Source: Fibrobacteria bacterium AD312 (GTDB lineage Bacteria > Fibrobacterota > Fibrobacteria > Fibrobacterales > Fibrobacteraceae). Taken from it: a DNA stretch of 64,000 nt. A program made the position numbers and the translations under genes. This document shows positions 1 to 64,000 of this stretch, one piece after another; the stretch's first letter is position 1, and every line of letters begins with the position of its first letter. The notes under the pieces were generated by a model, which saw only the letters and a list, made by a program, of their open reading frames with translations, did no database searches and had not been told where the DNA came from. The stretch is taken from contig LIUM01000049.1 in assembly GCA_001462345.1 (NCBI GenBank), positions 1 through 64,000 on the forward strand, read 5' to 3'.

Positions 1-744
1 GTCAATGGCGGATTTAATTCAGGTGACCTATGGGAATCCACTTGGAAAGGCGCTGCAGCAGGTGCTGTGGGAGGAGGTGCAGGAGAATATTTTGGTAATT
101 TTAGAGGTGCTCTTGTAGGCGGATTTGGCGGAGGTGCGGTTGGCTCTGCTCTAAATAAAGAAGACGGATGGAGTATCTTAAAAAGTGGAATTATGGGAGC
201 AGCAATGGGAGGAATCTCATATGCTGCGACTGTACATGTTAAGGCAAATAATGCTAGACAAAAAATAGCTGAAGATGTAGGTCAATCAGTAGAAGGCTTA
301 GATGATTTATATGAAAAGCAACTTGCTGAAGAAAGTCAATATGGAGAGTTTGAATTGATTGATGGATCAAAAAATGCAACTAAAATGCTAACATATGAAA
401 AGGAACCAGGTGTATACAGAAATAAGATGAATGTAGGGGATCGAGCTGGCATGCATGGTCATGGTCCAAAACAGGATTTTATTGGAGCAATGTCAGGTCC
501 TTCTGGACCAGACTTAATTGCTGCGGCTCAAATTGAAGCATCTAATCCAGACTATATAAGTTCTGTTATGGATGCTGCGGCGAAGAAAATTCATGTATAC
601 ACAGGTAAAGGAATAAATTTACAGCTTTCTTTAGATCAACAAGTATTGAGTGCAAATCAATTTGCACTTACGGGAGAAAATATCGTAAGGACAGTAGATT
701 ATATTGACTATAAAACTTCTTATAAATCTCATTTTTTTTGGTAA
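1..744 (+). CDS. RHS-type polymorphic toxin, C-terminal part (5' end outside window)
   Basis: The reading frame is open from base 1, so the gene starts upstream of the window; about 247 residues are visible. The first 75 or so are Gly/Ala-rich (GGGAGEYFGN, GGFGGGAVGSALN), the glycine-zipper-like stretch that commonly follows the RHS-repeat core in RHS and polymorphic-toxin proteins. The remaining 170 residues form a polar, variable C-terminal domain containing a His-rich GMHGHGPKQ motif near residue 152. I do not recognise a toxin fold in it. A lipoprotein gene follows after 7 bases, as expected for a cognate immunity gene, and the downstream region is full of repeats and dead mobile genes, typical of RHS loci. 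The RHS assignment is an inference from the glycine-rich tail and the context, because the RHS core itself is not in view. Confidence 0.5.
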   Translation, partial: VNGGFNSGDLWESTWKGAAAGAVGGGAGEYFGNFRGALVGGFGGGAVGSALNKEDGWSILKSGIMGAAMGGISYAATVHVKANNARQKIAEDVGQSVEGLDDLYEKQLAEESQYGEFELIDGSKNATKMLTYEKEPGVYRNKMNVGDRAGMHGHGPKQDFIGAMSGPSGPDLIAAAQIEASNPDYISSVMDAAAKKIHVYTGKGINLQLSLDQQVLSANQFALTGENIVRTVDYIDYKTSYKSHFFW

Positions 745-751
745 GTGAAGT

Positions 752-1372
752 ATGAAAAAATATTTCTTTTTTGTTGGCTTTCTTGTATTACTTTTCTCTT
801 GTGCTACATCTGATAATAGAGCTAAAGATCTTAATGCTCAAAATCAACGTGAGAACAAGTCTATTGCAAAGCCTACTCCAAAAGAAAAAAATCCCATTAT
901 AATGGAAATGGAAAAGCAGTTTTCTGTTTATCAGGAGCAGTGGAGAAAAATATATGCTAAGGATACCGCCTTGTATCAAGGGATAACAAAGTGTATGTAT
1001 CCATCAGAAACAGTGGTTGAAGTTGGACCAATGGCTAAAAATCTTGTTTCTGCAAATGAGGTAGGTTATTCGATTGATGGTGAATCGCATTTATTTTTTG
1101 TCGATAGACCAAATGATTCTCTTAAAATAGATGAAATTAGAGAAAGGAAACAAATAACTACTTTTATCAGCAGCTTTGCATTTGTTTTTGATGAAGATAC
1201 TCTTTTAGGAGTCAGGCCGCAATGGATTGAACGTTACAAAAGTACACCAGAGTATAGAAAAAAATTATCTGCGTGCACTGAAAAGTATGGCGTTAAAGTC
1301 TTGGAAGAAGTTTCTTCACAAGATGTCTATGACAAAGAACTTGAACGTTATCGTAATAATATCAAGAAATAA
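752..1372 (+). CDS. Putative lipoprotein, possible immunity protein for the upstream toxin
   Basis: A 206-residue protein with a lipoprotein signal peptide: KK start, hydrophobic run, then lipobox LLFSC with the acylated cysteine at about residue 17. The mature part is polar and charged with no domain that I recognise. It begins 7 bases after the stop codon of the RHS-like gene and has a weak Shine-Dalgarno region (AAGTGAAGT), so the two are probably co-transcribed. By position it is a candidate immunity protein. If so, its location in the envelope would point to a toxin that acts in the periplasm or at the membrane. This role is inferred from gene order only; it may simply be an unrelated lipoprotein. 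Confidence 0.55.
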   Translation: MKKYFFFVGFLVLLFSCATSDNRAKDLNAQNQRENKSIAKPTPKEKNPIIMEMEKQFSVYQEQWRKIYAKDTALYQGITKCMYPSETVVEVGPMAKNLVSANEVGYSIDGESHLFFVDRPNDSLKIDEIRERKQITTFISSFAFVFDEDTLLGVRPQWIERYKSTPEYRKKLSACTEKYGVKVLEEVSSQDVYDKELERYRNNIKK

Positions 1373-1397
1373 TTACATGTATTCAGAATATGTTGTT

Positions 1398-1616
1398 GCC
1401 CCGTCCGCTGTCCTTTTTGAAAAACATCTCTTCTCAAGCATCCTCTTTGGTGCTGATATTTTCTAAAAAAATTGGTTTTTCATTGGGTAAAATCAAAAAA
1501 GTGGCGGTGCCCCGTCCGTTGTCCTTTTTGAAAAATATCTCCTCGCAGCATCATCTTTGGTGCTGATATTCTCTAAAAAAAAGGTTTTTCATTGGGTAAA
1601 ATCAAAAAAGTAGCGA
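1398..1616. repeat. Two tandem copies of a ~110-bp REP-like repeat
   Basis: Two head-to-tail copies begin at 1398 and 1509, each opening with GCCCCGTCCG(C/T)TGTCCTTTTTG. They share nearly the whole unit, including a TTTGGTGCTGATATT block and the tail ATTGGGTAAAATCAAAAAAG. The period is 111 bp. No gene is visible across them. Confidence 0.8.
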
Positions 1617-1733
1617 CAAAAAGAATCTTATCTGACCCAGCCAAGTTTTTTTCATGCCGAATCAAGCGTGATTTGTTTGGAAAACAAATAGCGCAGATTC
1701 AAACGAAAAAACAACACAATACATATAACAAAT

Positions 1734-1831
1734 ACTATTAAAATAACAGACGGAAATGGCTGTTATTGATGAGCTCGTTTGTGTAGCACACAACTGAGCG
1801 AAGAGATAATACCATTTCCGTCAACAATAGT
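1734..1831. repeat. 98-bp palindromic element (long imperfect hairpin)
   Basis: Nested inverted repeats lie around a centre near 1783: outer ACTATT/AATAGT (1734-1739, 1826-1831), a perfect 11-bp arm GACGGAAATGG/CCATTTCCGTC (1749-1759, 1812-1822), and an inner TTTGTGT/ACACAA pair with an AGC loop. No coding potential is seen. It could be a miniature palindromic element or a structured RNA. Confidence 0.7.
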
Positions 1832-1870
1832 AATTTAGATGCTTTTACTTAGTAAAGCTTGATTCTAGTT

Positions 1871-1897
1871 GCCCCGTCCGTTGTCCTTTTTGAAAAA
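1871..1897. repeat. Third, partial copy of the REP-like repeat core
   Basis: The 20-base core GCCCCGTCCGTTGTCCTTTT recurs here, followed by TGAAAAA, 362 bp after the second tandem copy, but the rest of the unit is not conserved. It therefore defines the mobile or amplified core of the repeat. Confidence 0.75.
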
Positions 1898-1995
1898 TTA
1901 CTTGTCTGAGGCATTGTTTTGAACGCCTTTATTGTTTGAAAAAGCTGCTTTTTAAAATTTGAAGGCATAAAAGTAACGGACAGTGTACAGCATCC

Positions 1996-2245
1996 CTATA
2001 AAATGGTGCTTACTTTCTCGTAATCCAGTGTGTATCCTTTTAACAGTCCGTTCCATAAACTGACTTTCTTTATTCGTTTTGGAGTCATCATATACGGGTT
2101 AATCTCTTTCCATTGTTCATTTGGGGTGAGTCCGTTCAGGTGTCTGTGAGGTCTTATTGCATTGTTGTTGACAAAAAATATTTAAAACGATTTCCCTACT
2201 CCAGCACAATATCAATATACTCTTTGAAACCGTGGATTTTTTTAC
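1996..2245 (-). pseudogene. Remnant of an insertion-sequence transposase (C-terminal integrase-core end)
   Basis: On the minus strand, a frame ending with TAG at 1996-1998 reads NNNAIRPHRHLNGLTPNEQW and then continues for about 40 residues. This is the signature of the C-terminal end of DDE integrase-core transposases of the IS3/IS481 kind (Y-N-x-x-R-P-H-x-x-L-x-x-x-T-P). Upstream, HGFKEYIDIVLE and GNRFKYF are readable only in another frame, separated by a TAG, so there is at least one frameshift near 2170 and one nonsense codon near 2205. No N-terminal half or terminal inverted repeats are seen. It is a dead fragment. Confidence 0.75.
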
Positions 2246-2293
2246 TTGAGTTAGCATTAAATAATAAATGCTCAAAATCTTTTTTTTTCTATT

Positions 2294-2625
2294 AGGATTG
2301 CGTTAGTGATTTGAATTCAGATTTACTAAAAAACATGCCAGAAGAACAAAAAACGCCAGAGTTCAATGACACGATATTTGAAAAAGCCTACGAAAAAATC
2401 CGCATTCGTGCGGAATCATCAGACTTGATCGCAAAGGTGTAACCGAAATGATTACAGAAGCAGAAATCGAATGTTGTCTTGATGATAGCTACAAAGAAGG
2501 AATTGAAAAAGGGAGTGCTTCAAAAAGTACGTGAAATGGCAAAAGGGCTTCGTGATGATGGAGTTCCGTTACGAATCATAATGAAGAGATCTGGCCTTTC
2601 CGAAGCCGAAATCAAATCTCTATAA
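2294..2625 (+). pseudogene. Remnant of an Rpn-type PD-(D/E)XK nuclease/transposase gene
   Basis: Three frame segments join into one recognisable protein: DLNSDLLKNMPEEQKTPEFN and onward to a TAA at about 2440, then MITEAEIECC to GIEKGSAS, then VREMAKGLRDDGVPLRIIMK to the stop at 2623-2625. The C-terminal pattern (EGIEKG...AREMAKGL..DGVPL..I...SGLS..EI) is that of the recombination-promoting nuclease (Rpn) family, which is often present in many copies in Fibrobacter-like and Bacteroidetes genomes. At least two frameshifts and the absence of the N-terminal nuclease half make it a pseudogene. Confidence 0.75.
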
Positions 2626-2630
2626 AAGGA

Positions 2631-2661
2631 GAAGGCCTCCTCGAAAAACGAAGAGGCCTTC
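2631..2661 (-). terminator. Rho-independent terminator of rnpB
   Basis: Minus-strand hairpin with a 9-bp stem GAAGGCCTC/GAGGCCTTC, followed by TCCTTTT. It lies three bases beyond the RNase P RNA 3' end and could also serve the plus-strand pseudogene. Confidence 0.8.
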
Positions 2662-2663
2662 AA

Positions 2664-3028
2664 AAATGGGTAGTTATAAGCCGGGTTCTGTACTGGCAAG
2701 CCAGCGATGACCATCTATCTGGATCCGTCGTTACCGACGGCCTCAAGCAACCTACCCGAATTTCAGCTAACGCGAGTCACATTAGGCCCTTTCAGGCGAA
2801 ATTCTGCTTGGTCTTGCACCGGATGGGGTTTACCTTGCCACTCTTGTCACCAAAAGTGCGGTGAGCTCTTACCTCGCCATTTCACCCTTACCTGCATTGC
2901 TGCAGGCGGTATTTTTTCTGTTGCACTTTCCGTCGCATTACTGCGCCTGGACGTTATCCAGCATCCTACTCTGCGGTGCCCGGACTTTCCTCCCGTTTTT
3001 CAACAGGCGGCCATCCGCTACCCATTTC
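2664..3028 (-). ncRNA. rnpB: RNase P RNA (bacterial type A)
   Basis: This is the catalytic RNA of RNase P, which removes the 5' leader of tRNA precursors. On the minus strand the conserved 5' P4 block GAGGAAAGTCCGGGC (about 3000-2977) and the 3' block ACAGAACCCGGCTTAT (about 2693-2674) are both exact. The ends AAATGGGTAG and CTACCCATTT pair to form P1 and set the boundaries. The length of about 365 nt is normal for a type A molecule. A -35/-10 pair and a terminator flank it. Open reading frames on the plus strand across this interval are artefacts. Confidence 0.97.
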
Positions 3029-3029
3029 A

Positions 3030-3058
3030 AAGGTAGTAATCGAATTCTTTTATTGCAA
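3030..3058 (-). promoter_or_regulatory. Candidate sigma-70 type promoter of rnpB
   Basis: TTGCAA (3053-3058), a 17-base spacer, then TACCTT (3030-3035), placed so that transcription would begin within a few bases of the predicted P1 helix. The -10 is weak. Confidence 0.4.
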
Positions 3059-3099
3059 AGTCCACAAAAAAAAATATTTGCTTTTGTATATTTCCACAC

Positions 3100-4821
3100 G
3101 TGAAAGCATTTGTTTTGATACTATTTTCCTTCTTTTCCCTCTCTTTGGCTCTCGAACAAGATTCTTTAGCTCTTTTTACTGTGGATTCTGTGTATTATGA
3201 GATTGGAGACGCCTTTGACGATGCTAAAGTGTACTCTGCTTTAGATAGTGGCCTTTATGCTATCGGTAATACTCTTCACATAGATACTCGAAAAAGCGTC
3301 ATTAAAAAATTTGTCTTTTTTGAAAAAGGCGATCAAGTCAATTTATACCAGTTAATTGAGGTAGAACGTTTTTTAAGAGAGCAACCTTACTTATCGGATG
3401 CTTCTATCGAACGTATAGTCATTGATGGAAAGAATGTCTTAAAAGTTAAAACAAGTGATAACTGGACGATTTCAATCCCTGTAGGGCTTCAAAAAGTAGG
3501 GGATTCCTATTACTACAATTTAGGCGTTCAAGAAAATAATCTTTTAGGATTTGGGAAAAAATTTGGCGTTTATTACGCACATGATGAATATCGTAACCGT
3601 TTTTCTTTTTCTTATAAAGACTCTCATTTCTTAAAACGATACAACAATTTAGAACTTCTCTATAGTAAGAATACAGACGGCTATACTGGTTTTATGCAGA
3701 TGAATTTGCCTTATTTAAGGCGTTCTGTGAATCAGTGGGCTTATACCGTTCAGGGTTATACAAATAAAGCAGATGTCGTTTATGTATGGAGCGGAGATCT
3801 TCCTCAAGGAGCTATTCGCATAGATCCTTCGGAAATAGAATCTACTGAAGATGATCCTATTCAGGTGTATAATGATAAAAGTAAAACCGTCGTTTTAGAA
3901 ATGAATGGTTATCGAGAAGATTCAGTAAGTTTTCGGCTAGCACGTTCTTTTGGTAATTCGGAGATGAAGTGGTACCTTGGTGGCACTTATGACTTTCATC
4001 GCATGGGGCATAAGTACGATCAATATACAAGGTATCCTTTTACTTATGAAGATAATCTTTATATTCTGGATTCTTTTGCAGTAAAGGATTGGGTGGCTAC
4101 GCTTGAAGATTCTCGAGTAGGATTTTACCTTATCTTTTCAAGATTGCGTTATGATCGAATTAAAAACTTTAAAAATGTAAAATGGAATGAAGATGTAGAT
4201 AAGGGCTATAATGTTCGTTTGGGAGCGGCTAAAAACTTTAGTTTTTTAGGTGCTGAAAATAATGATTGGCGTCTAGATTATTCTATTTACCTCGCTTTAG
4301 GAGAAAAAAGTCATCATTTAACGTTGAATGCGTTATCTTATTTTTATCTCAATTCGCTTTCAAGACATCATATTTATGAATCGGTTTCTGCTGAATATAT
4401 TTGGCATCCAAGTGAGACTTTTTCAACGTCTTTATTTGGCCTAATGGATACTTATAAAGAAGCTCCTTATGGCTTTCAATTGACTTTGGGGGGGGTGGAA
4501 GGTTTATATGGTTTGCCCTCTCAAATTTATGCAGGTCAAGCTCGATTTTATGCTCATCTAGAGCAACGCTTTTTTCCTCATTTTGAAATAGGAACGATTA
4601 TGCCTGTTTTTACAGGATTTTTAAGTGCTGGTCAAACGGTTTTAGAGATTCAAGATTTCGAACCTAAAGAGATGACCTTGATGGCTGGTTTTGGTATTCG
4701 CTTAGCGTTAACCAAATCGGTCGCTGGTTTAATTAACCATCTTAATTTTAGTTGGCCTCTAAAAGGTCAAAAAAGAAGTTCATATCCTACATTCACTCTA
4801 ACTAGTAGCTATTCTTTATAG
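3100..4821 (+). CDS. Outer-membrane beta-barrel protein with one POTRA-like domain (Omp85 superfamily)
   Basis: A 573-residue exported protein. Residues 1-17 are a signal peptide (MKAFVLILFSFFSLSLA). Residues 55-118 have the beta-alpha-alpha-beta-beta character of a POTRA domain (RKSVIKKFVFFEKGD... FLREQPYLSDASI... LKVKTSDNWTI). From about 120 to the end are alternating aromatic/polar strands typical of a barrel. Family knowledge: Omp85 proteins insert or secrete outer-membrane proteins. A single POTRA argues against BamA itself and for a TamA/two-partner or unknown subgroup. The start is a GTG with no clear Shine-Dalgarno sequence, chosen because the signal peptide begins there. The gene contains a run of eight G at 4488-4495. 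A small membrane protein gene follows after 10 bases. Confidence 0.7.
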   Translation: MKAFVLILFSFFSLSLALEQDSLALFTVDSVYYEIGDAFDDAKVYSALDSGLYAIGNTLHIDTRKSVIKKFVFFEKGDQVNLYQLIEVERFLREQPYLSDASIERIVIDGKNVLKVKTSDNWTISIPVGLQKVGDSYYYNLGVQENNLLGFGKKFGVYYAHDEYRNRFSFSYKDSHFLKRYNNLELLYSKNTDGYTGFMQMNLPYLRRSVNQWAYTVQGYTNKADVVYVWSGDLPQGAIRIDPSEIESTEDDPIQVYNDKSKTVVLEMNGYREDSVSFRLARSFGNSEMKWYLGGTYDFHRMGHKYDQYTRYPFTYEDNLYILDSFAVKDWVATLEDSRVGFYLIFSRLRYDRIKNFKNVKWNEDVDKGYNVRLGAAKNFSFLGAENNDWRLDYSIYLALGEKSHHLTLNALSYFYLNSLSRHHIYESVSAEYIWHPSETFSTSLFGLMDTYKEAPYGFQLTLGGVEGLYGLPSQIYAGQARFYAHLEQRFFPHFEIGTIMPVFTGFLSAGQTVLEIQDFEPKEMTLMAGFGIRLALTKSVAGLINHLNFSWPLKGQKRSSYPTFTLTSSYSL

Positions 4822-4831
4822 AGAGGTTTTT

Positions 4832-5122
4832 ATGAAAATACGCTTTACCATTTTTGAGATCATTATTGGAGTGATTGCTATGATTACAGGACTAGTTCTA
4901 ACGGCTCTTGTTTGGGATGATGGTTATTTTGTAGGGGCTTTAATGCTTGTGGTCACGGGTTTTTTAAGTGTATTACTTGCTATAAAAGAAATAAAGAATC
5001 CTGGGGATAAAATACACACTTTGAATGTTTTTTTTACCATTTTACGGCGTACTTTTTTATTCTTGAATTTGATGCTATCAAGCTTAGTGATTGGAATGTT
5101 AACCCGCTTAATTTCATTTTAA
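4832..5122 (+). CDS. Small three-helix inner-membrane protein, function unknown
   Basis: A 96-residue protein with three hydrophobic segments (about 7-27, 34-50 and 70-94) and a short charged loop KEIKNPGDKIH between the second and third. It follows the Omp85-like gene by 10 bases, with GAGAGG as ribosome binding site, so it is probably in the same transcript. I do not recognise a family. Confidence 0.6.
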   Translation: MKIRFTIFEIIIGVIAMITGLVLTALVWDDGYFVGALMLVVTGFLSVLLAIKEIKNPGDKIHTLNVFFTILRRTFLFLNLMLSSLVIGMLTRLISF

Positions 5123-5197
5123 TTATTTAGTCTAGTCTTGGGGATTACTTTTTACTAGAATTGCGAGACAATAGGCCTTTTTTAAAGGATTTTTTGT

Positions 5198-6454
5198 ATG
5201 TTCCTATTTCCAATTCTTTTCGTTGTCGGCTATGTTCTAATTGCTTTAGAACATCCTGTTCGTTTAAATAAATCGGCAACGGCTATGTTCTTAGGTGGCC
5301 TTCTCTGGCTTCTTTTCTTTTTATTTTCAAACAATTCAGTAGAAGCAGGTTCTCAATTAACAGAATCTCTAGGCTCTGTCGCTTCTGTCTTATTCTTTTT
5401 GATGGGAGCCATGTCCATCGTCGTTGTGGTTGATTCTTACGATGGATTTTCTTTAATTACCAATCGAATAAAAACAAATAATATTCGTGTCTTACTTTGG
5501 CAAATTACGTTCATTACATTCTTTATGTCTGCTGTATTAGATAATATGACGACATCAATTATTATGGTGACTCTTGTGCGTAGAATTTTATTAAAAGCCA
5601 AAGATCGTAAATTCTTTGCTGGAATGATTATCATTGCTGCAAATGCGGGTGGTGCTTTTTCTCCTATCGGTGATGTCACTACCACCATGCTTTGGATTAA
5701 AGGCCTTATTTCTGGTGCTGGAATTATGAAAAGCACGTTCTTACCAAGTGTATTTGCTGTTTTAATTCCTTTATTGATGATGACCTTTTTGCTTAAAGGG
5801 ACAATTCCAGTAAGAGAAAAAAATTCTGATTCAGAAACTATTTCCACGGAACGTATGGATCAATATGTAGTGTTCTTTTTCGGCATGTTTGGTTTAATTT
5901 TAGTTCCAGTATTAAAAGCTCTATTAGATATTCCCCCATATATGGGCATGCTTTTCTCTTTAGGTTTGTTATGGCTAGTGACTGATCTTTTATTACGCAA
6001 AAAAGATAATGATTTTAAATCAAGATATTCCATTTCCTCCATATTAAAAAAAGTGGATATGTCTAGTATTCTTTTCTTTGCAGGAATTTTGTTTGCTGTA
6101 TCGACTTTAGAATGCACAGGGCAATTAAAAATGTTTGCTGACTTTTTACAAGATACGTTAGGCAATATTCATTTAGTCACTTTCTCTTTAGGTATTTTAA
6201 GTGCTATTGTAGATAACGTTCCTTTAGTTGCTGCTTGTATGGGTATGTACGATTTCCCAATAAATGCCACTCCTTGGTCTTTAATTGCCTATTGTGCAGG
6301 TACTGGTGGTAGCTTATTAATTATTGGCTCCGCAGCTGGTGTCGCTACCATGGGCATTGAAAAGATTTCTTTTGGATGGTATTTACGTTGGATTACCCCT
6401 ATTGCTGTTTTTGGCTATATTGCAGGCATGGGTGTTATGTTATTGGTAAATTAA
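5198..6454 (+). CDS. nhaD: NhaD-type Na+/H+ antiporter
   Basis: A 418-residue polytopic inner-membrane protein of the ion-transporter (ArsB/NhaD) superfamily, expected to exchange cytoplasmic Na+ or Li+ for H+ and so support sodium and pH homeostasis. Visible family motifs are DNMTTSIIMV near residue 110, ANAGGAFSPIGDVTTTMLW near 150, and the repeat-related AIVDNVPLVAACMGMY in the second half. Both DN(M/V)-type half-site motifs that mark the inverted repeat fold are intact. The length is normal. AAGGA lies 8 bases before the ATG. It stands alone, 75 bases after the small membrane protein. Confidence 0.9.
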   Translation: MFLFPILFVVGYVLIALEHPVRLNKSATAMFLGGLLWLLFFLFSNNSVEAGSQLTESLGSVASVLFFLMGAMSIVVVVDSYDGFSLITNRIKTNNIRVLLWQITFITFFMSAVLDNMTTSIIMVTLVRRILLKAKDRKFFAGMIIIAANAGGAFSPIGDVTTTMLWIKGLISGAGIMKSTFLPSVFAVLIPLLMMTFLLKGTIPVREKNSDSETISTERMDQYVVFFFGMFGLILVPVLKALLDIPPYMGMLFSLGLLWLVTDLLLRKKDNDFKSRYSISSILKKVDMSSILFFAGILFAVSTLECTGQLKMFADFLQDTLGNIHLVTFSLGILSAIVDNVPLVAACMGMYDFPINATPWSLIAYCAGTGGSLLIIGSAAGVATMGIEKISFGWYLRWITPIAVFGYIAGMGVMLLVN

Positions 6455-6504
6455 TTTTACATTAATTATCTTATCTACAATATTTTACAACGATATTCTT
6501 TTTA

Positions 6505-6523
6505 CTCCCCGTTAATAGGGGAG
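6505..6523. repeat. Short inverted repeat between nhaD and cotH
   Basis: CTCCCC/GGGGAG, a 6-bp stem around GTTAATA, in an otherwise AT-rich 100-bp gap. No U-run follows, so it is more likely an operator or weak RNA hairpin than a terminator. Confidence 0.45.
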
Positions 6524-6554
6524 GGAGTAAAGGAAATAGATTTATATTGTTTAA

Positions 6555-8048
6555 ATGCAATATTTAAAAATTTCCACTATTTGTTTTATTTTATTCTTTT
6601 TTTCAATGGTTGCTTATGCAGCTCTTCCAACCATTAAAATCACAACACAAAACGGAAGTGATGTCACTCAAAAAAACTACTATGTCATGAACATGGAGTT
6701 GAGTGATCAAGATAATCCTGTAAATAATCTTTCAAAAACTGGAAACGTAGATTCGATTAAGGTGCGCGGTAATTCTACTGCAGGTGTTTCCAAAAAACCA
6801 TATCGAATAAAGTTTGACAAGAAAACTTCGCTCTTTGAACTGCCTGCTGCAAAAAGTTGGGTATTACTTGCTAATTACTACGATAATACACAGATTCTTA
6901 ATGCGCTTGCCTTTGAATTAGGCAAACGTTTAGGTTTAGAATTTACTCCAGATTATCGTTTTGTCGATGTCTACATCAATAATTCGTATAAAGGGATTTA
7001 TTTGCTCTGTGATCAAATTCAGGTGAATGAAAATAGAGTGAATATAAGTAAAACAGAGGGCTGGCTAATTGAATTTGATTATCACGGCCCAGATGCAGAT
7101 GAAATTAGATTTCAATGGACATGGAATGGAGTAGATGGTAGAAAAGATTCACTTGGCACTTTTGTTAAAAGTCCTGAATATGATGATCCAAGAAATGCGA
7201 ATATAGATTGGATCAAAAAAGATTTAAATAATTTATCTGATAAAATGTTTGCGTCTGATTTTCCAGAAAATGGATATCGTGATTTAGTTGATTTAGAAGC
7301 AATGGCAAAGTATATCATGATTCAAAAATTTTTAGATAATTTTGATTTTAATAGCCAAGTTCAAAATGGCTATTTACCAGGTTCTAATTTTCATTACAAA
7401 GATGTCGGGGGTAAAATTACTGCGGGGCCTCTTTGGGATTTTGATCTTTCAGCTGGGATTAGTTTTACTGGATTTTCTCCAGAACATTTTACCACCACAG
7501 GCGATGATAATCATCATAATATGATTCCTACGCATAGTTATTATAAACGTTTCTTTGATGATCCTGTATTCCTTGCCAAATGGAAAAAATTATGGGATGC
7601 TCATCAAACAGACTTTAACAACTTGGGAGCTTTTATTGATTCTATTGCAACGTATTTAGAACCTTCTATAATGAATAACTTTAATGTCTTGTCATCCAGT
7701 GGTGGAGGGGGTTTTGGAGGATTCGGCGGTTTTGGTGGTGCAACTTATCCATCTTCTTATGAAAGCTACAAAACAGATCAAGTGAATAAATTGAAAACTT
7801 GGTTAACTGGAAGGCAATCCTTTTTTAATACAAAAATTGACGCCATGAATATTGATGTTTCTAAAGATATTATAACATCTGTTCCATTCAATTCAAAATT
7901 GGAATTAAAAAATGTCAGTCATGATTTGCCTTTATATTATAGCGTAAAAGGGCATCGACTAGGGCATGTAAAACCAGTGCATTCTGGGATTTATTATGTT
8001 AAAAAAGGCAGTACTTTTGAAAAAATCACTGTGCTAGGATTAGAATAA
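6555..8048 (+). CDS. Secreted CotH-family protein
   Basis: A 497-residue exported protein with a signal peptide at 1-22. It carries the CotH kinase-like domain: KVRGNST near residue 71, KKPYRIKFDKK, a YKGIYLLCDQI segment, and the catalytic-type GPLWDFDLS near 295. Known CotH proteins are atypical protein kinases (Bacillus spore coat) or surface proteins. In cellulolytic bacteria they occur among secreted, often cellulosome-linked proteins whose substrates are unknown. A glycine-rich insertion (GGGGFGGFGGFGG) lies near residue 385. The last 65 residues end in SGIYYVKKGSTFEKITVL, resembling the C-terminal sorting-type tails of the GH16, CE8 and PL10 enzymes in this window. It ends 13 bases from the convergent recG stop. 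Confidence 0.85.
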   Translation: MQYLKISTICFILFFFSMVAYAALPTIKITTQNGSDVTQKNYYVMNMELSDQDNPVNNLSKTGNVDSIKVRGNSTAGVSKKPYRIKFDKKTSLFELPAAKSWVLLANYYDNTQILNALAFELGKRLGLEFTPDYRFVDVYINNSYKGIYLLCDQIQVNENRVNISKTEGWLIEFDYHGPDADEIRFQWTWNGVDGRKDSLGTFVKSPEYDDPRNANIDWIKKDLNNLSDKMFASDFPENGYRDLVDLEAMAKYIMIQKFLDNFDFNSQVQNGYLPGSNFHYKDVGGKITAGPLWDFDLSAGISFTGFSPEHFTTTGDDNHHNMIPTHSYYKRFFDDPVFLAKWKKLWDAHQTDFNNLGAFIDSIATYLEPSIMNNFNVLSSSGGGGFGGFGGFGGATYPSSYESYKTDQVNKLKTWLTGRQSFFNTKIDAMNIDVSKDIITSVPFNSKLELKNVSHDLPLYYSVKGHRLGHVKPVHSGIYYVKKGSTFEKITVLGLE

Positions 8049-8061
8049 AGAGCATTTCAAG

Positions 8062-10101
8062 TTAATGAATACCATCTTCATTCCCTTGAGGTAGTTCGCT
8101 ATACCACTGCTGAATCTTTTCTATAACTACTTTGTCGAATTGATTTTGATTGTCTAAAATTTGTTCGGCCCATTCTAGTATTTTTTGTATTAAATTCTGG
8201 TCTTCAATCCAGTCAAAAAAGCGGAACAACCAAGAGCCACTTTGCTCGTTTCCTTCAAGATTTCCAGCCCCACGGTCTCTTAAGTCCATCTCAGCAATTT
8301 CAAAGCCATCTTCGGTACTTGCAAATCCATTGAGTCGCTCTATCGCAGGGTTATTAGAGTCGCACATTAAAAAGCACCACGCTTGATCTCCGCCACGGCC
8401 AACGCGGCCTCGTAATTGATGAAGCTGAGAAAGCCCAAGACGTTCTGGATGGTCTATAACCATTAAGTTTGCAGAAGGAACGTTTACGCCTACTTCTATA
8501 ACGGTGGTGGCAATAAGAACATGAATAAGGCCCGCATTAAAATCTTTTAGAATTTGATTGCGATGATCTTCATCCATTTGCCCGTGAATCACTTCTATTT
8601 TCCAATCTTTATTCCAAGAACGTAACTCTTCAAAAACATTGTGAACAGAAAGGGATTTACCTTCTTCATCGTTTTCTACTCGATTCACAACCCAATAGCA
8701 ATGATTCCCTTTTAAGGTTTCCTGAAAAATAAAGTTTTTCATATCATCCCGTTTTTCTGGGGTGATTAATCTTGTTTTTACAGGCTTTCGACCAGGAGGT
8801 TTTTCTTTAATTAAAATAGTCTGTAAGTCGCCATAAAATGTCATGGCTAAACTTCTTGGAATTGGCGTTGCGCTCATGACTAACAAATCGGGGTAATTCC
8901 CTTTTGCTAAAAGAGCTTCTCGTTGATTCACGCCAAAACGATGCTGTTCGTCTATAATTACAAACCCGAGTTTATTAAAAAAGACATCTTTAGAAAATAA
9001 AGCGTGAGTTCCAACAACGGCGTGAGAAAGCCCCATTTGAAGCTCTCCTAAAATCGTTTTTCTTTCGGCAGCACTTGTCGCTCCCACTAAAAGAGAAAGG
9101 CGAAGCCCCGCTTTTTCAAAATAAGGCTTTAGAAAAGTGTAATGTTGCCTCGCTAAAATATCTGTTGGAACCATTAAAGCACATTGTTCTTGAACGCCAC
9201 AGACTGAAAGCATGGCGAGTAAGGCGACGACCGTTTTTCCGCTACCGACGTCTCCTTGCAAAAGAGCATGAAATTGCCTTTTGCCATGTAACCCTTCTAA
9301 AATTTGAGCGAGAGCTTTTTTTTGATCATTAGTAAGTTCGTATGGTAAACTTGCTTCGGCGGCCATGACAAGCCCTTGATCAATAGCACGCTCAGATCCT
9401 CTAAGTGTCAAGTGTCGGCGTCTTGAGGCCATTCGTAAACAGAAAGGGAGTAGCTCTAGAATTTTGAGCTGGCGTCGCCCTTGCATGGCTTCACCAAAAG
9501 ATTTTGGTTGATGAAGGCGTTTAAGGTTTTCGATTGTGGGAACTAATCCTAAAAAAGTACAAAGTTCATCTGGACAAGCTTTGGAAACACTTAAGTGGGG
9601 AAGAGTAAAAAGATATTTATAGAGCTTTATAAAAAAACGTTGTTCCATACGTGCTTCACGGCACACTTCTGGAATAGAATAAACAGGAACAATGCCTCCC
9701 TTAAAATCGGCATCATCTTCCATCGGCTGCAATTCAGGGTGAACCAGTTGAAGCCCTCGATACTCGCTGACTGTTCCAATAGCGACAAAGCGCATCCCAG
9801 GCTTTATTTTTTGTGACCAGTAAGAGGGATTCTTAAAAAACATCAAACTGATTTGGCCAGAATCATCTGCTAAAACGGCTTGAAAGAAGGAGGAACGACG
9901 GCGAATAATTCCTGCTCGAACAATATGTCCAATGACAATGGCTTTATCTTGCGCCTTAAGCTCTTTTATAGAATGAATTTTAGTTTGATCTAGCCAAGTT
10001 CTTGGAATATGATACAATAAATCTTGAATGCTAAAAAAACCAGCTTGATTCAGTTTTTGAATTCTCTTTGGACCAAGGCCTGGAATTTGTGCTAAATCCA
10101 T
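8062..10101 (-). CDS. recG: ATP-dependent DNA helicase RecG
   Basis: A 679-residue superfamily-2 helicase that reverses stalled replication forks and processes Holliday junctions. The N-terminus has a helix-hairpin-helix-like IPGLGPKRIQKL and an OB-fold wedge domain (about 55-150). The helicase core shows Walker A GDVGSGKTVVALL, motif II DEQHR, motif III VMSATPIPRSL and the TTVIEVGVNVP segment. The C-terminus has the RecG QLHQLRGRVGRG block. The length is typical. The start ATG lies 4 bases after the MFS transporter stop, so the two genes probably form one operon. Confidence 0.97.
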   Translation of the reverse strand: MDLAQIPGLGPKRIQKLNQAGFFSIQDLLYHIPRTWLDQTKIHSIKELKAQDKAIVIGHIVRAGIIRRRSSFFQAVLADDSGQISLMFFKNPSYWSQKIKPGMRFVAIGTVSEYRGLQLVHPELQPMEDDADFKGGIVPVYSIPEVCREARMEQRFFIKLYKYLFTLPHLSVSKACPDELCTFLGLVPTIENLKRLHQPKSFGEAMQGRRQLKILELLPFCLRMASRRRHLTLRGSERAIDQGLVMAAEASLPYELTNDQKKALAQILEGLHGKRQFHALLQGDVGSGKTVVALLAMLSVCGVQEQCALMVPTDILARQHYTFLKPYFEKAGLRLSLLVGATSAAERKTILGELQMGLSHAVVGTHALFSKDVFFNKLGFVIIDEQHRFGVNQREALLAKGNYPDLLVMSATPIPRSLAMTFYGDLQTILIKEKPPGRKPVKTRLITPEKRDDMKNFIFQETLKGNHCYWVVNRVENDEEGKSLSVHNVFEELRSWNKDWKIEVIHGQMDEDHRNQILKDFNAGLIHVLIATTVIEVGVNVPSANLMVIDHPERLGLSQLHQLRGRVGRGGDQAWCFLMCDSNNPAIERLNGFASTEDGFEIAEMDLRDRGAGNLEGNEQSGSWLFRFFDWIEDQNLIQKILEWAEQILDNQNQFDKVVIEKIQQWYSELPQGNEDGIH

Positions 10102-10105
10102 TTTA

Positions 10106-11272
10106 TTATTCCAATCGATTCTTTTGATAATGAGGAGTAGAAATAGTAATAAATAAAATTAGAGCGATAAAAATACTTAAGGCTCCTAATAAGAAAACAC
10201 CGCTATATTGGATATGCGTAGCGATTGGAGCACCAAGTAAAATGCCAATTCCAATCCCTAAATCCCAAGCCGAAAGATAAGTACTAGAGGCTGTTCCTCT
10301 TTTAGAATGGGGAGCCATATTCACTACCATCGTTTGGTACCCTGGGCCAACTAAACCGTGGCCTATCCCAAGAATAAAGGCGAGAAGGAAAAATAAAAAT
10401 GGCGAGTGGATCCAGAAAAATAATCCATAGGTAAAAGTTAAAATCACTAACCCTATTTTTATTAGTGTGGTAAGGTAGCCTCTATCAATCCAGCGGCTAC
10501 TGATAAGACGGCTACTGACAAGTCCAATAGCAAGCCAAGCATAAAAATAACCAATCCCTTTTTCTATACCGATTTCTTTGGCATAAAGAGCAAGGTAATT
10601 CGTAATGGGACCGTAGGCAAAGCCTACTAAAATGAGATTGATAAATTGAGGCGTGGCTTTGACGAGGAAAAAACGATCTAGTGAAATAGGGCTTGCGTCT
10701 TTCTTTATAGGCTTCATTGGAACTTTTAAGAAATAGATCAAAACAATTCCAATCAAACAAGTAAGAAAAGAAAAAATGAAAACGGCATTAAAACCTAAGG
10801 ATTCATATAGTAACATCCCTGTCATAGGGCCGAGGGCAAAAGCGACATTGGTGGTGACTCCAAAGTAACCAATACCAGCACCTCTTTTAGAAGAGGGCAG
10901 AACGTCAACTGCAATTGTATTACTTGCTGTGGTAACAATACCAAAGGAAAGCCCATGAATTAAACGCGTGGCAGTGATTAAGACAAGAGTAAAGGTGACT
11001 AAATAACCAAGAAATAAAAATGAAAAAAGGATATAGGTAAATAAGTATAGGTGCTTTCTGGAAAAGCTATCGACGAGATACCCAGCAAAAGGCCTACATA
11101 ATAGAGCACCAATGGTGTAAGACGCTAAAATAATACCAGAGACCGTACTACCAGCGTTTAATTTTTCAAAGATGTAAAGGGGTAGAATTGGGAGTAAAGA
11201 ATAAAAGGAAAAGAACATCAAAAAGTTTGAGATGCATATAAGGATAAATGGTTTATTCCAAAGCTTTTCCAT
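10106..11272 (-). CDS. Major facilitator superfamily transporter
   Basis: A 388-residue inner-membrane protein with about twelve hydrophobic segments. The loop between helices 2 and 3 carries the MFS motif GYLVDSFSRKH. The overall pattern resembles small drug or metabolite efflux proteins, but the substrate cannot be read from sequence. recG follows immediately downstream with a 4-base gap. The 184-base gap upstream, shared with the divergent gene at 11457, should hold both promoters; I could not pick convincing -35/-10 boxes there. Confidence 0.85.
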   Translation of the reverse strand: MEKLWNKPFILICISNFLMFFSFYSLLPILPLYIFEKLNAGSTVSGIILASYTIGALLCRPFAGYLVDSFSRKHLYLFTYILFSFLFLGYLVTFTLVLITATRLIHGLSFGIVTTASNTIAVDVLPSSKRGAGIGYFGVTTNVAFALGPMTGMLLYESLGFNAVFIFSFLTCLIGIVLIYFLKVPMKPIKKDASPISLDRFFLVKATPQFINLILVGFAYGPITNYLALYAKEIGIEKGIGYFYAWLAIGLVSSRLISSRWIDRGYLTTLIKIGLVILTFTYGLFFWIHSPFLFFLLAFILGIGHGLVGPGYQTMVVNMAPHSKRGTASSTYLSAWDLGIGIGILLGAPIATHIQYSGVFLLGALSIFIALILFITISTPHYQKNRLE

Positions 11273-11456
11273 GAATTTTACTCCATGGACAATTTAGCAA
11301 TTCTAGACTGTATATTTAAGTTTTTATTATTCTTTTATCTTAATCTAGCCTATCCTAAGCCATTACAAGAAAAAGCTTTTTATTATAAAAAAATGTTTGA
11401 GAGTCTAAATTTTTTATGAGAATAATTCTATCTTAGTGCTCAATGGAAAGGTTAAT

Positions 11457-11855
11457 ATGAAAAAAGCATTGTTTCTTTTATTGATGAGTTTTGTTTTTGC
11501 CTATTCTGCAGACCCTATTGTGGTCGATGCCAGATTAACAGAAATTCCAGGTAAAATCCCAGGCAATGATCTCTATAACTATGTTTACATTTTTAAGTAT
11601 AAAGTTTTAAATGTAGTCAAAGGCTCCTTAAAAGAAAAAGAAGTACTTGTTGGTGTTTATAATCCAAAAATTCCAAGAGGGCAAGTCAAAGACAAAATGG
11701 CTGCTAATTCAAAAGGCAACGTACGTGAGTTTAAGGCAGGTGCGAAACATCGTCTTGTACTAGTACCGCTAGAATCTATTTGGCAAGAGGCTCTTGAAGA
11801 CGAGTATTTTGACGATGAGTCCATTCGTTATTTTGCAATAGAAGTGACAGAATAA
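11457..11855 (+). CDS. Exported protein of unknown function
   Basis: A 132-residue protein with a signal peptide (MKKALFLLLMSFVFAYSA). The mature part looks like a small beta-rich domain (VVDARLTEIPG, YVYIFKYKVLNVVKGSLKEKEVLVGVYNP, KHRLVLVPLE). A GTG seven codons upstream is in frame, but the ATG at 11457 is preferred because GGAAAGG sits 6 bases before it and the signal peptide begins there. It ends 3 bases before the MBOAT gene, so it may belong to the same acyltransferase transcript. I do not recognise a named family. Confidence 0.65.
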   Translation: MKKALFLLLMSFVFAYSADPIVVDARLTEIPGKIPGNDLYNYVYIFKYKVLNVVKGSLKEKEVLVGVYNPKIPRGQVKDKMAANSKGNVREFKAGAKHRLVLVPLESIWQEALEDEYFDDESIRYFAIEVTE

Positions 11856-11858
11856 CTT

Positions 11859-13277
11859 ATGGTTTTTTCTTCTCAAGTTTTTTTATTCTATTTCCTTCCC
11901 GTTTTTTTGATTGGGTATTTTGTTCTCGTATGGCGTGGCGTTAGGCATTCTTACCTCAATTTATTTATTACCATATTCAGTTATATCTTTTATGGTTGGA
12001 TGGAACCTTGGCTTATCGTTTTAATGTTTAGTTCCACAACGATTGATTATATAGCTGGCCGTTTTATTTCGGCAGAGGGTGCAAGTCAAAGACAACGTAA
12101 TATTGCTTTAACGGCTTCCATTGTCGCCAATTTATCAACCCTTGGCTTTTTCAAATACTACATGTTCTTTATGGGTGGGCTAAATGCGATTTTATCCAAA
12201 TTCGGTTTAGACACTTTTTCTATATGGAACGTTATTTTACCCGTTGGCATTTCATTTTACACATTCCAGTCGATGAGTTATACTATTGATGTATGGAGGG
12301 GTGTGGCTCCTCCTGCAAAGAACTTGGCCTCATTTTCATGTTATGTAGCTCTATTCCCACAATTAGTCGCGGGCCCAATTGTTAGGTACAATACCGTTGC
12401 AGAAGAATTAGCTACTAGAAAACATTCCATGGATTTGTTTCTAAAAGGGATTACTTTCTTCTGTATTGGCTTTGCTAAGAAAATTTTGATTGCCAATCAG
12501 GTGGGGGTTATTGCCGATCGAGTTTTTGCAAGTGATGCTCCTGGCATCTTAAATTCTTGGTGGGGTAGTGTTGCCTATATGTTCCAAATCTACTTTGACT
12601 TTTCAGCCTATTCTGATATGGCTGTGGGTTTAGGTTTAATGATAGGCTTTCATTTTCCCCGTAACTTTAATGGCCCATATCGATCGGCGAGCATTACGGA
12701 ATTTTGGGCTCGTTGGCATATTTCTTTAACTACTTGGCTAAGAGATTATCTTTATATTGCTCTTGGTGGAAACCGAGTGAGTCCACGTAGACTTTATTTT
12801 AATTTATTTGTTGTAATGTTTATAAGTGGCTTTTGGCATGGAGCCAATTGGACTTTTATTGCTTGGGGCTTGTATCACGCCTTCTTTATGATCGTAGAAA
12901 GATACAACGGCAAACAAGCTATTTATAAAAAAGTTCCTTTTGTCTTTCAGGTTTTAATTACTCAGGTGATTGTCTTATTTGGATGGGTTCTTTTTAGAGC
13001 GAATACAATTGGAGAGGCCTTTTCCATGTGGAAGTCTTTGCTTGGTTTAATGCCTGTTTCTGCAGCGGATCCTTTGTTAACGGCACAGATTTTTACTCCA
13101 TTGAACTGCTTCTTTATGATTATTGCCTTATTCTACGCCATTTCTCCTTGGCGCGCCTTTGAATGGTGCCAAAAACTCAGTGTTCGCCGAATTTCCGTGG
13201 CGCTCTTTCTCTTTGTTTTTGCTTGTCTTGTTCTATTTACGCAGACATACAATCCATTCTTGTATTTCCAGTTTTAA
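11859..13277 (+). CDS. MBOAT-family membrane O-acyltransferase (AlgI/DltB-like)
   Basis: A 472-residue polytopic protein. AlgI-like MBOAT proteins move acyl groups across the inner membrane for transfer to exported polysaccharides. Visible hallmarks are ILPVGISFYTFQSMSYTIDV, FPQLVAGPIVRY, FWARWHISLTTWLRDYLYI and GFWHGANWTFIAWGLYHA, with the invariant histidine in the WHG motif. Length and topology are typical. Only a small exported protein sits beside it, in contrast to the second MBOAT at 38198, which has two SGNH partners. The polymer acted on is unknown. Confidence 0.92.
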   Translation: MVFSSQVFLFYFLPVFLIGYFVLVWRGVRHSYLNLFITIFSYIFYGWMEPWLIVLMFSSTTIDYIAGRFISAEGASQRQRNIALTASIVANLSTLGFFKYYMFFMGGLNAILSKFGLDTFSIWNVILPVGISFYTFQSMSYTIDVWRGVAPPAKNLASFSCYVALFPQLVAGPIVRYNTVAEELATRKHSMDLFLKGITFFCIGFAKKILIANQVGVIADRVFASDAPGILNSWWGSVAYMFQIYFDFSAYSDMAVGLGLMIGFHFPRNFNGPYRSASITEFWARWHISLTTWLRDYLYIALGGNRVSPRRLYFNLFVVMFISGFWHGANWTFIAWGLYHAFFMIVERYNGKQAIYKKVPFVFQVLITQVIVLFGWVLFRANTIGEAFSMWKSLLGLMPVSAADPLLTAQIFTPLNCFFMIIALFYAISPWRAFEWCQKLSVRRISVALFLFVFACLVLFTQTYNPFLYFQF

Positions 13278-13523
13278 TCAAAAAATGCGTTAAAATCTAA
13301 CATTCTCCGACTTAAGGAAACGAATGTACATTTTGCCTAATTACAGATTTTACGCGCTTTAAAATGATTGCATAATATTACAATTATTTTTTTACACGTC
13401 GCTTTAACACTTTGTATCGTTGGGACTTGCATTTCATAATCATCAAAGTCCTATTCATTCATTTCGTTAGAAATGATGGAATCTTTTTTATACAAACATT
13501 GGAGAAAGTTTTTTAATCAAAAA

Positions 13524-13556
13524 AAAGAGGCTAATACTTTCGGTATAGGCCTCTTT
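13524..13556 (-). terminator. Rho-independent terminator downstream of dnaJ
   Basis: On the minus strand the stem AAAGAGGC/GCCTCTTT, extended by TATAC/GTATTA-type pairing, closes on a GAAA loop and is followed by a run of T. It lies 86 bases after the dnaJ stop. Confidence 0.75.
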
Positions 13557-13569
13557 GAATAACGGGCTA

Positions 13570-13605
13570 GTGTAATGTTTTACCGTCAATGGTAAATGAT
13601 TACAC
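13570..13605. repeat. 36-bp inverted repeat
   Basis: Arms GTGTAAT-GT-TTTACC and GGTAAA-TG-ATTACAC surround a 6-base centre GTCAAT, with 13 of 15 positions complementary. It sits between the dnaJ stop and its terminator, so it would be a second 3'-UTR hairpin, or a protein-binding site. Confidence 0.65.
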
Positions 13606-13642
13606 CTAATTTTTTGGAAAAAATAAAGAAGTTGTTATTATT

Positions 13643-14782
13643 TTAAGAGAACATTTTCTTCATTTTTTGAATAAAGCTTTCTTCTTGTTCGTCTTCTTTT
13701 TTCTTTCGAAGTTCAGCTAATTCTTGATAGAGTTGCTTTTCTCTAGAAGATAAATCTTTAGGAATATCAGCTTGGATTTTAACAAATAGATTTCCGCGAC
13801 CCCCTCGACCATTCAGGGGATAAAGCCCTTGTTCTCTAAGCCTTAAAATACTTCCAACCTGTGTGCCAGAACTGATTTTAATGCTGAGTTCGCCACCGTC
13901 TAGAGTAGGGATTCTTTGAGAACCACCAAGAACGAGTCTGTGAATTGGGATTTGGATATCGCAGTGTAGATCATCTCCATCACGAGTATAGAAATCATCT
14001 TTCTTTTCTGTAATCACGACTAAAAGATCACCACTAGCGCCACCTCTAGGCCCGCAGTTTCCTTCGCCTCTCATATTGAGATACTGGCCTTCAGCAACAC
14101 CCACAGGAATCTTTATAGAAATCATTTCTTCTTCTAAAACACGACCTTCGCCACGGCAATGAGAACAAGGATTTTTAATGACTTCACCCATGCCATTACA
14201 TGTAGGGCAAGCGGATTCGCTCACCATCTGGAAGAACGATTGGGTTACGTGACGAACTCGTCCTGTGCCATTACAAGTGCTACAAGTGGTCACATCGGAC
14301 CCGCCTTTACCATTACAATAAGTACAAGGGGCATAGCGTTTGATACGTACTTTTTTAGTAACGCCATCTAGAATTTCTTTATAAGAAAGCGCCACTTTGA
14401 TTTGTAAATCTTGCCCTCTAGGTGGGCCTGCTTTACGACTAGAACGGCCTCCTCTTCCAGAAGAACCAAACCCAAAACCACCAAAAATATCTCCAAATTG
14501 GCTAAAAATGTCTTCAAAGCTTGAGAATCCTTGACCACCACCAAAGCCACCAGCGTTTGGCATATCATGGCCAAAACGATCATATTGACTTTTTTTGTTT
14601 TGATCAGAAAGAACATCATACGCTTCGGCCGCTTCTTTGAACTTTTCTTCTGCTTCTTTGTCGCCAGGATTTTTATCTGGGTGGTATTTGATTGCTAATT
14701 TCTTATAAGCGCGCTTGAGTTCTTCTGCACTCGCATCTTTAGATACTCCAAGGACTTCATAATAATCGCGTTTTGTAGCCAT
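13643..14782 (-). CDS. dnaJ: Chaperone protein DnaJ
   Basis: A 379-residue Hsp40 co-chaperone that stimulates DnaK ATPase and delivers substrates. The J domain spans 1-70 with HPD at 34-36. A Gly/Phe-rich region follows ([12 protein letters not shown]). The four zinc-finger repeats [24 protein letters not shown] and CSHCRGEG lie around 150-210, then the substrate-binding domains. It is separated from dnaK by 119 bases holding two hairpins. Unlike grpE and dnaK it has no -24/-12 element or GTTTCA palindrome upstream, so it may depend on read-through from dnaK or on an unrecognised promoter. Confidence 0.98.
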
Positions 14783-14831
14783 AATAATTTCTCTATCAAT
14801 TAAATCTAAACATTAGTTTCATACGCAAAAA

Positions 14832-14865
14832 GGGATTACTCTTTTTTTTGAAGAAAGAGAATCCC
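14832..14865 (-). terminator. Terminator or attenuator between dnaK and dnaJ
   Basis: Minus-strand hairpin with stem GGGATT-CTCTTT / AAAGAG-AATCCC and a U-run (CCCTTTTTG) after it. It would reduce dnaJ expression relative to dnaK. Confidence 0.65.
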
Positions 14866-14874
14866 ATTTTTTGT

Positions 14875-14898
14875 TAGTGGCTTTATTTTAAGCCACTA
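14875..14898 (-). terminator. Perfect 9-bp hairpin right after dnaK
   Basis: TAGTGGCTT/AAGCCACTA around a 6-base loop, starting 3 bases after the dnaK stop codon. It has no U-run of its own and may protect the dnaK 3' end or act together with the terminator downstream. Confidence 0.6.
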
Positions 14899-14901
14899 GG
14901 A

Positions 14902-16824
14902 TTATTTTTTATCGTCATCGACGACTTCATATTCTGCATCAATTGGTCCATCATTTTTCTTGTCTGTTTCTGGCTCTGGATTACATCCAGCTCCACAGCC
15001 AGCACCTGGATTTGGTTGAGCACCAGCTCCAGCAGCTTGAGCCATAGAACCTAACATGTTCTGCAACTTATCCATCGCGGCCTTGATCTCTTCTTTAGTA
15101 CCGTTTTCTTTCTTGTCTTTGATTTCTTGAATCGCCGATTCTAATTGAGATTTGGTGTCCGCAGGGATTTTATCTCCAGCTTCCTTAATCTGGCTTTCTG
15201 CTTGATAAGCCATTTGTTCCGCTTGGTTCTTGATGTCGACAAGTTCTCTTGCTTCTTTATCTTTTTGAGAATTCAACTCTGCTTCTTTCACCATGCGGTT
15301 GATTTCCTCTTCAGAAAGTCCACTAGAAGAGGTAATCTTAATGGATTGTTCTTTACCTGTTTCTTTATCTTTGGCGCTTACATGCACAATGCCGTTCGCG
15401 TCAATGTCAAAAGTAACTTCGATTTGAGGAACACCACGTGGTTTAGCAGGAATTCCTTGTAAATCAAAACGGCCTAATGTTCTGTTGTCGCGTGCAAATT
15501 CACGTTCTCCTTGAAGAACATGGATTGTTACTGCTGGCTGGTTGTCTTCAGCAGTAGAGAACACCTGGCTCTTCTTTGTCGGAACAGTGGTATTGCGTTC
15601 GATCAACTTAGTCATCACGCCACCAAGAGTTTCGATACCAAGAGATAGAGGGGTAACATCTAAAAGTAACACGTCTTTCACAGCAGAATCACCAGAAAGA
15701 ACAGCACCTTGTACTGCTGCACCTACAGCCACAACTTCATCTGGGTTTACCCCTTTATGAGGTTCTTTATTAAAGAACTTCTTAACAGCTTCTTGAACCG
15801 CAGGAATACGAGTAGAACCACCGACGAGAATCACTTCATCAATTTGACCAAGAGTCAGGCCAGAATCAGCTAAGCACTTACGGCAAGGTTCAATAGAACG
15901 TTCTACGAGAGAAGCGGTCAATTGATCAAACTTAGCTCTTGAAAGCGTGAGGTCAAGATGTTTAGGGCCAGTGGCATCTGCAGTAATAAATGGCAAATTA
16001 ATCGATGTGCTTGTGGTAGCAGAAAGGTCAATTTTTGCTTTTTCTGCAGCATCTTTTAAGCGTTGAAGCGCCATTTTATCTGATTTAAGATCGATTCCTG
16101 GATTACTCTTTTTGAATTCATCATTAATCCAGTTGATGATGGTTTCATCAAAGTTATCGCCACCAAGCATGGTATCGCCATTGGTTGCTTTAACTGTAAA
16201 CATACCTTCATCAATTTCCAAAATAGAAATATCAAAAGTACCACCGCCTAAGTCATAGACAGCGACCTTTTCGCTTTTCTTAGAATCTAAACCATAAGCT
16301 AAAGCAGCAGCAGTAGGTTCGTTCACAATACGAAGCACTTCTAATCCAGCGATTTTACCAGCATCTTTTGTAGCTTGACGTTGGGCATCGTTAAAATAAG
16401 CAGGAACAGTAATCACTGCTTGAGTTACACTTTGACCAAGATAATCTTCAGCGATTTTCTTCATGGCTTGAAGAATCATTGCAGAAATTTCTGGTGGTGC
16501 ATATTCTTTATCATCAATTTTAACTCGAACAGGGCTAGAACCTGTCCCTACAAGATGGTAAGGCATGTTCTTTTCAGCAGCAGAACATTCCCCTGCAGTG
16601 CGACCCATAAAACGCTTGATGGAATAAATCGTTTTCTCTGGGTTTGTAATGGCTTGACGTTTGGCTACGTGCCCAACTAGGGTTTCGTTGTTTTTTGCAA
16701 AAGCAACAATAGATGGGGTGGTGCGAAAACCTTCAGCATTAGCAATCACAACTGGCTTACCGCCTTCCATAACAGAGACGCAGCTGTTTGTTGTACCAAG
16801 ATCTATACCTATAATTTTGCTCAT
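14902..16824 (-). CDS. dnaK: Chaperone protein DnaK (Hsp70)
   Basis: A 640-residue ATP-dependent chaperone. The N-terminus [19 protein letters not shown] is the ATPase phosphate-1 motif, with [17 protein letters not shown] and [14 protein letters not shown] further on. The substrate-binding domain and helical lid complete a normal length. The C-terminal tail carries an unusual GCGAGC pair of cysteines and ends in [12 protein letters not shown]; the tail is typical of the family except for the cysteines. AGGAGA is placed 9 bases before the ATG. A near-perfect sigma-54 promoter and an upstream palindrome precede it (listed separately), so it is probably transcribed apart from grpE, 139 bases upstream. 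Confidence 0.98.
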
Positions 16825-16864
16825 AATGAGTATCTCCTAATTAATTTCTTTCATTGGATCTAAG

Positions 16865-16879
16865 GCAAAATGCGTGCCA
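16865..16879 (-). promoter_or_regulatory. Sigma-54 (-24/-12) promoter of dnaK
   Basis: The minus strand reads TGGCACGCATTTTGC, an exact match to TGGCACG-N4-TTGC with GG-N10-GC spacing. It would place the start of transcription about 30 bases before the dnaK ATG. Confidence 0.8.
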
Positions 16880-16928
16880 ATCTGATTTTTAGCTTTTTGG
16901 GCAAAAAACAAGGTTTTTTGAAAAGGCT

Positions 16929-16943
16929 GTTTCATTTTGAAAT
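16929..16943. promoter_or_regulatory. Palindromic enhancer-like site upstream of dnaK
   Basis: GTTTCATTTTGAAAT, one mismatch from a perfect GTTTCA-N3-TGAAAC palindrome. Its centre is 58 bp upstream of the -24 GG, about -82 from the expected transcription start. Confidence 0.65.
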
Positions 16944-16963
16944 AGTCCATAAGGTTAAAAATG

Positions 16964-17623
16964 TTATTTCCCAGCAGAGACGATGACTTTTGCCGTTTTA
17001 ATAATTTTGTGTTTTAAGCGGTATCCTTTTTGGAAAACCTGAATTACATGATTTTCTTCCACATCGTTGGAAGGTTGTTTTAAAAGTGCTTCTTGACAAG
17101 ATGGATCAAATAATTCTCCAACGGGATTGATTTGTTCAAGGCCTGCATCACGAAGAGTTTTTTCAAATTGATCGTGAATCATAGACATGCCTTTAGCAAA
17201 AGCTTCAATATCGCAGCCACGATTTTCTGGAAGAGAGGCCCGTTCAAAATTATCTAACACTTCAGAGAGCTTTTCTAAAAGTTTTGCATTAGCCGTTTCA
17301 ATGATTTCAAGTTGTTCTTTAGTAGTACGGCGACGATAATTATCAAATTCGGCCATTAAACGTAAATATCTATCGTTAGATGCAGATAGAGCCGCTTTTA
17401 GAACTTCTGTTTCAGAAACGGAAGGTTCAGAAGAATCTTTTTTTGATTTTTCTTCTTTTTCTAAAGTAGGTTCTGTTGCGGATTCGTTTGCACATGCATC
17501 ATTATTTTGACAAGTATCATTATTTTGACAAGGTTCTTCTTTTTCACAAGCACAAGCTTCTGCTTCACGAATAAGATCATCATCTTCTGGATTTACGTTT
17601 TTACTGGTTTCTTGGTCAGCCAT
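16964..17623 (-). CDS. grpE: Nucleotide exchange factor GrpE
   Basis: A 219-residue protein that releases ADP from DnaK. The C-terminal two thirds match GrpE: long helix with YLRLMAEFDNYRRRTTKE, then EAFAKGMSMIHDQFEKTLRDAGLEQINPVGELFDP and the beta-wing end GYRLKHKIIKTAKVIVSAGK. The N-terminal 60 residues are acidic and unusually cysteine-rich (ACACEKEEPC, then two QNND(T/A)C-type units from an 18-bp tandem repeat). It is the first gene of grpE-dnaK-dnaJ on this strand and is preceded by its own -24/-12 promoter and palindrome. AAGGAATTGAA precedes the ATG. Confidence 0.96.
   Translation of the reverse strand: MADQETSKNVNPEDDDLIREAEACACEKEEPCQNNDTCQNNDACANESATEPTLEKEEKSKKDSSEPSVSETEVLKAALSASNDRYLRLMAEFDNYRRRTTKEQLEIIETANAKLLEKLSEVLDNFERASLPENRGCDIEAFAKGMSMIHDQFEKTLRDAGLEQINPVGELFDPSCQEALLKQPSNDVEENHVIQVFQKGYRLKHKIIKTAKVIVSAGK
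17499..17534. repeat. 18-bp tandem repeat inside grpE
   Basis: Two units TCATTATTTTGACAAG(TA/GT) at 17499-17516 and 17517-17534. They encode the duplicated six-residue Cys-containing unit near the GrpE N-terminus. Confidence 0.8.
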
Positions 17624-17675
17624 TTCAATTCCTTAATAAAAATAAAAAACATTAAATTGGTTTGTTTAATGGATA

Positions 17676-17690
17676 GCAAAATGCATGCCT
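17676..17690 (-). promoter_or_regulatory. Sigma-54 (-24/-12) promoter of grpE
   Basis: The minus strand reads AGGCATGCATTTTGC followed by T. GG-N10-GC spacing is exact; the first T of the consensus is A. It would place the transcription start about 40 bases before the grpE ATG. Confidence 0.7.
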
Positions 17691-17751
17691 AAATACAAAA
17701 ATGGCGTTTTAATTGAAAAATAGCGGTTTTTTATTCAAATAGAAAACAGTT

Positions 17752-17766
17752 GTTTCAGAATGAAAC
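17752..17766. promoter_or_regulatory. Palindromic enhancer-like site upstream of grpE
   Basis: GTTTCA-GAA-TGAAAC, perfect 6-bp arms. Its centre is 70 bp upstream of the -24 GG. It lies in the 342-base divergent gap between grpE and moxR, where I see no other clear feature. Confidence 0.65.
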
Positions 17767-17965
17767 GGTAAAAAACGAAGGAAAAGAACCTGAAAATCGT
17801 TGCGCTTTTTTGAAAAAAGAAAAATAGGATTATGGGTGTTTAGGAAAGTGATTTTTTTGTCAAGATAATTTTTGGGATTTAATGATTCCTGTAGCGAAAT
17901 CACATCGTTTTTTTTCTTTTGATTTTTAATCGTGACTGAAAGCGAATAAAAGCTAATTTAATTTT

Positions 17966-18874
17966 ATGCTAAAACAATTAATTAATTCACTCAATCATGT
18001 CTTATTTGGGAAAGAGAAGGAAATCCGTTTATTATTAAATGCTCTTTTAGCGGATGGTCACGTTTTAATAGAAGATGTTCCTGGGACTGGTAAAACAACT
18101 CTCGCAAAAGCTCTTGCTGTTTTAGTGGGTGCCGATTTCTCTCGTATTCAATTTACTCCAGATTTACTCCCAGGAGATGTGACTGGAGGAGCGATTTATC
18201 GTCAGAATACAGGGACTTTTGAAGTGCATCGTGGCCCTATTTTTACGCAGATTTTGCTTGCCGATGAAATCAATAGAGCTTCTCCTAGAACGCAAAGTTC
18301 TTTACTCGAAGCCATGGAAGAACGTCAAGTTTCATTAGAAGGTATTCGTCATGAATTACCTGCTCTTTTTATGGTTTTAGCGACTCAAAATCCTGTGGAG
18401 TTTCATGGCGTTTTCCCTTTACCAGAAGCCCAAATGGATCGTTTTATCATTCGACTTTCGATTGGGTATCCTGATGAAGCGACGGAGCTAAAAATATTAC
18501 GAACGGAACGTTTTTCTAAGCCTATTCAGTCTCTTCAGCAGGTGATTACACCTGATCAAATTCTGAACATCCGAGAAGAGGTGAAAAAGATCCATGTAGA
18601 AGAAGCGCTTGAACGTTATATTATTTCTATTGTTTTAGCGACTCGTTCTCATGCGGGGCTTCGTTTAGCGGCAAGCCCAAGAGCAGGGCTTTCTATGCTT
18701 CGAATGGCTCAAGCAAATGCCTATTTAGATGAAAGAGATTATGTCACTCCCGAAGACATTCAATTTGTTATAAAACCAGTGATGGCTCACCGTATTTTTG
18801 CTGTGGAATCTGGTTTTGGAGTGACAGAAGGGATTATCCAAGAAATAGTAAAGAATACCCCTATTCCTCGGTAA
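17966..18874 (+). CDS. MoxR-family AAA+ ATPase
   Basis: A 302-residue MoxR ATPase. MoxR proteins act as chaperones that mature or activate partner complexes, usually together with DUF58/VWA proteins encoded next door. Walker A EDVPGTGKTTLAKAL lies at about 36-50, Walker B and the MoxR signature LLADEINRASPRTQSSLLEAMEERQV near 107-130, and sensor 1 LATQNP near 150. It is the first gene of a tight three-gene operon: a DUF58 protein after 2 bases, then a transglutaminase-like protein overlapping by 4 bases. This arrangement is a widespread conserved cluster. Confidence 0.93.
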   Translation: MLKQLINSLNHVLFGKEKEIRLLLNALLADGHVLIEDVPGTGKTTLAKALAVLVGADFSRIQFTPDLLPGDVTGGAIYRQNTGTFEVHRGPIFTQILLADEINRASPRTQSSLLEAMEERQVSLEGIRHELPALFMVLATQNPVEFHGVFPLPEAQMDRFIIRLSIGYPDEATELKILRTERFSKPIQSLQQVITPDQILNIREEVKKIHVEEALERYIISIVLATRSHAGLRLAASPRAGLSMLRMAQANAYLDERDYVTPEDIQFVIKPVMAHRIFAVESGFGVTEGIIQEIVKNTPIPR

Positions 18875-18876
18875 CT

Positions 18877-20058
18877 ATGCGTTTGCTTAAAAAAATAAGG
18901 GCGTTTCAAAAAGCAATACCCAAAACACCTTATCGTGACGGCGTTTTGATGTTTTTGTATTACTTTTGGCAGGAACGATTTACTTCTGCTGGACGTGCTA
19001 TTATTTCCGCTTCTTGGGTGGCTCTTGTTCTTTTCATAGTTCCAGGAGCCATTTTAGCGCGCTTATTTTTTGGGCTTCTTGGCGGCCTTCTTTTTACGGC
19101 TATTTTTATACGTGATAAAAAGCCAAAGTTAAAAATCACTTCTGTTTCTATTTTACCTGTTCGAGAAAATGAAACGGCTTCTCTTCATGTTCTTGTGCAG
19201 GCCATGAAGGATTATCCTTCTGTATCTATAGATGCTTTTCGGGTTTCTCCCACCATAAAAAAAAGGGCTACGATTTCCCATTCTATTAAAGCTTATGAAA
19301 CAGAATCAATAGAATTAAAGCTTGAAACAAGTCATCGCGGGTCTTTTGTTCTAAAAAAAATAGTGGCTCTTGTTCCTGATCCCTTGGGCTTAGTACAGAC
19401 ACCTACTTTCTATAATGGCTCTCTTGATTTTTTGGTTTATCCAAAACGGCTTCAAGTGCGTCAGTTTTCTTTTTTAACCAAAGGCCATCCTGGGCGTGAA
19501 TTTGCTTTATTATTAATGCCCTCTACTCAACGAGGGGTAGACTTCTCGGGCGTTCGTCCTTATCGTAAAGGAGACTCTGTTCGAGATATTGATCACCGTG
19601 CCTTTGCACGCTACTTGAAGCCTTTCACAAAAGAATTTACTGTAGAACAAGGCGCTTCTGTCGTCTTTGTTTTAGATGTCCGTTTTAGTTCTTTTTCAAA
19701 AATCATTTTTGTGGAAAAAGCGATTGCTCTTGCAGGAGCGATAGCGACTTGGTTTAATGATCATCAAATTCTAGGACGCTTTTTTATTAATAACCAAGAA
19801 ATTGATCTCACTCGAGGAGAAAAAATAGATTTGGTGATGGCGGCTCTTGCGCGAATCGAAACGCCTCGATTTAAATCATCTGAGCCTCCTGGAATATGGT
19901 CTCCAGAGGCTTTTCCCATGGGTCCTGTTTTTGCGGTGACGCTCACTCCAAACGCATCGAGTTTAATTCAAAAACAAATTGTGGTCTCCGACGAATCTGG
20001 TGGCGATGATTCTCTTTTGTATTACGAACCCTCCGAAGAAGAAGAGGTGTTCTTATGA
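18877..20058 (+). CDS. DUF58 domain protein, partner of MoxR
   Basis: A 393-residue membrane-anchored protein. Two hydrophobic segments lie at about 45-85. The DUF58 signature FSGVRPYRKGDSVRDIDHRAFARYLKPFTKEF lies near 220-250, followed by a von Willebrand A-like core beginning VVFVLDVRFSSFSK. Family members are found with MoxR in envelope or methanol-dehydrogenase-maturation type operons; the partner here is unknown. The stop overlaps the start of the next gene (ATGA). Confidence 0.88.
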   Translation: MRLLKKIRAFQKAIPKTPYRDGVLMFLYYFWQERFTSAGRAIISASWVALVLFIVPGAILARLFFGLLGGLLFTAIFIRDKKPKLKITSVSILPVRENETASLHVLVQAMKDYPSVSIDAFRVSPTIKKRATISHSIKAYETESIELKLETSHRGSFVLKKIVALVPDPLGLVQTPTFYNGSLDFLVYPKRLQVRQFSFLTKGHPGREFALLLMPSTQRGVDFSGVRPYRKGDSVRDIDHRAFARYLKPFTKEFTVEQGASVVFVLDVRFSSFSKIIFVEKAIALAGAIATWFNDHQILGRFFINNQEIDLTRGEKIDLVMAALARIETPRFKSSEPPGIWSPEAFPMGPVFAVTLTPNASSLIQKQIVVSDESGGDDSLLYYEPSEEEEVFL

Positions 20059-21920
20059 ATCCATCGAGTATCTTTGCTTTTTTGTTTTTGTGTATTTTAT
20101 TTGTGGGGCACCAATCTGGTGTTTATGCATTAGCTATACCTTCTTTTTTATTTGCGCTATGGATTCTCATGCGTCAAAAAAAAGGCAAGTCCGCTAGATT
20201 AAAAAAAGGGCTTCTTTATCTCGCGATAGTTCCATTTTCTTTCTGGTGGTTTTTATCTCCAAGTATAGATGGGCAAATTTCACCATGGCTTTTCTTTATT
20301 CCCGCTTGGTTTTGTCTCTTTTTAGCTTTAATGCAATGGCGTAGTTTAGGTCGTGGAGGCGAGCTTGTCTTTGTTCGCTTTAATGCGTTAGCGGCATTCA
20401 TATTTTCTATTCGTAATCCCGATACGCCTGCCATTATTATTGCCATTTTTTTTGTTTTACTATTTTTATGGAATATTCGCCCTCGTTTACCTCTTTTGAA
20501 ATGGGGTATTTCTTTAGCTATTGCTTTTACTATTTCTTTTGCAATTGTCTTTACTACAATCACAGTAAAAAAGAATCAAAGTCAAAGACATTCAGGAGAG
20601 TGGACTGAAGATTATTACTTGAGCCGACACATGATGGGTTTTGATCCTGTCTCTTCGTTAGGTTCTTTTGAAAAAAATTATAAGTCCAATTTTGATGATC
20701 AAATAGTGCTTCGTTTATGGACTTCTACTCCTCCCATTTATTTTAAAGCCTTGGCTTATGAGCGTTATCTTCAGGGATTGTGGAAGGTTTCTAATGATTA
20801 TGAGGTCTTATACCCGAGTCGTTTTGAAGTCGATTATGCCTTATTCGAATCCAAATTAAAAACAGAAAATGAAACAGAAAAAGTTTGGGTGCAATCGGCC
20901 ATCAATACATTTCATTATTTATTTGCTCCATCTAATGCAACGGGAGTTTCTGTTAAAGCAGGGGATTCCATTTATTACTATAAAGGAGGATCTTGGCAAG
21001 TCCCTGGAATAGAAAGGTCTGATTGGTATTATTATAAGCAAACCAATATTCTTGACACCAATTTGATATCCTCTTTTTTGAATATTGCAGATAGAGATCT
21101 TGCCCTTGTGAAAGAAGTCTCTTCAGCCATGGGGTTAGATACGTTGTTATCGGCACAAGAAAAAGTCAAACGTATTCGAACCTATTTTGTAACTCATTTT
21201 AAGTATTCTTTATATTTGCCTATCAAAAAAAATGATAACCCCTTGAGAGTATTTTGGGATACAAAAACGGGCTATTGTGAATACTACGCGACTTTAGCCA
21301 CATTAGTTTTACGCTATCAAAAAATTCCAGCTCGCTATGTGGTGGGCTTTGCTTATCCAGAACTAGCAGAAGATAAAGAGTATGCCTTTTTTAGAAGGCG
21401 AAATTCTCATGCTTGGGTAGAATATTTTGATTCTAGCTGGAAAACTTCAGATCCGACTCCTATTGTCGCTCAAAGTGAAGAAACTTATAGTTTCTGGCTA
21501 CGTACGCAAGAAAAAATAAAAGCAAAAACGGCCTATTTTATGCATGTAATTAAAGAAGGGGCATGGAGGCAAAAATTAGATGCTTGGCAAGTCATTACAG
21601 AGAATTGGTTAACAGACTTTAGGTTTTATTTGGTACTAGCTTCGCTCTTCGGCTTTTATCTTCTATTTCAAAAAAAGAGAAAAAAACATATTTCAAACAA
21701 ATTAGATTTAAGAGAGTTACAATGGCGTAAATCTTTAATTAAAGCCCTATCCCATTTAGCGAAAATGGGCTATCCTATACAGCCAGGGGAGACCATAGGA
21801 AATTATGTATTACGTTTAAATGCATTAAAAACAGTTCCTAATAATAAAGACTTTCATAAACAAATAGATCTTTTAAGGAAATACCAAAAAGAGCGCTGGC
21901 GTCCTCTTTCGATAGATTGA
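20055..21920 (+). CDS. Transglutaminase-like membrane protein (TgpA-type)
   Basis: A 621-residue protein. About six transmembrane segments occupy residues 1-175. A large periplasmic part then contains a papain-like transglutaminase core with the catalytic Cys in TGYCEYYATLATLVLRYQKIPAR, His in RRNSHAWVEYF and Asp in SDPTP. A single transmembrane helix lies near 530, followed by a basic cytoplasmic tail. This TgpA arrangement usually completes the MoxR-DUF58 cluster. TgpA is a periplasmic transglutaminase of uncertain substrate. Start and stop overlaps show co-translation with the DUF58 gene. Confidence 0.88.
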   Translation: MNPSSIFAFLFLCILFVGHQSGVYALAIPSFLFALWILMRQKKGKSARLKKGLLYLAIVPFSFWWFLSPSIDGQISPWLFFIPAWFCLFLALMQWRSLGRGGELVFVRFNALAAFIFSIRNPDTPAIIIAIFFVLLFLWNIRPRLPLLKWGISLAIAFTISFAIVFTTITVKKNQSQRHSGEWTEDYYLSRHMMGFDPVSSLGSFEKNYKSNFDDQIVLRLWTSTPPIYFKALAYERYLQGLWKVSNDYEVLYPSRFEVDYALFESKLKTENETEKVWVQSAINTFHYLFAPSNATGVSVKAGDSIYYYKGGSWQVPGIERSDWYYYKQTNILDTNLISSFLNIADRDLALVKEVSSAMGLDTLLSAQEKVKRIRTYFVTHFKYSLYLPIKKNDNPLRVFWDTKTGYCEYYATLATLVLRYQKIPARYVVGFAYPELAEDKEYAFFRRRNSHAWVEYFDSSWKTSDPTPIVAQSEETYSFWLRTQEKIKAKTAYFMHVIKEGAWRQKLDAWQVITENWLTDFRFYLVLASLFGFYLLFQKKRKKHISNKLDLRELQWRKSLIKALSHLAKMGYPIQPGETIGNYVLRLNALKTVPNNKDFHKQIDLLRKYQKERWRPLSID

Positions 21921-21951
21921 TATTTCTTTTTTATTAGTTATCTTTCCTCTT

Positions 21952-22515
21952 ATGATGAGTAGTTTGACAAATATCTTAACGGCTGTTCCTTTATGGGAAC
22001 TCGCCATCATATTCGTTGCAAAAATGACTGAAGTTTCTATTGGCACCTTGCGGCATATTTTAATTAATAAAGGATATCGAAAACAGGGAGCGTTTCTTTC
22101 GTTCTTTGAAATTATTTTATGGGTGTTTGTCGCTTCAAGAGTTATTATTGGAATCTCCGAAGCTCCTATTAAAGGCTTAATGTATAGTTTAGGTTATGCT
22201 GTAGGCGTTTACATTGGTTCTCGTATAGAATCTCGAATTGCCCTTGGGCGTGTTTTGATTCAAGTGATTGCTGAAGAGGATATTGGCATTTCGATGATGA
22301 ACACCTTAAGAGAAAATGGTTATGGAGTCACTTCCGTAAATGCGGATGGTAGAGAATCGAATAAATTAATGCTGATCATTTATGCCAATCGCTTGAGAAA
22401 AGAGAAAATCATAGAATTAATTCATGAAATCGATGAAAAGGCTTTAATTGTTGTCAGTAATGTGGATGCCTTGAAAGGAGGGTATTACCCTTCTTGGAAA
22501 CGGCTTGGTAAATAG
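21952..22515 (+). CDS. UPF0316 / DUF2179 membrane protein
   Basis: A 187-residue protein with three N-terminal transmembrane segments (about 10-95) followed by a cytoplasmic alpha/beta domain (LIQVIAEEDIGISMMNTLRENGYGVTSVNADGRESNKLMLIIYANRLRKEKI). This is the layout of the UPF0316 family (DUF5698 plus DUF2179), whose function is unknown. The characteristic EVSIGTLRHILINKGYR stretch is present. It lies 31 bases after the TgpA-like gene. There are two consecutive ATG codons; I kept the first. Confidence 0.88.
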   Translation: MMSSLTNILTAVPLWELAIIFVAKMTEVSIGTLRHILINKGYRKQGAFLSFFEIILWVFVASRVIIGISEAPIKGLMYSLGYAVGVYIGSRIESRIALGRVLIQVIAEEDIGISMMNTLRENGYGVTSVNADGRESNKLMLIIYANRLRKEKIIELIHEIDEKALIVVSNVDALKGGYYPSWKRLGK

Positions 22516-22648
22516 TTGTTTACAACAGATTCATTTTTCAAAATAATAACGTTTATTTTAAGCTAGGATTAGTTCTTTATTCTTTTTTTTGTTTTATAAC
22601 GTTATATTTAAAATGGTGTTTTTTTGATGGGCTTTTTTTGGGGTGAAT

Positions 22649-24130
22649 ATGAATAAATTTTCACTTTTTGCATTCTCATTTATACTTTCTAGTTTTTCTT
22701 TTGCAGAACCACCATCGAGCTTAGAAGGCTGGGATTTAGTTTTTGAAGATAATTTTGATGGAAACTCTTTAGACTTAAAAAAATGGAATTCAACGTATAA
22801 TTGGGGTCATACTCATAATCATCGAGCCTACTGTGTTGCAGAAAATGTTTCTGTAAAAGAAGGCTTCTTAAAACTCAAAGGAGAAGCCACTCGCCATCCC
22901 GATGCACCTGCTACAGCGTCTAATGGTGGTAAAACTTATTCTTTGGATTATACTTCTGGGGCTATAGATACTCGTGGTAAGTTTGAAGTTCAATATGGTT
23001 ATATTGAAGGCCGTTTTAAGGCTCCACCTCATGCTGGCACATGGCCTGCTTTTTGGACATTGCAAGATGGCTGGCCTCCAGAAATTGATATTCTAGAAAT
23101 ACCTCACGCAAGAACTCAACATCATTATTATTTGCACTATACAGATCCTTCTTGGTATGCTTCTCATGGAGATGCTTGGGATCATGAAGCCTCTTTTGGA
23201 GGAACTCATTCTGGGCCTGATAAATCAGCTGCATTTTATAATTATGGCGTTGAATGGGATGCTGGAGTCATGAATTTTTATTTCAACGACCAGAGAATTG
23301 CCTCTTATAATCGACCTTCAGAAATCAGTCAAACTAAAGCGATGTACATCATCATCAATTTGGCCATTGGAGGCTGGGCAGGTGATGATATCGATGTTAC
23401 AGCGAATAACCCAGCCTATCTCGAAGTCGATTGGGTTCGTGTATGGAAACGTAAATCTGCTTTCCCTGATACCGTTCGCATACGTTCTGTGGCATCAGGT
23501 AAGTGCATGATTCCTTCTGAGAACGCTGTTGTTTTAGGAGACTGCTTTGATGAAAAGGCTTATGTGACTTTATCTGCCTTAGGTTCAAATACCTATAACA
23601 TGTATTTCGGAGATAGAGTCTTTGAAATTCCAAACGAATCCAAAGATCCTGGTGTCGCTGCAGGAATTTGGGATAATAATGGAAAAGACCATCAAAAAAT
23701 TATTTTTGAACCTCAAGATGGTTTTACGGGTTATGTCGTTCGAATGAAAATGAAACATAGTGGTCATTATATTCGTATGGACGAAGATCGTGTCGTTCAA
23801 GATTGGAATGATTCTTGGCCATGGAATCAAAATTGGAAAATTATTGTGGATGATTTAGAAATCCCTACCAGCGTAAAAAACGTAAAGCTAGTGCAAAAGC
23901 AACCTTCTGTAATCCATCGTTATGGAACTCAAATGCAATTAATTCTTGGAAGCACACATAATAATCAAGAATCTTTAGTTCGAATAGTGAGTTTAGATGG
24001 TCGCCAAATGTTTATAGAAAAAGTGCAAAAAAATCTTCAATTTGATATTTCGACTTTGCCTAAAGGTGTATACCAGATTATCATTGGAGAAGGTTTATCT
24101 TCTGAAACATTACGTATTTTGAAGCGTTAA
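22649..24130 (+). CDS. Secreted GH16 glycoside hydrolase (laminarinase/lichenase type)
   Basis: A 493-residue exported enzyme expected to cut beta-1,3- or mixed-linkage beta-glucans. Signal peptide at about 1-20. The GH16 domain spans 25-265, with RGKFEVQYGYIEGRFKAPPHAGTWPAFW and the catalytic E-x-D-x-x-E motif at E145, D147 and E150 within PPEIDILEIPH. Residues 280-405 form a second beta-rich module around a CMIPSENAVVLGDCFD segment, perhaps carbohydrate-binding. The last 75 residues (VRIVSLDGRQMF... LPKGVYQIIIGEG... LRILKR) are a type-IX-like C-terminal sorting domain. An in-frame GTG lies two codons upstream; the ATG is preferred because GGGGTGA precedes it. Confidence 0.92.
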   Translation: MNKFSLFAFSFILSSFSFAEPPSSLEGWDLVFEDNFDGNSLDLKKWNSTYNWGHTHNHRAYCVAENVSVKEGFLKLKGEATRHPDAPATASNGGKTYSLDYTSGAIDTRGKFEVQYGYIEGRFKAPPHAGTWPAFWTLQDGWPPEIDILEIPHARTQHHYYLHYTDPSWYASHGDAWDHEASFGGTHSGPDKSAAFYNYGVEWDAGVMNFYFNDQRIASYNRPSEISQTKAMYIIINLAIGGWAGDDIDVTANNPAYLEVDWVRVWKRKSAFPDTVRIRSVASGKCMIPSENAVVLGDCFDEKAYVTLSALGSNTYNMYFGDRVFEIPNESKDPGVAAGIWDNNGKDHQKIIFEPQDGFTGYVVRMKMKHSGHYIRMDEDRVVQDWNDSWPWNQNWKIIVDDLEIPTSVKNVKLVQKQPSVIHRYGTQMQLILGSTHNNQESLVRIVSLDGRQMFIEKVQKNLQFDISTLPKGVYQIIIGEGLSSETLRILKR

Positions 24131-24257
24131 GTTCTTTCTTACTTTTTTCAGTATTATTTAAAAAATCACTAGTCAAGCTGGTGGTTTTTTGTTTATAGGT
24201 GTAGCATTTAAGATATTAGACGCACTTTGCTCGCGCTTACGATTTTGAAGATAAAAA

Positions 24258-24284
24258 AAGACCCCACCCACGAGGCAGGATCTT
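24258..24284 (-). terminator. Rho-independent terminator of groESL
   Basis: The minus strand reads AAGATCCTGCC-TCGT-GGGTGGGGTCTT with three G-U pairs, then a run of T. It lies 33 bases after the groEL stop. Confidence 0.8.
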
Positions 24285-24316
24285 TTCTTTCTCTCAATAG
24301 GGGAGCGTGAAAGGCA

Positions 24317-25966
<1,650 letters not shown>

Positions 25967-26010
25967 TTATAAAACTCCTGAGTTCTTGTATTAATTGTTA
26001 AACTGAATGA

Positions 26011-26292
26011 TTAAAGAATTGCAAAAATATCGCTTTCTTTTACGATCAAAAAGGTTTTGCCATCAACGGAGACTTCAGTTCCGCTATATTTACCGTAAAG
26101 AACGACATCACCGACTTTTACTTCTGGCGCAATGAGATCCCCTTTATCATTTTTCTTTCCTGGGCCCATCGCCACGATTTTACCTTGCATTGGTTTTTCT
26201 TTTGCGTTATCAGGGATAAAAAGACCACTTTGGGTCTTGGTTTCTGCTTCAGCAGGCTCAATGAGAATGCGGTCTGCAAGTGGCTTAATCAT
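26011..26292 (-). CDS. groES: Co-chaperonin GroES
   Basis: A 93-residue Hsp10 lid subunit of the GroEL chamber. [27 protein letters not shown] and the mobile loop are typical, as is [16 protein letters not shown] near the end. The frame is open for 25 further codons upstream, but the start at 26292 is chosen because all GroES proteins begin at this point and AGAGGT lies 9 bases before the ATG. The rejected extension would also run through the promoter. A -24/-12 promoter and the GTTTCA palindrome lie upstream. Confidence 0.98.
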
Positions 26293-26363
26293 TTTATTGT
26301 ACCTCTTTTTTTTAGAGTGAGTGGTTCGTAGAACCTTGTTAATTGTTTTATGCCAAAAACAAA

Positions 26364-26378
26364 GCAATATTTATGCCA
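26364..26378 (-). promoter_or_regulatory. Sigma-54 (-24/-12) promoter of groES-groEL
   Basis: The minus strand reads TGGCATAAATATTGC followed by T: GG-N10-GC spacing with TGGCA and TTGCT blocks intact. The AGAT before it is shared with the dnaK promoter. The expected transcription start is about 60 bases before groES. Confidence 0.75.
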
Positions 26379-26460
26379 ATCTATTTTTCTTGTAAAAAAA
26401 GCTCTTTTTTTGAAAAAAAATGGTAACTGGAAAAAAATGGAACATGAAAAATAAACAAGC

Positions 26461-26475
26461 GTTTCATTTTGAAAC
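26461..26475. promoter_or_regulatory. Palindromic enhancer-like site upstream of groES
   Basis: GTTTCA-TTT-TGAAAC, perfect 6-bp arms. Its centre is 91 bp upstream of the -24 GG, about -115 from the expected start. It is identical in 14 of 15 bases to the dnaK site. Confidence 0.7.
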
Positions 26476-26870
26476 ACAAAACAAGGCTTTCAATTTTTAC
26501 AATAATAACGAGGCTGTTTTTGTTCCTCTTTTGACCTGAATTTATGAATTGATATTTATTAATAACAATTCTATCAAAGGGACAAATATCATTAAAAAAA
26601 GAATACCTATTTCATCATTTTTTAGTTCACTTGTTTTCTTGCAAAAAAAACATTTTATGGTTCAGAAAAATTGCATTTAAGTCTAATAGTCTTACTTTGC
26701 ATATAAGGAAAAGGCTAGCTTGAATATTACTTTGATTTATTAAAAATCAAATCAAAATAATGTGTTGTAAACCATAGAAACGTAAAAAAAATAAAAACAA
26801 ATCTTTTATACAACATTATTTATCTTATATTTATCTTATCATTTATAAATCAAACAAGGATAGGTTGTTT
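26476..26870. other. AT-rich intergenic region
   Basis: 395 bases between the divergent groES and lipoprotein genes, with no credible gene. The only structure noticed is an inverted repeat, AATAATGTGTTGTA (26756-26769) against TACAACATTATT (26809-26820), with a two-base bulge. Confidence 0.6.
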
Positions 26871-27305
26871 ATGAATTCCTTAAAACTTCTATTGGCTTTG
26901 GCACTAGCACTCGTTTTTACTGGTTGTGAAATTACTGTAGTAGATGATTATTCATCTTATGAAACACGTACCTACAAAACAAGTTACTATGATTACACAT
27001 ACCATTGCGGTATGAATTTTACAAAAGGCGATGCAAGAGATGTAGACTATAACAGTTGTTCTTCTTCCTATGCTACTTATGATTCTTATGCTTTTGATTT
27101 CTCTCAATATGATGTAATCGAGTATTATGACAATGGCTCTCGCATTACCTCTACCACTTATTATGTAAGTGATGTCGAAGCATTCAGCTATGGTGGCGAC
27201 ATTTTTATTGCATATGATGTTGGTGGTGGTTTAACATTTGAGTACAATTATACCGACGATGAAGTTGGTGTCTATGAAGATGGAATCGTTGATTACTATT
27301 ATTAA
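26871..27305 (+). CDS. Tyrosine-rich lipoprotein of unknown function
   Basis: A 144-residue protein with a lipoprotein signal (lipobox LVFTGC, acylated Cys near 20). The mature part is acidic and very rich in Tyr, Ser and Asp (ETRTYKTSYYDYTYHCG, SYATYDSYAFDFSQYDVIEYYDNGS), suggesting a small beta-sheet domain. ATG 26871 is chosen because AAGGATAGG precedes it; a TTG two codons earlier is also in frame. A strong terminator follows, so it is a single-gene transcript. No family recognised. Confidence 0.7.
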   Translation: MNSLKLLLALALALVFTGCEITVVDDYSSYETRTYKTSYYDYTYHCGMNFTKGDARDVDYNSCSSSYATYDSYAFDFSQYDVIEYYDNGSRITSTTYYVSDVEAFSYGGDIFIAYDVGGGLTFEYNYTDDEVGVYEDGIVDYYY

Positions 27306-27343
27306 TAGTCCAATAAATCCTTTTATTTCATAGTATTGATTTT

Positions 27344-27373
27344 AACCCGATGACTTTATCATCGGGTTTTTTT
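27344..27373 (+). terminator. Rho-independent terminator of the Tyr-rich lipoprotein gene
   Basis: AACCCGATGA/TCATCGGGTT, a perfect 10-bp stem with loop CTTTA and then seven T. Confidence 0.93.
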
Positions 27374-27396
27374 ATATTTCTGTTTTTGAGGTAAAA

Positions 27397-28137
27397 ATGT
27401 CATATTTTAAAGAAGCTGAATTCAATTTTAAAAACTTATCTACAAATTCTTATCCTGGAAGGGGCATTGTCTTAGGGACAAGTCCCTGTGGTCGTTTTGA
27501 CGTTCAAGTATACTGGATTATGGGGCGTAGTGTAAATAGCCGTAATCGTATTTTTGTCATAGATCAAGATACTAATTTTATGAAGACACAAGCTTTTGAT
27601 GAATCCAAATTAGTCGATCCTAGCTTGATTATTTATTACCCAGCTAAGCATACAAATGATTATCATATCATTACTAATGGCGATCAAACAGATACTGTTT
27701 ATGATACCATGCAAAATGGTGGGTCTTTTGAAGAGGCTCTAAATACACGTTGTTATGAACCAGATGGCCCAAATTTTACTCCAAGAATTTCTGGTATTAC
27801 TTATAGAAATGCAAATCCTGCTGTATATAAGCTTTCGATTCTTAAATCCCGTTCTAATAATGAAGAAGCAGGCTGTGAAAGACAGTTTTTCTCTTACGAA
27901 AAGAAAATGCCTGGTTTAGGGCATTTTATTTCTACTTATAAAACAGATGGTAACCCTATCCCTAGTTTTAGTGGTGAACCACAGCTTGTTCCTATTGCAA
28001 ATACTCCTCAAGAAACATTAGATACGTATTGGAACGCATTAAATGAAACGAATAGAGTTTCTTTGATGGTCAAGTGGATTGATTCGAATTCTTTCAAAAG
28101 TGAAATAGGGGTTCGAAACAAAATGGGCTCATTATGA
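27397..28137 (+). CDS. IMP cyclohydrolase, PurO-like family
   Basis: A 246-residue cytoplasmic protein. The N-terminal block YPGRGIVLGTSPCGRFDVQ with YWIMGRSVNSRNRIFV, and later DPSLIIYYPA, ITNGDQTDT and NFTPRISGI, match the IMP cyclohydrolase family first known from archaeal PurO and found in some anaerobic bacteria. Its reaction is ring closure of FAICAR to IMP, the last step of purine synthesis, which most bacteria do with the C- or N-terminal halves of PurH. If that is its job, this genome should have no complete purH, or a transformylase alone. The stop overlaps the next start (ATGA). Confidence 0.82.
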   Translation: MSYFKEAEFNFKNLSTNSYPGRGIVLGTSPCGRFDVQVYWIMGRSVNSRNRIFVIDQDTNFMKTQAFDESKLVDPSLIIYYPAKHTNDYHIITNGDQTDTVYDTMQNGGSFEEALNTRCYEPDGPNFTPRISGITYRNANPAVYKLSILKSRSNNEEAGCERQFFSYEKKMPGLGHFISTYKTDGNPIPSFSGEPQLVPIANTPQETLDTYWNALNETNRVSLMVKWIDSNSFKSEIGVRNKMGSL

Positions 28138-29234
28138 AAAAGAAAAAAACATGGAACACTCCTGCGGCAAGAGCGGTTGGCAGAACAAAAGAAGAAGATA
28201 TTCGTTTTGTTTTAATAGAGATTGCTAAGGGCCGTCATCAAGCATTAAGGCAATTGGACAAGTTATTTGATCTTCTTGGTAATCAGTTAGATAAAATAGA
28301 TGAAGTCAAGTCTCCAAAAGTCCAGTTAGAGCTTTTAGCATGGTTTTTAAGTACAGATCACGTTCTTGCAGATGTCGAAGAAGATGATGAGTTTTTTGAT
28401 TTGTATGCAGATGCGAGTGCCTTTTTTATTGATATAGCAAGAGATTTTGAAGACAAAAAATGGATTATGGATTTAGTACACGATCTTGCTGTTCGTCATA
28501 CTGGAGAAGATGGAAGAGCTGCTGTATTTCTTTCATTAACTGAATTTTTAGATGCTGCAAGTGCTCTTGAAATGGTAGAGTCTATTTTAGAAACGGTACG
28601 AAGTCAAGATTTAGAAAATGAAGAAAATGTCTTAGAAGCGCTGCGTGATATGGCCGATGGGCTTAATGTGCCAGCGGTTTATGAAAAAGCAAGTTTCTTA
28701 TTAGATTTAGATCGTAGCCACGAAACGATTTTAGATGTCGCCAATGCGTATTATATTGCTGGCGATTTAGTGGAAACAAAGAGGCTTCTTTCAGAAGTGC
28801 GAAACCCAATAGGTAAAGACGAAGAAGAATTTTTAGACCTTTCTGTGGCTTGCGCTCATAAAGAAGGCGATCTTCCTCGTGCCATTAAGTTTGCTGAAGT
28901 ACTTTACGAAAAATTTCCTAAAGAATTTAATTTGGCTCGTTTAACTCAGATTGTACCAGCTAAACAAGCTGAATTTCTATTAGATGAACATGAAAAATAT
29001 CGTTTAGGCGATGTTTTAAATGAAAATTATATTGATTTATTGATTTCACTTGAAAAAATAGATCGTCTTAAGGCTTATATTAATCGTTTTGAACAAGATT
29101 TAGCTGGAGTGAACCCAGAAGTTTTATCTCGTTTTGTAGAAAGATTAGAAACGATGAATCAAAAAGAATTAGCCGATCAAATACGTCAATGGATTGTGGA
29201 TGAACCAGAAGAAGTAGACGTAGAAGATCTATAA
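28134..29234 (+). CDS. Acidic, helical repeat-like protein of unknown function
   Basis: A 366-residue soluble protein, strongly acidic and nearly all helical by composition, with helix pairs that suggest TPR- or HEAT-like repeats (for example ILDVANAYYIAGDLVETKRLLSEV and FLDLSVACAHKEGDLPRAIKFAEVLYEKFP). The first 20 residues are basic (MKKKKTWNTPAARAVGRTKEE). No signal peptide or catalytic motif is seen. It overlaps the IMP cyclohydrolase gene by 4 bases, so the two are translated together. I do not recognise a named family. Confidence 0.6.
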   Translation: MKKKKTWNTPAARAVGRTKEEDIRFVLIEIAKGRHQALRQLDKLFDLLGNQLDKIDEVKSPKVQLELLAWFLSTDHVLADVEEDDEFFDLYADASAFFIDIARDFEDKKWIMDLVHDLAVRHTGEDGRAAVFLSLTEFLDAASALEMVESILETVRSQDLENEENVLEALRDMADGLNVPAVYEKASFLLDLDRSHETILDVANAYYIAGDLVETKRLLSEVRNPIGKDEEEFLDLSVACAHKEGDLPRAIKFAEVLYEKFPKEFNLARLTQIVPAKQAEFLLDEHEKYRLGDVLNENYIDLLISLEKIDRLKAYINRFEQDLAGVNPEVLSRFVERLETMNQKELADQIRQWIVDEPEEVDVEDL

Positions 29235-29397
29235 TTTTGTTAATGAATTCCTATTTATGATATAAAACACTGTTTTTTACCTTAATCGTTTTTCGGTGTA
29301 TTATTATGAAATAATTAACTATTTATTTAATTAAATCGTAATAGTGTCATTTTAATAGCATGGGATTGTGTTAGATGCTTAAAAAAGGGAAAACAGT

Positions 29398-29862
29398 ATG
29401 AAACGAATTAAAAAAAGTTTTATCAAACGTTCTAATGCCTTTATTGGATATCTTTTAGCCATTTTAGGCTTTGGTAGTATTTCTCTTACTGGTTGTGATT
29501 CTCCAGTAGATCCAGATCCTGTAGCAGAATATGGTGTTCCTTATGCCATTTTTAAGGTCAAAGGGAAAGTAACTTCAGAAACAGTAGGAATCCCAAATAT
29601 TAAAGTGAAAATGGGCTCAAATTCTTTTTTCTATGATTCCACATATACAGACGCCAATGGGGAATATGAAATTTCTCAAGGAGCGTTTCCTTCGAATCAA
29701 GCTTTTGATTTGTCTTTTGAAGATATAGATAGCACTCAAAATGGCTCTTTTCAACCTTTAGATACTATTGTTGAGTTTGTGGATCCAAAGTTTACTGGTG
29801 GATCAGGCAATTGGAATGAAGGGGAAACAAAAACGACTTTTAATGTAGAATTAAAGGAATAA
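29398..29862 (+). CDS. Lipoprotein of the radical-SAM/lipoprotein system
   Basis: A 154-residue protein. A long basic N-terminus (MKRIKKSFIKRSNAFIGYLL) leads into a hydrophobic segment and lipobox SLTGC near 33. The mature part is a carboxypeptidase-regulatory-like beta-sandwich (FKVKGKVTSETVGIPNIKVKMG, YDSTYTDANGEYEI). The extended pre-lipobox region and immediate linkage (2-base gap) to a SPASM-type radical SAM gene match the rSAM/lipoprotein pair described in Bacteroides-type genomes (TIGR04133/TIGR04134, recalled from memory). What the enzyme does to the lipoprotein, if anything, is unknown. Confidence 0.75.
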   Translation: MKRIKKSFIKRSNAFIGYLLAILGFGSISLTGCDSPVDPDPVAEYGVPYAIFKVKGKVTSETVGIPNIKVKMGSNSFFYDSTYTDANGEYEISQGAFPSNQAFDLSFEDIDSTQNGSFQPLDTIVEFVDPKFTGGSGNWNEGETKTTFNVELKE

Positions 29863-29864
29863 AA

Positions 29865-30956
29865 ATGAAGACAACACCTCTTCCTTTCAAGAAGAAGCTT
29901 GCTCTAAAACTTTTTAATCGTTATCGTGCCAATGAAAAAAGTACACATGTTTTAAATTACCTTTTTTGGGAATGCACCTTACGGTGTAATCTTAATTGTT
30001 TGCATTGTGGCAGCGATTGTAAAAAAGAGGCCGTTGTTCCAGATATGCCTAAAGCTGATTTTTTTAAGGCATTAGATGATATTACTCCAATTATTACACC
30101 CAATGAGACCATGATTGTACTCACTGGAGGGGAACCTGTTTTACGAAAAGATATTCTTGAAATAGGGCAAGAACTTTATCGTCGTGGATTCCCTTGGGGG
30201 ATTGTTTCAAATGCGATGGCTCTTCAACCAAAAACAATTGATCTTTTAATGGATGCAGGGCTTCGCTCTATTACGATTAGTTTAGATGGTTTAGAAACGT
30301 CTCATAATTGGTTGAGAAATAGTAAACAAAGTTTTAAAAAAGCAATGAAAATCATTGCCTATTTGAATCAAGTGAAAGATGTACGATATGATGTAGTCAC
30401 TTGTGTAAATCAGAAAAACCTTGAAGAACTTGATTTATTATATGATTTGCTGGTTTCTTTAGGCTTAAAAGAATGGAGAATCTTCACGGTATTTCCTGTT
30501 GGTCGAGCTCAGTTATATCCTGAATTACAATTGCTGCCTAAACAGTTTAAAGACTTTTTTGATTTTATGGCTCGAGTGCGTAAAGAAGGGAAAATCAAAC
30601 TAAACTACGGTTGTGAAGGCTTTCTTGGCAACTACGAAGGGCTTGTGAGAGACAATTTCTTCTTTTGTCGAGCGGGAATTAATATTGCTTCTGTTTTAGT
30701 AGATGGTTCGATCTCTGCGTGCCCTAATTTGCGTAGTCGTTTTATACAAGGCAATATCTATAAAGATAGCTTTAGAGAAGTTTGGGAATCTCGTTATGGA
30801 ATTTACAGAAACCGTAGTTGGACAAAAACGGGAATATGTAAGGATTGCGAGTATTATAGTTTCTGCGAAGGCAACGGTATGCATCTTCGAAATGACGAAA
30901 CAGGCGAATTAATGTTTTGCCATTTGAAACGTCTTCTAGAGGCTGAAGAAAATTAG
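29865..30956 (+). CDS. Radical SAM/SPASM enzyme of the rSAM/lipoprotein system
   Basis: A 363-residue enzyme. The [4Fe-4S]-SAM motif C41-x3-C45-x2-C48 lies in CTLRCNLNCLHCGSDC, followed by the GGEPVL motif near 88 and SISLDGLE-type strand motifs. The C-terminal third is a SPASM domain binding extra iron-sulfur clusters (CRAGINIASVLVDGSISACPNL, then CKDCEYYSFCEGNG and a final MFCHL). SPASM enzymes usually modify ribosomal peptides or proteins. The lipoprotein encoded 2 bases upstream is the obvious partner. The stop codon region abuts the convergent rpiA end with a 4-base overlap. Confidence 0.88.
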   Translation: MKTTPLPFKKKLALKLFNRYRANEKSTHVLNYLFWECTLRCNLNCLHCGSDCKKEAVVPDMPKADFFKALDDITPIITPNETMIVLTGGEPVLRKDILEIGQELYRRGFPWGIVSNAMALQPKTIDLLMDAGLRSITISLDGLETSHNWLRNSKQSFKKAMKIIAYLNQVKDVRYDVVTCVNQKNLEELDLLYDLLVSLGLKEWRIFTVFPVGRAQLYPELQLLPKQFKDFFDFMARVRKEGKIKLNYGCEGFLGNYEGLVRDNFFFCRAGINIASVLVDGSISACPNLRSRFIQGNIYKDSFREVWESRYGIYRNRSWTKTGICKDCEYYSFCEGNGMHLRNDETGELMFCHLKRLLEAEEN

Positions 30957-31639
30957 AATTCTTCTAGCCCATTAGGCGTTGCAAGAATCACCTTTGTTGC
31001 CATATTGATAAATAGCCCATGGCCCATTATTCCAGAGATGGAGTCCAATTTATGGGCAAGTGTTTTAGCGTCTGAGATAGGCCCAAACTTGGCGTCGGCA
31101 ATTAAATTTCCAGAATCACTAATCACGGGGCCATCTTTTCCAGGGTTTCCCATACGCACAACGACGTTACCGCCAAGAACTTTCACCTTTTCAGTAACTA
31201 CACCAATAGCACCAGGTAAAATTTCTAAAGGGACAGCAAATTTTTCGCCTAAGACATTCACTTTTTTCCCACTATCGGCGATGATAATGTAGTTGTTTGT
31301 CATGGAGGCTACAATTTTTTCTAGAAGATGAGCGGCACCGCGACCTTTAATTAAGTTTCTTTGGCTATCGATTTCATCGGCGCCATCGATTACCATATCG
31401 AGCCTTGAAACTTCTCCCATTTCTTTTAATGGAATATGAAGAGCACGGCATTGTAGAGTAGTGCTCCAGCTAGTACTTACAGCTGTGATGTTTAGGTTTT
31501 CTTCTTTAATACGTTCTCCTAAACGTTCCACCATATAGGCTGCTGTACTTCCAGTACCTAAACCAACGACCATCCCATCTTGAATGAGATTGGCGGCTTT
31601 GATTCCAGCCATTTTTTTTAATTCATCCATACTAGCCAT
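30953..31639 (-). CDS. rpiA: Ribose-5-phosphate isomerase A
   Basis: A 228-residue enzyme interconverting ribose-5-phosphate and ribulose-5-phosphate in the pentose phosphate pathway. VVGLGTGSTAAYMVERLGE is the phosphate-binding loop, DGADEID carries the catalytic aspartates, and KGRGAAHLLEKIVA and LPGAIGVV complete the family pattern. ATG 31639 is chosen: it overlaps the stop of the FKBP gene by one base (TAATG) and GGAGG lies upstream. A further in-frame ATG lies three codons earlier and another three codons later. Confidence 0.95.
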   Translation of the reverse strand: MASMDELKKMAGIKAANLIQDGMVVGLGTGSTAAYMVERLGERIKEENLNITAVSTSWSTTLQCRALHIPLKEMGEVSRLDMVIDGADEIDSQRNLIKGRGAAHLLEKIVASMTNNYIIIADSGKKVNVLGEKFAVPLEILPGAIGVVTEKVKVLGGNVVVRMGNPGKDGPVISDSGNLIADAKFGPISDAKTLAHKLDSISGIMGHGLFINMATKVILATPNGLEEF

Positions 31640-32241
31640 TAGAACCAATGCCTCCTCTGGTCGTTTTTATCGTCTTGTTCTTCTTCGTCAAGACCTTCTT
31701 CATCTTCATCTGGAATCCCGTTTTCTAGTTCAGAAAAGCTTGGTTCTTCAACGCTAAGAACATGAACATCAAAAATGAGATCCATGCCTGCAAATGGATG
31801 ATTTCCGTCTAAAACGACTGTTTCTTTTTTAATTTCTTTAATAGAATAAATCCCAGTTTCTTTTTCAAGGGGATATTCTTTTGCATTGTAAATCTGTTCT
31901 GGGTATTCAGGAATTTGAAACTCTTGAGAATCATCTTCTTGATACATTTCGAGTTCAAGACCTAACCAAAGTTCCCCAATATCAGCTAACTCCTCTTTAG
32001 GGACTTCTATTACAAGGGTCTTATTGTAGGCTCCATACGCTTTTTCAAAAGGAATAGACACTGAAAAAGTGGCCCCAACAGGCTTATTTAAAAGAGCCTC
32101 TTCTAACCCTTGAATGATGTTATCAAAGCCGTGCAAATAGATGAACGGGTGTTTCTCAGGTACTTCTTCTATAATCCGGCCATTATTGTCTTTTAATGTA
32201 TAAGAAATACTAACTTTTAATTTATCTTGCACTATATCCAT
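31639..32241 (-). CDS. SlyD-like FKBP-type peptidyl-prolyl isomerase
   Basis: A 200-residue protein. The FKBP core has KVSISYTLKDNNGRIIEE, the active-site stretch HGFDNIIQGLEEALLNKPVGATFSVSIP, and a closing strand DGNHPFAGMDLIFDVHVLSVEE. The inserted segment between them is the insert-in-flap chaperone domain typical of SlyD, here longer and acidic. The C-terminus is a run of Glu/Asp (DEDEEGLDEEEQDDKND) where E. coli SlyD has a metal-binding His-rich tail. The start at MDIVQDKLKV is preferred over one nine codons earlier. It is the first gene of a pair with rpiA. Confidence 0.85.
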   Translation of the reverse strand: MDIVQDKLKVSISYTLKDNNGRIIEEVPEKHPFIYLHGFDNIIQGLEEALLNKPVGATFSVSIPFEKAYGAYNKTLVIEVPKEELADIGELWLGLELEMYQEDDSQEFQIPEYPEQIYNAKEYPLEKETGIYSIKEIKKETVVLDGNHPFAGMDLIFDVHVLSVEEPSFSELENGIPDEDEEGLDEEEQDDKNDQRRHWF

Positions 32242-32293
32242 TATGCGTGAGAATATAGAAAACCGCACTCGAATTGTAAAAGGAGTTTTGGCT

Positions 32294-32740
32294 TTGAAGA
32301 AGAATATACTGTTCGTTTGTTTAGGTAATATCTGCAGATCTCCTGCTGCAGAGGGGGTTTGTCGTATTTTAGCTCAAGATAGGGGTGATATTGGCAAAAT
32401 CGATTCTGCTGGTCTCGGGGATTGGCACGTGGGGCAACCTCCTCACCCCACAATGCGTCGAGTGGCTTCTGAAAGAGGGTTTCCTATAGATGATTTAAGG
32501 GCAAGGCTTGTTACTCCTGATGATTTTGAGACTTTTGATTTTATTATTGCCATGGATCAAAATAACCTGAGATCACTTTTAGAGATGAAAAAACGGGTAG
32601 GTGGTAAAGCACAGGTTAGGATGCTTTTAGAAGATAAAAGTTCTGTTCCTGACCCTTATTACGGGGCAGATTCTGGTTTCTATGAAAGTTTTGACATCAT
32701 TTATAGTGGTGTAGATATATTTTTACGTGATTTTATGTAA
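32294..32740 (+). CDS. Low-molecular-weight protein-tyrosine phosphatase
   Basis: A 148-residue cytoplasmic phosphatase. The catalytic P-loop C9-L-G-N-I-C-R15-S begins the protein (FVCLGNICRSPAAEG) and the general acid lies in VPDPYYG near 128. Family members dephosphorylate tyrosine kinases of exopolysaccharide systems, or act as arsenate reductases. The frame is open upstream to an ATG at 32243, but the start is taken as TTG 32294, where AAAGGAG lies 8 bases upstream and the fold begins two residues later. This rare start codon is my inference. A metallophosphoesterase gene follows after 32 bases. Confidence 0.88.
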   Translation: MKKNILFVCLGNICRSPAAEGVCRILAQDRGDIGKIDSAGLGDWHVGQPPHPTMRRVASERGFPIDDLRARLVTPDDFETFDFIIAMDQNNLRSLLEMKKRVGGKAQVRMLLEDKSSVPDPYYGADSGFYESFDIIYSGVDIFLRDFM

Positions 32741-32772
32741 TAATTGAATTTGCTTTTTTTATATTCACTCTT

Positions 32773-33504
32773 ATGCTTTATGGAATCTTTTCAGATATTC
32801 ATTCTAATGAAGCTGCTTTAACTGCTGTTCTTGCATCAATGCATGATCTGGGAGTGGAACGCCGCATTTGTTTAGGTGATCTAGTTGGTTATGGTGTGGA
32901 TGTTAATGAATGTGTTTCATTGACTAAAGAAAACGCCGACGTTTGTCTTATTGGTAATCACGATAGCGTAGCTATTCGTTGGGAGTCGTCTGTAGGGTTT
33001 AATCCTTACGCCAAAAAGATGATTGAGTGGACTCAAGAGGCTATATCAGAAGAGTCCGCTTCTTATATTAAATCATTGCCTTATATGTTTGAGGAAAATG
33101 ATATTTGTTTTGTACATGCTTCGCCCATGTCTCCAGCCGATTGGATTTATGTGACAGACTTAGAAGACGCCTTAGATGCTTTTGATCATTTTTCGGGCTC
33201 TTATTGTTTTGTGGGTCATACCCATTCTCCAATTATTGTCGCCATGAAGGGTGGTGGAGCAATTCCAAAAGTAATTGAAGAAAGCGAATATAAAGTCGAT
33301 GGTACAGAACGAGTATTAGTGAATGTGGGGAGTGTAGGGCAACCTCGAGATAGGGATCCTAGAGCTTCTTGGTGTTTATTTGATTCAACCCAAAAGACAG
33401 TGAAAATCATTCGTGTGAAATATGATATTGCAAGAACTCAAGAACGCATGAGAGCGATCTCTGCACCTGATTTTCTTGTGGAGCGACTTGGAGTAGGCCG
33501 TTGA
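32773..33504 (+). CDS. Metallophosphoesterase, YfcE/MJ0936-like
   Basis: A 243-residue calcineurin-like phosphoesterase with all metal motifs: FSDIHSNEAAL near 7, GDLVGYGVD near 35, GNHDS near 60, VHASP near 113 and VGHTHSP near 150. The last third includes the family's VNVGSVGQPRDRDPRASW block. This type acts on small phosphodiesters or phosphoproteins; the natural substrate is unknown. It overlaps the rlmH start by 4 bases (TTGA), so they form an operon with the phosphatase gene upstream. Confidence 0.9.
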   Translation: MLYGIFSDIHSNEAALTAVLASMHDLGVERRICLGDLVGYGVDVNECVSLTKENADVCLIGNHDSVAIRWESSVGFNPYAKKMIEWTQEAISEESASYIKSLPYMFEENDICFVHASPMSPADWIYVTDLEDALDAFDHFSGSYCFVGHTHSPIIVAMKGGGAIPKVIEESEYKVDGTERVLVNVGSVGQPRDRDPRASWCLFDSTQKTVKIIRVKYDIARTQERMRAISAPDFLVERLGVGR

Positions 33505-33959
33505 AGTGGACACTTTGTGTTTTTGGTAAAGCCGGCTCTTCTTTTGTTGCAGATGAAGTATCTAAATACAGTAAAAGGCTTCGTTCGTATATCTCTTTCG
33601 ATGTAGTAGAACTAAAAGAATCCAAACGCGAAGATAAAACGCGCGGTCTTGCCGAAGAGGCGGCTGAATTTGAAAAAAGATTCCCTAAATCCGATTACGC
33701 ATGGATTATTCTTGCCGAAGAGGGAAAACTTCTAAATACAGTACAATTAGCGAAGTGGACAGAACAAAAAGCATCGTCTCCTTGTGTCTTTTTAATTGGC
33801 TCTGCTTATGGTATTTCGTCTTCCATTAAAGAAAAAGCAGATCTGCTTTTATCTCTTTCGCCTTTGACTCTCACTCATGATCATGCTCGTGTTATTTTAG
33901 CAGAGCAACTGTATCGATGTGAGATGGTGCATCGAAATCATCCATACCATCATCAATAG
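33501..33959 (+). CDS. rlmH: 23S rRNA (pseudouridine1915-N3)-methyltransferase RlmH
   Basis: A 152-residue SPOUT methyltransferase that methylates pseudouridine 1915 in helix 69 of 23S rRNA. The C-terminal trefoil-knot signature is intact: FLIGSAYGISSSIKEKADLLLSLSPLTLTHDHARVILAEQLYRCEMVHRNHPYHH. The N-terminus VFGKAG...VADEVSKYSKRL fits. The start is a TTG whose last two bases and following A form the stop of the upstream gene. Confidence 0.96.
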   Translation: MKWTLCVFGKAGSSFVADEVSKYSKRLRSYISFDVVELKESKREDKTRGLAEEAAEFEKRFPKSDYAWIILAEEGKLLNTVQLAKWTEQKASSPCVFLIGSAYGISSSIKEKADLLLSLSPLTLTHDHARVILAEQLYRCEMVHRNHPYHHQ

Positions 33960-33974
33960 ATTTTTTAAAATAAA

Positions 33975-34013
33975 AAAACGAGCTAAGGTGTTTTCCAAAG
34001 CTCGTTTTTCAAC
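33975..34013. terminator. Bidirectional terminator between rlmH and leuB
   Basis: AAAACGAGCT/AGCTCGTTTT stem with an A-run on one side and a T-run on the other, between two convergent genes. Confidence 0.88.
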
Positions 34014-34038
34014 AATAATTTTTAATGAATTTTAAATC

Positions 34039-35172
<1,134 letters not shown>

Positions 35173-36075
35173 CTAGTCATTCGGTGTAGCTTTTATTTCT
35201 CTAGGGTGGTGTAGGTGGTGTTCTCTTTGAATAAACTCTTTATCAATATGCGTGTAAATCTGCGTTGTTGCAATATCAGCGTGCCCTAGAAGTTCTTGTA
35301 AAACTCTTAAATCCATTCCTGCTTCGAGGCAATGAGTGGCAAAGGAATGCCTAAAAGTATGCGGTGAAACGTGCTTTGTTAAGTGGGTTGTATGTTGTTG
35401 GACTATTTTCCAGGCCCCCATTCGACTCATGGGGCGACCCTTTAGATTTAAGATTACACAATCACTTTTGGGTTCTGTCTTTGGACGGCCTTCTTGGAGC
35501 CACTGTTTGAGATTCATTTTTGCTTTTGAACCAAGGGGGACTAATCGTTGCTTATTCCCTTTACCAACAGGAGTGAGCCATTCATTATCGAGATCTAGGT
35601 GCTCAAGCTTTAAGTTTAAGGCTTCTGAGATTCGTAGTCCAGCGCTATAAAGAAGTTCAAACAAAGCGGTGTCTCGAAGAGGGTATTTTGAAAATTCAGC
35701 AATATGCTTAAAAACGCTATCCACTTCGTCTAAATTTAGGCATTGAGGAAGGTAAAGTCCAATTTTGGGAACTGCGAGCATGGATTCTGTGGAATGAGAG
35801 TAGTAACCCTCTTGTTGCATGAATTTTAAGAAGCCACGTAAACTCGAAAAATGCCTTGCAATGGAAGTGGGGCTATATTCGACATTTAAGGCCAATTGAT
35901 TAAGAAATTGATCTAAAAGGGGAAGATCAAGGTCTTTTAGTGAGATATCATGATCATCGAGCCAAAAAATAAAATGACGTAAATCTTCTTGGTAACTTCT
36001 GACCGTTGCCGAAGATAAGTTTCGCTCAATACTGAGATGACTACAATAGAGGTCTAAAAGTGAACCGTTTGTCAT
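35173..36075 (-). CDS. Tyrosine recombinase XerC/XerD
   Basis: A 300-residue site-specific recombinase of the Xer type, which resolves chromosome dimers at dif with FtsK. The N-terminal SAM-like domain spans 1-95. The catalytic domain holds R in LYSAGLRISEALNL, K in GKGNKQRLVPLG, H-x-x-R in SPHTFRHSFATH, and the nucleophile Tyr in HADIATTQIYTHID. The position and length argue for a housekeeping Xer rather than a phage integrase; XerC and XerD cannot be told apart by eye. The start at 36075 is preferred over an in-frame ATG at 36120 because the tRNA-Lys promoter occupies that upstream stretch. Confidence 0.9.
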   Translation of the reverse strand: MTNGSLLDLYCSHLSIERNLSSATVRSYQEDLRHFIFWLDDHDISLKDLDLPLLDQFLNQLALNVEYSPTSIARHFSSLRGFLKFMQQEGYYSHSTESMLAVPKIGLYLPQCLNLDEVDSVFKHIAEFSKYPLRDTALFELLYSAGLRISEALNLKLEHLDLDNEWLTPVGKGNKQRLVPLGSKAKMNLKQWLQEGRPKTEPKSDCVILNLKGRPMSRMGAWKIVQQHTTHLTKHVSPHTFRHSFATHCLEAGMDLRVLQELLGHADIATTQIYTHIDKEFIQREHHLHHPREIKATPND

Positions 36076-36106
36076 GATAAAATTGAAAAAAGTAAAGAAA
36101 TTTATC

Positions 36107-36135
36107 TTGAAAATGTACAAAAGTTATTTTATAAT
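36107..36135 (+). promoter_or_regulatory. Sigma-70 promoter of tRNA-Lys
   Basis: TTGAAA (36107-36112), a 17-base spacer, TATAAT (36130-36135). Transcription would begin about 7 bases before the tRNA. Confidence 0.85.
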
Positions 36136-36148
36136 TGAAAGCACTTAA

Positions 36149-36221
<73 letters not shown>

Positions 36222-36225
36222 CGAA

Positions 36226-36256
36226 AAATCTCTGTTGAAAAACAGAGATTTTTTTT
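36226..36256 (+). terminator. Terminator of tRNA-Lys
   Basis: AAATCTCTGTT/AACAGAGATTT stem around a 4-base GAAA-type loop, then a run of T. Confidence 0.9.
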
Positions 36257-36287
36257 ATGGTTTTTGAATTCAAGCTAGGTTTATCGA

Positions 36288-38189
36288 TTATTTCTGAGTG
36301 GGGAAAAGCTTGTTATGATCTAAAATATATCTCCAAGATTCTGCAGCTGCTCTTGCACGATGTTCAAGATTATTAAAATCATGAGGGCTTTCTAAATCGG
36401 GCTCAGAAGCAAATCCTTCAATTGTGTTTGTACTGTCCCAATCAATAAACGAATTGTGTTTTTTGTATAGCGAAGGAACAGATGGATCTACATCCGTGAA
36501 GCAAATAATAGAGTCTTGTCTTCTAGCAATCCCTCCGCGACGGAAACTATAAACGGTATGGTGAACGTTTTCTTCATCAAAAAGTGGAGTGCCAACAAAA
36601 TGATTAGAGACGGATAAATCTAAAAGCGAGAGAATCGTCGGTGCAAAGTCGACATGGGATATAGGACTAAGAATTTTCTTTTCTTTAGGAACACGATAGC
36701 CGTACCAAGTCATCGTCGTCCATGTCTGTCCAGAAAAAGCATTTCCATTTTGGCTACTTGCTTTTTGACTGGCGTTATTGGCAATGGAGTGATCTCCAGT
36801 AATGACTAGGATGGTTTCATGATGGCGATCGTCTTCTTGAATTGCCTTAAAAATAATACCAAGCGCGGAATCCAAATAAGTTAAAACTTGTTTGTAGCGT
36901 TCTTCAGAAGTATTAGCTGGGCTCGCATAAGATTTTGGAACGGTAAAAGGAGTGTGTGTAGTAAAGTTGATCCAAATGGAATAAAGAGGCTTGTCTTTTG
37001 GACGTTTTTTATAGAGTTCTACAAATCGATGGGCAAGAGGAATGTCTGAATCATTTTCTTTTTTATATTCATGATAATCGGCCCATTTATTAAACCATGG
37101 TGTGAAATTATCAAAGCTAGGTTCGGCGGCGGTCAAAAAAAGTCTATAATATCCTGCATCACCTAGAATTTCTGGCAAAGCTCTTGAATTTGAAGAAATA
37201 AAATCAGTGAGGAATACTTTTTGAGGATGGCTCCATATACCTAATTGTAGACCAGTCATGCCTTCAGTTGAAGGGAATCCAACACTATATGTATAAGGGA
37301 ATGATGTTCCTGAATTAGAGAGAGCACATAGGTTTGGCATGCGATTGCAATTTTCTGAAATACGAAAATCACTAGCCCAGCCGCGCAGGCTTTCTAGTGA
37401 CAGTAAAATGATATCAGGACGTTCTTCAAGAGGTTTAGATTTAAATGCTTGTAGGGAAGAATCTTCATTGGCGACAAAATGATAGAAGGGGTAATCACTA
37501 TTTATATCTCCCCCCAATTCTTCAATGCCAATTAAAATATCTTCAGTTTTATTTTTATGCGTTAAATCGTATTTTATATCATAATACCAAGTCGCTACAA
37601 TCGGTTGGATTTGTTTCCAGCGAATACGGACAGGTTTATACCAATCGATGGCAGTAAAACTGATAATAAAAAGAGCGAATAGAACAATAGAAGATAAACC
37701 TAACGAAAAATAAGAATGATTCTTGAAAGTGATTTTTTTGGGGATAAAATAGAGAAGCCATGCTGTGATGAGCACAATGAGAGAAGAAATAATAAAACTG
37801 ACAATGCCGTTTGATGCTATATTCAGAAAGAGTTTTGGTTCAAGATTCGATACGGAATAGGTTTTAATAAAGGCTAGATCAAAATGTTGCCCCATCCATC
37901 GCATGACTTGGTCATTGATTGCAGAGAAGAGTAAATAGATAACACCGATGGAGGCAAAAAAAGCATAAAAGAAAGAATGCCATTTTTTTTGCTTAATCAG
38001 AAATACGATACTAAACAAAAAAGCTATGATGGCTAAAGTACTGATTTCTACAATGGATGCACATATGAAAGATTTAATGGGCTGTTCTGTTAGTAAACCG
38101 CCAGAGGGAATAGATGTAAAGTACAATTGCACTAACTGTGTTAATCTTGCAGCCAATAGAATAAAAAACAGGAATATTGATTTATACAT
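36288..38189 (-). CDS. LtaS-like membrane sulfatase / phosphoglycerol transferase family protein
   Basis: A 633-residue protein with five N-terminal transmembrane helices (1-185) and a large periplasmic alkaline-phosphatase-fold domain. Blocks IILLSLESLRGWAS, FPSTEGMTGLQLG (putative nucleophile region) and LVITGDHSIANN (metal ligands) match the LTA synthase/sulfatase family, which transfers phosphoglycerol or phosphoethanolamine groups to lipids or glycans. In a diderm without teichoic acids it more likely decorates a surface glycan or lipid. It lies 8 bases after the second MBOAT gene and is the last gene of a chain beginning with hisS. Confidence 0.85.
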   Translation of the reverse strand: MYKSIFLFFILLAARLTQLVQLYFTSIPSGGLLTEQPIKSFICASIVEISTLAIIAFLFSIVFLIKQKKWHSFFYAFFASIGVIYLLFSAINDQVMRWMGQHFDLAFIKTYSVSNLEPKLFLNIASNGIVSFIISSLIVLITAWLLYFIPKKITFKNHSYFSLGLSSIVLFALFIISFTAIDWYKPVRIRWKQIQPIVATWYYDIKYDLTHKNKTEDILIGIEELGGDINSDYPFYHFVANEDSSLQAFKSKPLEERPDIILLSLESLRGWASDFRISENCNRMPNLCALSNSGTSFPYTYSVGFPSTEGMTGLQLGIWSHPQKVFLTDFISSNSRALPEILGDAGYYRLFLTAAEPSFDNFTPWFNKWADYHEYKKENDSDIPLAHRFVELYKKRPKDKPLYSIWINFTTHTPFTVPKSYASPANTSEERYKQVLTYLDSALGIIFKAIQEDDRHHETILVITGDHSIANNASQKASSQNGNAFSGQTWTTMTWYGYRVPKEKKILSPISHVDFAPTILSLLDLSVSNHFVGTPLFDEENVHHTVYSFRRGGIARRQDSIICFTDVDPSVPSLYKKHNSFIDWDSTNTIEGFASEPDLESPHDFNNLEHRARAAAESWRYILDHNKLFPTQK

Positions 38190-38197
38190 AGTTTAGG

Positions 38198-40048
38198 CTA
38201 AAATTGGAAGTAGATAAACGGTTGAGAGTCTGCGCTCATAAACTGATAAATCAAAAATACGGATAGAGCCGTGAGAATGATCTGTATAGGGAGTGCGAAG
38301 TTTGCAAATACATAGCGATAAAGCCTCTTAAAACGATCGGGAAGCCAGTGGATAATCATCCCTAGAGCAAATACTAAAATGATGTTTTTATATTCAAAAA
38401 TCATCGTTGGGACAGTATCTAGATTCCATGGACTGCCTATTTGGCGGATCATATTGGTCGCTGTTTCCCAGGCCGTTTCGTTTGCTTCCACTGGATCCAA
38501 ATTAGAACCAGATCTAAAGAATAAACGAGTGAATGTGATAAAAATAAACGTTAAAAGAATATTCCAAGACTGGTACACCCAATTAATGGTTTTATCTGTA
38601 AAAAGTCTAAAGATTAAATTGAAGTATAATCCAACAAAAATGAGACCACCCCAAACGGCTAGAATGGCAAAGAGTGGATGAAAGAAGTGTTTGGAGAGAA
38701 TTATAAAAGTAGTGGTCATCGCAAACATGAGTATAGCTCTCACAGGCGTTTGGAAACGACACCACAAGCGGTTTAAAATCATGCCCGCACCATTGAGACC
38801 GCCCCAAATCATAAAGTTCCAGCTAGCGCCATGCCAAAGACCACCGAGAAGCATTGTAGTCATGTTGTTCATTTGTGTGGTGATCGAGCGCCTGTCTTCT
38901 GCATGGAAGTAAGCGTATATCCCTAAACCTATAAAAAACAGAACTAAAACTAAACCCACAATAAGGCTACCCGAAAGAATGGTAGCGATGATGGAAATAA
39001 TGGCAATCCAGAAAAAAGTACCGAAGCCTGCACGGCGATTGCCACCTAGTGGAATGTAAAGATAATCTCGTAACCAAGTGGATAAGGACATGTGCCAGCG
39101 ACGCCAAAATCCAGTGGGATTTATGGCTTTGTATGGTGAGTTGAAGTTTTTAGGAAGATGAAAACCCATCAGTAGGGCAACACCAATCGCAATATCGGTA
39201 TAACCAGAGAAGTCTGCATACACTTGGAGAGAATAGGCAAATAAGGCAAGTAAGTTTTCAAATCCAGTAAAGAGTAGTGGTGTTTCAAAAACGCGGTCTA
39301 CAAAATTCACGGCAAGATAATCGCTCATGATTATTTTTTTGGCAAGGCCATTTAATATCCAAAAAACAGCTAATCCAAAAGTACGGCGAGGTAAGTACGA
39401 TTGTTTGTAGAGTTGGGGAATAAACACGTTGGCGCGAACAATCGGGCCAGCGACGAGCTGTGGGAAAAAGGTGAGGTAGAATCCAAAGTCTAATAGTTTT
39501 TTTACTGGGGTTACGGTTTTTCGATAGACGTCGACGATATAACTGATAGCCTGAAAAGTAAAAAAGGAAATGCCAACAGGAAGAACGATTCTATCGACTA
39601 AAGATTCTGTTTTAAACAGATAATTACTGGCGGCGTTAAAGAAGTTATAAGCGTGTAGTTCGATTCCAAAGACTTGTTGAATAAGATCTAAGAAAAAGTA
39701 CGTGTATTTGAAATAACTCAGGGTGAGTAGGTTAACGATGACTGCTAAAATAACTCCAAATCGACGCCATGAAATGGAGGTGTTACGGTGAATCCATTTG
39801 GCGAGATAGAAGTTGATAACGACAGTGAAAATAAGAATAAGAACATAACTTCCGCTTGTTTTATAGTAGAAGAAGAGACTAACAAAGAACAAGAAGGCAT
39901 TGCGAAGTGCAAATTTATTATGGATCAAAGAAAAAACAGCAAAAACAATGGCAAAAAAAGCCCAGAAATAAAATTGTGTAAAAAGTAAAGGGGCGTTTTG
40001 ATCGAAAGAAAAAATCAAAGAAAAATAAGAAATCAAGCGATCAATCAT
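38198..40048 (-). CDS. MBOAT-family O-acyltransferase with an extra membrane insert (AlgI-like)
   Basis: A 616-residue polytopic protein. AlgI-type blocks are clear: RIVLPVGISFFTFQAISYIVDV, FPQLVAGPIVRANVF, FWRRWHMSLSTWLRDYLYIPLGGNRR and GGLWHGASWNFMIWGGLNG with the catalytic-type His. Between the last two blocks lies an insertion of about 60 residues with two hydrophobic segments and a charged loop (AEDRRSITTQ), absent from the 472-residue paralogue at 11859. It overlaps the upstream SGNH gene by 4 bases. The pairing with SGNH proteins follows the alginate/peptidoglycan O-acetylation logic: MBOAT exports the acyl group and SGNH proteins attach it. Confidence 0.92.
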   Translation of the reverse strand: MIDRLISYFSLIFSFDQNAPLLFTQFYFWAFFAIVFAVFSLIHNKFALRNAFLFFVSLFFYYKTSGSYVLILIFTVVINFYLAKWIHRNTSISWRRFGVILAVIVNLLTLSYFKYTYFFLDLIQQVFGIELHAYNFFNAASNYLFKTESLVDRIVLPVGISFFTFQAISYIVDVYRKTVTPVKKLLDFGFYLTFFPQLVAGPIVRANVFIPQLYKQSYLPRRTFGLAVFWILNGLAKKIIMSDYLAVNFVDRVFETPLLFTGFENLLALFAYSLQVYADFSGYTDIAIGVALLMGFHLPKNFNSPYKAINPTGFWRRWHMSLSTWLRDYLYIPLGGNRRAGFGTFFWIAIISIIATILSGSLIVGLVLVLFFIGLGIYAYFHAEDRRSITTQMNNMTTMLLGGLWHGASWNFMIWGGLNGAGMILNRLWCRFQTPVRAILMFAMTTTFIILSKHFFHPLFAILAVWGGLIFVGLYFNLIFRLFTDKTINWVYQSWNILLTFIFITFTRLFFRSGSNLDPVEANETAWETATNMIRQIGSPWNLDTVPTMIFEYKNIILVFALGMIIHWLPDRFKRLYRYVFANFALPIQIILTALSVFLIYQFMSADSQPFIYFQF

Positions 40049-41490
40049 GGTTTAGTACCTTTTTCTATCTTTTCTAAAGAAGGCTTTTCTGCTGGTAAAT
40101 GGGCCACATGATTGTTGTAACTTTTAAGAAGGGCTTCATAAAATAGATCCCCAATCAATTTGTAACCAGAACTTTTAAAATGGACTTTATCTTTTTTAGC
40201 AAGGTCTGCTTTTTCCCATTTTGCCATGGAGCCAAGCCCGCCCATAATGGTAAATAAATCCCACACGCCCGCTTTATGCTTTTGAGCCATATTAAGGAAG
40301 GCTTCTCTTGCTACTTTACCGTTTGGATGTTGGATGTAACGATTCCTTCTTACTTTTCTATAAGAATCGTTGTTTGTAGTAAATAAGATCGCGGCCTTGG
40401 GAGCTACTTTTTGTATTAAAGTTATTAAGGAGTCGTATTCCTCTTGGAATTTTTTATCGTTAAAATGTTCAACGTTCGCATCATTAATACCAATAGAAAA
40501 AATAATCAGGTCTGGTTTAAAAAAAGATAAATCGCGTTCTAAATTGGGGCAAACTAAATAGGCTTGGACTTTGGCACCGTTAATCCCAACATTAGTGTAA
40601 GAGATGCCTGGGTGTTCATTTTCTACAAGGATTCCAGTGAGAGTAAATTTATGGTTTTGGTCCATGAGGCTATCTTTTAAGATAAGAGAGTCTTGAAACA
40701 TAGAATCGGCAGAGACTACGTCCGTTTTTGAAACACCTTTACTTAAGGAATCTTTTGAAAGTGAATCTTGTAAAATGGAATACTGTTTAAATACTTGAAT
40801 TAAAGAGTCTTGCTTTAGGGAATCGTTCCAGCGAAAAGAGATAATCAAAGAGTCAGAGGATCTCGGTAAATTGAATAAATAAGAGTGGCTATTGGTATCA
40901 AGAGTCCCTTGGTATGTTGTAGAATCAAGCTTTACATAAGGAACAACATCATTGAGTTCTGAAAATCCAAAAACTCGTACTTTATTAAAAAACCAAATAG
41001 GAGTGGAATTATATTGGTTTAAGAAAATAGAAATTTCTGCTTGAGGGTCTGAGGTGCTCACGGCAATCCCTAAAAGGCCTAATGGCTTAGTGATCTCTTT
41101 TAAAACGTTTTTACTCATATCCCATTTGCCTTTGTAATAAGAAGCATAACTGGATGGAGTATTTGTTCTAGCGGCAGAATAGGGGAATACAAAGCCTCGT
41201 CCTGCAGCAAGGCCAGGGTATCTCTTCACTAGGTTTTCGCGAACACGGTTTGAAAAAACATCCGCTTGTATATGAGAACCCCCAAAATGAATAATACGGA
41301 CTTGCCCTTTATTTTCAAAAACAAGAGTGTCCATTTTATTATAAAAATGCTTGTAGTTCTCGTCTCCAGCAGGGAAATGAATTTCATTAATAGAAGTATC
41401 AATAAACGTGTAATTTGCCAAATCAATTTCAAAATCATTAGCGCTAATTATCACCGACAAAAAGAGAAGTAGACTCAAAAATAGTTTCAC
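40045..41490 (-). CDS. Exported SGNH-hydrolase-like protein (putative O-acyltransferase)
   Basis: A 481-residue protein with a signal peptide (1-17). SGNH-type blocks are visible: IHFGGSHIQADVFSNRVRENL (block I, Ser in the GxS position), IIFSIGINDANVEHF (block III, Asn) and KVHFKSSGYKLIGDLF (block V, His). A low-complexity insertion near 225-285 repeats D-S-L with single-residue variation. In O-acetylation clusters such proteins (AlgJ/AlgX/PatB type) move the acyl group from the MBOAT partner onto the polymer; that role here is inferred from the overlap with the MBOAT gene. Confidence 0.82.
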   Translation of the reverse strand: MKLFLSLLLFLSVIISANDFEIDLANYTFIDTSINEIHFPAGDENYKHFYNKMDTLVFENKGQVRIIHFGGSHIQADVFSNRVRENLVKRYPGLAAGRGFVFPYSAARTNTPSSYASYYKGKWDMSKNVLKEITKPLGLLGIAVSTSDPQAEISIFLNQYNSTPIWFFNKVRVFGFSELNDVVPYVKLDSTTYQGTLDTNSHSYLFNLPRSSDSLIISFRWNDSLKQDSLIQVFKQYSILQDSLSKDSLSKGVSKTDVVSADSMFQDSLILKDSLMDQNHKFTLTGILVENEHPGISYTNVGINGAKVQAYLVCPNLERDLSFFKPDLIIFSIGINDANVEHFNDKKFQEEYDSLITLIQKVAPKAAILFTTNNDSYRKVRRNRYIQHPNGKVAREAFLNMAQKHKAGVWDLFTIMGGLGSMAKWEKADLAKKDKVHFKSSGYKLIGDLFYEALLKSYNNHVAHLPAEKPSLEKIEKGTKP

Positions 41491-43070
41491 TGTTCCCCCT
41501 GTATAGTCATAGAACTTTTGATTGTCGAATCAGGTGTTTTTGTTTTAAGTGAATCAACAAAAGCTCGAATATCATTTAATTTATCATCATCAATTTTATG
41601 CGCGTCGCGGAACTTGAAAAAATCATAGTATGTTTTTAAGGAACTACTAAAGAGATTTCCAATATGAGAGGCTCCTTGGCGGGTAAAATGAATGTAATCT
41701 GTGTGGCCTAGAGCTGGAGTCCTTTTTACCCATTTTTGCATAGAACCATTGCCCCCCATGACTCGGTGCATATCCCAATAGGCTACGCCATTTTCCTCGC
41801 AAACTTCTCTAAGAGCTTTAATCACTAGTGAAAGCCCTGGGTAAGTTTGTAATTGGCCGTTAATTTGTTTCGCCATGTCCGCAGGGCCGATAAATAAAAT
41901 ATCAGCATTGGGATTGACTTTTTGAATCGTTTGGATTTGGCGTGTAATAATCTTCTTTGTCCATTCTACATTGCCTTTATGAGTTCCAGGAACTAGATTC
42001 CCTCCATACTCCATAATAATCAAACGAGCATTTAATGCATCATAAGATTCTTGCAATAAATCCTTATCAATACGATGGAAAATAGTACCAGAACTACCTC
42101 TCATTGGCACGTTATCTAGTGCGACGCCATGATTACCATCTAGAGAAATACCATAAATTTCTCCACTTCCAGATAAATTAAGGCGAGCGACATCTGTTGG
42201 TTGAGGTAATAGCCATTGATACACGCGGAGCTTTTCAAAATTTTCCACTTTTGGATTAGGGGCCATCACGGATCGTTTCTTCTTTTTCTCTTTTTCAGGG
42301 TCGCCTTCGTTTTCGATATAAGTAGAATCGTAAGAAAGTGAAATGCTGATTTGACTATTGGCACTAGTTAAAACACGAATTTGAGAATACTCTCCTACAT
42401 GAGGAAATTGCTTTTCTCTGTTAGGCCTTTTTTTTATATGGATAGAAGCAGAACCATTTAAATTCGCCAATTGAGCCAGAGGACCGTAACGATTATGCGA
42501 CGCTTCTTGTTCTTTAAGACCAAATAAAATAAAACGTTCCAGATCGCCAGAATTCCAGTGACTGGTGGTCATGGATGGAACTTCTAAAATTGGGGGGAGC
42601 ATCCCAGGGCCAGAACCACCAAAAATCTCTTGCAAGTTTTCTCGAATAGTACCTGAAATGCGATCTTCTTCAATTTGGGAATCGCCATAATGAAAAATAT
42701 GAACCACTTTATCTTCGAGAGACGCAAGCTCTAAATGCAAAAAGAATCGATCAAACCAAGTGGGATCATTATTTGGTAAGTCAAAACGGGTGGCGCCTTT
42801 CTTAAAAAACGATTCATAAAATTTAACGGAATCGGCATAGACAGAAAATTCACGTTGACGTGTTTCTTCAAGCATCCGTTGTATTGCCTTTTCAGGATCC
42901 TCTGCTGGCTCTTGAGGAGTGTCTTGCTTTTCTGGAAACAATGAAGCTAAAGAAGGAAAACGTAAAGTGACATTGAATACAGAAATTCCATTTTTAGGAA
43001 ACACCGCCGCTAGAACGCCTAACGTTATAAATAGAACCAGAATGGAAGCAAGAGTTTTTAAAGGGCTCAT
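41487..43070 (-). CDS. Membrane-anchored SGNH-hydrolase-like protein (second putative O-acyltransferase)
   Basis: A 527-residue protein with an N-terminal membrane anchor (8-28) and a proline/glutamate-rich linker. Blocks HIFHYGDSQIEEDRISGTIRENL, IMEYGGNLVPG and DYIHFTRQGASHIGNLF mark an SGNH-like fold. In block III the usual Gly-x-Asn-Asp is Gly-Gly-Asn. It is a diverged paralogue of the next gene downstream. It overlaps hisS upstream and the other SGNH gene downstream by 4 bases each. Confidence 0.82.
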   Translation of the reverse strand: MSPLKTLASILVLFITLGVLAAVFPKNGISVFNVTLRFPSLASLFPEKQDTPQEPAEDPEKAIQRMLEETRQREFSVYADSVKFYESFFKKGATRFDLPNNDPTWFDRFFLHLELASLEDKVVHIFHYGDSQIEEDRISGTIRENLQEIFGGSGPGMLPPILEVPSMTTSHWNSGDLERFILFGLKEQEASHNRYGPLAQLANLNGSASIHIKKRPNREKQFPHVGEYSQIRVLTSANSQISISLSYDSTYIENEGDPEKEKKKKRSVMAPNPKVENFEKLRVYQWLLPQPTDVARLNLSGSGEIYGISLDGNHGVALDNVPMRGSSGTIFHRIDKDLLQESYDALNARLIIMEYGGNLVPGTHKGNVEWTKKIITRQIQTIQKVNPNADILFIGPADMAKQINGQLQTYPGLSLVIKALREVCEENGVAYWDMHRVMGGNGSMQKWVKRTPALGHTDYIHFTRQGASHIGNLFSSSLKTYYDFFKFRDAHKIDDDKLNDIRAFVDSLKTKTPDSTIKSSMTIQGEQ

Positions 43071-44359
43071 TGTTTTAAGTATTCCGAAATTCTTTGAGCA
43101 GAGCCAACGTTCATAGTCCCTTTGGAAAGATCCTTAAATTCAAATTCACCTTCTTTAGCGTTTTCTCCATCCACATAGACAACGCAAGTAGCTCCTTGCT
43201 GATTGGCTAATTCCATTTGCTTGCCAAGCTTTATTGGAGAAAGAGGATGAGATACATTAAAACCCATTTGTCTAAATATATTTGCTGTTTTGAAAATCTG
43301 TTTCATATCAGTTGAAAAAGAGGCAATAAATAGATCTAGAGTTTGTTTTTGTGTGGGGAGTAAGTCGTGGTCTCGAAGAAGATCTGCAAGAACCACATCA
43401 CCCATACCAAAACCCACGCCAGGGACTTTGGCGCCACCAAGCTTTTCGCAAAGGCTATCGTAACGGCCACCACCAGCTACGGCACGCATGGCTTTGCCTT
43501 TATCAAAGACTTCAAAGACAATCCCAGTATAATACGCGAGACCACGAACGATGCTTAAATCTAGCCCAATACAATCACCAAAACCAGTGCTTGTTAATAT
43601 GTCAAATAAGTCTTCTATTTCGTGAAGGGCTTCTATTGAAGAAGGAGAAGATACGAGCTTTTTCACTTCTTCAATGGATTTACAACTCATTAAGGCATCA
43701 ATTTTTTGGGATTGTTCCGTTGATAGACCAATGGCAGCTAAGGCTTCGGCAAAAGCTTCTGGCCCTATCTTGAGGCGGCGGTCTAAAACAGGGTATACTA
43801 GATCAGCACTTGGAGTTCCAATTTCTTGAAGGTAGGTGGCTAGTAACTTACGGCTGGAGATCCCTATCACAAAATCGGTGGACTTTAGACCGAAATCTAA
43901 GAGCATCGTAGCGGTAGCAGAAATAAGGTCCGCTTCGGCATAAATGCTTTCTGTACCTAAAACATCCAGATTTAATTGGAAAAATTCACGTAAACGCCCT
44001 TTTTGAGCTCTTTCATAGCGAAATAACCTTGGGATACTAAACCATTTGAAAGGTTTTTTAATGGCATTCCCTTTTTGAATGACCAAGCGGGCGAGGGTAG
44101 GTGTCATTTCTGGCCTTAAAGCGATGGCTCGGCCACCCTTATCTTCAAAATTATAAAGTTGACTTACAATTTCGTCTCCAGATTTTCCCGTAAATAGCTC
44201 TAAATGCTCAAACATTGGGCCTTCGTACTCTTCATAGCCAAAACGAAGAGCAATTCGTTTCCAGGTGTCAAAAATAAAGTTTTGAATCCGCATGTCTTCT
44301 GGGTAGAAATCGCGGGTTCCTTTGGGAAGTTGAGGAGGTTGTACTTTTGTTGTAGTCAT
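43067..44359 (-). CDS. hisS: Histidyl-tRNA synthetase
   Basis: A 430-residue class II synthetase. KGTRDFYPEDMRIQNFI opens the protein, motif 2 is FRYERAQKGRLREFFQLNLDVLG, the histidine A loop is LAYYTGIVFEVFDKGKAMRAVAGGGRYDSL, and motif 3 is GVGFGMGDVVLADLL. The C-terminal anticodon domain is present. The stop overlaps the start of a surface-acylation gene (ATGA), so this essential gene appears to head the acyltransferase operon. Confidence 0.97.
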   Translation of the reverse strand: MTTTKVQPPQLPKGTRDFYPEDMRIQNFIFDTWKRIALRFGYEEYEGPMFEHLELFTGKSGDEIVSQLYNFEDKGGRAIALRPEMTPTLARLVIQKGNAIKKPFKWFSIPRLFRYERAQKGRLREFFQLNLDVLGTESIYAEADLISATATMLLDFGLKSTDFVIGISSRKLLATYLQEIGTPSADLVYPVLDRRLKIGPEAFAEALAAIGLSTEQSQKIDALMSCKSIEEVKKLVSSPSSIEALHEIEDLFDILTSTGFGDCIGLDLSIVRGLAYYTGIVFEVFDKGKAMRAVAGGGRYDSLCEKLGGAKVPGVGFGMGDVVLADLLRDHDLLPTQKQTLDLFIASFSTDMKQIFKTANIFRQMGFNVSHPLSPIKLGKQMELANQQGATCVVYVDGENAKEGEFEFKDLSKGTMNVGSAQRISEYLKQ

Positions 44360-44428
44360 AAGTTTAAAGTTAGTAAAAAGCTAGTGATTTTTTATTCAAT
44401 TTTTGCTATCTATATACTCGTCATTTGA

Positions 44429-45394
<966 letters not shown>

Positions 45395-45415
45395 TTTTTA
45401 GCTTAATCGAAATTA

Positions 45416-45452
45416 AAAACCCTGTCTTAGAAAAGGCAGGGTTTTGTTTTTT
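45416..45452 (+). terminator. Rho-independent terminator of mdh
   Basis: AAAACCCTG/CAGGGTTTT stem, 12-base loop, then a T-rich run. Confidence 0.88.
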
Positions 45453-45470
45453 AAAGGGTGTATAATACTC

Positions 45471-45606
45471 GTGCCTTTCGACTTTTTTTGCGAAAAAAGA
45501 AAAATGCGTGAAATTATAATGTATTGACGACACTGTGTGCCTAATATGTTTAAATGCCAATGTAAAATTTTTGGCATTTTTTTTCGTAAAATGCAACTGA
45601 AAGGCA
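45471..45606. repeat. 136-bp segment with 9-bp terminal inverted repeats (MITE-like candidate)
   Basis: GTGCCTTTC at 45471-45479 and GAAAGGCAC at 45598-45606 form exact inverted ends, and partial matching continues a few bases inward. Inside is a hairpin AAATGCCA/TGGCATTT followed by a T-run. No target duplication is obvious. It lies in the 387-base gap between mdh and the DUF486 gene; the rest of that gap shows nothing. Confidence 0.4.
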
Positions 45607-45781
45607 CTTCTGTATCTAAACCGATACATTTAACCTAGATTTCTACATCATAGGAATACAAAGTCTATTTTAACGATTCTTTCCGAAAATAGACGGAAAA
45701 GAAGCATTAAAGTGGACTTGTTTTATTAAAAAAATAAGAAGGTGTTTTCTGGCTTTTTTATTTGCTAAAAAATTGTAACCG

Positions 45782-46138
45782 TTAATTTCGGAACATAAAA
45801 TAGACGGCACCTAAAAGGCAAAGGCAAGCCCAGACATAATCCAATTTGAAATCTTGCTTCATATAAAACACAGCAAAAGGGATAAACACAGAAAGAGTGA
45901 CCACCTCTTGAATGATTTTGAGCTGAGGCAAAGTATAAACTTGATACCCAAAACGATTTGCTGGAACCATAATCATATATTCAAAAAGAGCAATGCCCCA
46001 GCTTACAATAGCGGCAATATACCACGCTTTGTGAGACATATTTTTTAGATGCCCATACCACGCAAAAGTCATAAAACAGTTGGAGCAAATGAGCATTAGA
46101 ACGGTTAAAATATGAGGATTGAGTAGTGTTTTAATCAT
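45782..46138 (-). CDS. DUF486 small membrane protein (DMT-like)
   Basis: A 118-residue protein with four hydrophobic segments. TVLMLICSNCFMTFAWYGHLKN, the ALFEYMIMVPANRFGY block and LPQLKIIQEVVTLSVF are the conserved parts of DUF486, a four-helix family related to small multidrug-resistance/DMT proteins. No substrate is known. It sits alone between mdh and a DUF4416 gene on the same strand 15 bases upstream. Confidence 0.9.
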   Translation of the reverse strand: MIKTLLNPHILTVLMLICSNCFMTFAWYGHLKNMSHKAWYIAAIVSWGIALFEYMIMVPANRFGYQVYTLPQLKIIQEVVTLSVFIPFAVFYMKQDFKLDYVWACLCLLGAVYFMFRN

Positions 46139-46153
46139 AAAAATATTTCTTTT

Positions 46154-46720
46154 TTATGGAGTGGAACGTTCTCGGTAAGGTTTTCCTGTGGCATGTTGAT
46201 ACGCCAGTTTTTGACGCACTTTTTCAAGATACTGAATATACTCTTCGCTTTGATAATCTCTATAAGTCCAGTCAAAGGGATGAAAGTGACCTGCTTGAAA
46301 ATATAATGTTGGTTCTACAAAAATACCATCTCGAATATAAACTCTTTGGCGTTGATCTTTTGTGGTTGCTAAAAAAAACTGCCCAAGAGTCATGTATCCA
46401 GGATCTAGATTAATGGGGCGCTTTTCCCCAGTCCCTTGTTCTTTTGCAATAGTAAGTTCAAGATCATTCGTCCAAAGTTTAATGTCAACAATTTCTTCTC
46501 TTGAAATCAAGCGCTCATAAGAAAGAAACCCACGGAGCGGCGCGTTTCCAATTTCTTCTTCATAATAGTTTGTAAAACGAAAAGGGAATAAAGGAAGATT
46601 TTCTTCTTCTTTTCCAAATTTTTCACAGAGAATGGGGCGAATAGAATCCAAAAAACGGGGGTCACCGCATAAAATGCCAATGATCAATTTAACGGAAAGA
46701 GGTTTTTTTATAGCACCCAT
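46154..46720 (-). CDS. DUF4416 family protein
   Basis: A 188-residue cytoplasmic protein. KLIIGILCGDPRFLDS, PFRFTNYYEEEIG, RPINLDPGYMTLGQFFLATTKDQ and RVYIRDGIFVEPTLYFQAGHFHPFDWTYRDYQS are the family blocks. Function is unknown. The conserved Asp/His pattern suggests a metal- or nucleotide-dependent enzyme, but that is speculation. It starts 34 bases from the divergent glutaminyl cyclase gene. Confidence 0.88.
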   Translation of the reverse strand: MGAIKKPLSVKLIIGILCGDPRFLDSIRPILCEKFGKEEENLPLFPFRFTNYYEEEIGNAPLRGFLSYERLISREEIVDIKLWTNDLELTIAKEQGTGEKRPINLDPGYMTLGQFFLATTKDQRQRVYIRDGIFVEPTLYFQAGHFHPFDWTYRDYQSEEYIQYLEKVRQKLAYQHATGKPYRERSTP

Positions 46721-46754
46721 ATTTTAATAATAGCAATTATTCTATAATTCTTGT

Positions 46755-47483
46755 ATGAGTATTTCTCTTTCTTTATTTTTTGCCGCAGCTCTTCAAACAT
46801 TTAGTGTTGTCGATTCTTTGCCTCATTCCACAGCTCATTTTACGCAAGGGCTAAATTTTGATGGAAAAGAATGGATTGAATCTACAGGCTTATATGGCAA
46901 GTCTGTTTTATATCGAAAAACGCTCACTGGTGAAGTACTGGATTCTATTTCTCTAGACGAACGTTATTTTGGAGAAGGGTCTGTTGTCGTGGGCGATGTT
47001 GTTTTTATGCTCACTTGGAAAAATAAAAAAGGCTTTATTTTTGATGCTAAACCTTTTAAATTAAGAGACTCTTTTAGATTTCATACCGAAGGCTGGGGGC
47101 TCGCTTTTTGGAACGGTGCGCTCCTCATGAGCAATGGAACTAATGAATTGTATCGTCTATCGCCAGGGGATTTTCGCGTAATGGAAGTCATTCGCGTTTT
47201 AGATGAACAAAAGCCAGTCACCTTCTTGAATGAATTAGAAGTCGTAGGGAATACTCTTTACGCTAATATCTGGCAATCTGATTCTATAGCAATCATTGAT
47301 TTACCCTCTGGGAAAGTACGCGCTTATTTAGATCTCTCGCAGTGGAGTAAAAAAATCAAACGAACTTACCCAAAAGCAGACGTGCTCAACGGCATTGCTT
47401 ATGACGGAGAATATCTATGGATCACAGGCAAAAATTGGCCTCGACTATATAAGCTAAAAATTAATTTAAGAACGTCCAGATAA
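46755..47483 (+). CDS. Glutaminyl-peptide cyclotransferase (bacterial/plant type)
   Basis: A 242-residue beta-propeller protein with a short, weakly hydrophobic N-terminus that may be a signal peptide. HFTQGLNFDGKEWIESTGLYGKS and the later VTFLNELEV, NIWQSDSIAIID and DVLNGIAYDG blocks match the five-bladed glutamine cyclotransferase family, which converts N-terminal glutamine to pyroglutamate, protecting exported proteins. Its last 23 bases overlap the end of the convergent outer-membrane protein gene. Confidence 0.88.
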   Translation: MSISLSLFFAAALQTFSVVDSLPHSTAHFTQGLNFDGKEWIESTGLYGKSVLYRKTLTGEVLDSISLDERYFGEGSVVVGDVVFMLTWKNKKGFIFDAKPFKLRDSFRFHTEGWGLAFWNGALLMSNGTNELYRLSPGDFRVMEVIRVLDEQKPVTFLNELEVVGNTLYANIWQSDSIAIIDLPSGKVRAYLDLSQWSKKIKRTYPKADVLNGIAYDGEYLWITGKNWPRLYKLKINLRTSR

Positions 47484-49341
47484 TCCCATAAGAAAAGCGA
47501 ATTCCTTCTGGAGTATAGCCCGCCGCTGGCTTATAAAGGCTATGATTTAGATTGTCTATTCTTGTGTATAATTCAAAAGATAAAATCTGCATCTTGGCTT
47601 CAAAATTTAGAGCTAAGTATTTATCTAAAGGAATAATTTCTGGCAGTCCATCTTCGTTTACGGCGCAATCGTAGCGATCTCCAAACCATTGAAAATCAAA
47701 GCGAACACTAACCCCTAATCTGTTTTTTACAAAGCGATTGCTCCAAAAAACGGACCCTTTATAATAAAGATTTTGAGTATCTAGTAACCTAACATTTCGA
47801 TGTATTACTGCTCCACGTTCGAAATAAAATTTCCAATTTCCAAGATAAAAACCAGCAGACATTATCCAGCTTAAATTGGTCATATCATTATCTATGTTAA
47901 CCCATTGAAAGGCTTTTGCAATAGAATCTAAGCCTGTTTCAGTAATCCAACGCATGCGAATAGCGTTTTCAAGAGTCTCGTAACGAAATCCTAAACCATA
48001 AAAAAGACTCTCTTTAAGCCATTGAATATCAAGAGAAGAACGTGAGGCTTTTTCTGGGAGTAAATTCTTATTTGGAAACGCATACCGAGCGGTATTCGTT
48101 ATTTTTAGTTCGTTAATATCAGGGAATCGAGTGCTAAATTTTGTCGCGGCAGAAATATTCAAATGATAAGGAAGATCAAAGAATAAAGAAAGTGAATAAG
48201 CCTTCTCGTATTCAACTGTATCTAAGAAACTACTATTTCTTTGTAATCCACCTTGGGCCTTAAAAGACATGATTCCAAGTGTATCTTGCAATTGTAAATA
48301 CCCAATAGAACGATCTTGAAAGTATGTTTTTTTATTGTCAGTCACGTCATAAAATTCAAAATCATAAATAAGAGCAGGGTGAAGAAAAGATTGGTACTCG
48401 GCAAGCCCTTTACCTGTAATGGTCTCATAATCGAGGTCTCTTTGTATAGGAGCCCAAGTGGAGTCAGGGAGGCTATCATAAGAAATACCGTGATTTCCCA
48501 TACCCAAAAGCCCTTCGAATTTGAGCATTGAAGTCGGCTTCCATTTCCCTTCGAGAGCATACGTTTGTGTTCGAATAGAAGTTGAATAAGGGTCTGTTAA
48601 ATAAACAAGAGTTGTTAAATCATAAGGTGCTCTGTCTATTTTATGAGGAGTCACATCGCTATTATCTAAGAAAAGAAAATTTGTATGTAATGCAAGTTCC
48701 CCTCGGTTTAGAAACCACCGAATAGAGGGCTGAAGATGAATGCTATTCATCGCAATATTACGGCCATTAAAAGGAATACTTAAGGAGTCTCTTCCTAAAG
48801 TAAAAAAGGGCTGGTGCGTTACATCTTGATAAGCAAATTCTTTAGATAATTTATCAGAATGACTTACAACACCTAAATCCAGTTGAATAGAATCAGATAA
48901 TAGTCGCTGAAAATTAAGCTTTAATGAATTACCGCCAAATGCAAAGCGTTCCCAAGTCAAATCGGTAATAGGAGTATCAATGGGCGATGTTCGAGCCTCG
49001 GGTTGTAGTAGACCGTTTTCTCCGTTTAACGCAAGAGAATGAAGGTCTAAAGAGAGAGGACGAATATATAATCCAGCTAGCATAGAAGGGTAGCGTCGAG
49101 TTAAGGAACTTAACATCATGTTTTCAAAGGGCATCTCTGGAGTCCCTAAAATAGAGGTCCCTAAAACCCATTCTGCTTTTTGCCCTGGTAAATCATAAGA
49201 ACGTTGCAATAACTCAGGGATTTGAAAAGCAAAACGACTACCATCCACTTCTCTGGAAGTGCTTTGCGGGGTGTTCACCGCCCCATAAACAAAAGAAACG
49301 CTGAAAATGAGTATTAGAGCTTTAAGACTTATTTTTTTCAT
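47461..49341 (-). CDS. Outer-membrane beta-barrel protein, TonB-receptor-like barrel without a plug
   Basis: A 626-residue exported protein. The signal peptide follows MKKISLKALILIFSVSFVYG. The rest is a long series of amphipathic strands with aromatic girdles (for example FKFEGLLGMGNHG-type turns, WKFYFERGAVIHRNVRLL, LSFELYTRIDNL) ending in GIRFSYGIIWTFLN, a plausible barrel-assembly signal with aromatics near the end. The DIN(E)LKITNTARYAFPNKNLLPEKASRSS segment is typical of TonB-dependent receptor barrels, but no plug domain or TonB box is visible in the first 130 residues. The ATG two codons after the first possible start is preferred. Substrate unknown. Confidence 0.75.
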   Translation of the reverse strand: MKKISLKALILIFSVSFVYGAVNTPQSTSREVDGSRFAFQIPELLQRSYDLPGQKAEWVLGTSILGTPEMPFENMMLSSLTRRYPSMLAGLYIRPLSLDLHSLALNGENGLLQPEARTSPIDTPITDLTWERFAFGGNSLKLNFQRLLSDSIQLDLGVVSHSDKLSKEFAYQDVTHQPFFTLGRDSLSIPFNGRNIAMNSIHLQPSIRWFLNRGELALHTNFLFLDNSDVTPHKIDRAPYDLTTLVYLTDPYSTSIRTQTYALEGKWKPTSMLKFEGLLGMGNHGISYDSLPDSTWAPIQRDLDYETITGKGLAEYQSFLHPALIYDFEFYDVTDNKKTYFQDRSIGYLQLQDTLGIMSFKAQGGLQRNSSFLDTVEYEKAYSLSLFFDLPYHLNISAATKFSTRFPDINELKITNTARYAFPNKNLLPEKASRSSLDIQWLKESLFYGLGFRYETLENAIRMRWITETGLDSIAKAFQWVNIDNDMTNLSWIMSAGFYLGNWKFYFERGAVIHRNVRLLDTQNLYYKGSVFWSNRFVKNRLGVSVRFDFQWFGDRYDCAVNEDGLPEIIPLDKYLALNFEAKMQILSFELYTRIDNLNHSLYKPAAGYTPEGIRFSYGIIWTFLN

Positions 49342-49399
49342 ACACAATGCATTGCAAATTAACTATTTTACGGGAGAAGTATTTACAGAGGATTAAAAT

Positions 49400-49717
49400 A
49401 TGCCTGCAATTCACATTACTGCTCAAAATTTTGATACGGTCATTTCATCAGGTCAATTAGTTCTTGTTGATTTTTGGGCCACATGGTGTCGTCCATGTCA
49501 AATGATGGGGCCTATTATGGATCAATTGGCCGAAGATTATGAGGGCAGAGCAATAATTGCAAAAATCAATGTCGATGAATGTAGAGAGATTTGCACCCGT
49601 TTTGGCATTACCAATATTCCTAATTTTAAACTTTTTAAGAATGGTGTAGAAGTTGGCAATTTAGTGGGTGCCGTGCCATTGAATACGGTTAAAAACGTAT
49701 TAGATAAGAATTTGTAA
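49400..49717 (+). CDS. trxA: Thioredoxin
   Basis: A 105-residue thioredoxin. The active site is WATWCRPCQMMGP (C-R-P-C rather than the usual C-G-P-C) near residues 32-37, with the cis-proline in TNIPNFKLFKNG. The C-R-P-C variant alters redox potential only modestly in known examples. AGAGGA is 8 bases before the ATG. A terminator follows, so it is monocistronic. Confidence 0.95.
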   Translation: MPAIHITAQNFDTVISSGQLVLVDFWATWCRPCQMMGPIMDQLAEDYEGRAIIAKINVDECREICTRFGITNIPNFKLFKNGVEVGNLVGAVPLNTVKNVLDKNL

Positions 49718-49756
49718 TCTTTTTTAACGTTTTTCTCATAATATTTTTTCAAAACG

Positions 49757-49787
49757 AAATCGGTCTTTATAAAGATCGATTTTTTTT
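49757..49787 (+). terminator. Terminator of trxA
   Basis: AAATCGGTCTTTATAAAGATCGATTT, near-perfect stem with G-U pairing, followed by T residues. Confidence 0.8.
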
Positions 49788-49920
49788 ATTGAATATCTAA
49801 TATGTATTGTTTGGATAAATTGTCCATGCTTTTAATGAAAATCCCTAATTTTCCTGTTAAAAACTCAGTATTTTTTTATTCAAGAGATTGTTAAAAATTT
49901 CCCATCACACACACACACAA

Positions 49921-49958
49921 ATAAATGGCTGCCTTTTGGTAGCCATTTATTTTTTTTT
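49921..49958 (+). terminator. Second terminator-like hairpin in the trxA downstream gap
   Basis: AAATGGCT/AGCCATTT with an internal CC/GG pair and loop, then nine or so T. It follows a (CA)7 tract at 49906-49919. The 425-base gap 49718-50142 holds no credible gene; the second hairpin may close an unseen small RNA or be a relic. Confidence 0.7.
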
Positions 49959-50142
49959 GAACCATTTACATTAAAACTATTTCGTTTATCCGTAAAATAA
50001 TTTTTTCTAGGGTATCCTTAATTGATGAATTCAAGTTATATTTCAACTCAATCATTTTGGGATGTTATTTTAGCATAGATGAATTTATCTGAAATAATGT
50101 TATTTATAAAATGGTCTTTGATATTAAATAAAGGAGTATGAA

Positions 50143-50841
50143 ATGAAAATGTTATTTGTTGTAGCTTTGATGGTAGTTTCCTACTCCTTTGCTGCAGAAA
50201 AGAAACCTGTGATTGAAATTGATGAAGATGTTTTAACAAGTGAAACTCAAGTTTCATTTAAGGGCACTGGGGATGATCATATGGCTTTTGTATGGTGGAT
50301 TCCTAATGAGTTCTGGGAAAAAGTTTTATCTAGTGATCCAAGTATTAAAGAAACAGAAAAAAATGCAATGTTAAATGCAATGTCTGGCATTTCTTTATTA
50401 GCTGTCGTACAAGCCAATATCTCGGAATTAGGTGCTTTTGAGTTCTTTTCAAAAGAAGAAATAGAAAAGGATATGAAATTAGTCTATATAGGTGCAGATG
50501 GTAAAAAGCAGAATGTATCCGTAGTGACGAAAATAGATCCTACGTTAGAAATTCTTTTAGGTGTTTTTAAACCAATTCTTGCTGCTGCTATGGGAAATAT
50601 GGGCAACAGTATGCATTTTTATGTTCTTAATGACAAAGTAAAATCGACGAATAGGCTTCTTAACCCATACGAAAAAGGGAAAATTGATATCCAACTGACA
50701 AAGAAAAAGAATTTATTTCTGAATACGACTATTGAGTTCCCCTTAAACTCTCTTTATGTTCCACGTATATGTCCCAATGGAAAAGAGGCACATATTTCAT
50801 GGTCTTATTGCCCTTGGACAGGCAAACGCCTACCAGAATAG
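50143..50841 (+). CDS. Exported protein of unknown function with a C-terminal Cys pair
   Basis: A 232-residue protein with a signal peptide (MKMLFVVALMVVSYSFAA). The mature part has no recognised domain; it includes an amphipathic region around 80-160 and ends in a short module with two cysteines, CPNGKEAHISWSYCPWTGKRLP, that resembles a treble-clef or zinc-ribbon knuckle lacking the second pair. AAAGGAG lies 7 bases before the ATG. A DUF2569-like membrane protein gene follows after 27 bases, so the two may be a unit. Confidence 0.65.
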   Translation: MKMLFVVALMVVSYSFAAEKKPVIEIDEDVLTSETQVSFKGTGDDHMAFVWWIPNEFWEKVLSSDPSIKETEKNAMLNAMSGISLLAVVQANISELGAFEFFSKEEIEKDMKLVYIGADGKKQNVSVVTKIDPTLEILLGVFKPILAAAMGNMGNSMHFYVLNDKVKSTNRLLNPYEKGKIDIQLTKKKNLFLNTTIEFPLNSLYVPRICPNGKEAHISWSYCPWTGKRLPE

Positions 50842-50868
50842 TTTTCAATCATTTATTAGGAGTACATC

Positions 50869-51375
50869 ATGACGGAATCAAATAATGAACCATTATTTCA
50901 AATTAAAAGTGTGGGAGGATGGCTTTTACTATTATGTTTAGCACTAACAGTTTTTAGCCCTTTAAGAACATTAATAACCTATGTTATCTCATCTGAAGAT
51001 AACTTACGACTATTTGATTTGTATCCTGGTTGGAAGGTTGTATTTTATATAGACGCTTCATTAAGCGTTCTTTTAATGATTATGAGTATAAGAGCTGGGC
51101 TTGCTCTTTGGACTATTAAACCTAAAGCCGTTCAAATAGCTAAAAATTATTTGCTGTTATATTTAGGGTATTCTATTATTGCTTCTATTCTTCCTTTTTT
51201 TGCGGGGCTTCCATCATCATCTAATAATCTTATAGTTCAAGAAATGGCAAAAGGTTTTTTTCAATCTTTGATATTTTTTATAGTTTGGTATAAGTATTTG
51301 AGTGTTTCAAAAAGAGTAAAAGCCACTTATGGATCAGACCTAATTTCTGAAGAATCGAACAATGTTATACTTTAA
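50869..51375 (+). CDS. DUF2569-like four-helix membrane protein
   Basis: A 168-residue protein. After a short polar N-terminus, KSVGGWLLLLCLALTVFSPLRTL is the characteristic first helix of DUF2569 proteins. Three more hydrophobic segments follow near 60-85, 95-118 and 128-148. Function is unknown; relatives often sit beside secreted or membrane proteins. AGGAG precedes the ATG, and a bidirectional terminator follows 72 bases later. Confidence 0.75.
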   Translation: MTESNNEPLFQIKSVGGWLLLLCLALTVFSPLRTLITYVISSEDNLRLFDLYPGWKVVFYIDASLSVLLMIMSIRAGLALWTIKPKAVQIAKNYLLLYLGYSIIASILPFFAGLPSSSNNLIVQEMAKGFFQSLIFFIVWYKYLSVSKRVKATYGSDLISEESNNVIL

Positions 51376-51446
51376 TCTGAATGTCAGAAAATAATGATAA
51401 TGCTTTGATTTTAAATAACAAATTGATAAGTATTTTCTTTATAAAT

Positions 51447-51477
51447 AAAAAAGGCTCTCATCACGAGAGCCTTTTTT
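51447..51477. terminator. Bidirectional terminator between the DUF2569 and pectinesterase genes
   Basis: AAAAAAGGCTCTC/GAGAGCCTTTTTT around ATCAC, a strong symmetric hairpin between convergent genes. Confidence 0.92.
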
Positions 51478-51508
51478 ATAAAAACCAATCAAAGAAGTAC
51501 GCCTTCTT

Positions 51509-53599
51509 TTATAATGAAACTAAGCCATAAAACGAATTCTGACCATCAAGAATTTTCATAATATATACCCCTTGATTCAAGGATTGAAGAGAAATACTCT
51601 TTTTATTCTGTTGAGAAAAGAGTCGTTTCCCATCCAAGGAGAATAATTCTACGGAGATAGATTGGATATTATCAGAGTTTATAAAAAAGACTTTTGATTT
51701 GGAATCATAGGAGTAAAAACTAGGCTTATTTTTGGAGTTCGCTACAGCAATCGTTTTGGGCTCAATTGTAAAAGCATCAATATTAGGGCCATCATTTTCA
51801 TTTACCGTCTGTAGGGAAATGGTGCTTAATCCTTGTGGTAATGATAAAGAGATGGTTTTATTTCCCCAAGTACTCCAGTCTGCAGTGGGCTCAAAATCAA
51901 GAGTTGCTAAAACTATAGAATTATTGAGAAGAATGCTAAGGGTTCGAGTGGCTGTAGAACCATTTGCATAAACCAAGTGGATTTCTGCATCTGTACTTTT
52001 ATCACTATAGATTGGGATATCCACAGAAGACCCGTTCTCTGCAGAAAAATTCACATAACCATCTCCAGAATATCCAGTGTTTTTATTTTCAAAAACGGCA
52101 CCCTTTTCATATATACCACTTTCTGCCTCATATTTATTTTTATCAATAGGCATAAAAAATGCTTCTAAAGAAATATTTTGAGTGAGTGAATTATGAGTCC
52201 AGGAGTTTTCTGTGCCAGAATGAACGCCTGCCCAGTGGTCTAATTGCCAACCAAGAAGGGGAGCAGCAGTAAACGTCACGGAAGTCCCTTCTGGTAAAGA
52301 GGTTCCCTCAGGATTTTGAGAAATAGAACCACCAAGAGATGGTGAAAGGTTGATTTTATAGTAAGGGCGAGAGTCTTGCTCCACAGTGACCGCGAGAGAA
52401 GCGGCCCCAAGACCACCCATCGAATTGGCTGCTCTTACAATGATTTTATCTCCTGAAGTAAAAGAGGTTGTTTCTATAGAAGGAGTGGTTACGTTTGTAT
52501 AATACTTACCATTTTTTAAGACTACCCAGCAAAGCGCGCTATCGTTATCTTGCCAAGTAATGCGATTGCCTTCGAAAGTGAGTTTTGGAGCGCTCACTTG
52601 CTTCGTGAGTAAATTTGGTTTCCATTGGTCTGTTCCACTCAAGACATTTTCAACGGTGTATTGAGCGGCTTGAGAAGCTGTTAAAACGGGATTAAGATTT
52701 ACGGTAACACCATCTAATGAATAAGTTTTCCGTCTTTGGCTTAAATCAATGGAACCGCCGGAACTATTTTTGCTGCCGTATTCGGCAAATACTTGGGGAA
52801 CGGAATTCATGGGTTCCCCCCATCCTTTTTCGTCAGGGAGTATATTCATCGTCGTATTAATAAAAACGGCTTTGGCATTATTCCAAGAACGTCCTAAAGT
52901 ATAACCAGTGACATTTCCATCAATGGTACAGGAGTGAAAAACATAACCCCAATCAGAAGTCGTGGATGGTGCTGTCATCGCACTTTTCTTTAGATTATAC
53001 AATCGACATTGATTAAAAAAGACATCTCCGCCTCCACATATATAATCCGTGGTGCCATGAATTTCACCTGTTTCCCAGTAAGTACGAGAACTTTTGGTAT
53101 AATAAGTATCTTGAGTACTTAAAAGCTTTACGTTTTTATAAATAAATTTATTCCCTTGCTCTTGAACAGCAACGTGGCGGCCTGTTTCAGAATAAGAACT
53201 AGTATTACCATAATTTGCTTTATTGTAAATAGTCAAATCTTGTAAATATATATTGTCTGTTTTACTAAAATAGAGCGTTGCTGTAATACTAATGCCTTCA
53301 TCTGTAGATTTATTGTAAATCACTGTGCTATCTGTATTTTGTCCAATAAAAGAAACGTTAGATGTGGTGAAGGTGGTTTTTTGATTCGTATCTCCAGTGA
53401 GGACCCCAATATTATATTCTCCATTGGGGAAGAAGATATAAAATCGTTTTTGCAGAGTTGGGTTTGCGTTTTTAGCGGCATCCATTGCTTGCTTAAAATT
53501 ACCATCAACCCCTACTACAAAGTCAAATTTTGCTTTAGTGATGGCAAAGGCATTCGCTGAAAATAGAACTAAGAAAAGAACTAAAAATAAACGTTTCAT
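51509..53599 (-). CDS. Secreted pectinesterase (CE8) with InlB-like repeat, CBM35-like module and sorting domain
   Basis: A 696-residue exported enzyme expected to remove methyl esters from pectin. Signal peptide 1-19. The CE8 beta-helix spans about 20-340, with STQDTYYTKS, GTTDYICGGGDVFFNQC (catalytic Asp; most relatives have G-T-V-D-F-I-F-G) and YTLGRSWNNAKAVFINTTM. A fibronectin-like stretch (345-410), a divergent InlB B-repeat (YYKINLSPSLGGSISQNPEG to GWQLDHWAG) and a CBM35-like domain (YEAESGIYEKGAVFENKNTG...) follow. The tail VELFSLDGKRLFSQ... GVYIMKILDG is the C-terminal sorting type. It lies 12 bases after the PL10 lyase, in one transcript. Confidence 0.92.
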   Translation of the reverse strand: MKRLFLVLFLVLFSANAFAITKAKFDFVVGVDGNFKQAMDAAKNANPTLQKRFYIFFPNGEYNIGVLTGDTNQKTTFTTSNVSFIGQNTDSTVIYNKSTDEGISITATLYFSKTDNIYLQDLTIYNKANYGNTSSYSETGRHVAVQEQGNKFIYKNVKLLSTQDTYYTKSSRTYWETGEIHGTTDYICGGGDVFFNQCRLYNLKKSAMTAPSTTSDWGYVFHSCTIDGNVTGYTLGRSWNNAKAVFINTTMNILPDEKGWGEPMNSVPQVFAEYGSKNSSGGSIDLSQRRKTYSLDGVTVNLNPVLTASQAAQYTVENVLSGTDQWKPNLLTKQVSAPKLTFEGNRITWQDNDSALCWVVLKNGKYYTNVTTPSIETTSFTSGDKIIVRAANSMGGLGAASLAVTVEQDSRPYYKINLSPSLGGSISQNPEGTSLPEGTSVTFTAAPLLGWQLDHWAGVHSGTENSWTHNSLTQNISLEAFFMPIDKNKYEAESGIYEKGAVFENKNTGYSGDGYVNFSAENGSSVDIPIYSDKSTDAEIHLVYANGSTATRTLSILLNNSIVLATLDFEPTADWSTWGNKTISLSLPQGLSTISLQTVNENDGPNIDAFTIEPKTIAVANSKNKPSFYSYDSKSKVFFINSDNIQSISVELFSLDGKRLFSQQNKKSISLQSLNQGVYIMKILDGQNSFYGLVSL

Positions 53600-53611
53600 A
53601 AAAGTTCCTTT

Positions 53612-55459
53612 TTACTTGATTAAGGGCAATAAAAAGGAGCCCATCTGATTTTTATTATCATAAACTTCAAATAAATAGAGTCCACCCTTCATAGAAGGGA
53701 GCGGTACTACGTTTGAACTATTTGCATGCAGTAGATGAAGCTGCTTTCCATTTAAGGTCAAAATGCGGACTTGCACATTGCTGTTAGGAATGTTTCTTAA
53801 ATAGAGATGCTGATTTTGAATATGCCCACTTACACGGCTTGTTACATTGAGCTTATTTTCAATTCTTGTAGGGGTACAAGAACCTATTGTTAATTTTTGA
53901 TCTGTAGATCCAATCCAATCAATATTAGGAAGCCCATCGCTTGTAAGTGCATTAAAAATAAAGAAGGAATGGCCTTGAGGAAGAGAGACTGAAATTGGAA
54001 TTGTATTCCAGGTAGTCCAAGCAGAGGTAGATGAAAATTGAATTGACGTGATCTTATTTTCATTTGTTACGATTTGGGCGTCTCTAGCAGTTGCTGTTCC
54101 ATTAGCGTATCGAATATAAAAAGTATAGTCTCCCGCAACAGAAGCTGAAATGGGATACGAAACGCTTGTTTCTAAAGCATTATTTGGATTGACGTAACCT
54201 GTTCCTGAGAAACCAGCATTTTTATCTTCAAAAATACCATCAGCACTGCAAAAATCTTCTCCTTCTATTTGAATCAAACAGTCTTTATCTCCGCAGCTAA
54301 AAGATGGGGTGGAGCTAGAGGAAGACGAAGAGGAAGAAGAGCTAGACGAAGGCGTAGACGAACTAGACGAAGATAAAGAAGAAATGGCTTCCAGATAACT
54401 TGCTTCTACATTGAGAAGAGCGGAACCATAATCGCCTGCCCATTGATAGCCGTAACGACGGTCGTCAGAAAGCTTGGTAATATCTTGCGTTTTAGTGGAT
54501 ACTCCTCCTCGATCGCAAAAGAAGTAATTGTCATTATTGACTTCGTAAAAACGATACCACAGGGAAGAGCCCGAAGAACTGACGAAATTACCGTCAGAAT
54601 ATTTCATATCGGCTACTCTAGTCTTTTTGTACCAAGCAAGAGCCCCTTTGATGGCTTTTTGAATCTCGGGCGTTTGATCTGGCCAGTTCATTAAAAACCA
54701 TACAATACCAGCTGATTCGCTCCCTGATTTAGAAGGTAATTCATAAGCTCTTGCTTCTACAGGAGCATAACTAGATGTATCATGCTGAGCACACCAGACT
54801 GTTGGCACGTTGTTGTTATAAATTTGAGATTTTAAGGCGAAGTCAACGGCTTTATTTAAAGCTTGTTGCATTTTGGTTCGATCGGATTCAGTCACAATAT
54901 CAGAATCAAAAGGAGCAACGCCATCGACAATATCTTTCGCTAGAACCATGACACGAATCATGGCATTATCATTGTAGGTGGCCTGATCGGAGTAATTTCC
55001 TCGTTTAGGATGCATCTGAGGCCATGCTCCCTTAGAACGTTGAGCGGCTACTAAAAAACCTATAGCTTTGCTAAAGGAATTCTTAAAAGCTGTTTTATAA
55101 CTGCTATTCGTTGTGCTTTTATAACGTACAGCCAAAAGCCTCATTTCTTGAATGGTGGCGTTGTTGTCAATCGTTCCAAGAGCCGTACCGTCCTTGTTGA
55201 CAATATCGGATTTTGCATCTGAGCCATTCCATGGGTTTACATATTTAGAGGCAAAAGCCTTGTAAAAACCACCATGATTAATTTGCCAAGTGGTAAGATT
55301 ATAAGTATAGGTATCTAAATCCATAGACCCTGCCGCTTTGGTGAGATCAGAATACCCTCTATAGCTGTTTAATTTTGATACTGCGCCTGATGGAGGGGTA
55401 TAAGCCAAAAGAACCCCTGTGAAACATAAAAAATAGACCCCAATCTTTTTGAAACCCAT
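53612..55459 (-). CDS. Secreted pectate lyase (PL10) with poly-Ser linker, CBM35-like module and sorting domain
   Basis: A 615-residue exported lyase that would cleave demethylated polygalacturonate. After the signal peptide, the catalytic domain (about 35-345) has TIDNNATIQEMRLLAVRY, SKGAWPQMHP, YNDNAMIRVMVLAKDI and WCAQHDTSSYAPVEARAYE, all PL10 features. A poly-serine linker, interrupted by Thr-Pro, spans about 355-385. A CBM35-like domain (IQIEGEDFCSADGIFEDKNAG...) and a C-terminal sorting-type tail (VRILTLNGKQLHLLH... GGLYLFEVYDN) complete it. ATG 55459 is chosen for its GGAG; an in-frame ATG lies nine codons earlier. The pectinesterase downstream would supply its demethylated substrate. 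Confidence 0.92.
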   Translation of the reverse strand: MGFKKIGVYFLCFTGVLLAYTPPSGAVSKLNSYRGYSDLTKAAGSMDLDTYTYNLTTWQINHGGFYKAFASKYVNPWNGSDAKSDIVNKDGTALGTIDNNATIQEMRLLAVRYKSTTNSSYKTAFKNSFSKAIGFLVAAQRSKGAWPQMHPKRGNYSDQATYNDNAMIRVMVLAKDIVDGVAPFDSDIVTESDRTKMQQALNKAVDFALKSQIYNNNVPTVWCAQHDTSSYAPVEARAYELPSKSGSESAGIVWFLMNWPDQTPEIQKAIKGALAWYKKTRVADMKYSDGNFVSSSGSSLWYRFYEVNNDNYFFCDRGGVSTKTQDITKLSDDRRYGYQWAGDYGSALLNVEASYLEAISSLSSSSSSTPSSSSSSSSSSSSSTPSFSCGDKDCLIQIEGEDFCSADGIFEDKNAGFSGTGYVNPNNALETSVSYPISASVAGDYTFYIRYANGTATARDAQIVTNENKITSIQFSSTSAWTTWNTIPISVSLPQGHSFFIFNALTSDGLPNIDWIGSTDQKLTIGSCTPTRIENKLNVTSRVSGHIQNQHLYLRNIPNSNVQVRILTLNGKQLHLLHANSSNVVPLPSMKGGLYLFEVYDNKNQMGSFLLPLIK

Positions 55460-55494
55460 AAATACTCCGTTTAAAATACGTTTCAAATAAAAAT

Positions 55495-55537
55495 ACCCTT
55501 TTAATAGAGATTATATATGAAAAGACTTATAAAGGGT
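55495..55537 (-). promoter_or_regulatory. Candidate promoter and operator region of the pectin operon
   Basis: A TATAAT -10 on the minus strand (55510-55515) lies inside an inverted repeat ACCCTTT (55495-55501) / AAAGGGT (55531-55537). No good -35 is seen, which fits an activated promoter. Confidence 0.35.
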
Positions 55538-55919
55538 TGTTCTTAGACAACGATATTATGGACAAAATAGTAACAGCACTTTGTTGTTCCGCGTGATGGC
55601 TTTGTCGAAATTAAATACGATTGTAGAGGCTTTTGTTGCACCGAAGCCCCAAAGTGAAAAAATGAATAAAAAGCCAGAATTTATGCGGAAAAAAAGGAAA
55701 ATTTCACAAATTAAGGTTGTTATTGACAACGCATTTCGCAGAAAAACTAGCAATGCTCGAAAATATATTAAGTGCAGCTAGGTATCACTTGAATGTTGCT
55801 TTACACGCCGAAGTAACTAGATGTTTATATTTTAGGCGAGTTAAGCTTCTTATAAAATTTTCCAGAGAGTGCTAACTCGTTTTTTACTGATTTTTTGCAA
55901 AAAAAGGGTATATAAAAAA
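55538..55919. other. Intergenic region upstream of the pectin operon
   Basis: About 380 bases between the pectin operon promoter and the tRNA terminator. I see no gene with codon usage or a ribosome binding site, and no clear RNA. Confidence 0.5.
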
Positions 55920-55943
55920 AGAACCCTCTAAAAAGAGGGCTCT
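55920..55943 (-). terminator. Terminator of the tRNA-Val/tRNA-Asp transcript
   Basis: Minus strand AGAGCCCTC/GAGGGTTCT with one G-U pair, then a run of seven T. Confidence 0.88.
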
Positions 55944-55947
55944 TTAC

Positions 55948-56021
55948 GGGATAGACGAGGCTTGAACTCGCAACCTCCGGCGTGACAGGCCGGTGCTCTA
56001 ACCAAATTGAGCTACCACCCC
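55948..56021 (-). tRNA. tRNA-Asp (anticodon GTC)
   Basis: 74 nt on the minus strand: anticodon stem CCGGC/GCCGG, loop CTGTCAC, T-arm TGCGAGTTCAAGCCTCG. The acceptor stem GGGGTGG/CTATCCC contains two G-U pairs. No CCA is encoded. It lies 12 bases after tRNA-Val in the same transcript. Confidence 0.93.
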
Positions 56022-56033
56022 AAAAATTGGTAT

Positions 56034-56107
56034 GGGCGATAACGGATTCGAACCGCTGACCCGCTGCTTGTAAGGCAGCTGCTCTGAACCAGCTGAGCTA
56101 ATCGCCC
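56034..56107 (-). tRNA. tRNA-Val (anticodon TAC)
   Basis: 74 nt on the minus strand: acceptor GGGCGAT/ATCGCCC perfect, anticodon stem GCTGC/GCAGC with loop CTTACAA, T-arm CAGCGGTTCGAATCCGTT. Its first 10 bases are also the last codons of the 66-residue membrane protein gene upstream. Confidence 0.95.
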
Positions 56108-56298
56108 TTAGTCTTTGAATCTTTACTACCCCAGAGAATTCCGATTGGAATTACGATGAGATAAGCAAAAACCAAAATAATTGGAGCGACTGTCAGAGAG
56201 ATTGGATTATTTGCTGGCCCTTGAGCCAAACAGAAAAACCCAATCATTAGCAATGCAACTCCGAGGGTTATCAATAGAAAAGTCTTTTTGTTTTTCAT
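56098..56298 (-). CDS. 66-residue two-helix membrane protein overlapping tRNA-Val
   Basis: A small protein with two hydrophobic segments (about 7-26 and 34-56) and a charged end GSKDSKTKGD. The final codons GGC-GAT-TAG are the first bases of tRNA-Val, so the stop codon lies inside the tRNA. A consensus sigma-70 promoter lies 40 bases before the ATG, and the region GGTAGGA could serve as ribosome binding site. Composition and topology support a real gene; the layout resembles small membrane proteins of the DUF3098 type, but I do not claim that family. Confidence 0.65.
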   Translation of the reverse strand: MKNKKTFLLITLGVALLMIGFFCLAQGPANNPISLTVAPIILVFAYLIVIPIGILWGSKDSKTKGD

Positions 56299-56337
56299 TA
56301 CTGTCCTACCGACGTTACCACCAATATTACAGGCCCA

Positions 56338-56366
56338 AATATATTAAGTGAAAACGTCTTTGTCAA
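56338..56366 (-). promoter_or_regulatory. Consensus sigma-70 promoter for the small membrane protein and tRNA-Val/Asp
   Basis: Minus strand TTGACA (56366-56361), 17 bases, TATATT (56343-56338). This is the best housekeeping promoter in the window. The only genes downstream before a terminator are the 66-codon gene and two tRNAs. Confidence 0.85.
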
Positions 56367-56383
56367 GATATTTTGCTGTTTTT

Positions 56384-58651
56384 TTAACTTTTATTTTGAG
56401 ACGGGTACTTCACTCTTGTGTGATATGTTCCGTCTAGGCTCTGTAAAAATGCTTTTTCTAATTTAAATAAATCTTTTACACTTAGATCCGTATCGCTAAA
56501 TTGCCCTTCTTTTAATCTCAAATCAATTGTTTTTCGAATCATTTCAGCGAGGGCATTAGAAGAAGAATCTGATAATGCTCGGCTGGTGGCTTCAATACTA
56601 TCAGCAAGCATCAAAATCGCCGATTCTTTGCTTTGAGGCTTTGGTCCTTTGTAGCGGAAATCATCTTCTTTAATTGTTCTTTCAGGGTATAATTCTTTAG
56701 CGGCATGGTGGAAATATTGAATCAATGTAGTGCCATGGTGCTCAGGAATAGCGGCAGCGACCAATTCTGGAATATTGTATTCTTTAGCAAGAGAAATCCC
56801 TTGTTCTACATGGCCTGTAATGATTTTAATAGATTGAAATGGATCTAAAGAATGGTGTGGGTTAATCCCTTGTTTTTGATTTTCTGTAAAAAACTCAGGT
56901 CTCATCGTTTTACCAAGATCATGATATAGAGCCATCACTCGAACGAGGAGGGAATTTGCTCCAATATAGTCAGCCACTTTTTCTGCGAGATTAGCGACTT
57001 GAATGCTATGATGAAAGGTTCCAGGAGCCAGTTCAGAAAGACGTTTTAAAGCAGGACGGTTAAAATCAGACATTTCCATTAATGTAAGGAAAGTGGTTAT
57101 TCCAAAAAGCTTTTCAGTCAAATGGATTAATAAAACAGAGGCAAGCGCTATGCAGAATATAAGATTGATTGTTGCTGCAAGAAAGGTGGTATAAAAAATA
57201 TCAAACTCCAGTCGATTGCGAAGTAAAAGAGTAATCACTAGCATTAAAGCAATCATGGACACACCCGATAAAATGCCCCAAGCAAATTGAACACGATATC
57301 TCATACGAGCAAGCAAATGAATAGTAGCCCAACATATAAAGAAGCAACTAATCATGATGGCTAGGTCATAGCCAGATAAAAAGCTCATAATCACTGAAGA
57401 GAATAAAGAAAAAATCAATCCTATACGTCGATTGTATAATACGGTGGATATAATTGGTGTAATACTGAAGGGGTAAATCCAAATCAAATCGATACCATCA
57501 GGTAGTATTGAGCCAGGTTTGCTTAAAACATCGGAGATTCGATGGAATAGCCAAAAAACAAGCAATTGGAAGGCTGCTAAGGCAATAATAGACCAGATAT
57601 GATTTGTTTTTTTGATGGAGTTACCTGCAAATAACATAAAGAACAAAAAGAATCCAGAAATAACAGCAAAAAGAAGTAATGCTTGCCCGTAAGTGGAAGT
57701 AAGTGTTTTAGACCCTTCTTCTTTTTGTATGGCTTCTTGTAATGCCTCTATTTTTTCAAGAATATCTTTTGTGATAATAGACCCTTGAGCCACTATTTCC
57801 ATGCCTCTTGGAATCATTCCTTTTGATAAATGAACTTGTTCTTGAGCTGCCTTTTTACGAGCTTCTGTTTCTTTTTCTAAATAAAAAACATTAGGTAAGG
57901 TGAAAACATAGAGTGTTTCGTAAAAGGCACTTTGTAAGCCTTGGTTTTTAGAGAAAGCCATTTGTAATTCAGCAAATGTTTCATCAATACATCTTTCTCG
58001 AGGTTGGATTTGACTTGCGTCAATATTTCGTTCTTCATTGTTTCTAATAAAAGAAACCGTAGTATTGGTATAAGGAATAAATCGAACGTCTTGAATATTG
58101 TAGTTATCTCTAAATAGTTGAAGGCTTGTTTCTGTATTTGCAATTAAAGTGTTAGAAATTCCTTTTTGAACCATTTTACTAAAGGCGGAATAGAGAGAAT
58201 CGCAAGCTTTTGGGTCTTGACTTAGTTTTTGAATAGCTGTCGTGGAAATTCTTTGTTTTAATTTGTCAAATAATCGACTTGCTTGTTGTGTAAACATTTG
58301 AACTGAATCTGGATCATTACTTGCAGAGATTGCATTTTGTAATGAGCCATAGGTACCCACTTTAGAGAGGAATTGTTTTAAATCATCTAAAGATCTTTTG
58401 GATTCATCTTCATTAAATTCAAAAACAGCATTGACTTTTTCTGAAGCCTTTTGCCTTTCTATTTCAAGCTCTTGAGTTGTTTTAGGTACTTCAAAAGAAA
58501 TGGGGGCAATTAACGTTCTTGGACTCATTTGCCCTAAATGAGGCGTCTCCGCTTTTTGAGCAAGTTCTTTATCTGGAAATAATAAAATGGCGAGAAGAGA
58601 AATACAAATCCAGCCCGCGATTATAGAAATTTTATTCTTATTCATTTTCAT
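56384..58651 (-). CDS. pgpH: 7TM-HD phosphohydrolase, PgpH-type (putative cyclic di-AMP phosphodiesterase)
   Basis: A 755-residue membrane protein. An N-terminal helix (9-25) is followed by a large extracytoplasmic 7TMR-HDED region (about 30-320), seven transmembrane helices (about 325-535), and a cytoplasmic HD domain with [51 protein letters not shown] and [11 protein letters not shown], covering all HD metal ligands. In Firmicutes PgpH degrades cyclic di-AMP. The gene overlaps phoH by 4 bases, the usual partner. The usual third member, ybeY, does not follow; a gap with tRNA genes does. Confidence 0.9.
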
Positions 58652-59613
58652 TTTGTTTGACCTGCATTTTTTTCGTAAGCAGCGATAACGTCTTTGACAA
58701 GGCGATGTCTAAGAACATCAGTCCCATTAAATTCTACATGAGCAATGCCATGAATATGTTGCAATAAATCAATGGCGTGATTTAAACCTGATACGGTACC
58801 TTTCGCTAAATCCACTTGAGAGGCGTCTCCAGTGATAATCGCCTTACTATGAGTGCCTAATCTTGTTAAAAACATTTTCATTTGAGCTACTGTAGTATTT
58901 TGTGCTTCATCTAAGATAATAAATGCACGCTTAAGTGTTCTACCTCTCATATAAGCAAGAGGGGCTACTTCAATAGCTCCTATCTCTTGATAGTGTTTTA
59001 GCTTTTCTGGAGCAAGTAATTCTGCTAAACTATCATGAATAGGGCGTAAATAGGGGGCAATTTTCTCTTTGAGGTCTCCTGGTAAGTAACCTAGAGATTC
59101 TCCAGCTTCGACAGCTGGTCTAACAAGACAAATGCGTTCGGCCTCGTGTCTTTCAAGACTCGCCACAGCAAGAGCTACAGCTAAAAACGTTTTTCCAGTA
59201 CCTGCTGGCCCTTTGGCGAAGATGATATCGTTTTTTTCTACGGCTTTGATTAAGTCGTATTGATTTTTAGTTCGAGGAACTACAGGGAATCCATAGCGAT
59301 TACGAAGAATGGGCTCGGAAGGAATGTTTTCTAATTCAGAAGAAAGCACTTCGTGTTGAGGTTCTAATAACCTACGAATCCACTCCCCAGAGATGGGAGT
59401 GCCGTTTTGGGCTGCTAGTTTTATTTGATCTAATAGAGTAAGAGTCGCTTGTATATTGCTATTCTCTTCTTTTGCTTCTATAAAAAGCCCTGGAAGACGT
59501 GTTTGAATAGCAACGCAAAAACGGCTTTCCAGTATACGGAAAACCGTTTCATTTTCTCCAGCCATAAGCCGTTTCAGATCATCTGAAATTGGATAGCGTA
59601 TAGGTTCGCTCAT
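58648..59613 (-). CDS. PhoH-family ATPase (YbeZ-like)
   Basis: A 321-residue cytoplasmic ATPase. The N-terminal 110 residues form a small nucleic-acid-binding type domain. The PhoH core has Walker [22 protein letters not shown], the [30 protein letters not shown] signature, Walker [13 protein letters not shown] and [19 protein letters not shown]. YbeZ/PhoH proteins work with the endoribonuclease YbeY in ribosome and RNA quality control. It overlaps the lipoprotein gene before it and pgpH after it by 4 bases each. Confidence 0.93.
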
Positions 59614-59909
59614 TCCCCAGTTTGCTGCTCAACAGGAATGCCTAGTTTGGTTTTCGAATCAAAGATTTCACGACGTAACTTATGATTTTCTTCAGTAAGT
59701 GCAGTCGCTTCTTTTTCCGTGTCTTTGAGTTTATCTTCTGTAACGACTTCCTTTTTCACGGCTTTCTTTGTTCCAGTACCAGAACCATCATCTTCGTAGT
59801 AAACTTCGTCATCAGAAGAACCGCTACCGCCAGAAGAACCAGCGCAAGCAGCAAATAAAACAACGGTACTGGCAATGAGTAATAACTTAAAATTCTTTAA
59901 AAGAGACAT
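59610..59909 (-). CDS. Small lipoprotein with a predicted coiled coil
   Basis: A 99-residue protein with lipobox LFAAC (Cys near 22), a flexible Gly/Ser/Asp linker (GSSGGSGSSDDEVYYEDDGS), and a charged C-terminal helix with heptad character (VTEDKLKDTEKEATALTEENHKLRREI). It could be an Lpp-like or periplasmic spacer protein. It is the first gene of the operon with phoH and pgpH, with a 4-base overlap, and begins 85 bases from the divergent aminopeptidase gene. Confidence 0.75.
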   Translation of the reverse strand: MSLLKNFKLLLIASTVVLFAACAGSSGGSGSSDDEVYYEDDGSGTGTKKAVKKEVVTEDKLKDTEKEATALTEENHKLRREIFDSKTKLGIPVEQQTGE

Positions 59910-59994
59910 TATTCAGGCTCCATTCTAGTCTGTGTTGGTCTCAAATATATATAGAAGAAAAGATAAAAAGTGTAAAAAACTAAATTTTTTCTTT

Positions 59995-61392
59995 ATGGAA
60001 GCTATTAAACAGTTATTACAAGACTATTCTGAAGTTTTTATATCCACTTTTTCTGAAAAATCGGCTGGAATTTATCAAAAACGTCGGCAAGAATTACTCT
60101 CTAAACTAGACTCCTTTTGTGTTTTTAGTGGAGTTTCCGTAGATCCAGGTACTGAAGAAGTATTTGCATCGACTTGGACTCGATTTATTCAAGACCCTTC
60201 ATTTTTATTTCTGACAGGAATTAATCAAGCTGGTTGTTTCTTATTACTAGATCCTCTCGCTAAAGAGGAGTCTATGCGAGAAGTTCTTTTTATTCCTTTG
60301 AAAGATATAGAGAAGGAGTTTTGGATTGGCAAACGCATTGGTTACACGAATGATTTAAAAGAACTAAAAGATTTAACGGGTTTTTCATCTATAGAGCCTG
60401 TGAGCTCTCTATGGGATACTATAGAGAATCTCGTTTTAAGAAAAGAGAATCCATCTTATGCCTATTCCTTTTTCTTTCCAGATTATCATCTAGACCACAA
60501 TGCGAGGTTTGCTCTTGAGATGAGGGCGTTTTTAGAGAAAAAACAAATGACCCTCCGTAGCATTAGTGATACTCACTTTGAATTGAGAATGGTCTTAGAT
60601 AGTGAACGTCTCATTTTGGTAGAGAAGGCACAAGAAGCTTCTGCAGAAGCTTTTAAGTCCATTCTATCTCGTTTGCCTTTATTTAAAAATGAAAGGGCTC
60701 TTGGTTTAGCTTTGGATTATGAACTTCAAACTAGGGGAGATGGGGATCTTGCGTTTCCAACGATTGTAGCGTCGGGTAAAAACGCTTGCTGTTTACATTA
60801 TTCAAAAAAAGATGAACCTCTATTTCAGAATGATTTAGTCCTTTTAGATTTTGGCGTCCGCATTGGAACTCAGCATAGTGATATTTCAAGAACTATACCT
60901 GTTTCGGGTCGGTTTGATCCACTACAAAAGTTGCTCTATAATGTAGTGTTAGAGGCTCAGCTTTTTCATGAAAAACAGGTGCGGCCTGGTGTTACTTTAA
61001 GAGAACTGGATTTAAAAGTCTGGGACTTTATTGAAGAATCCTTAAAAAGAAATTTTATAGCAAAAGGTGGCTCATATCAGTTACTGTATAATAAGCGTCC
61101 TCATGGGGTGAGCCATTTTATTGGAGAACAAGTACATGAAGGGGCTCCTAAAAGTAGATCTCTAGATCTTGTTCTTAAACCAGGAATGATGATTTCTAAT
61201 GAACCTGGATTATATGGGCGTTTTTTAATCGAATTAGAAGGGAAAAAATGGGATTGCTTTATTGGTATTCGTATAGAAGATGACCTATTAATTACTGAAA
61301 AGGGGTGTCTCAATTTATCAAAAGAGATCCCAAAACAAGTCGAAGAACTTGAATGCTGGATGGCAAAAAACGCAAATTTTTATAACGTTTAA
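59995..61392 (+). CDS. Xaa-Pro aminopeptidase (aminopeptidase P, M24B)
   Basis: A 465-residue metallopeptidase that removes N-terminal residues preceding proline. The N-terminal domain (1-190) is followed by the pita-bread catalytic domain with metal ligands in LLDFGVRIGTQHSDISRTIPVSG (two Asp), HGVSHFIGEQVHEG (His), SNEPGLYG (Glu) and IRIEDDLLI (Glu). ATG 59995 is taken as start; the frame continues 21 codons upstream without a plausible start, through an AT-rich promoter-like stretch. The next gene follows after 21 bases. Confidence 0.93.
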   Translation: MEAIKQLLQDYSEVFISTFSEKSAGIYQKRRQELLSKLDSFCVFSGVSVDPGTEEVFASTWTRFIQDPSFLFLTGINQAGCFLLLDPLAKEESMREVLFIPLKDIEKEFWIGKRIGYTNDLKELKDLTGFSSIEPVSSLWDTIENLVLRKENPSYAYSFFFPDYHLDHNARFALEMRAFLEKKQMTLRSISDTHFELRMVLDSERLILVEKAQEASAEAFKSILSRLPLFKNERALGLALDYELQTRGDGDLAFPTIVASGKNACCLHYSKKDEPLFQNDLVLLDFGVRIGTQHSDISRTIPVSGRFDPLQKLLYNVVLEAQLFHEKQVRPGVTLRELDLKVWDFIEESLKRNFIAKGGSYQLLYNKRPHGVSHFIGEQVHEGAPKSRSLDLVLKPGMMISNEPGLYGRFLIELEGKKWDCFIGIRIEDDLLITEKGCLNLSKEIPKQVEELECWMAKNANFYNV

Positions 61393-61413
61393 AAAACTTT
61401 ATGGTGAATCATT

Positions 61414-64000
61414 ATGTGGAAAATTAAAGGTACAGTTCGATATTTTATTTCTGTTTTTGCAATTACTTTTGTTCAAATTGGTGTATTTATCTACACTCAA
61501 AAAGTGATTGCAAGAACGGCAAGTAATCAAGCTTTTCTTTGGGAAAGTTTGGTTTTACAAGGTCTATTCTTATTGCCTTATATTCTTATGATTGTCCCTG
61601 CGAGTTATTTCTCAAATAAGTTTTCAAAGCAGAAAGTTTTAGCATTTAGCTCTTTGTTTATGACGCTCTCAATGATCGCTATGGCGGTTTGTACTACAGT
61701 AGGGTTTCCTAAAACGGCTTATTGGTTAACTCTTGCTTTAGCCGCTGGATTTGCGATTCATAGCCCTGCTAAGTATGGTATTCTTAAAGAAATGTTTGGA
61801 ACAGCTCGTTTAAGTTATGCCAATGCCTTTCTTCAGTTAGTTTCGATTGCTGCTTTGATTACCGCCTCTTGGGTGATGACTTCTGCTGTAAATTGGGCTA
61901 CTAGAACTTTTTCTGATTCACCTTCTTTAACGGACTTTTTATCTAAATCGATCGCTTTTCCATGGATTTTAACTGGATTTAGTGTTTTGGCAACGGTCAT
62001 GTCTTTTGTTATTCCAAAAATTGGGCATGAAGATCCTTTTTTAAAAATGCGTTCCGCGAAAAGAACGATTGTTTCTACTTGGTCTAATAAAAACGTTCGT
62101 GCTACGATTATTGGGCTTTCGATGTTTTGGGCGATGGCTCAAGTGTTTGTTTTAGTTTTCCAGGACTCTTCAGGTGTTGAAAGCCTTTCTGTATTAAAAA
62201 ACAGCTTAGTTCATACTTTTATTGGCTTAACCTTAGGCTCTTTTATTGCTGCAAAAGTTTCTGAAAACTTTATTGAAACGGGATTGATTCCTCTCGGTGT
62301 TTTAGGGGCCTCTTTTTCCATTTTATTAATTCCTTTTACAGTGAATCCCATTGTTTTAGCAATACTTTTTGGTTTGGTGGGGCTTTTCGGCGGATTGCTA
62401 CTCGTTCCATTGAATGCGTTACTGCAATTTAATACAAGGCCTAATACTTCTGGCCGTATTATTGCTGTTAGTAATATGGTGCAAACGATTGTCCTTGCTG
62501 TATTTTTACTTGTACACGCCCTCCTATTATACTACACCAAGATTACTACGCACCAGCTATTTGTTGGTCTTGGTTTAATCTTCTTGGTTGGTTTTACTTG
62601 GTCCATCTATAACATGCCTCAGGCGCTTTTGCGTTCTTTATTAAAACTAGTCTTTAGTCGATATAAAATGCATGTTTTAGGGGTAGAGAATATTCCAAAC
62701 GATGGCCCTGTTTTGCTCGTTGGAAACCATCATAGCTTTATCGATTGGGCTATTTTACAGATGGCAAGCCCTCGTCCTTTACGTATTGCTTCAAATAAAG
62801 ATCATTTTGAAAAGTGGTATTTGAGAGCCATACTAAAAAGATTAGGGATGATTCGTATTTCAAGTCGAGATCCTTTGCCTGCTTTAAAACAGATTAATGA
62901 AGCCCTTTTGAATGGGGAAGCGGTGGTGATTTTCCCTACAGGGGAAGTTTCAAAAGCCCCTCATATTGTTCCTTTTACGCTTGATTTTTCAGATGCTGTA
63001 AAAGACACCAACGCAATCATTGTTCCTTTCTATATTCAAGGAATGTGGGGTAGTCGTTATAGTTATAGTGGCTCTGATATGTATGATGTTACGACTCCAC
63101 GGGCTGTGACTATGGCTTTTGGAAAACCAATTCCTGCAGATACTCCAGCGAATGAAATTAGAACGATTGTGCGTAATGTTTCTATTGATGCTTGGGCTTA
63201 TGGAATTTCGTTTAGAAAACCGATAGCCGCCTCTTGGCTTAGGACATGTAAAAAAGTGGTGCGATCAGGGCCTTCTATTTATAATCCTGATGGAGGGCAT
63301 CTTTCTGGTTACAAATTGTTGTGTGCTGTGCTTGCTTTTAGTCGACAACTTAAAAAGATAGTAGGTAAAGAACAAAACGTGGGTATTATGCTACCTCCAA
63401 GCCCAGCAGGCGTTATTGTGAATATGGCTCTTTGGATGCTTGGTAAAACGAATGTGAACTTGAACTATACTTCTGCTCCGGATATTGTTGCCAATTGTAT
63501 TCGCCAAGCAGATATAAAAACGGTGATTACCAGTTCTCAATTTATTGAAAAACTTCAAAATCGAGGCAATGACTACTCTACCATGGGTGGTGCAGAATGT
63601 AATGTCGTTTTTGCAGAAGATATTCAAAGCCAGATTTCTAAAGGCAGCCTTCTTTATTATTTAGTTCTAGGGTTTATTTTACCAACGTTTGTGATTGAAT
63701 TTTTCTTTATGAAGCGAGTTAAATTGAGTGATATTGCGACCATTATGTTTAGTTCTGGTTCAGAAGGAACTCCAAAAGGGGTTATGCTTTCTCATTCCAA
63801 TTTAATAGGAAATATTCAGCAAACCTCTTGCATTTTAAATGTGTGCCGCGGCGATGTGATGCTCTGTGAACTTCCGCTCTTCCATTCTTTTGGATTAACA
63901 GTGACAACCCTTTTGAATTTAATTGAAGGTTGCCCAATTGTTACCATTGCAGACCCTACAGACGTTAAAACGATGGCTAGGGCTTGTGCTGAATTTAGGG
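61414..64000 (+). CDS. LplT/Aas-type fusion: MFS transporter, PlsC acyltransferase and acyl-activating enzyme (3' end outside window)
   Basis: An open frame of 862 codons runs to the window end. Residues 1-400 are an MFS-type lysophospholipid transporter (LplT-like, about 12 helices). Residues 415-600 are a PlsC-type acyltransferase with the HX4D motif in NHHSFID (N438, H439, D444) and the substrate block IFPTGEVSKAP. From about 690 an AMP-binding acyl-CoA/acyl-ACP synthetase domain begins, with its P-loop SSGSEGTPKG near 780. In E. coli, LplT flips lysophospholipids inward and Aas re-acylates them; here all three activities are fused. GGTGA precedes the ATG by 6 bases. The C-terminal part is not visible. 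Confidence 0.9.
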   Translation, partial: MWKIKGTVRYFISVFAITFVQIGVFIYTQKVIARTASNQAFLWESLVLQGLFLLPYILMIVPASYFSNKFSKQKVLAFSSLFMTLSMIAMAVCTTVGFPKTAYWLTLALAAGFAIHSPAKYGILKEMFGTARLSYANAFLQLVSIAALITASWVMTSAVNWATRTFSDSPSLTDFLSKSIAFPWILTGFSVLATVMSFVIPKIGHEDPFLKMRSAKRTIVSTWSNKNVRATIIGLSMFWAMAQVFVLVFQDSSGVESLSVLKNSLVHTFIGLTLGSFIAAKVSENFIETGLIPLGVLGASFSILLIPFTVNPIVLAILFGLVGLFGGLLLVPLNALLQFNTRPNTSGRIIAVSNMVQTIVLAVFLLVHALLLYYTKITTHQLFVGLGLIFLVGFTWSIYNMPQALLRSLLKLVFSRYKMHVLGVENIPNDGPVLLVGNHHSFIDWAILQMASPRPLRIASNKDHFEKWYLRAILKRLGMIRISSRDPLPALKQINEALLNGEAVVIFPTGEVSKAPHIVPFTLDFSDAVKDTNAIIVPFYIQGMWGSRYSYSGSDMYDVTTPRAVTMAFGKPIPADTPANEIRTIVRNVSIDAWAYGISFRKPIAASWLRTCKKVVRSGPSIYNPDGGHLSGYKLLCAVLAFSRQLKKIVGKEQNVGIMLPPSPAGVIVNMALWMLGKTNVNLNYTSAPDIVANCIRQADIKTVITSSQFIEKLQNRGNDYSTMGGAECNVVFAEDIQSQISKGSLLYYLVLGFILPTFVIEFFFMKRVKLSDIATIMFSSGSEGTPKGVMLSHSNLIGNIQQTSCILNVCRGDVMLCELPLFHSFGLTVTTLLNLIEGCPIVTIADPTDVKTMARACAEFR

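Follow-up and report, generated by a model that had tools for sequence, protein, structure and literature searches.

The gene pair and its setting

Within the window, the whole 64,000-nucleotide stretch of a Fibrobacteraceae genome (Fibrobacteria bacterium AD312) that we analysed, a gene for a 154-aa lipoprotein (29398..29862) is followed by one for a 363-aa radical SAM/SPASM enzyme (29865..30956), both on the plus strand, as are all features of the pair given below. Two bases separate the lipoprotein stop from the enzyme start, and the ORF coordinates confirm the adjacency described in the initial annotation. A ribosome-binding-site-like AAAGGA (29853..29858) precedes the enzyme ATG, and rpiA lies directly after the enzyme gene on the opposite strand. 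Families were assigned with NCBIfam curated models at their own cut-offs and domains with Pfam. The lipoprotein, a putative substrate, belongs to TIGR04134 (94.8 bits, cut-off 39.8, E 4.9e-27) and the enzyme to TIGR04133 (560.4 bits, cut-off 425, E 1.3e-168). What had been described as a resemblance to the rSAM/lipoprotein system is in fact full membership: both genes score far over their cut-offs and the pair is a true TIGR04133/TIGR04134 member rather than a look-alike, with the same adjacency and gene order and no structural difference from that system, in a Fibrobacterota host.

The lipoprotein begins with a signal peptide or putative leader (residues 1–32; 29398..29493) that carries the basic extension noted earlier: MKRIKKSFIKR, then a hydrophobic core and LTG-C33. 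Gly24, in the motif LGF, is kept in 44 of 45 family members and Lys10 in 30, and residues 2–29 form a helix in the AlphaFold2 model (mean pLDDT 89). The codon of the lipobox cysteine, Cys33, lies at 29494..29496, and the cysteine is present in 43 of 45 homologues. Beyond it, a flexible linker ends at Glu44-Tyr45-Gly46-Val47-Pro48 (29527..29541), just before the first strand of a beta-sandwich body (29542..29859) of the transthyretin/carboxypeptidase-regulatory-like type, for which Foldseek matches transthyretin-like and CnaB-like domains and Pfam gives a weak PF13620 match.

In the enzyme, Pfam recognizes Radical_SAM and SPASM domains. The cluster motif C41-x3-C45-x2-C48 with a GS-D-C52 extension (29985..30020) and the seven cysteines of the SPASM region (C250, C268, C286, C325, C328, C334 and C352; PF13186; 30612..30920) occupy invariant columns of a 21-row alignment, bearing out the description of the cluster motifs as intact.

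The pair had also been placed outside Bacteroidetes. The host genome is indeed Fibrobacterota, with a Fibrobacter sp. (G057) as a same-genus relative, but a Treponema saccharophilum plasmid carries the pair already annotated by name, and the window copy itself probably came from Bacteroidota. In an enzyme tree of 76 rows, built by a quick method with no bootstrap, the window enzyme and its G057 orthologue fall inside Bacteroidota beside Mariniphaga (SH-aLRT 98 and 97). The host genome has a second TIGR04133 gene, on contig C12, which clusters with other Fibrobacter enzymes. Because the window enzyme nests inside Bacteroidota and is 69–70% identical to Mariniphaga homologues versus 54% to its own-genome paralogue, the simplest reading is that the pair was probably acquired laterally; the lipoprotein is about 50% identical to its Mariniphaga homologues. 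Genes flanking the pair on either side match those of the window in G057, spread over two contigs. A genome of a related genus (G145) retains the upstream order groEL-groES-lipoprotein-IMP cyclohydrolase-366-aa gene and has no pair after the 366-aa gene, an unrelated convergent gene standing there instead. In the window, the IMP cyclohydrolase-like protein (27397–28137; PF07826, E 2e-53), encoded close to groES and to a family-restricted gene, has NCBIfam scores far under the purO cut-offs, and the 366-aa protein (28134–29234), present in 6 of 13 related genomes, has no Pfam or NCBIfam match.

A Tyr-Gly motif shared by the enzyme's partners

Among 247 Bacteroidales genomes, TIGR04133 occurs in 52 and TIGR04134 in 33, with both in 32 (6.9 expected, p 2e-25), such that 32 of the 33 genomes with the lipoprotein also have the enzyme. 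TIGR04134 over cut-off is missing from 20 enzyme-bearing Bacteroidales genomes, which we attribute, from a reading of the gene neighbours, to the enzyme having several kinds of partner. These include the window-type beta-sandwich lipoprotein; Ser- and Cys-rich Fibrobacter lipoproteins starting MFYKHWKK...FFWxxC; non-lipoproteins, secreted and ending in a sorting-like C-terminus, from other Fibrobacterota families (L080–L090); and short, apparently disordered Bacteroidota lipoproteins (L109, L112, L132 and L137). They share an N-terminal signal or leader and one to five copies of the motif [LEKM]-Tyr-Gly-x-Pro. The initial annotation had considered that the enzyme might be found with other partners in most genomes, and in Fibrobacterota this is literally so: TIGR04133 is over cut-off in 89 of 168 genomes and TIGR04134 in 5. 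Yet these other partners carry the same Tyr-Gly (YG) motif, which strengthens the idea that they are substrates and makes lipoprotein status non-essential.

We rejected TIGR04134 as the sole partner, the Fibrobacterota enzyme mostly adjoining other proteins, and likewise the notion that a partner must be a lipoprotein, as the partners at L080–L090 and L161 have a signal peptide without a lipobox. Enzymes that seemed partnerless proved to have a YG protein downstream (L161, L201) or on both sides (L152), and most of the others lie at contig edges or have a YG protein slightly past the search distance.

A family alignment of 45 window-type lipoproteins, run as had been proposed to find invariant residues, singles out Tyr45, Gly46 and Pro48, each conserved in 44 of 45; the residue before Tyr-Gly is Glu in 32, and Ala and an aromatic residue at +5 and +7 are conserved along with the Pro at +3. 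YG is present in 120 of 123 signal-bearing ORFs adjacent to the enzyme, the misses being one ORF that is spurious, one copy with a frameshift, and L015, a Fibrobacter partner with a YG lipoprotein one gene farther away. In a set of 56 partner representatives, no pair of which reaches 40% identity, YG occurs in 53 (22.3 expected), and it is the most enriched of all 400 dipeptides in partners (103 versus 29.0 expected from shuffles). Of the three representatives with no YG, one is the spurious ORF, one is the copy with a frameshift and the third reflects a wrong ORF choice at L183, where the real partner has five YG and AKYGVITPPKDSV repeats. Lipoprotein-like ORFs of the same genome (400 kb plus the window) showed no such enrichment (20 versus 26.0 expected), and a smaller control of 10 such ORFs gave the same outcome (11 versus 10.2 expected). 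One TIGR04134 paralogue (L142) lacks YG.

The motif is retained in partner bodies with no homology to one another, with the consensus [PA]-[LEKM]-Y-G-[VTC]-P around the site. The own-genome paralogue on C12 adjoins a lipoprotein with four LYGV sites, and Fibrobacter TIGR04133 partners contain IALYGVP and IALYGPP. On this pattern of conservation and enrichment, YG is in all likelihood the modified site, and the two genes most probably form a functional unit in which the enzyme modifies the lipoprotein at Tyr45-Gly46. The proposal that the enzyme acts on the lipoprotein is thereby supported by the pairing and by the conserved site, but being a lipoprotein appears dispensable for a substrate. A third partner had been suggested as well; a survey of 50 dissimilar loci, which compared ORFs of 70 aa or more, found no recurrent third gene or protease, and no non-partner gene appeared in more than two loci.

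A candidate reaction and its alternatives

The best non-self NCBIfam family of the window enzyme is TIGR04103 (140.3 bits, under the cut-off of 725), although heme b synthase (136 bits) and the GDL family (131 bits) score near it. We take TIGR04103 to be the PlpX family, partly from the anatomy of a Nostoc plasmid locus, where a nif11 precursor with the core SIALYGLPPELF and the end GGRGSIALYGLPPELF (IALYGLPPELF) is accompanied by an enzyme annotated as TIGR04103 and a 71-aa ORF of PlpY size. The window enzyme shares with TIGR04103-type enzymes, as with Agathobacter and some Fibrobacter enzymes (the latter at about 230 bits), the HCGS that follows the cluster motif, W204 and A270, all of which are rare or absent in a small outgroup sample of eight enzymes; Gly49-Ser50 in particular is common to PlpX-like enzymes and nearly missing from the same eight.

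PlpX (IPR026482; PMC11002830) is a splicease that recognizes XYG and excises tyramine (PMC10533398; PMC10373908). Natural PlpXY sites are MYG or LYG, as in RPLYGLPI and AAMYGVVFP, and a Gly-variant tag, AVAAxYGVVFP, has been described (PMC10533398). The window system resembles PlpXY in its radical SAM/SPASM enzyme, its X-Tyr-Gly site with matching flanking preferences and the possibility of several sites per substrate. It differs in that a whole protein is exported, either a lipoprotein or another secreted protein, here with a lipoprotein signal peptide; in that X is mostly Glu in window-type lipoproteins rather than Met or Leu; and in that the enzyme is 28% identical to a PlpX-family member and scores under the TIGR04103 cut-off. 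PlpY is described as falling short of the size that a normal recognition-element fold requires (PMC12710340), and next to the window enzyme no PlpY-like helper gene was found. Nor did the window substrate show a nif11/NHLP leader, NCBIfam giving TIGR04134 only.

Taken together, the XYG context, the similarity to TIGR04103, the YG-adjacent related enzymes and the shared HCGS, W204 and A270 make a splicease the leading hypothesis. We consider it reasonably probable that the two genes form a post-translational maturation unit in which X-Tyr-Gly undergoes a splicease-like modification before export. The cytoplasmic enzyme would bind the nascent lipoprotein, with the unusually conserved N-region and signal helix of the latter as the probable point of contact; the conserved N-region and Gly24 suggest that this helix serves recognition as well. 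The enzyme would then modify Glu44-Tyr45-Gly46 while the protein still awaits Sec export and the attachment of lipid to Cys33. Splicing would remove tyramine (C8H9NO, ~135.07 Da) and form a keto-beta-residue, and by analogy with PlpX we judge this chemistry at XYG somewhat probable. Since radical SAM enzymes are cytoplasmic, the modification must precede Sec export, an order of events that is very likely. The proposed step would add a cytoplasmic radical modification, ahead of export, to a precursor of the same class as those matured by Lgt, LspA and Lnt. Once the protein is exported and lipidated, about eleven residues would separate the lipid from the edited residue, and the mature protein would be envelope-anchored with an electrophilic keto-beta-residue just outside its lipid anchor. 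Spliceotide products are reported as protease inhibitors (PMC11117315; PMC10373908), making an anchored inhibitor a plausible role and a reactive attachment point another; either would be a tentative assignment by analogy.

The same substrate and YG site could instead undergo another Tyr-centred radical chemistry, such as a C-beta or ring cross-link, epimerisation or cleavage without rejoining, which we regard as rather unlikely. SPASM enzymes of similar fold (SuiB, SkfB, ChlB and anSME) have many chemistries, the identity to a PlpX-family member is low, and the conserved Pro at +3 and Ala/aromatic residues at +5/+7 could serve a cross-link. However, a cross-link partner should be invariant, whereas the surroundings of YG vary across partner families, including the short disordered ones, and the context of the site matches splicease cores. 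We dropped an attempt to classify the reaction by structure, as the enzyme model matched general SPASM folds (SkfB, SuiB, PqqE and anSME) that are uninformative for chemistry.

Readings in which YG is not the site of modification fare less well. The lipoprotein might be an accessory or carrier, or YG a docking element, with the true target of the enzyme elsewhere; some SPASM systems do have non-substrate partner proteins, but this is improbable here given that no other gene recurs by the enzyme, that YG copies vary from one to five with repeats, as is typical of multi-site substrates, and that partner bodies are interchangeable. Still less credible is a structural role for YG in a common lipoprotein fold, with the pairing due to operon inheritance only: the window YG does adjoin the first beta-sandwich strand, but YG is kept where that fold is missing, both in bodies that are Cys-rich, Ser-rich, repetitive or disordered and in C-terminal tails.

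Significance and related systems

The pair is a member of an existing family, and what is added here is a candidate modification site and a candidate reaction. In the literature searched, with Scott et al. 2022 and Richter et al. 2024 outside its scope, we found no reaction or site for TIGR04133/TIGR04134. A family pair with no named reaction thus becomes testable, with a specific residue, a specific reaction and an expected shift in mass to look for, in an enzyme family that roughly one in five of the Bacteroidales sampled (52/247) and about half of the Fibrobacterota sampled (89/168) possess. More broadly, TIGR04133 enzymes could be spliceases that act alone, installing alpha-keto-beta-amino acids at XYG in exported lipoproteins and secreted proteins across Bacteroidota, Fibrobacterota, Spirochaetota and Neomarinimicrobiota, a generalization that we hold to be evenly poised. 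If true, backbone splicing would extend beyond small secreted peptides to membrane-anchored envelope proteins of gut and rumen bacteria, which would display an edited backbone as anchored electrophiles, and new XYG-directed, apparently helper-free enzymes could become available for protein labelling. Should the chemistry prove different, the predicted site would still ease the search for the true reaction.

Several related loci came to light alongside the family. Three Fibrobacter genomes (G129, G076 and G105; L176, L177 and L178) encode 485–495-aa radical SAM enzymes (about 230 bits against TIGR04103); the neighbouring proteins, which have 12–15 YG, mostly in KYGYP repeats, and no obvious signal peptide, are candidate multi-site splicease substrates. 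Other Fibrobacter loci (L171–L175 and L190) have TIGR04133-like enzymes (~275 bits), and the zinc-ribbon-like protein that comes after them carries a single IYGPP, replaced by VYAPP at L175. On an Agathobacter rectalis plasmid (L198, ~2190–2400), an unannotated small ORF ending GPVMYGTGVRM lies just upstream of a radical SAM gene and, in this human gut bacterium, may encode a spliceotide-like precursor.

The GDL-motif/DUF1843 system (TIGR03913) has a related enzyme, as its score above indicates, and peptides with Y-[G/A/M] near the N-terminus; unlike the window substrate, these peptides are multi-copy, lack a signal peptide and do not conserve the Gly. On Aureibacter and Azospirillum plasmids (L202 and L203), DUF1843 peptides lie by GDL-type enzymes and have Tyr followed by Gly, Ala or Met N-terminally, a pattern that suggests a Tyr-centred modification there too. 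With YA or YM standing in for YG in some of the GDL/DUF1843 and zinc-ribbon partners, Gly would not be needed across this wider group. Finally, on a Tropicibacter oceani plasmid (L207), a radical SAM gene overlaps phosphotransferase and trypsin-like peptidase genes, with an M23 metallopeptidase gene coming next, in what may be a peptide-modification operon.
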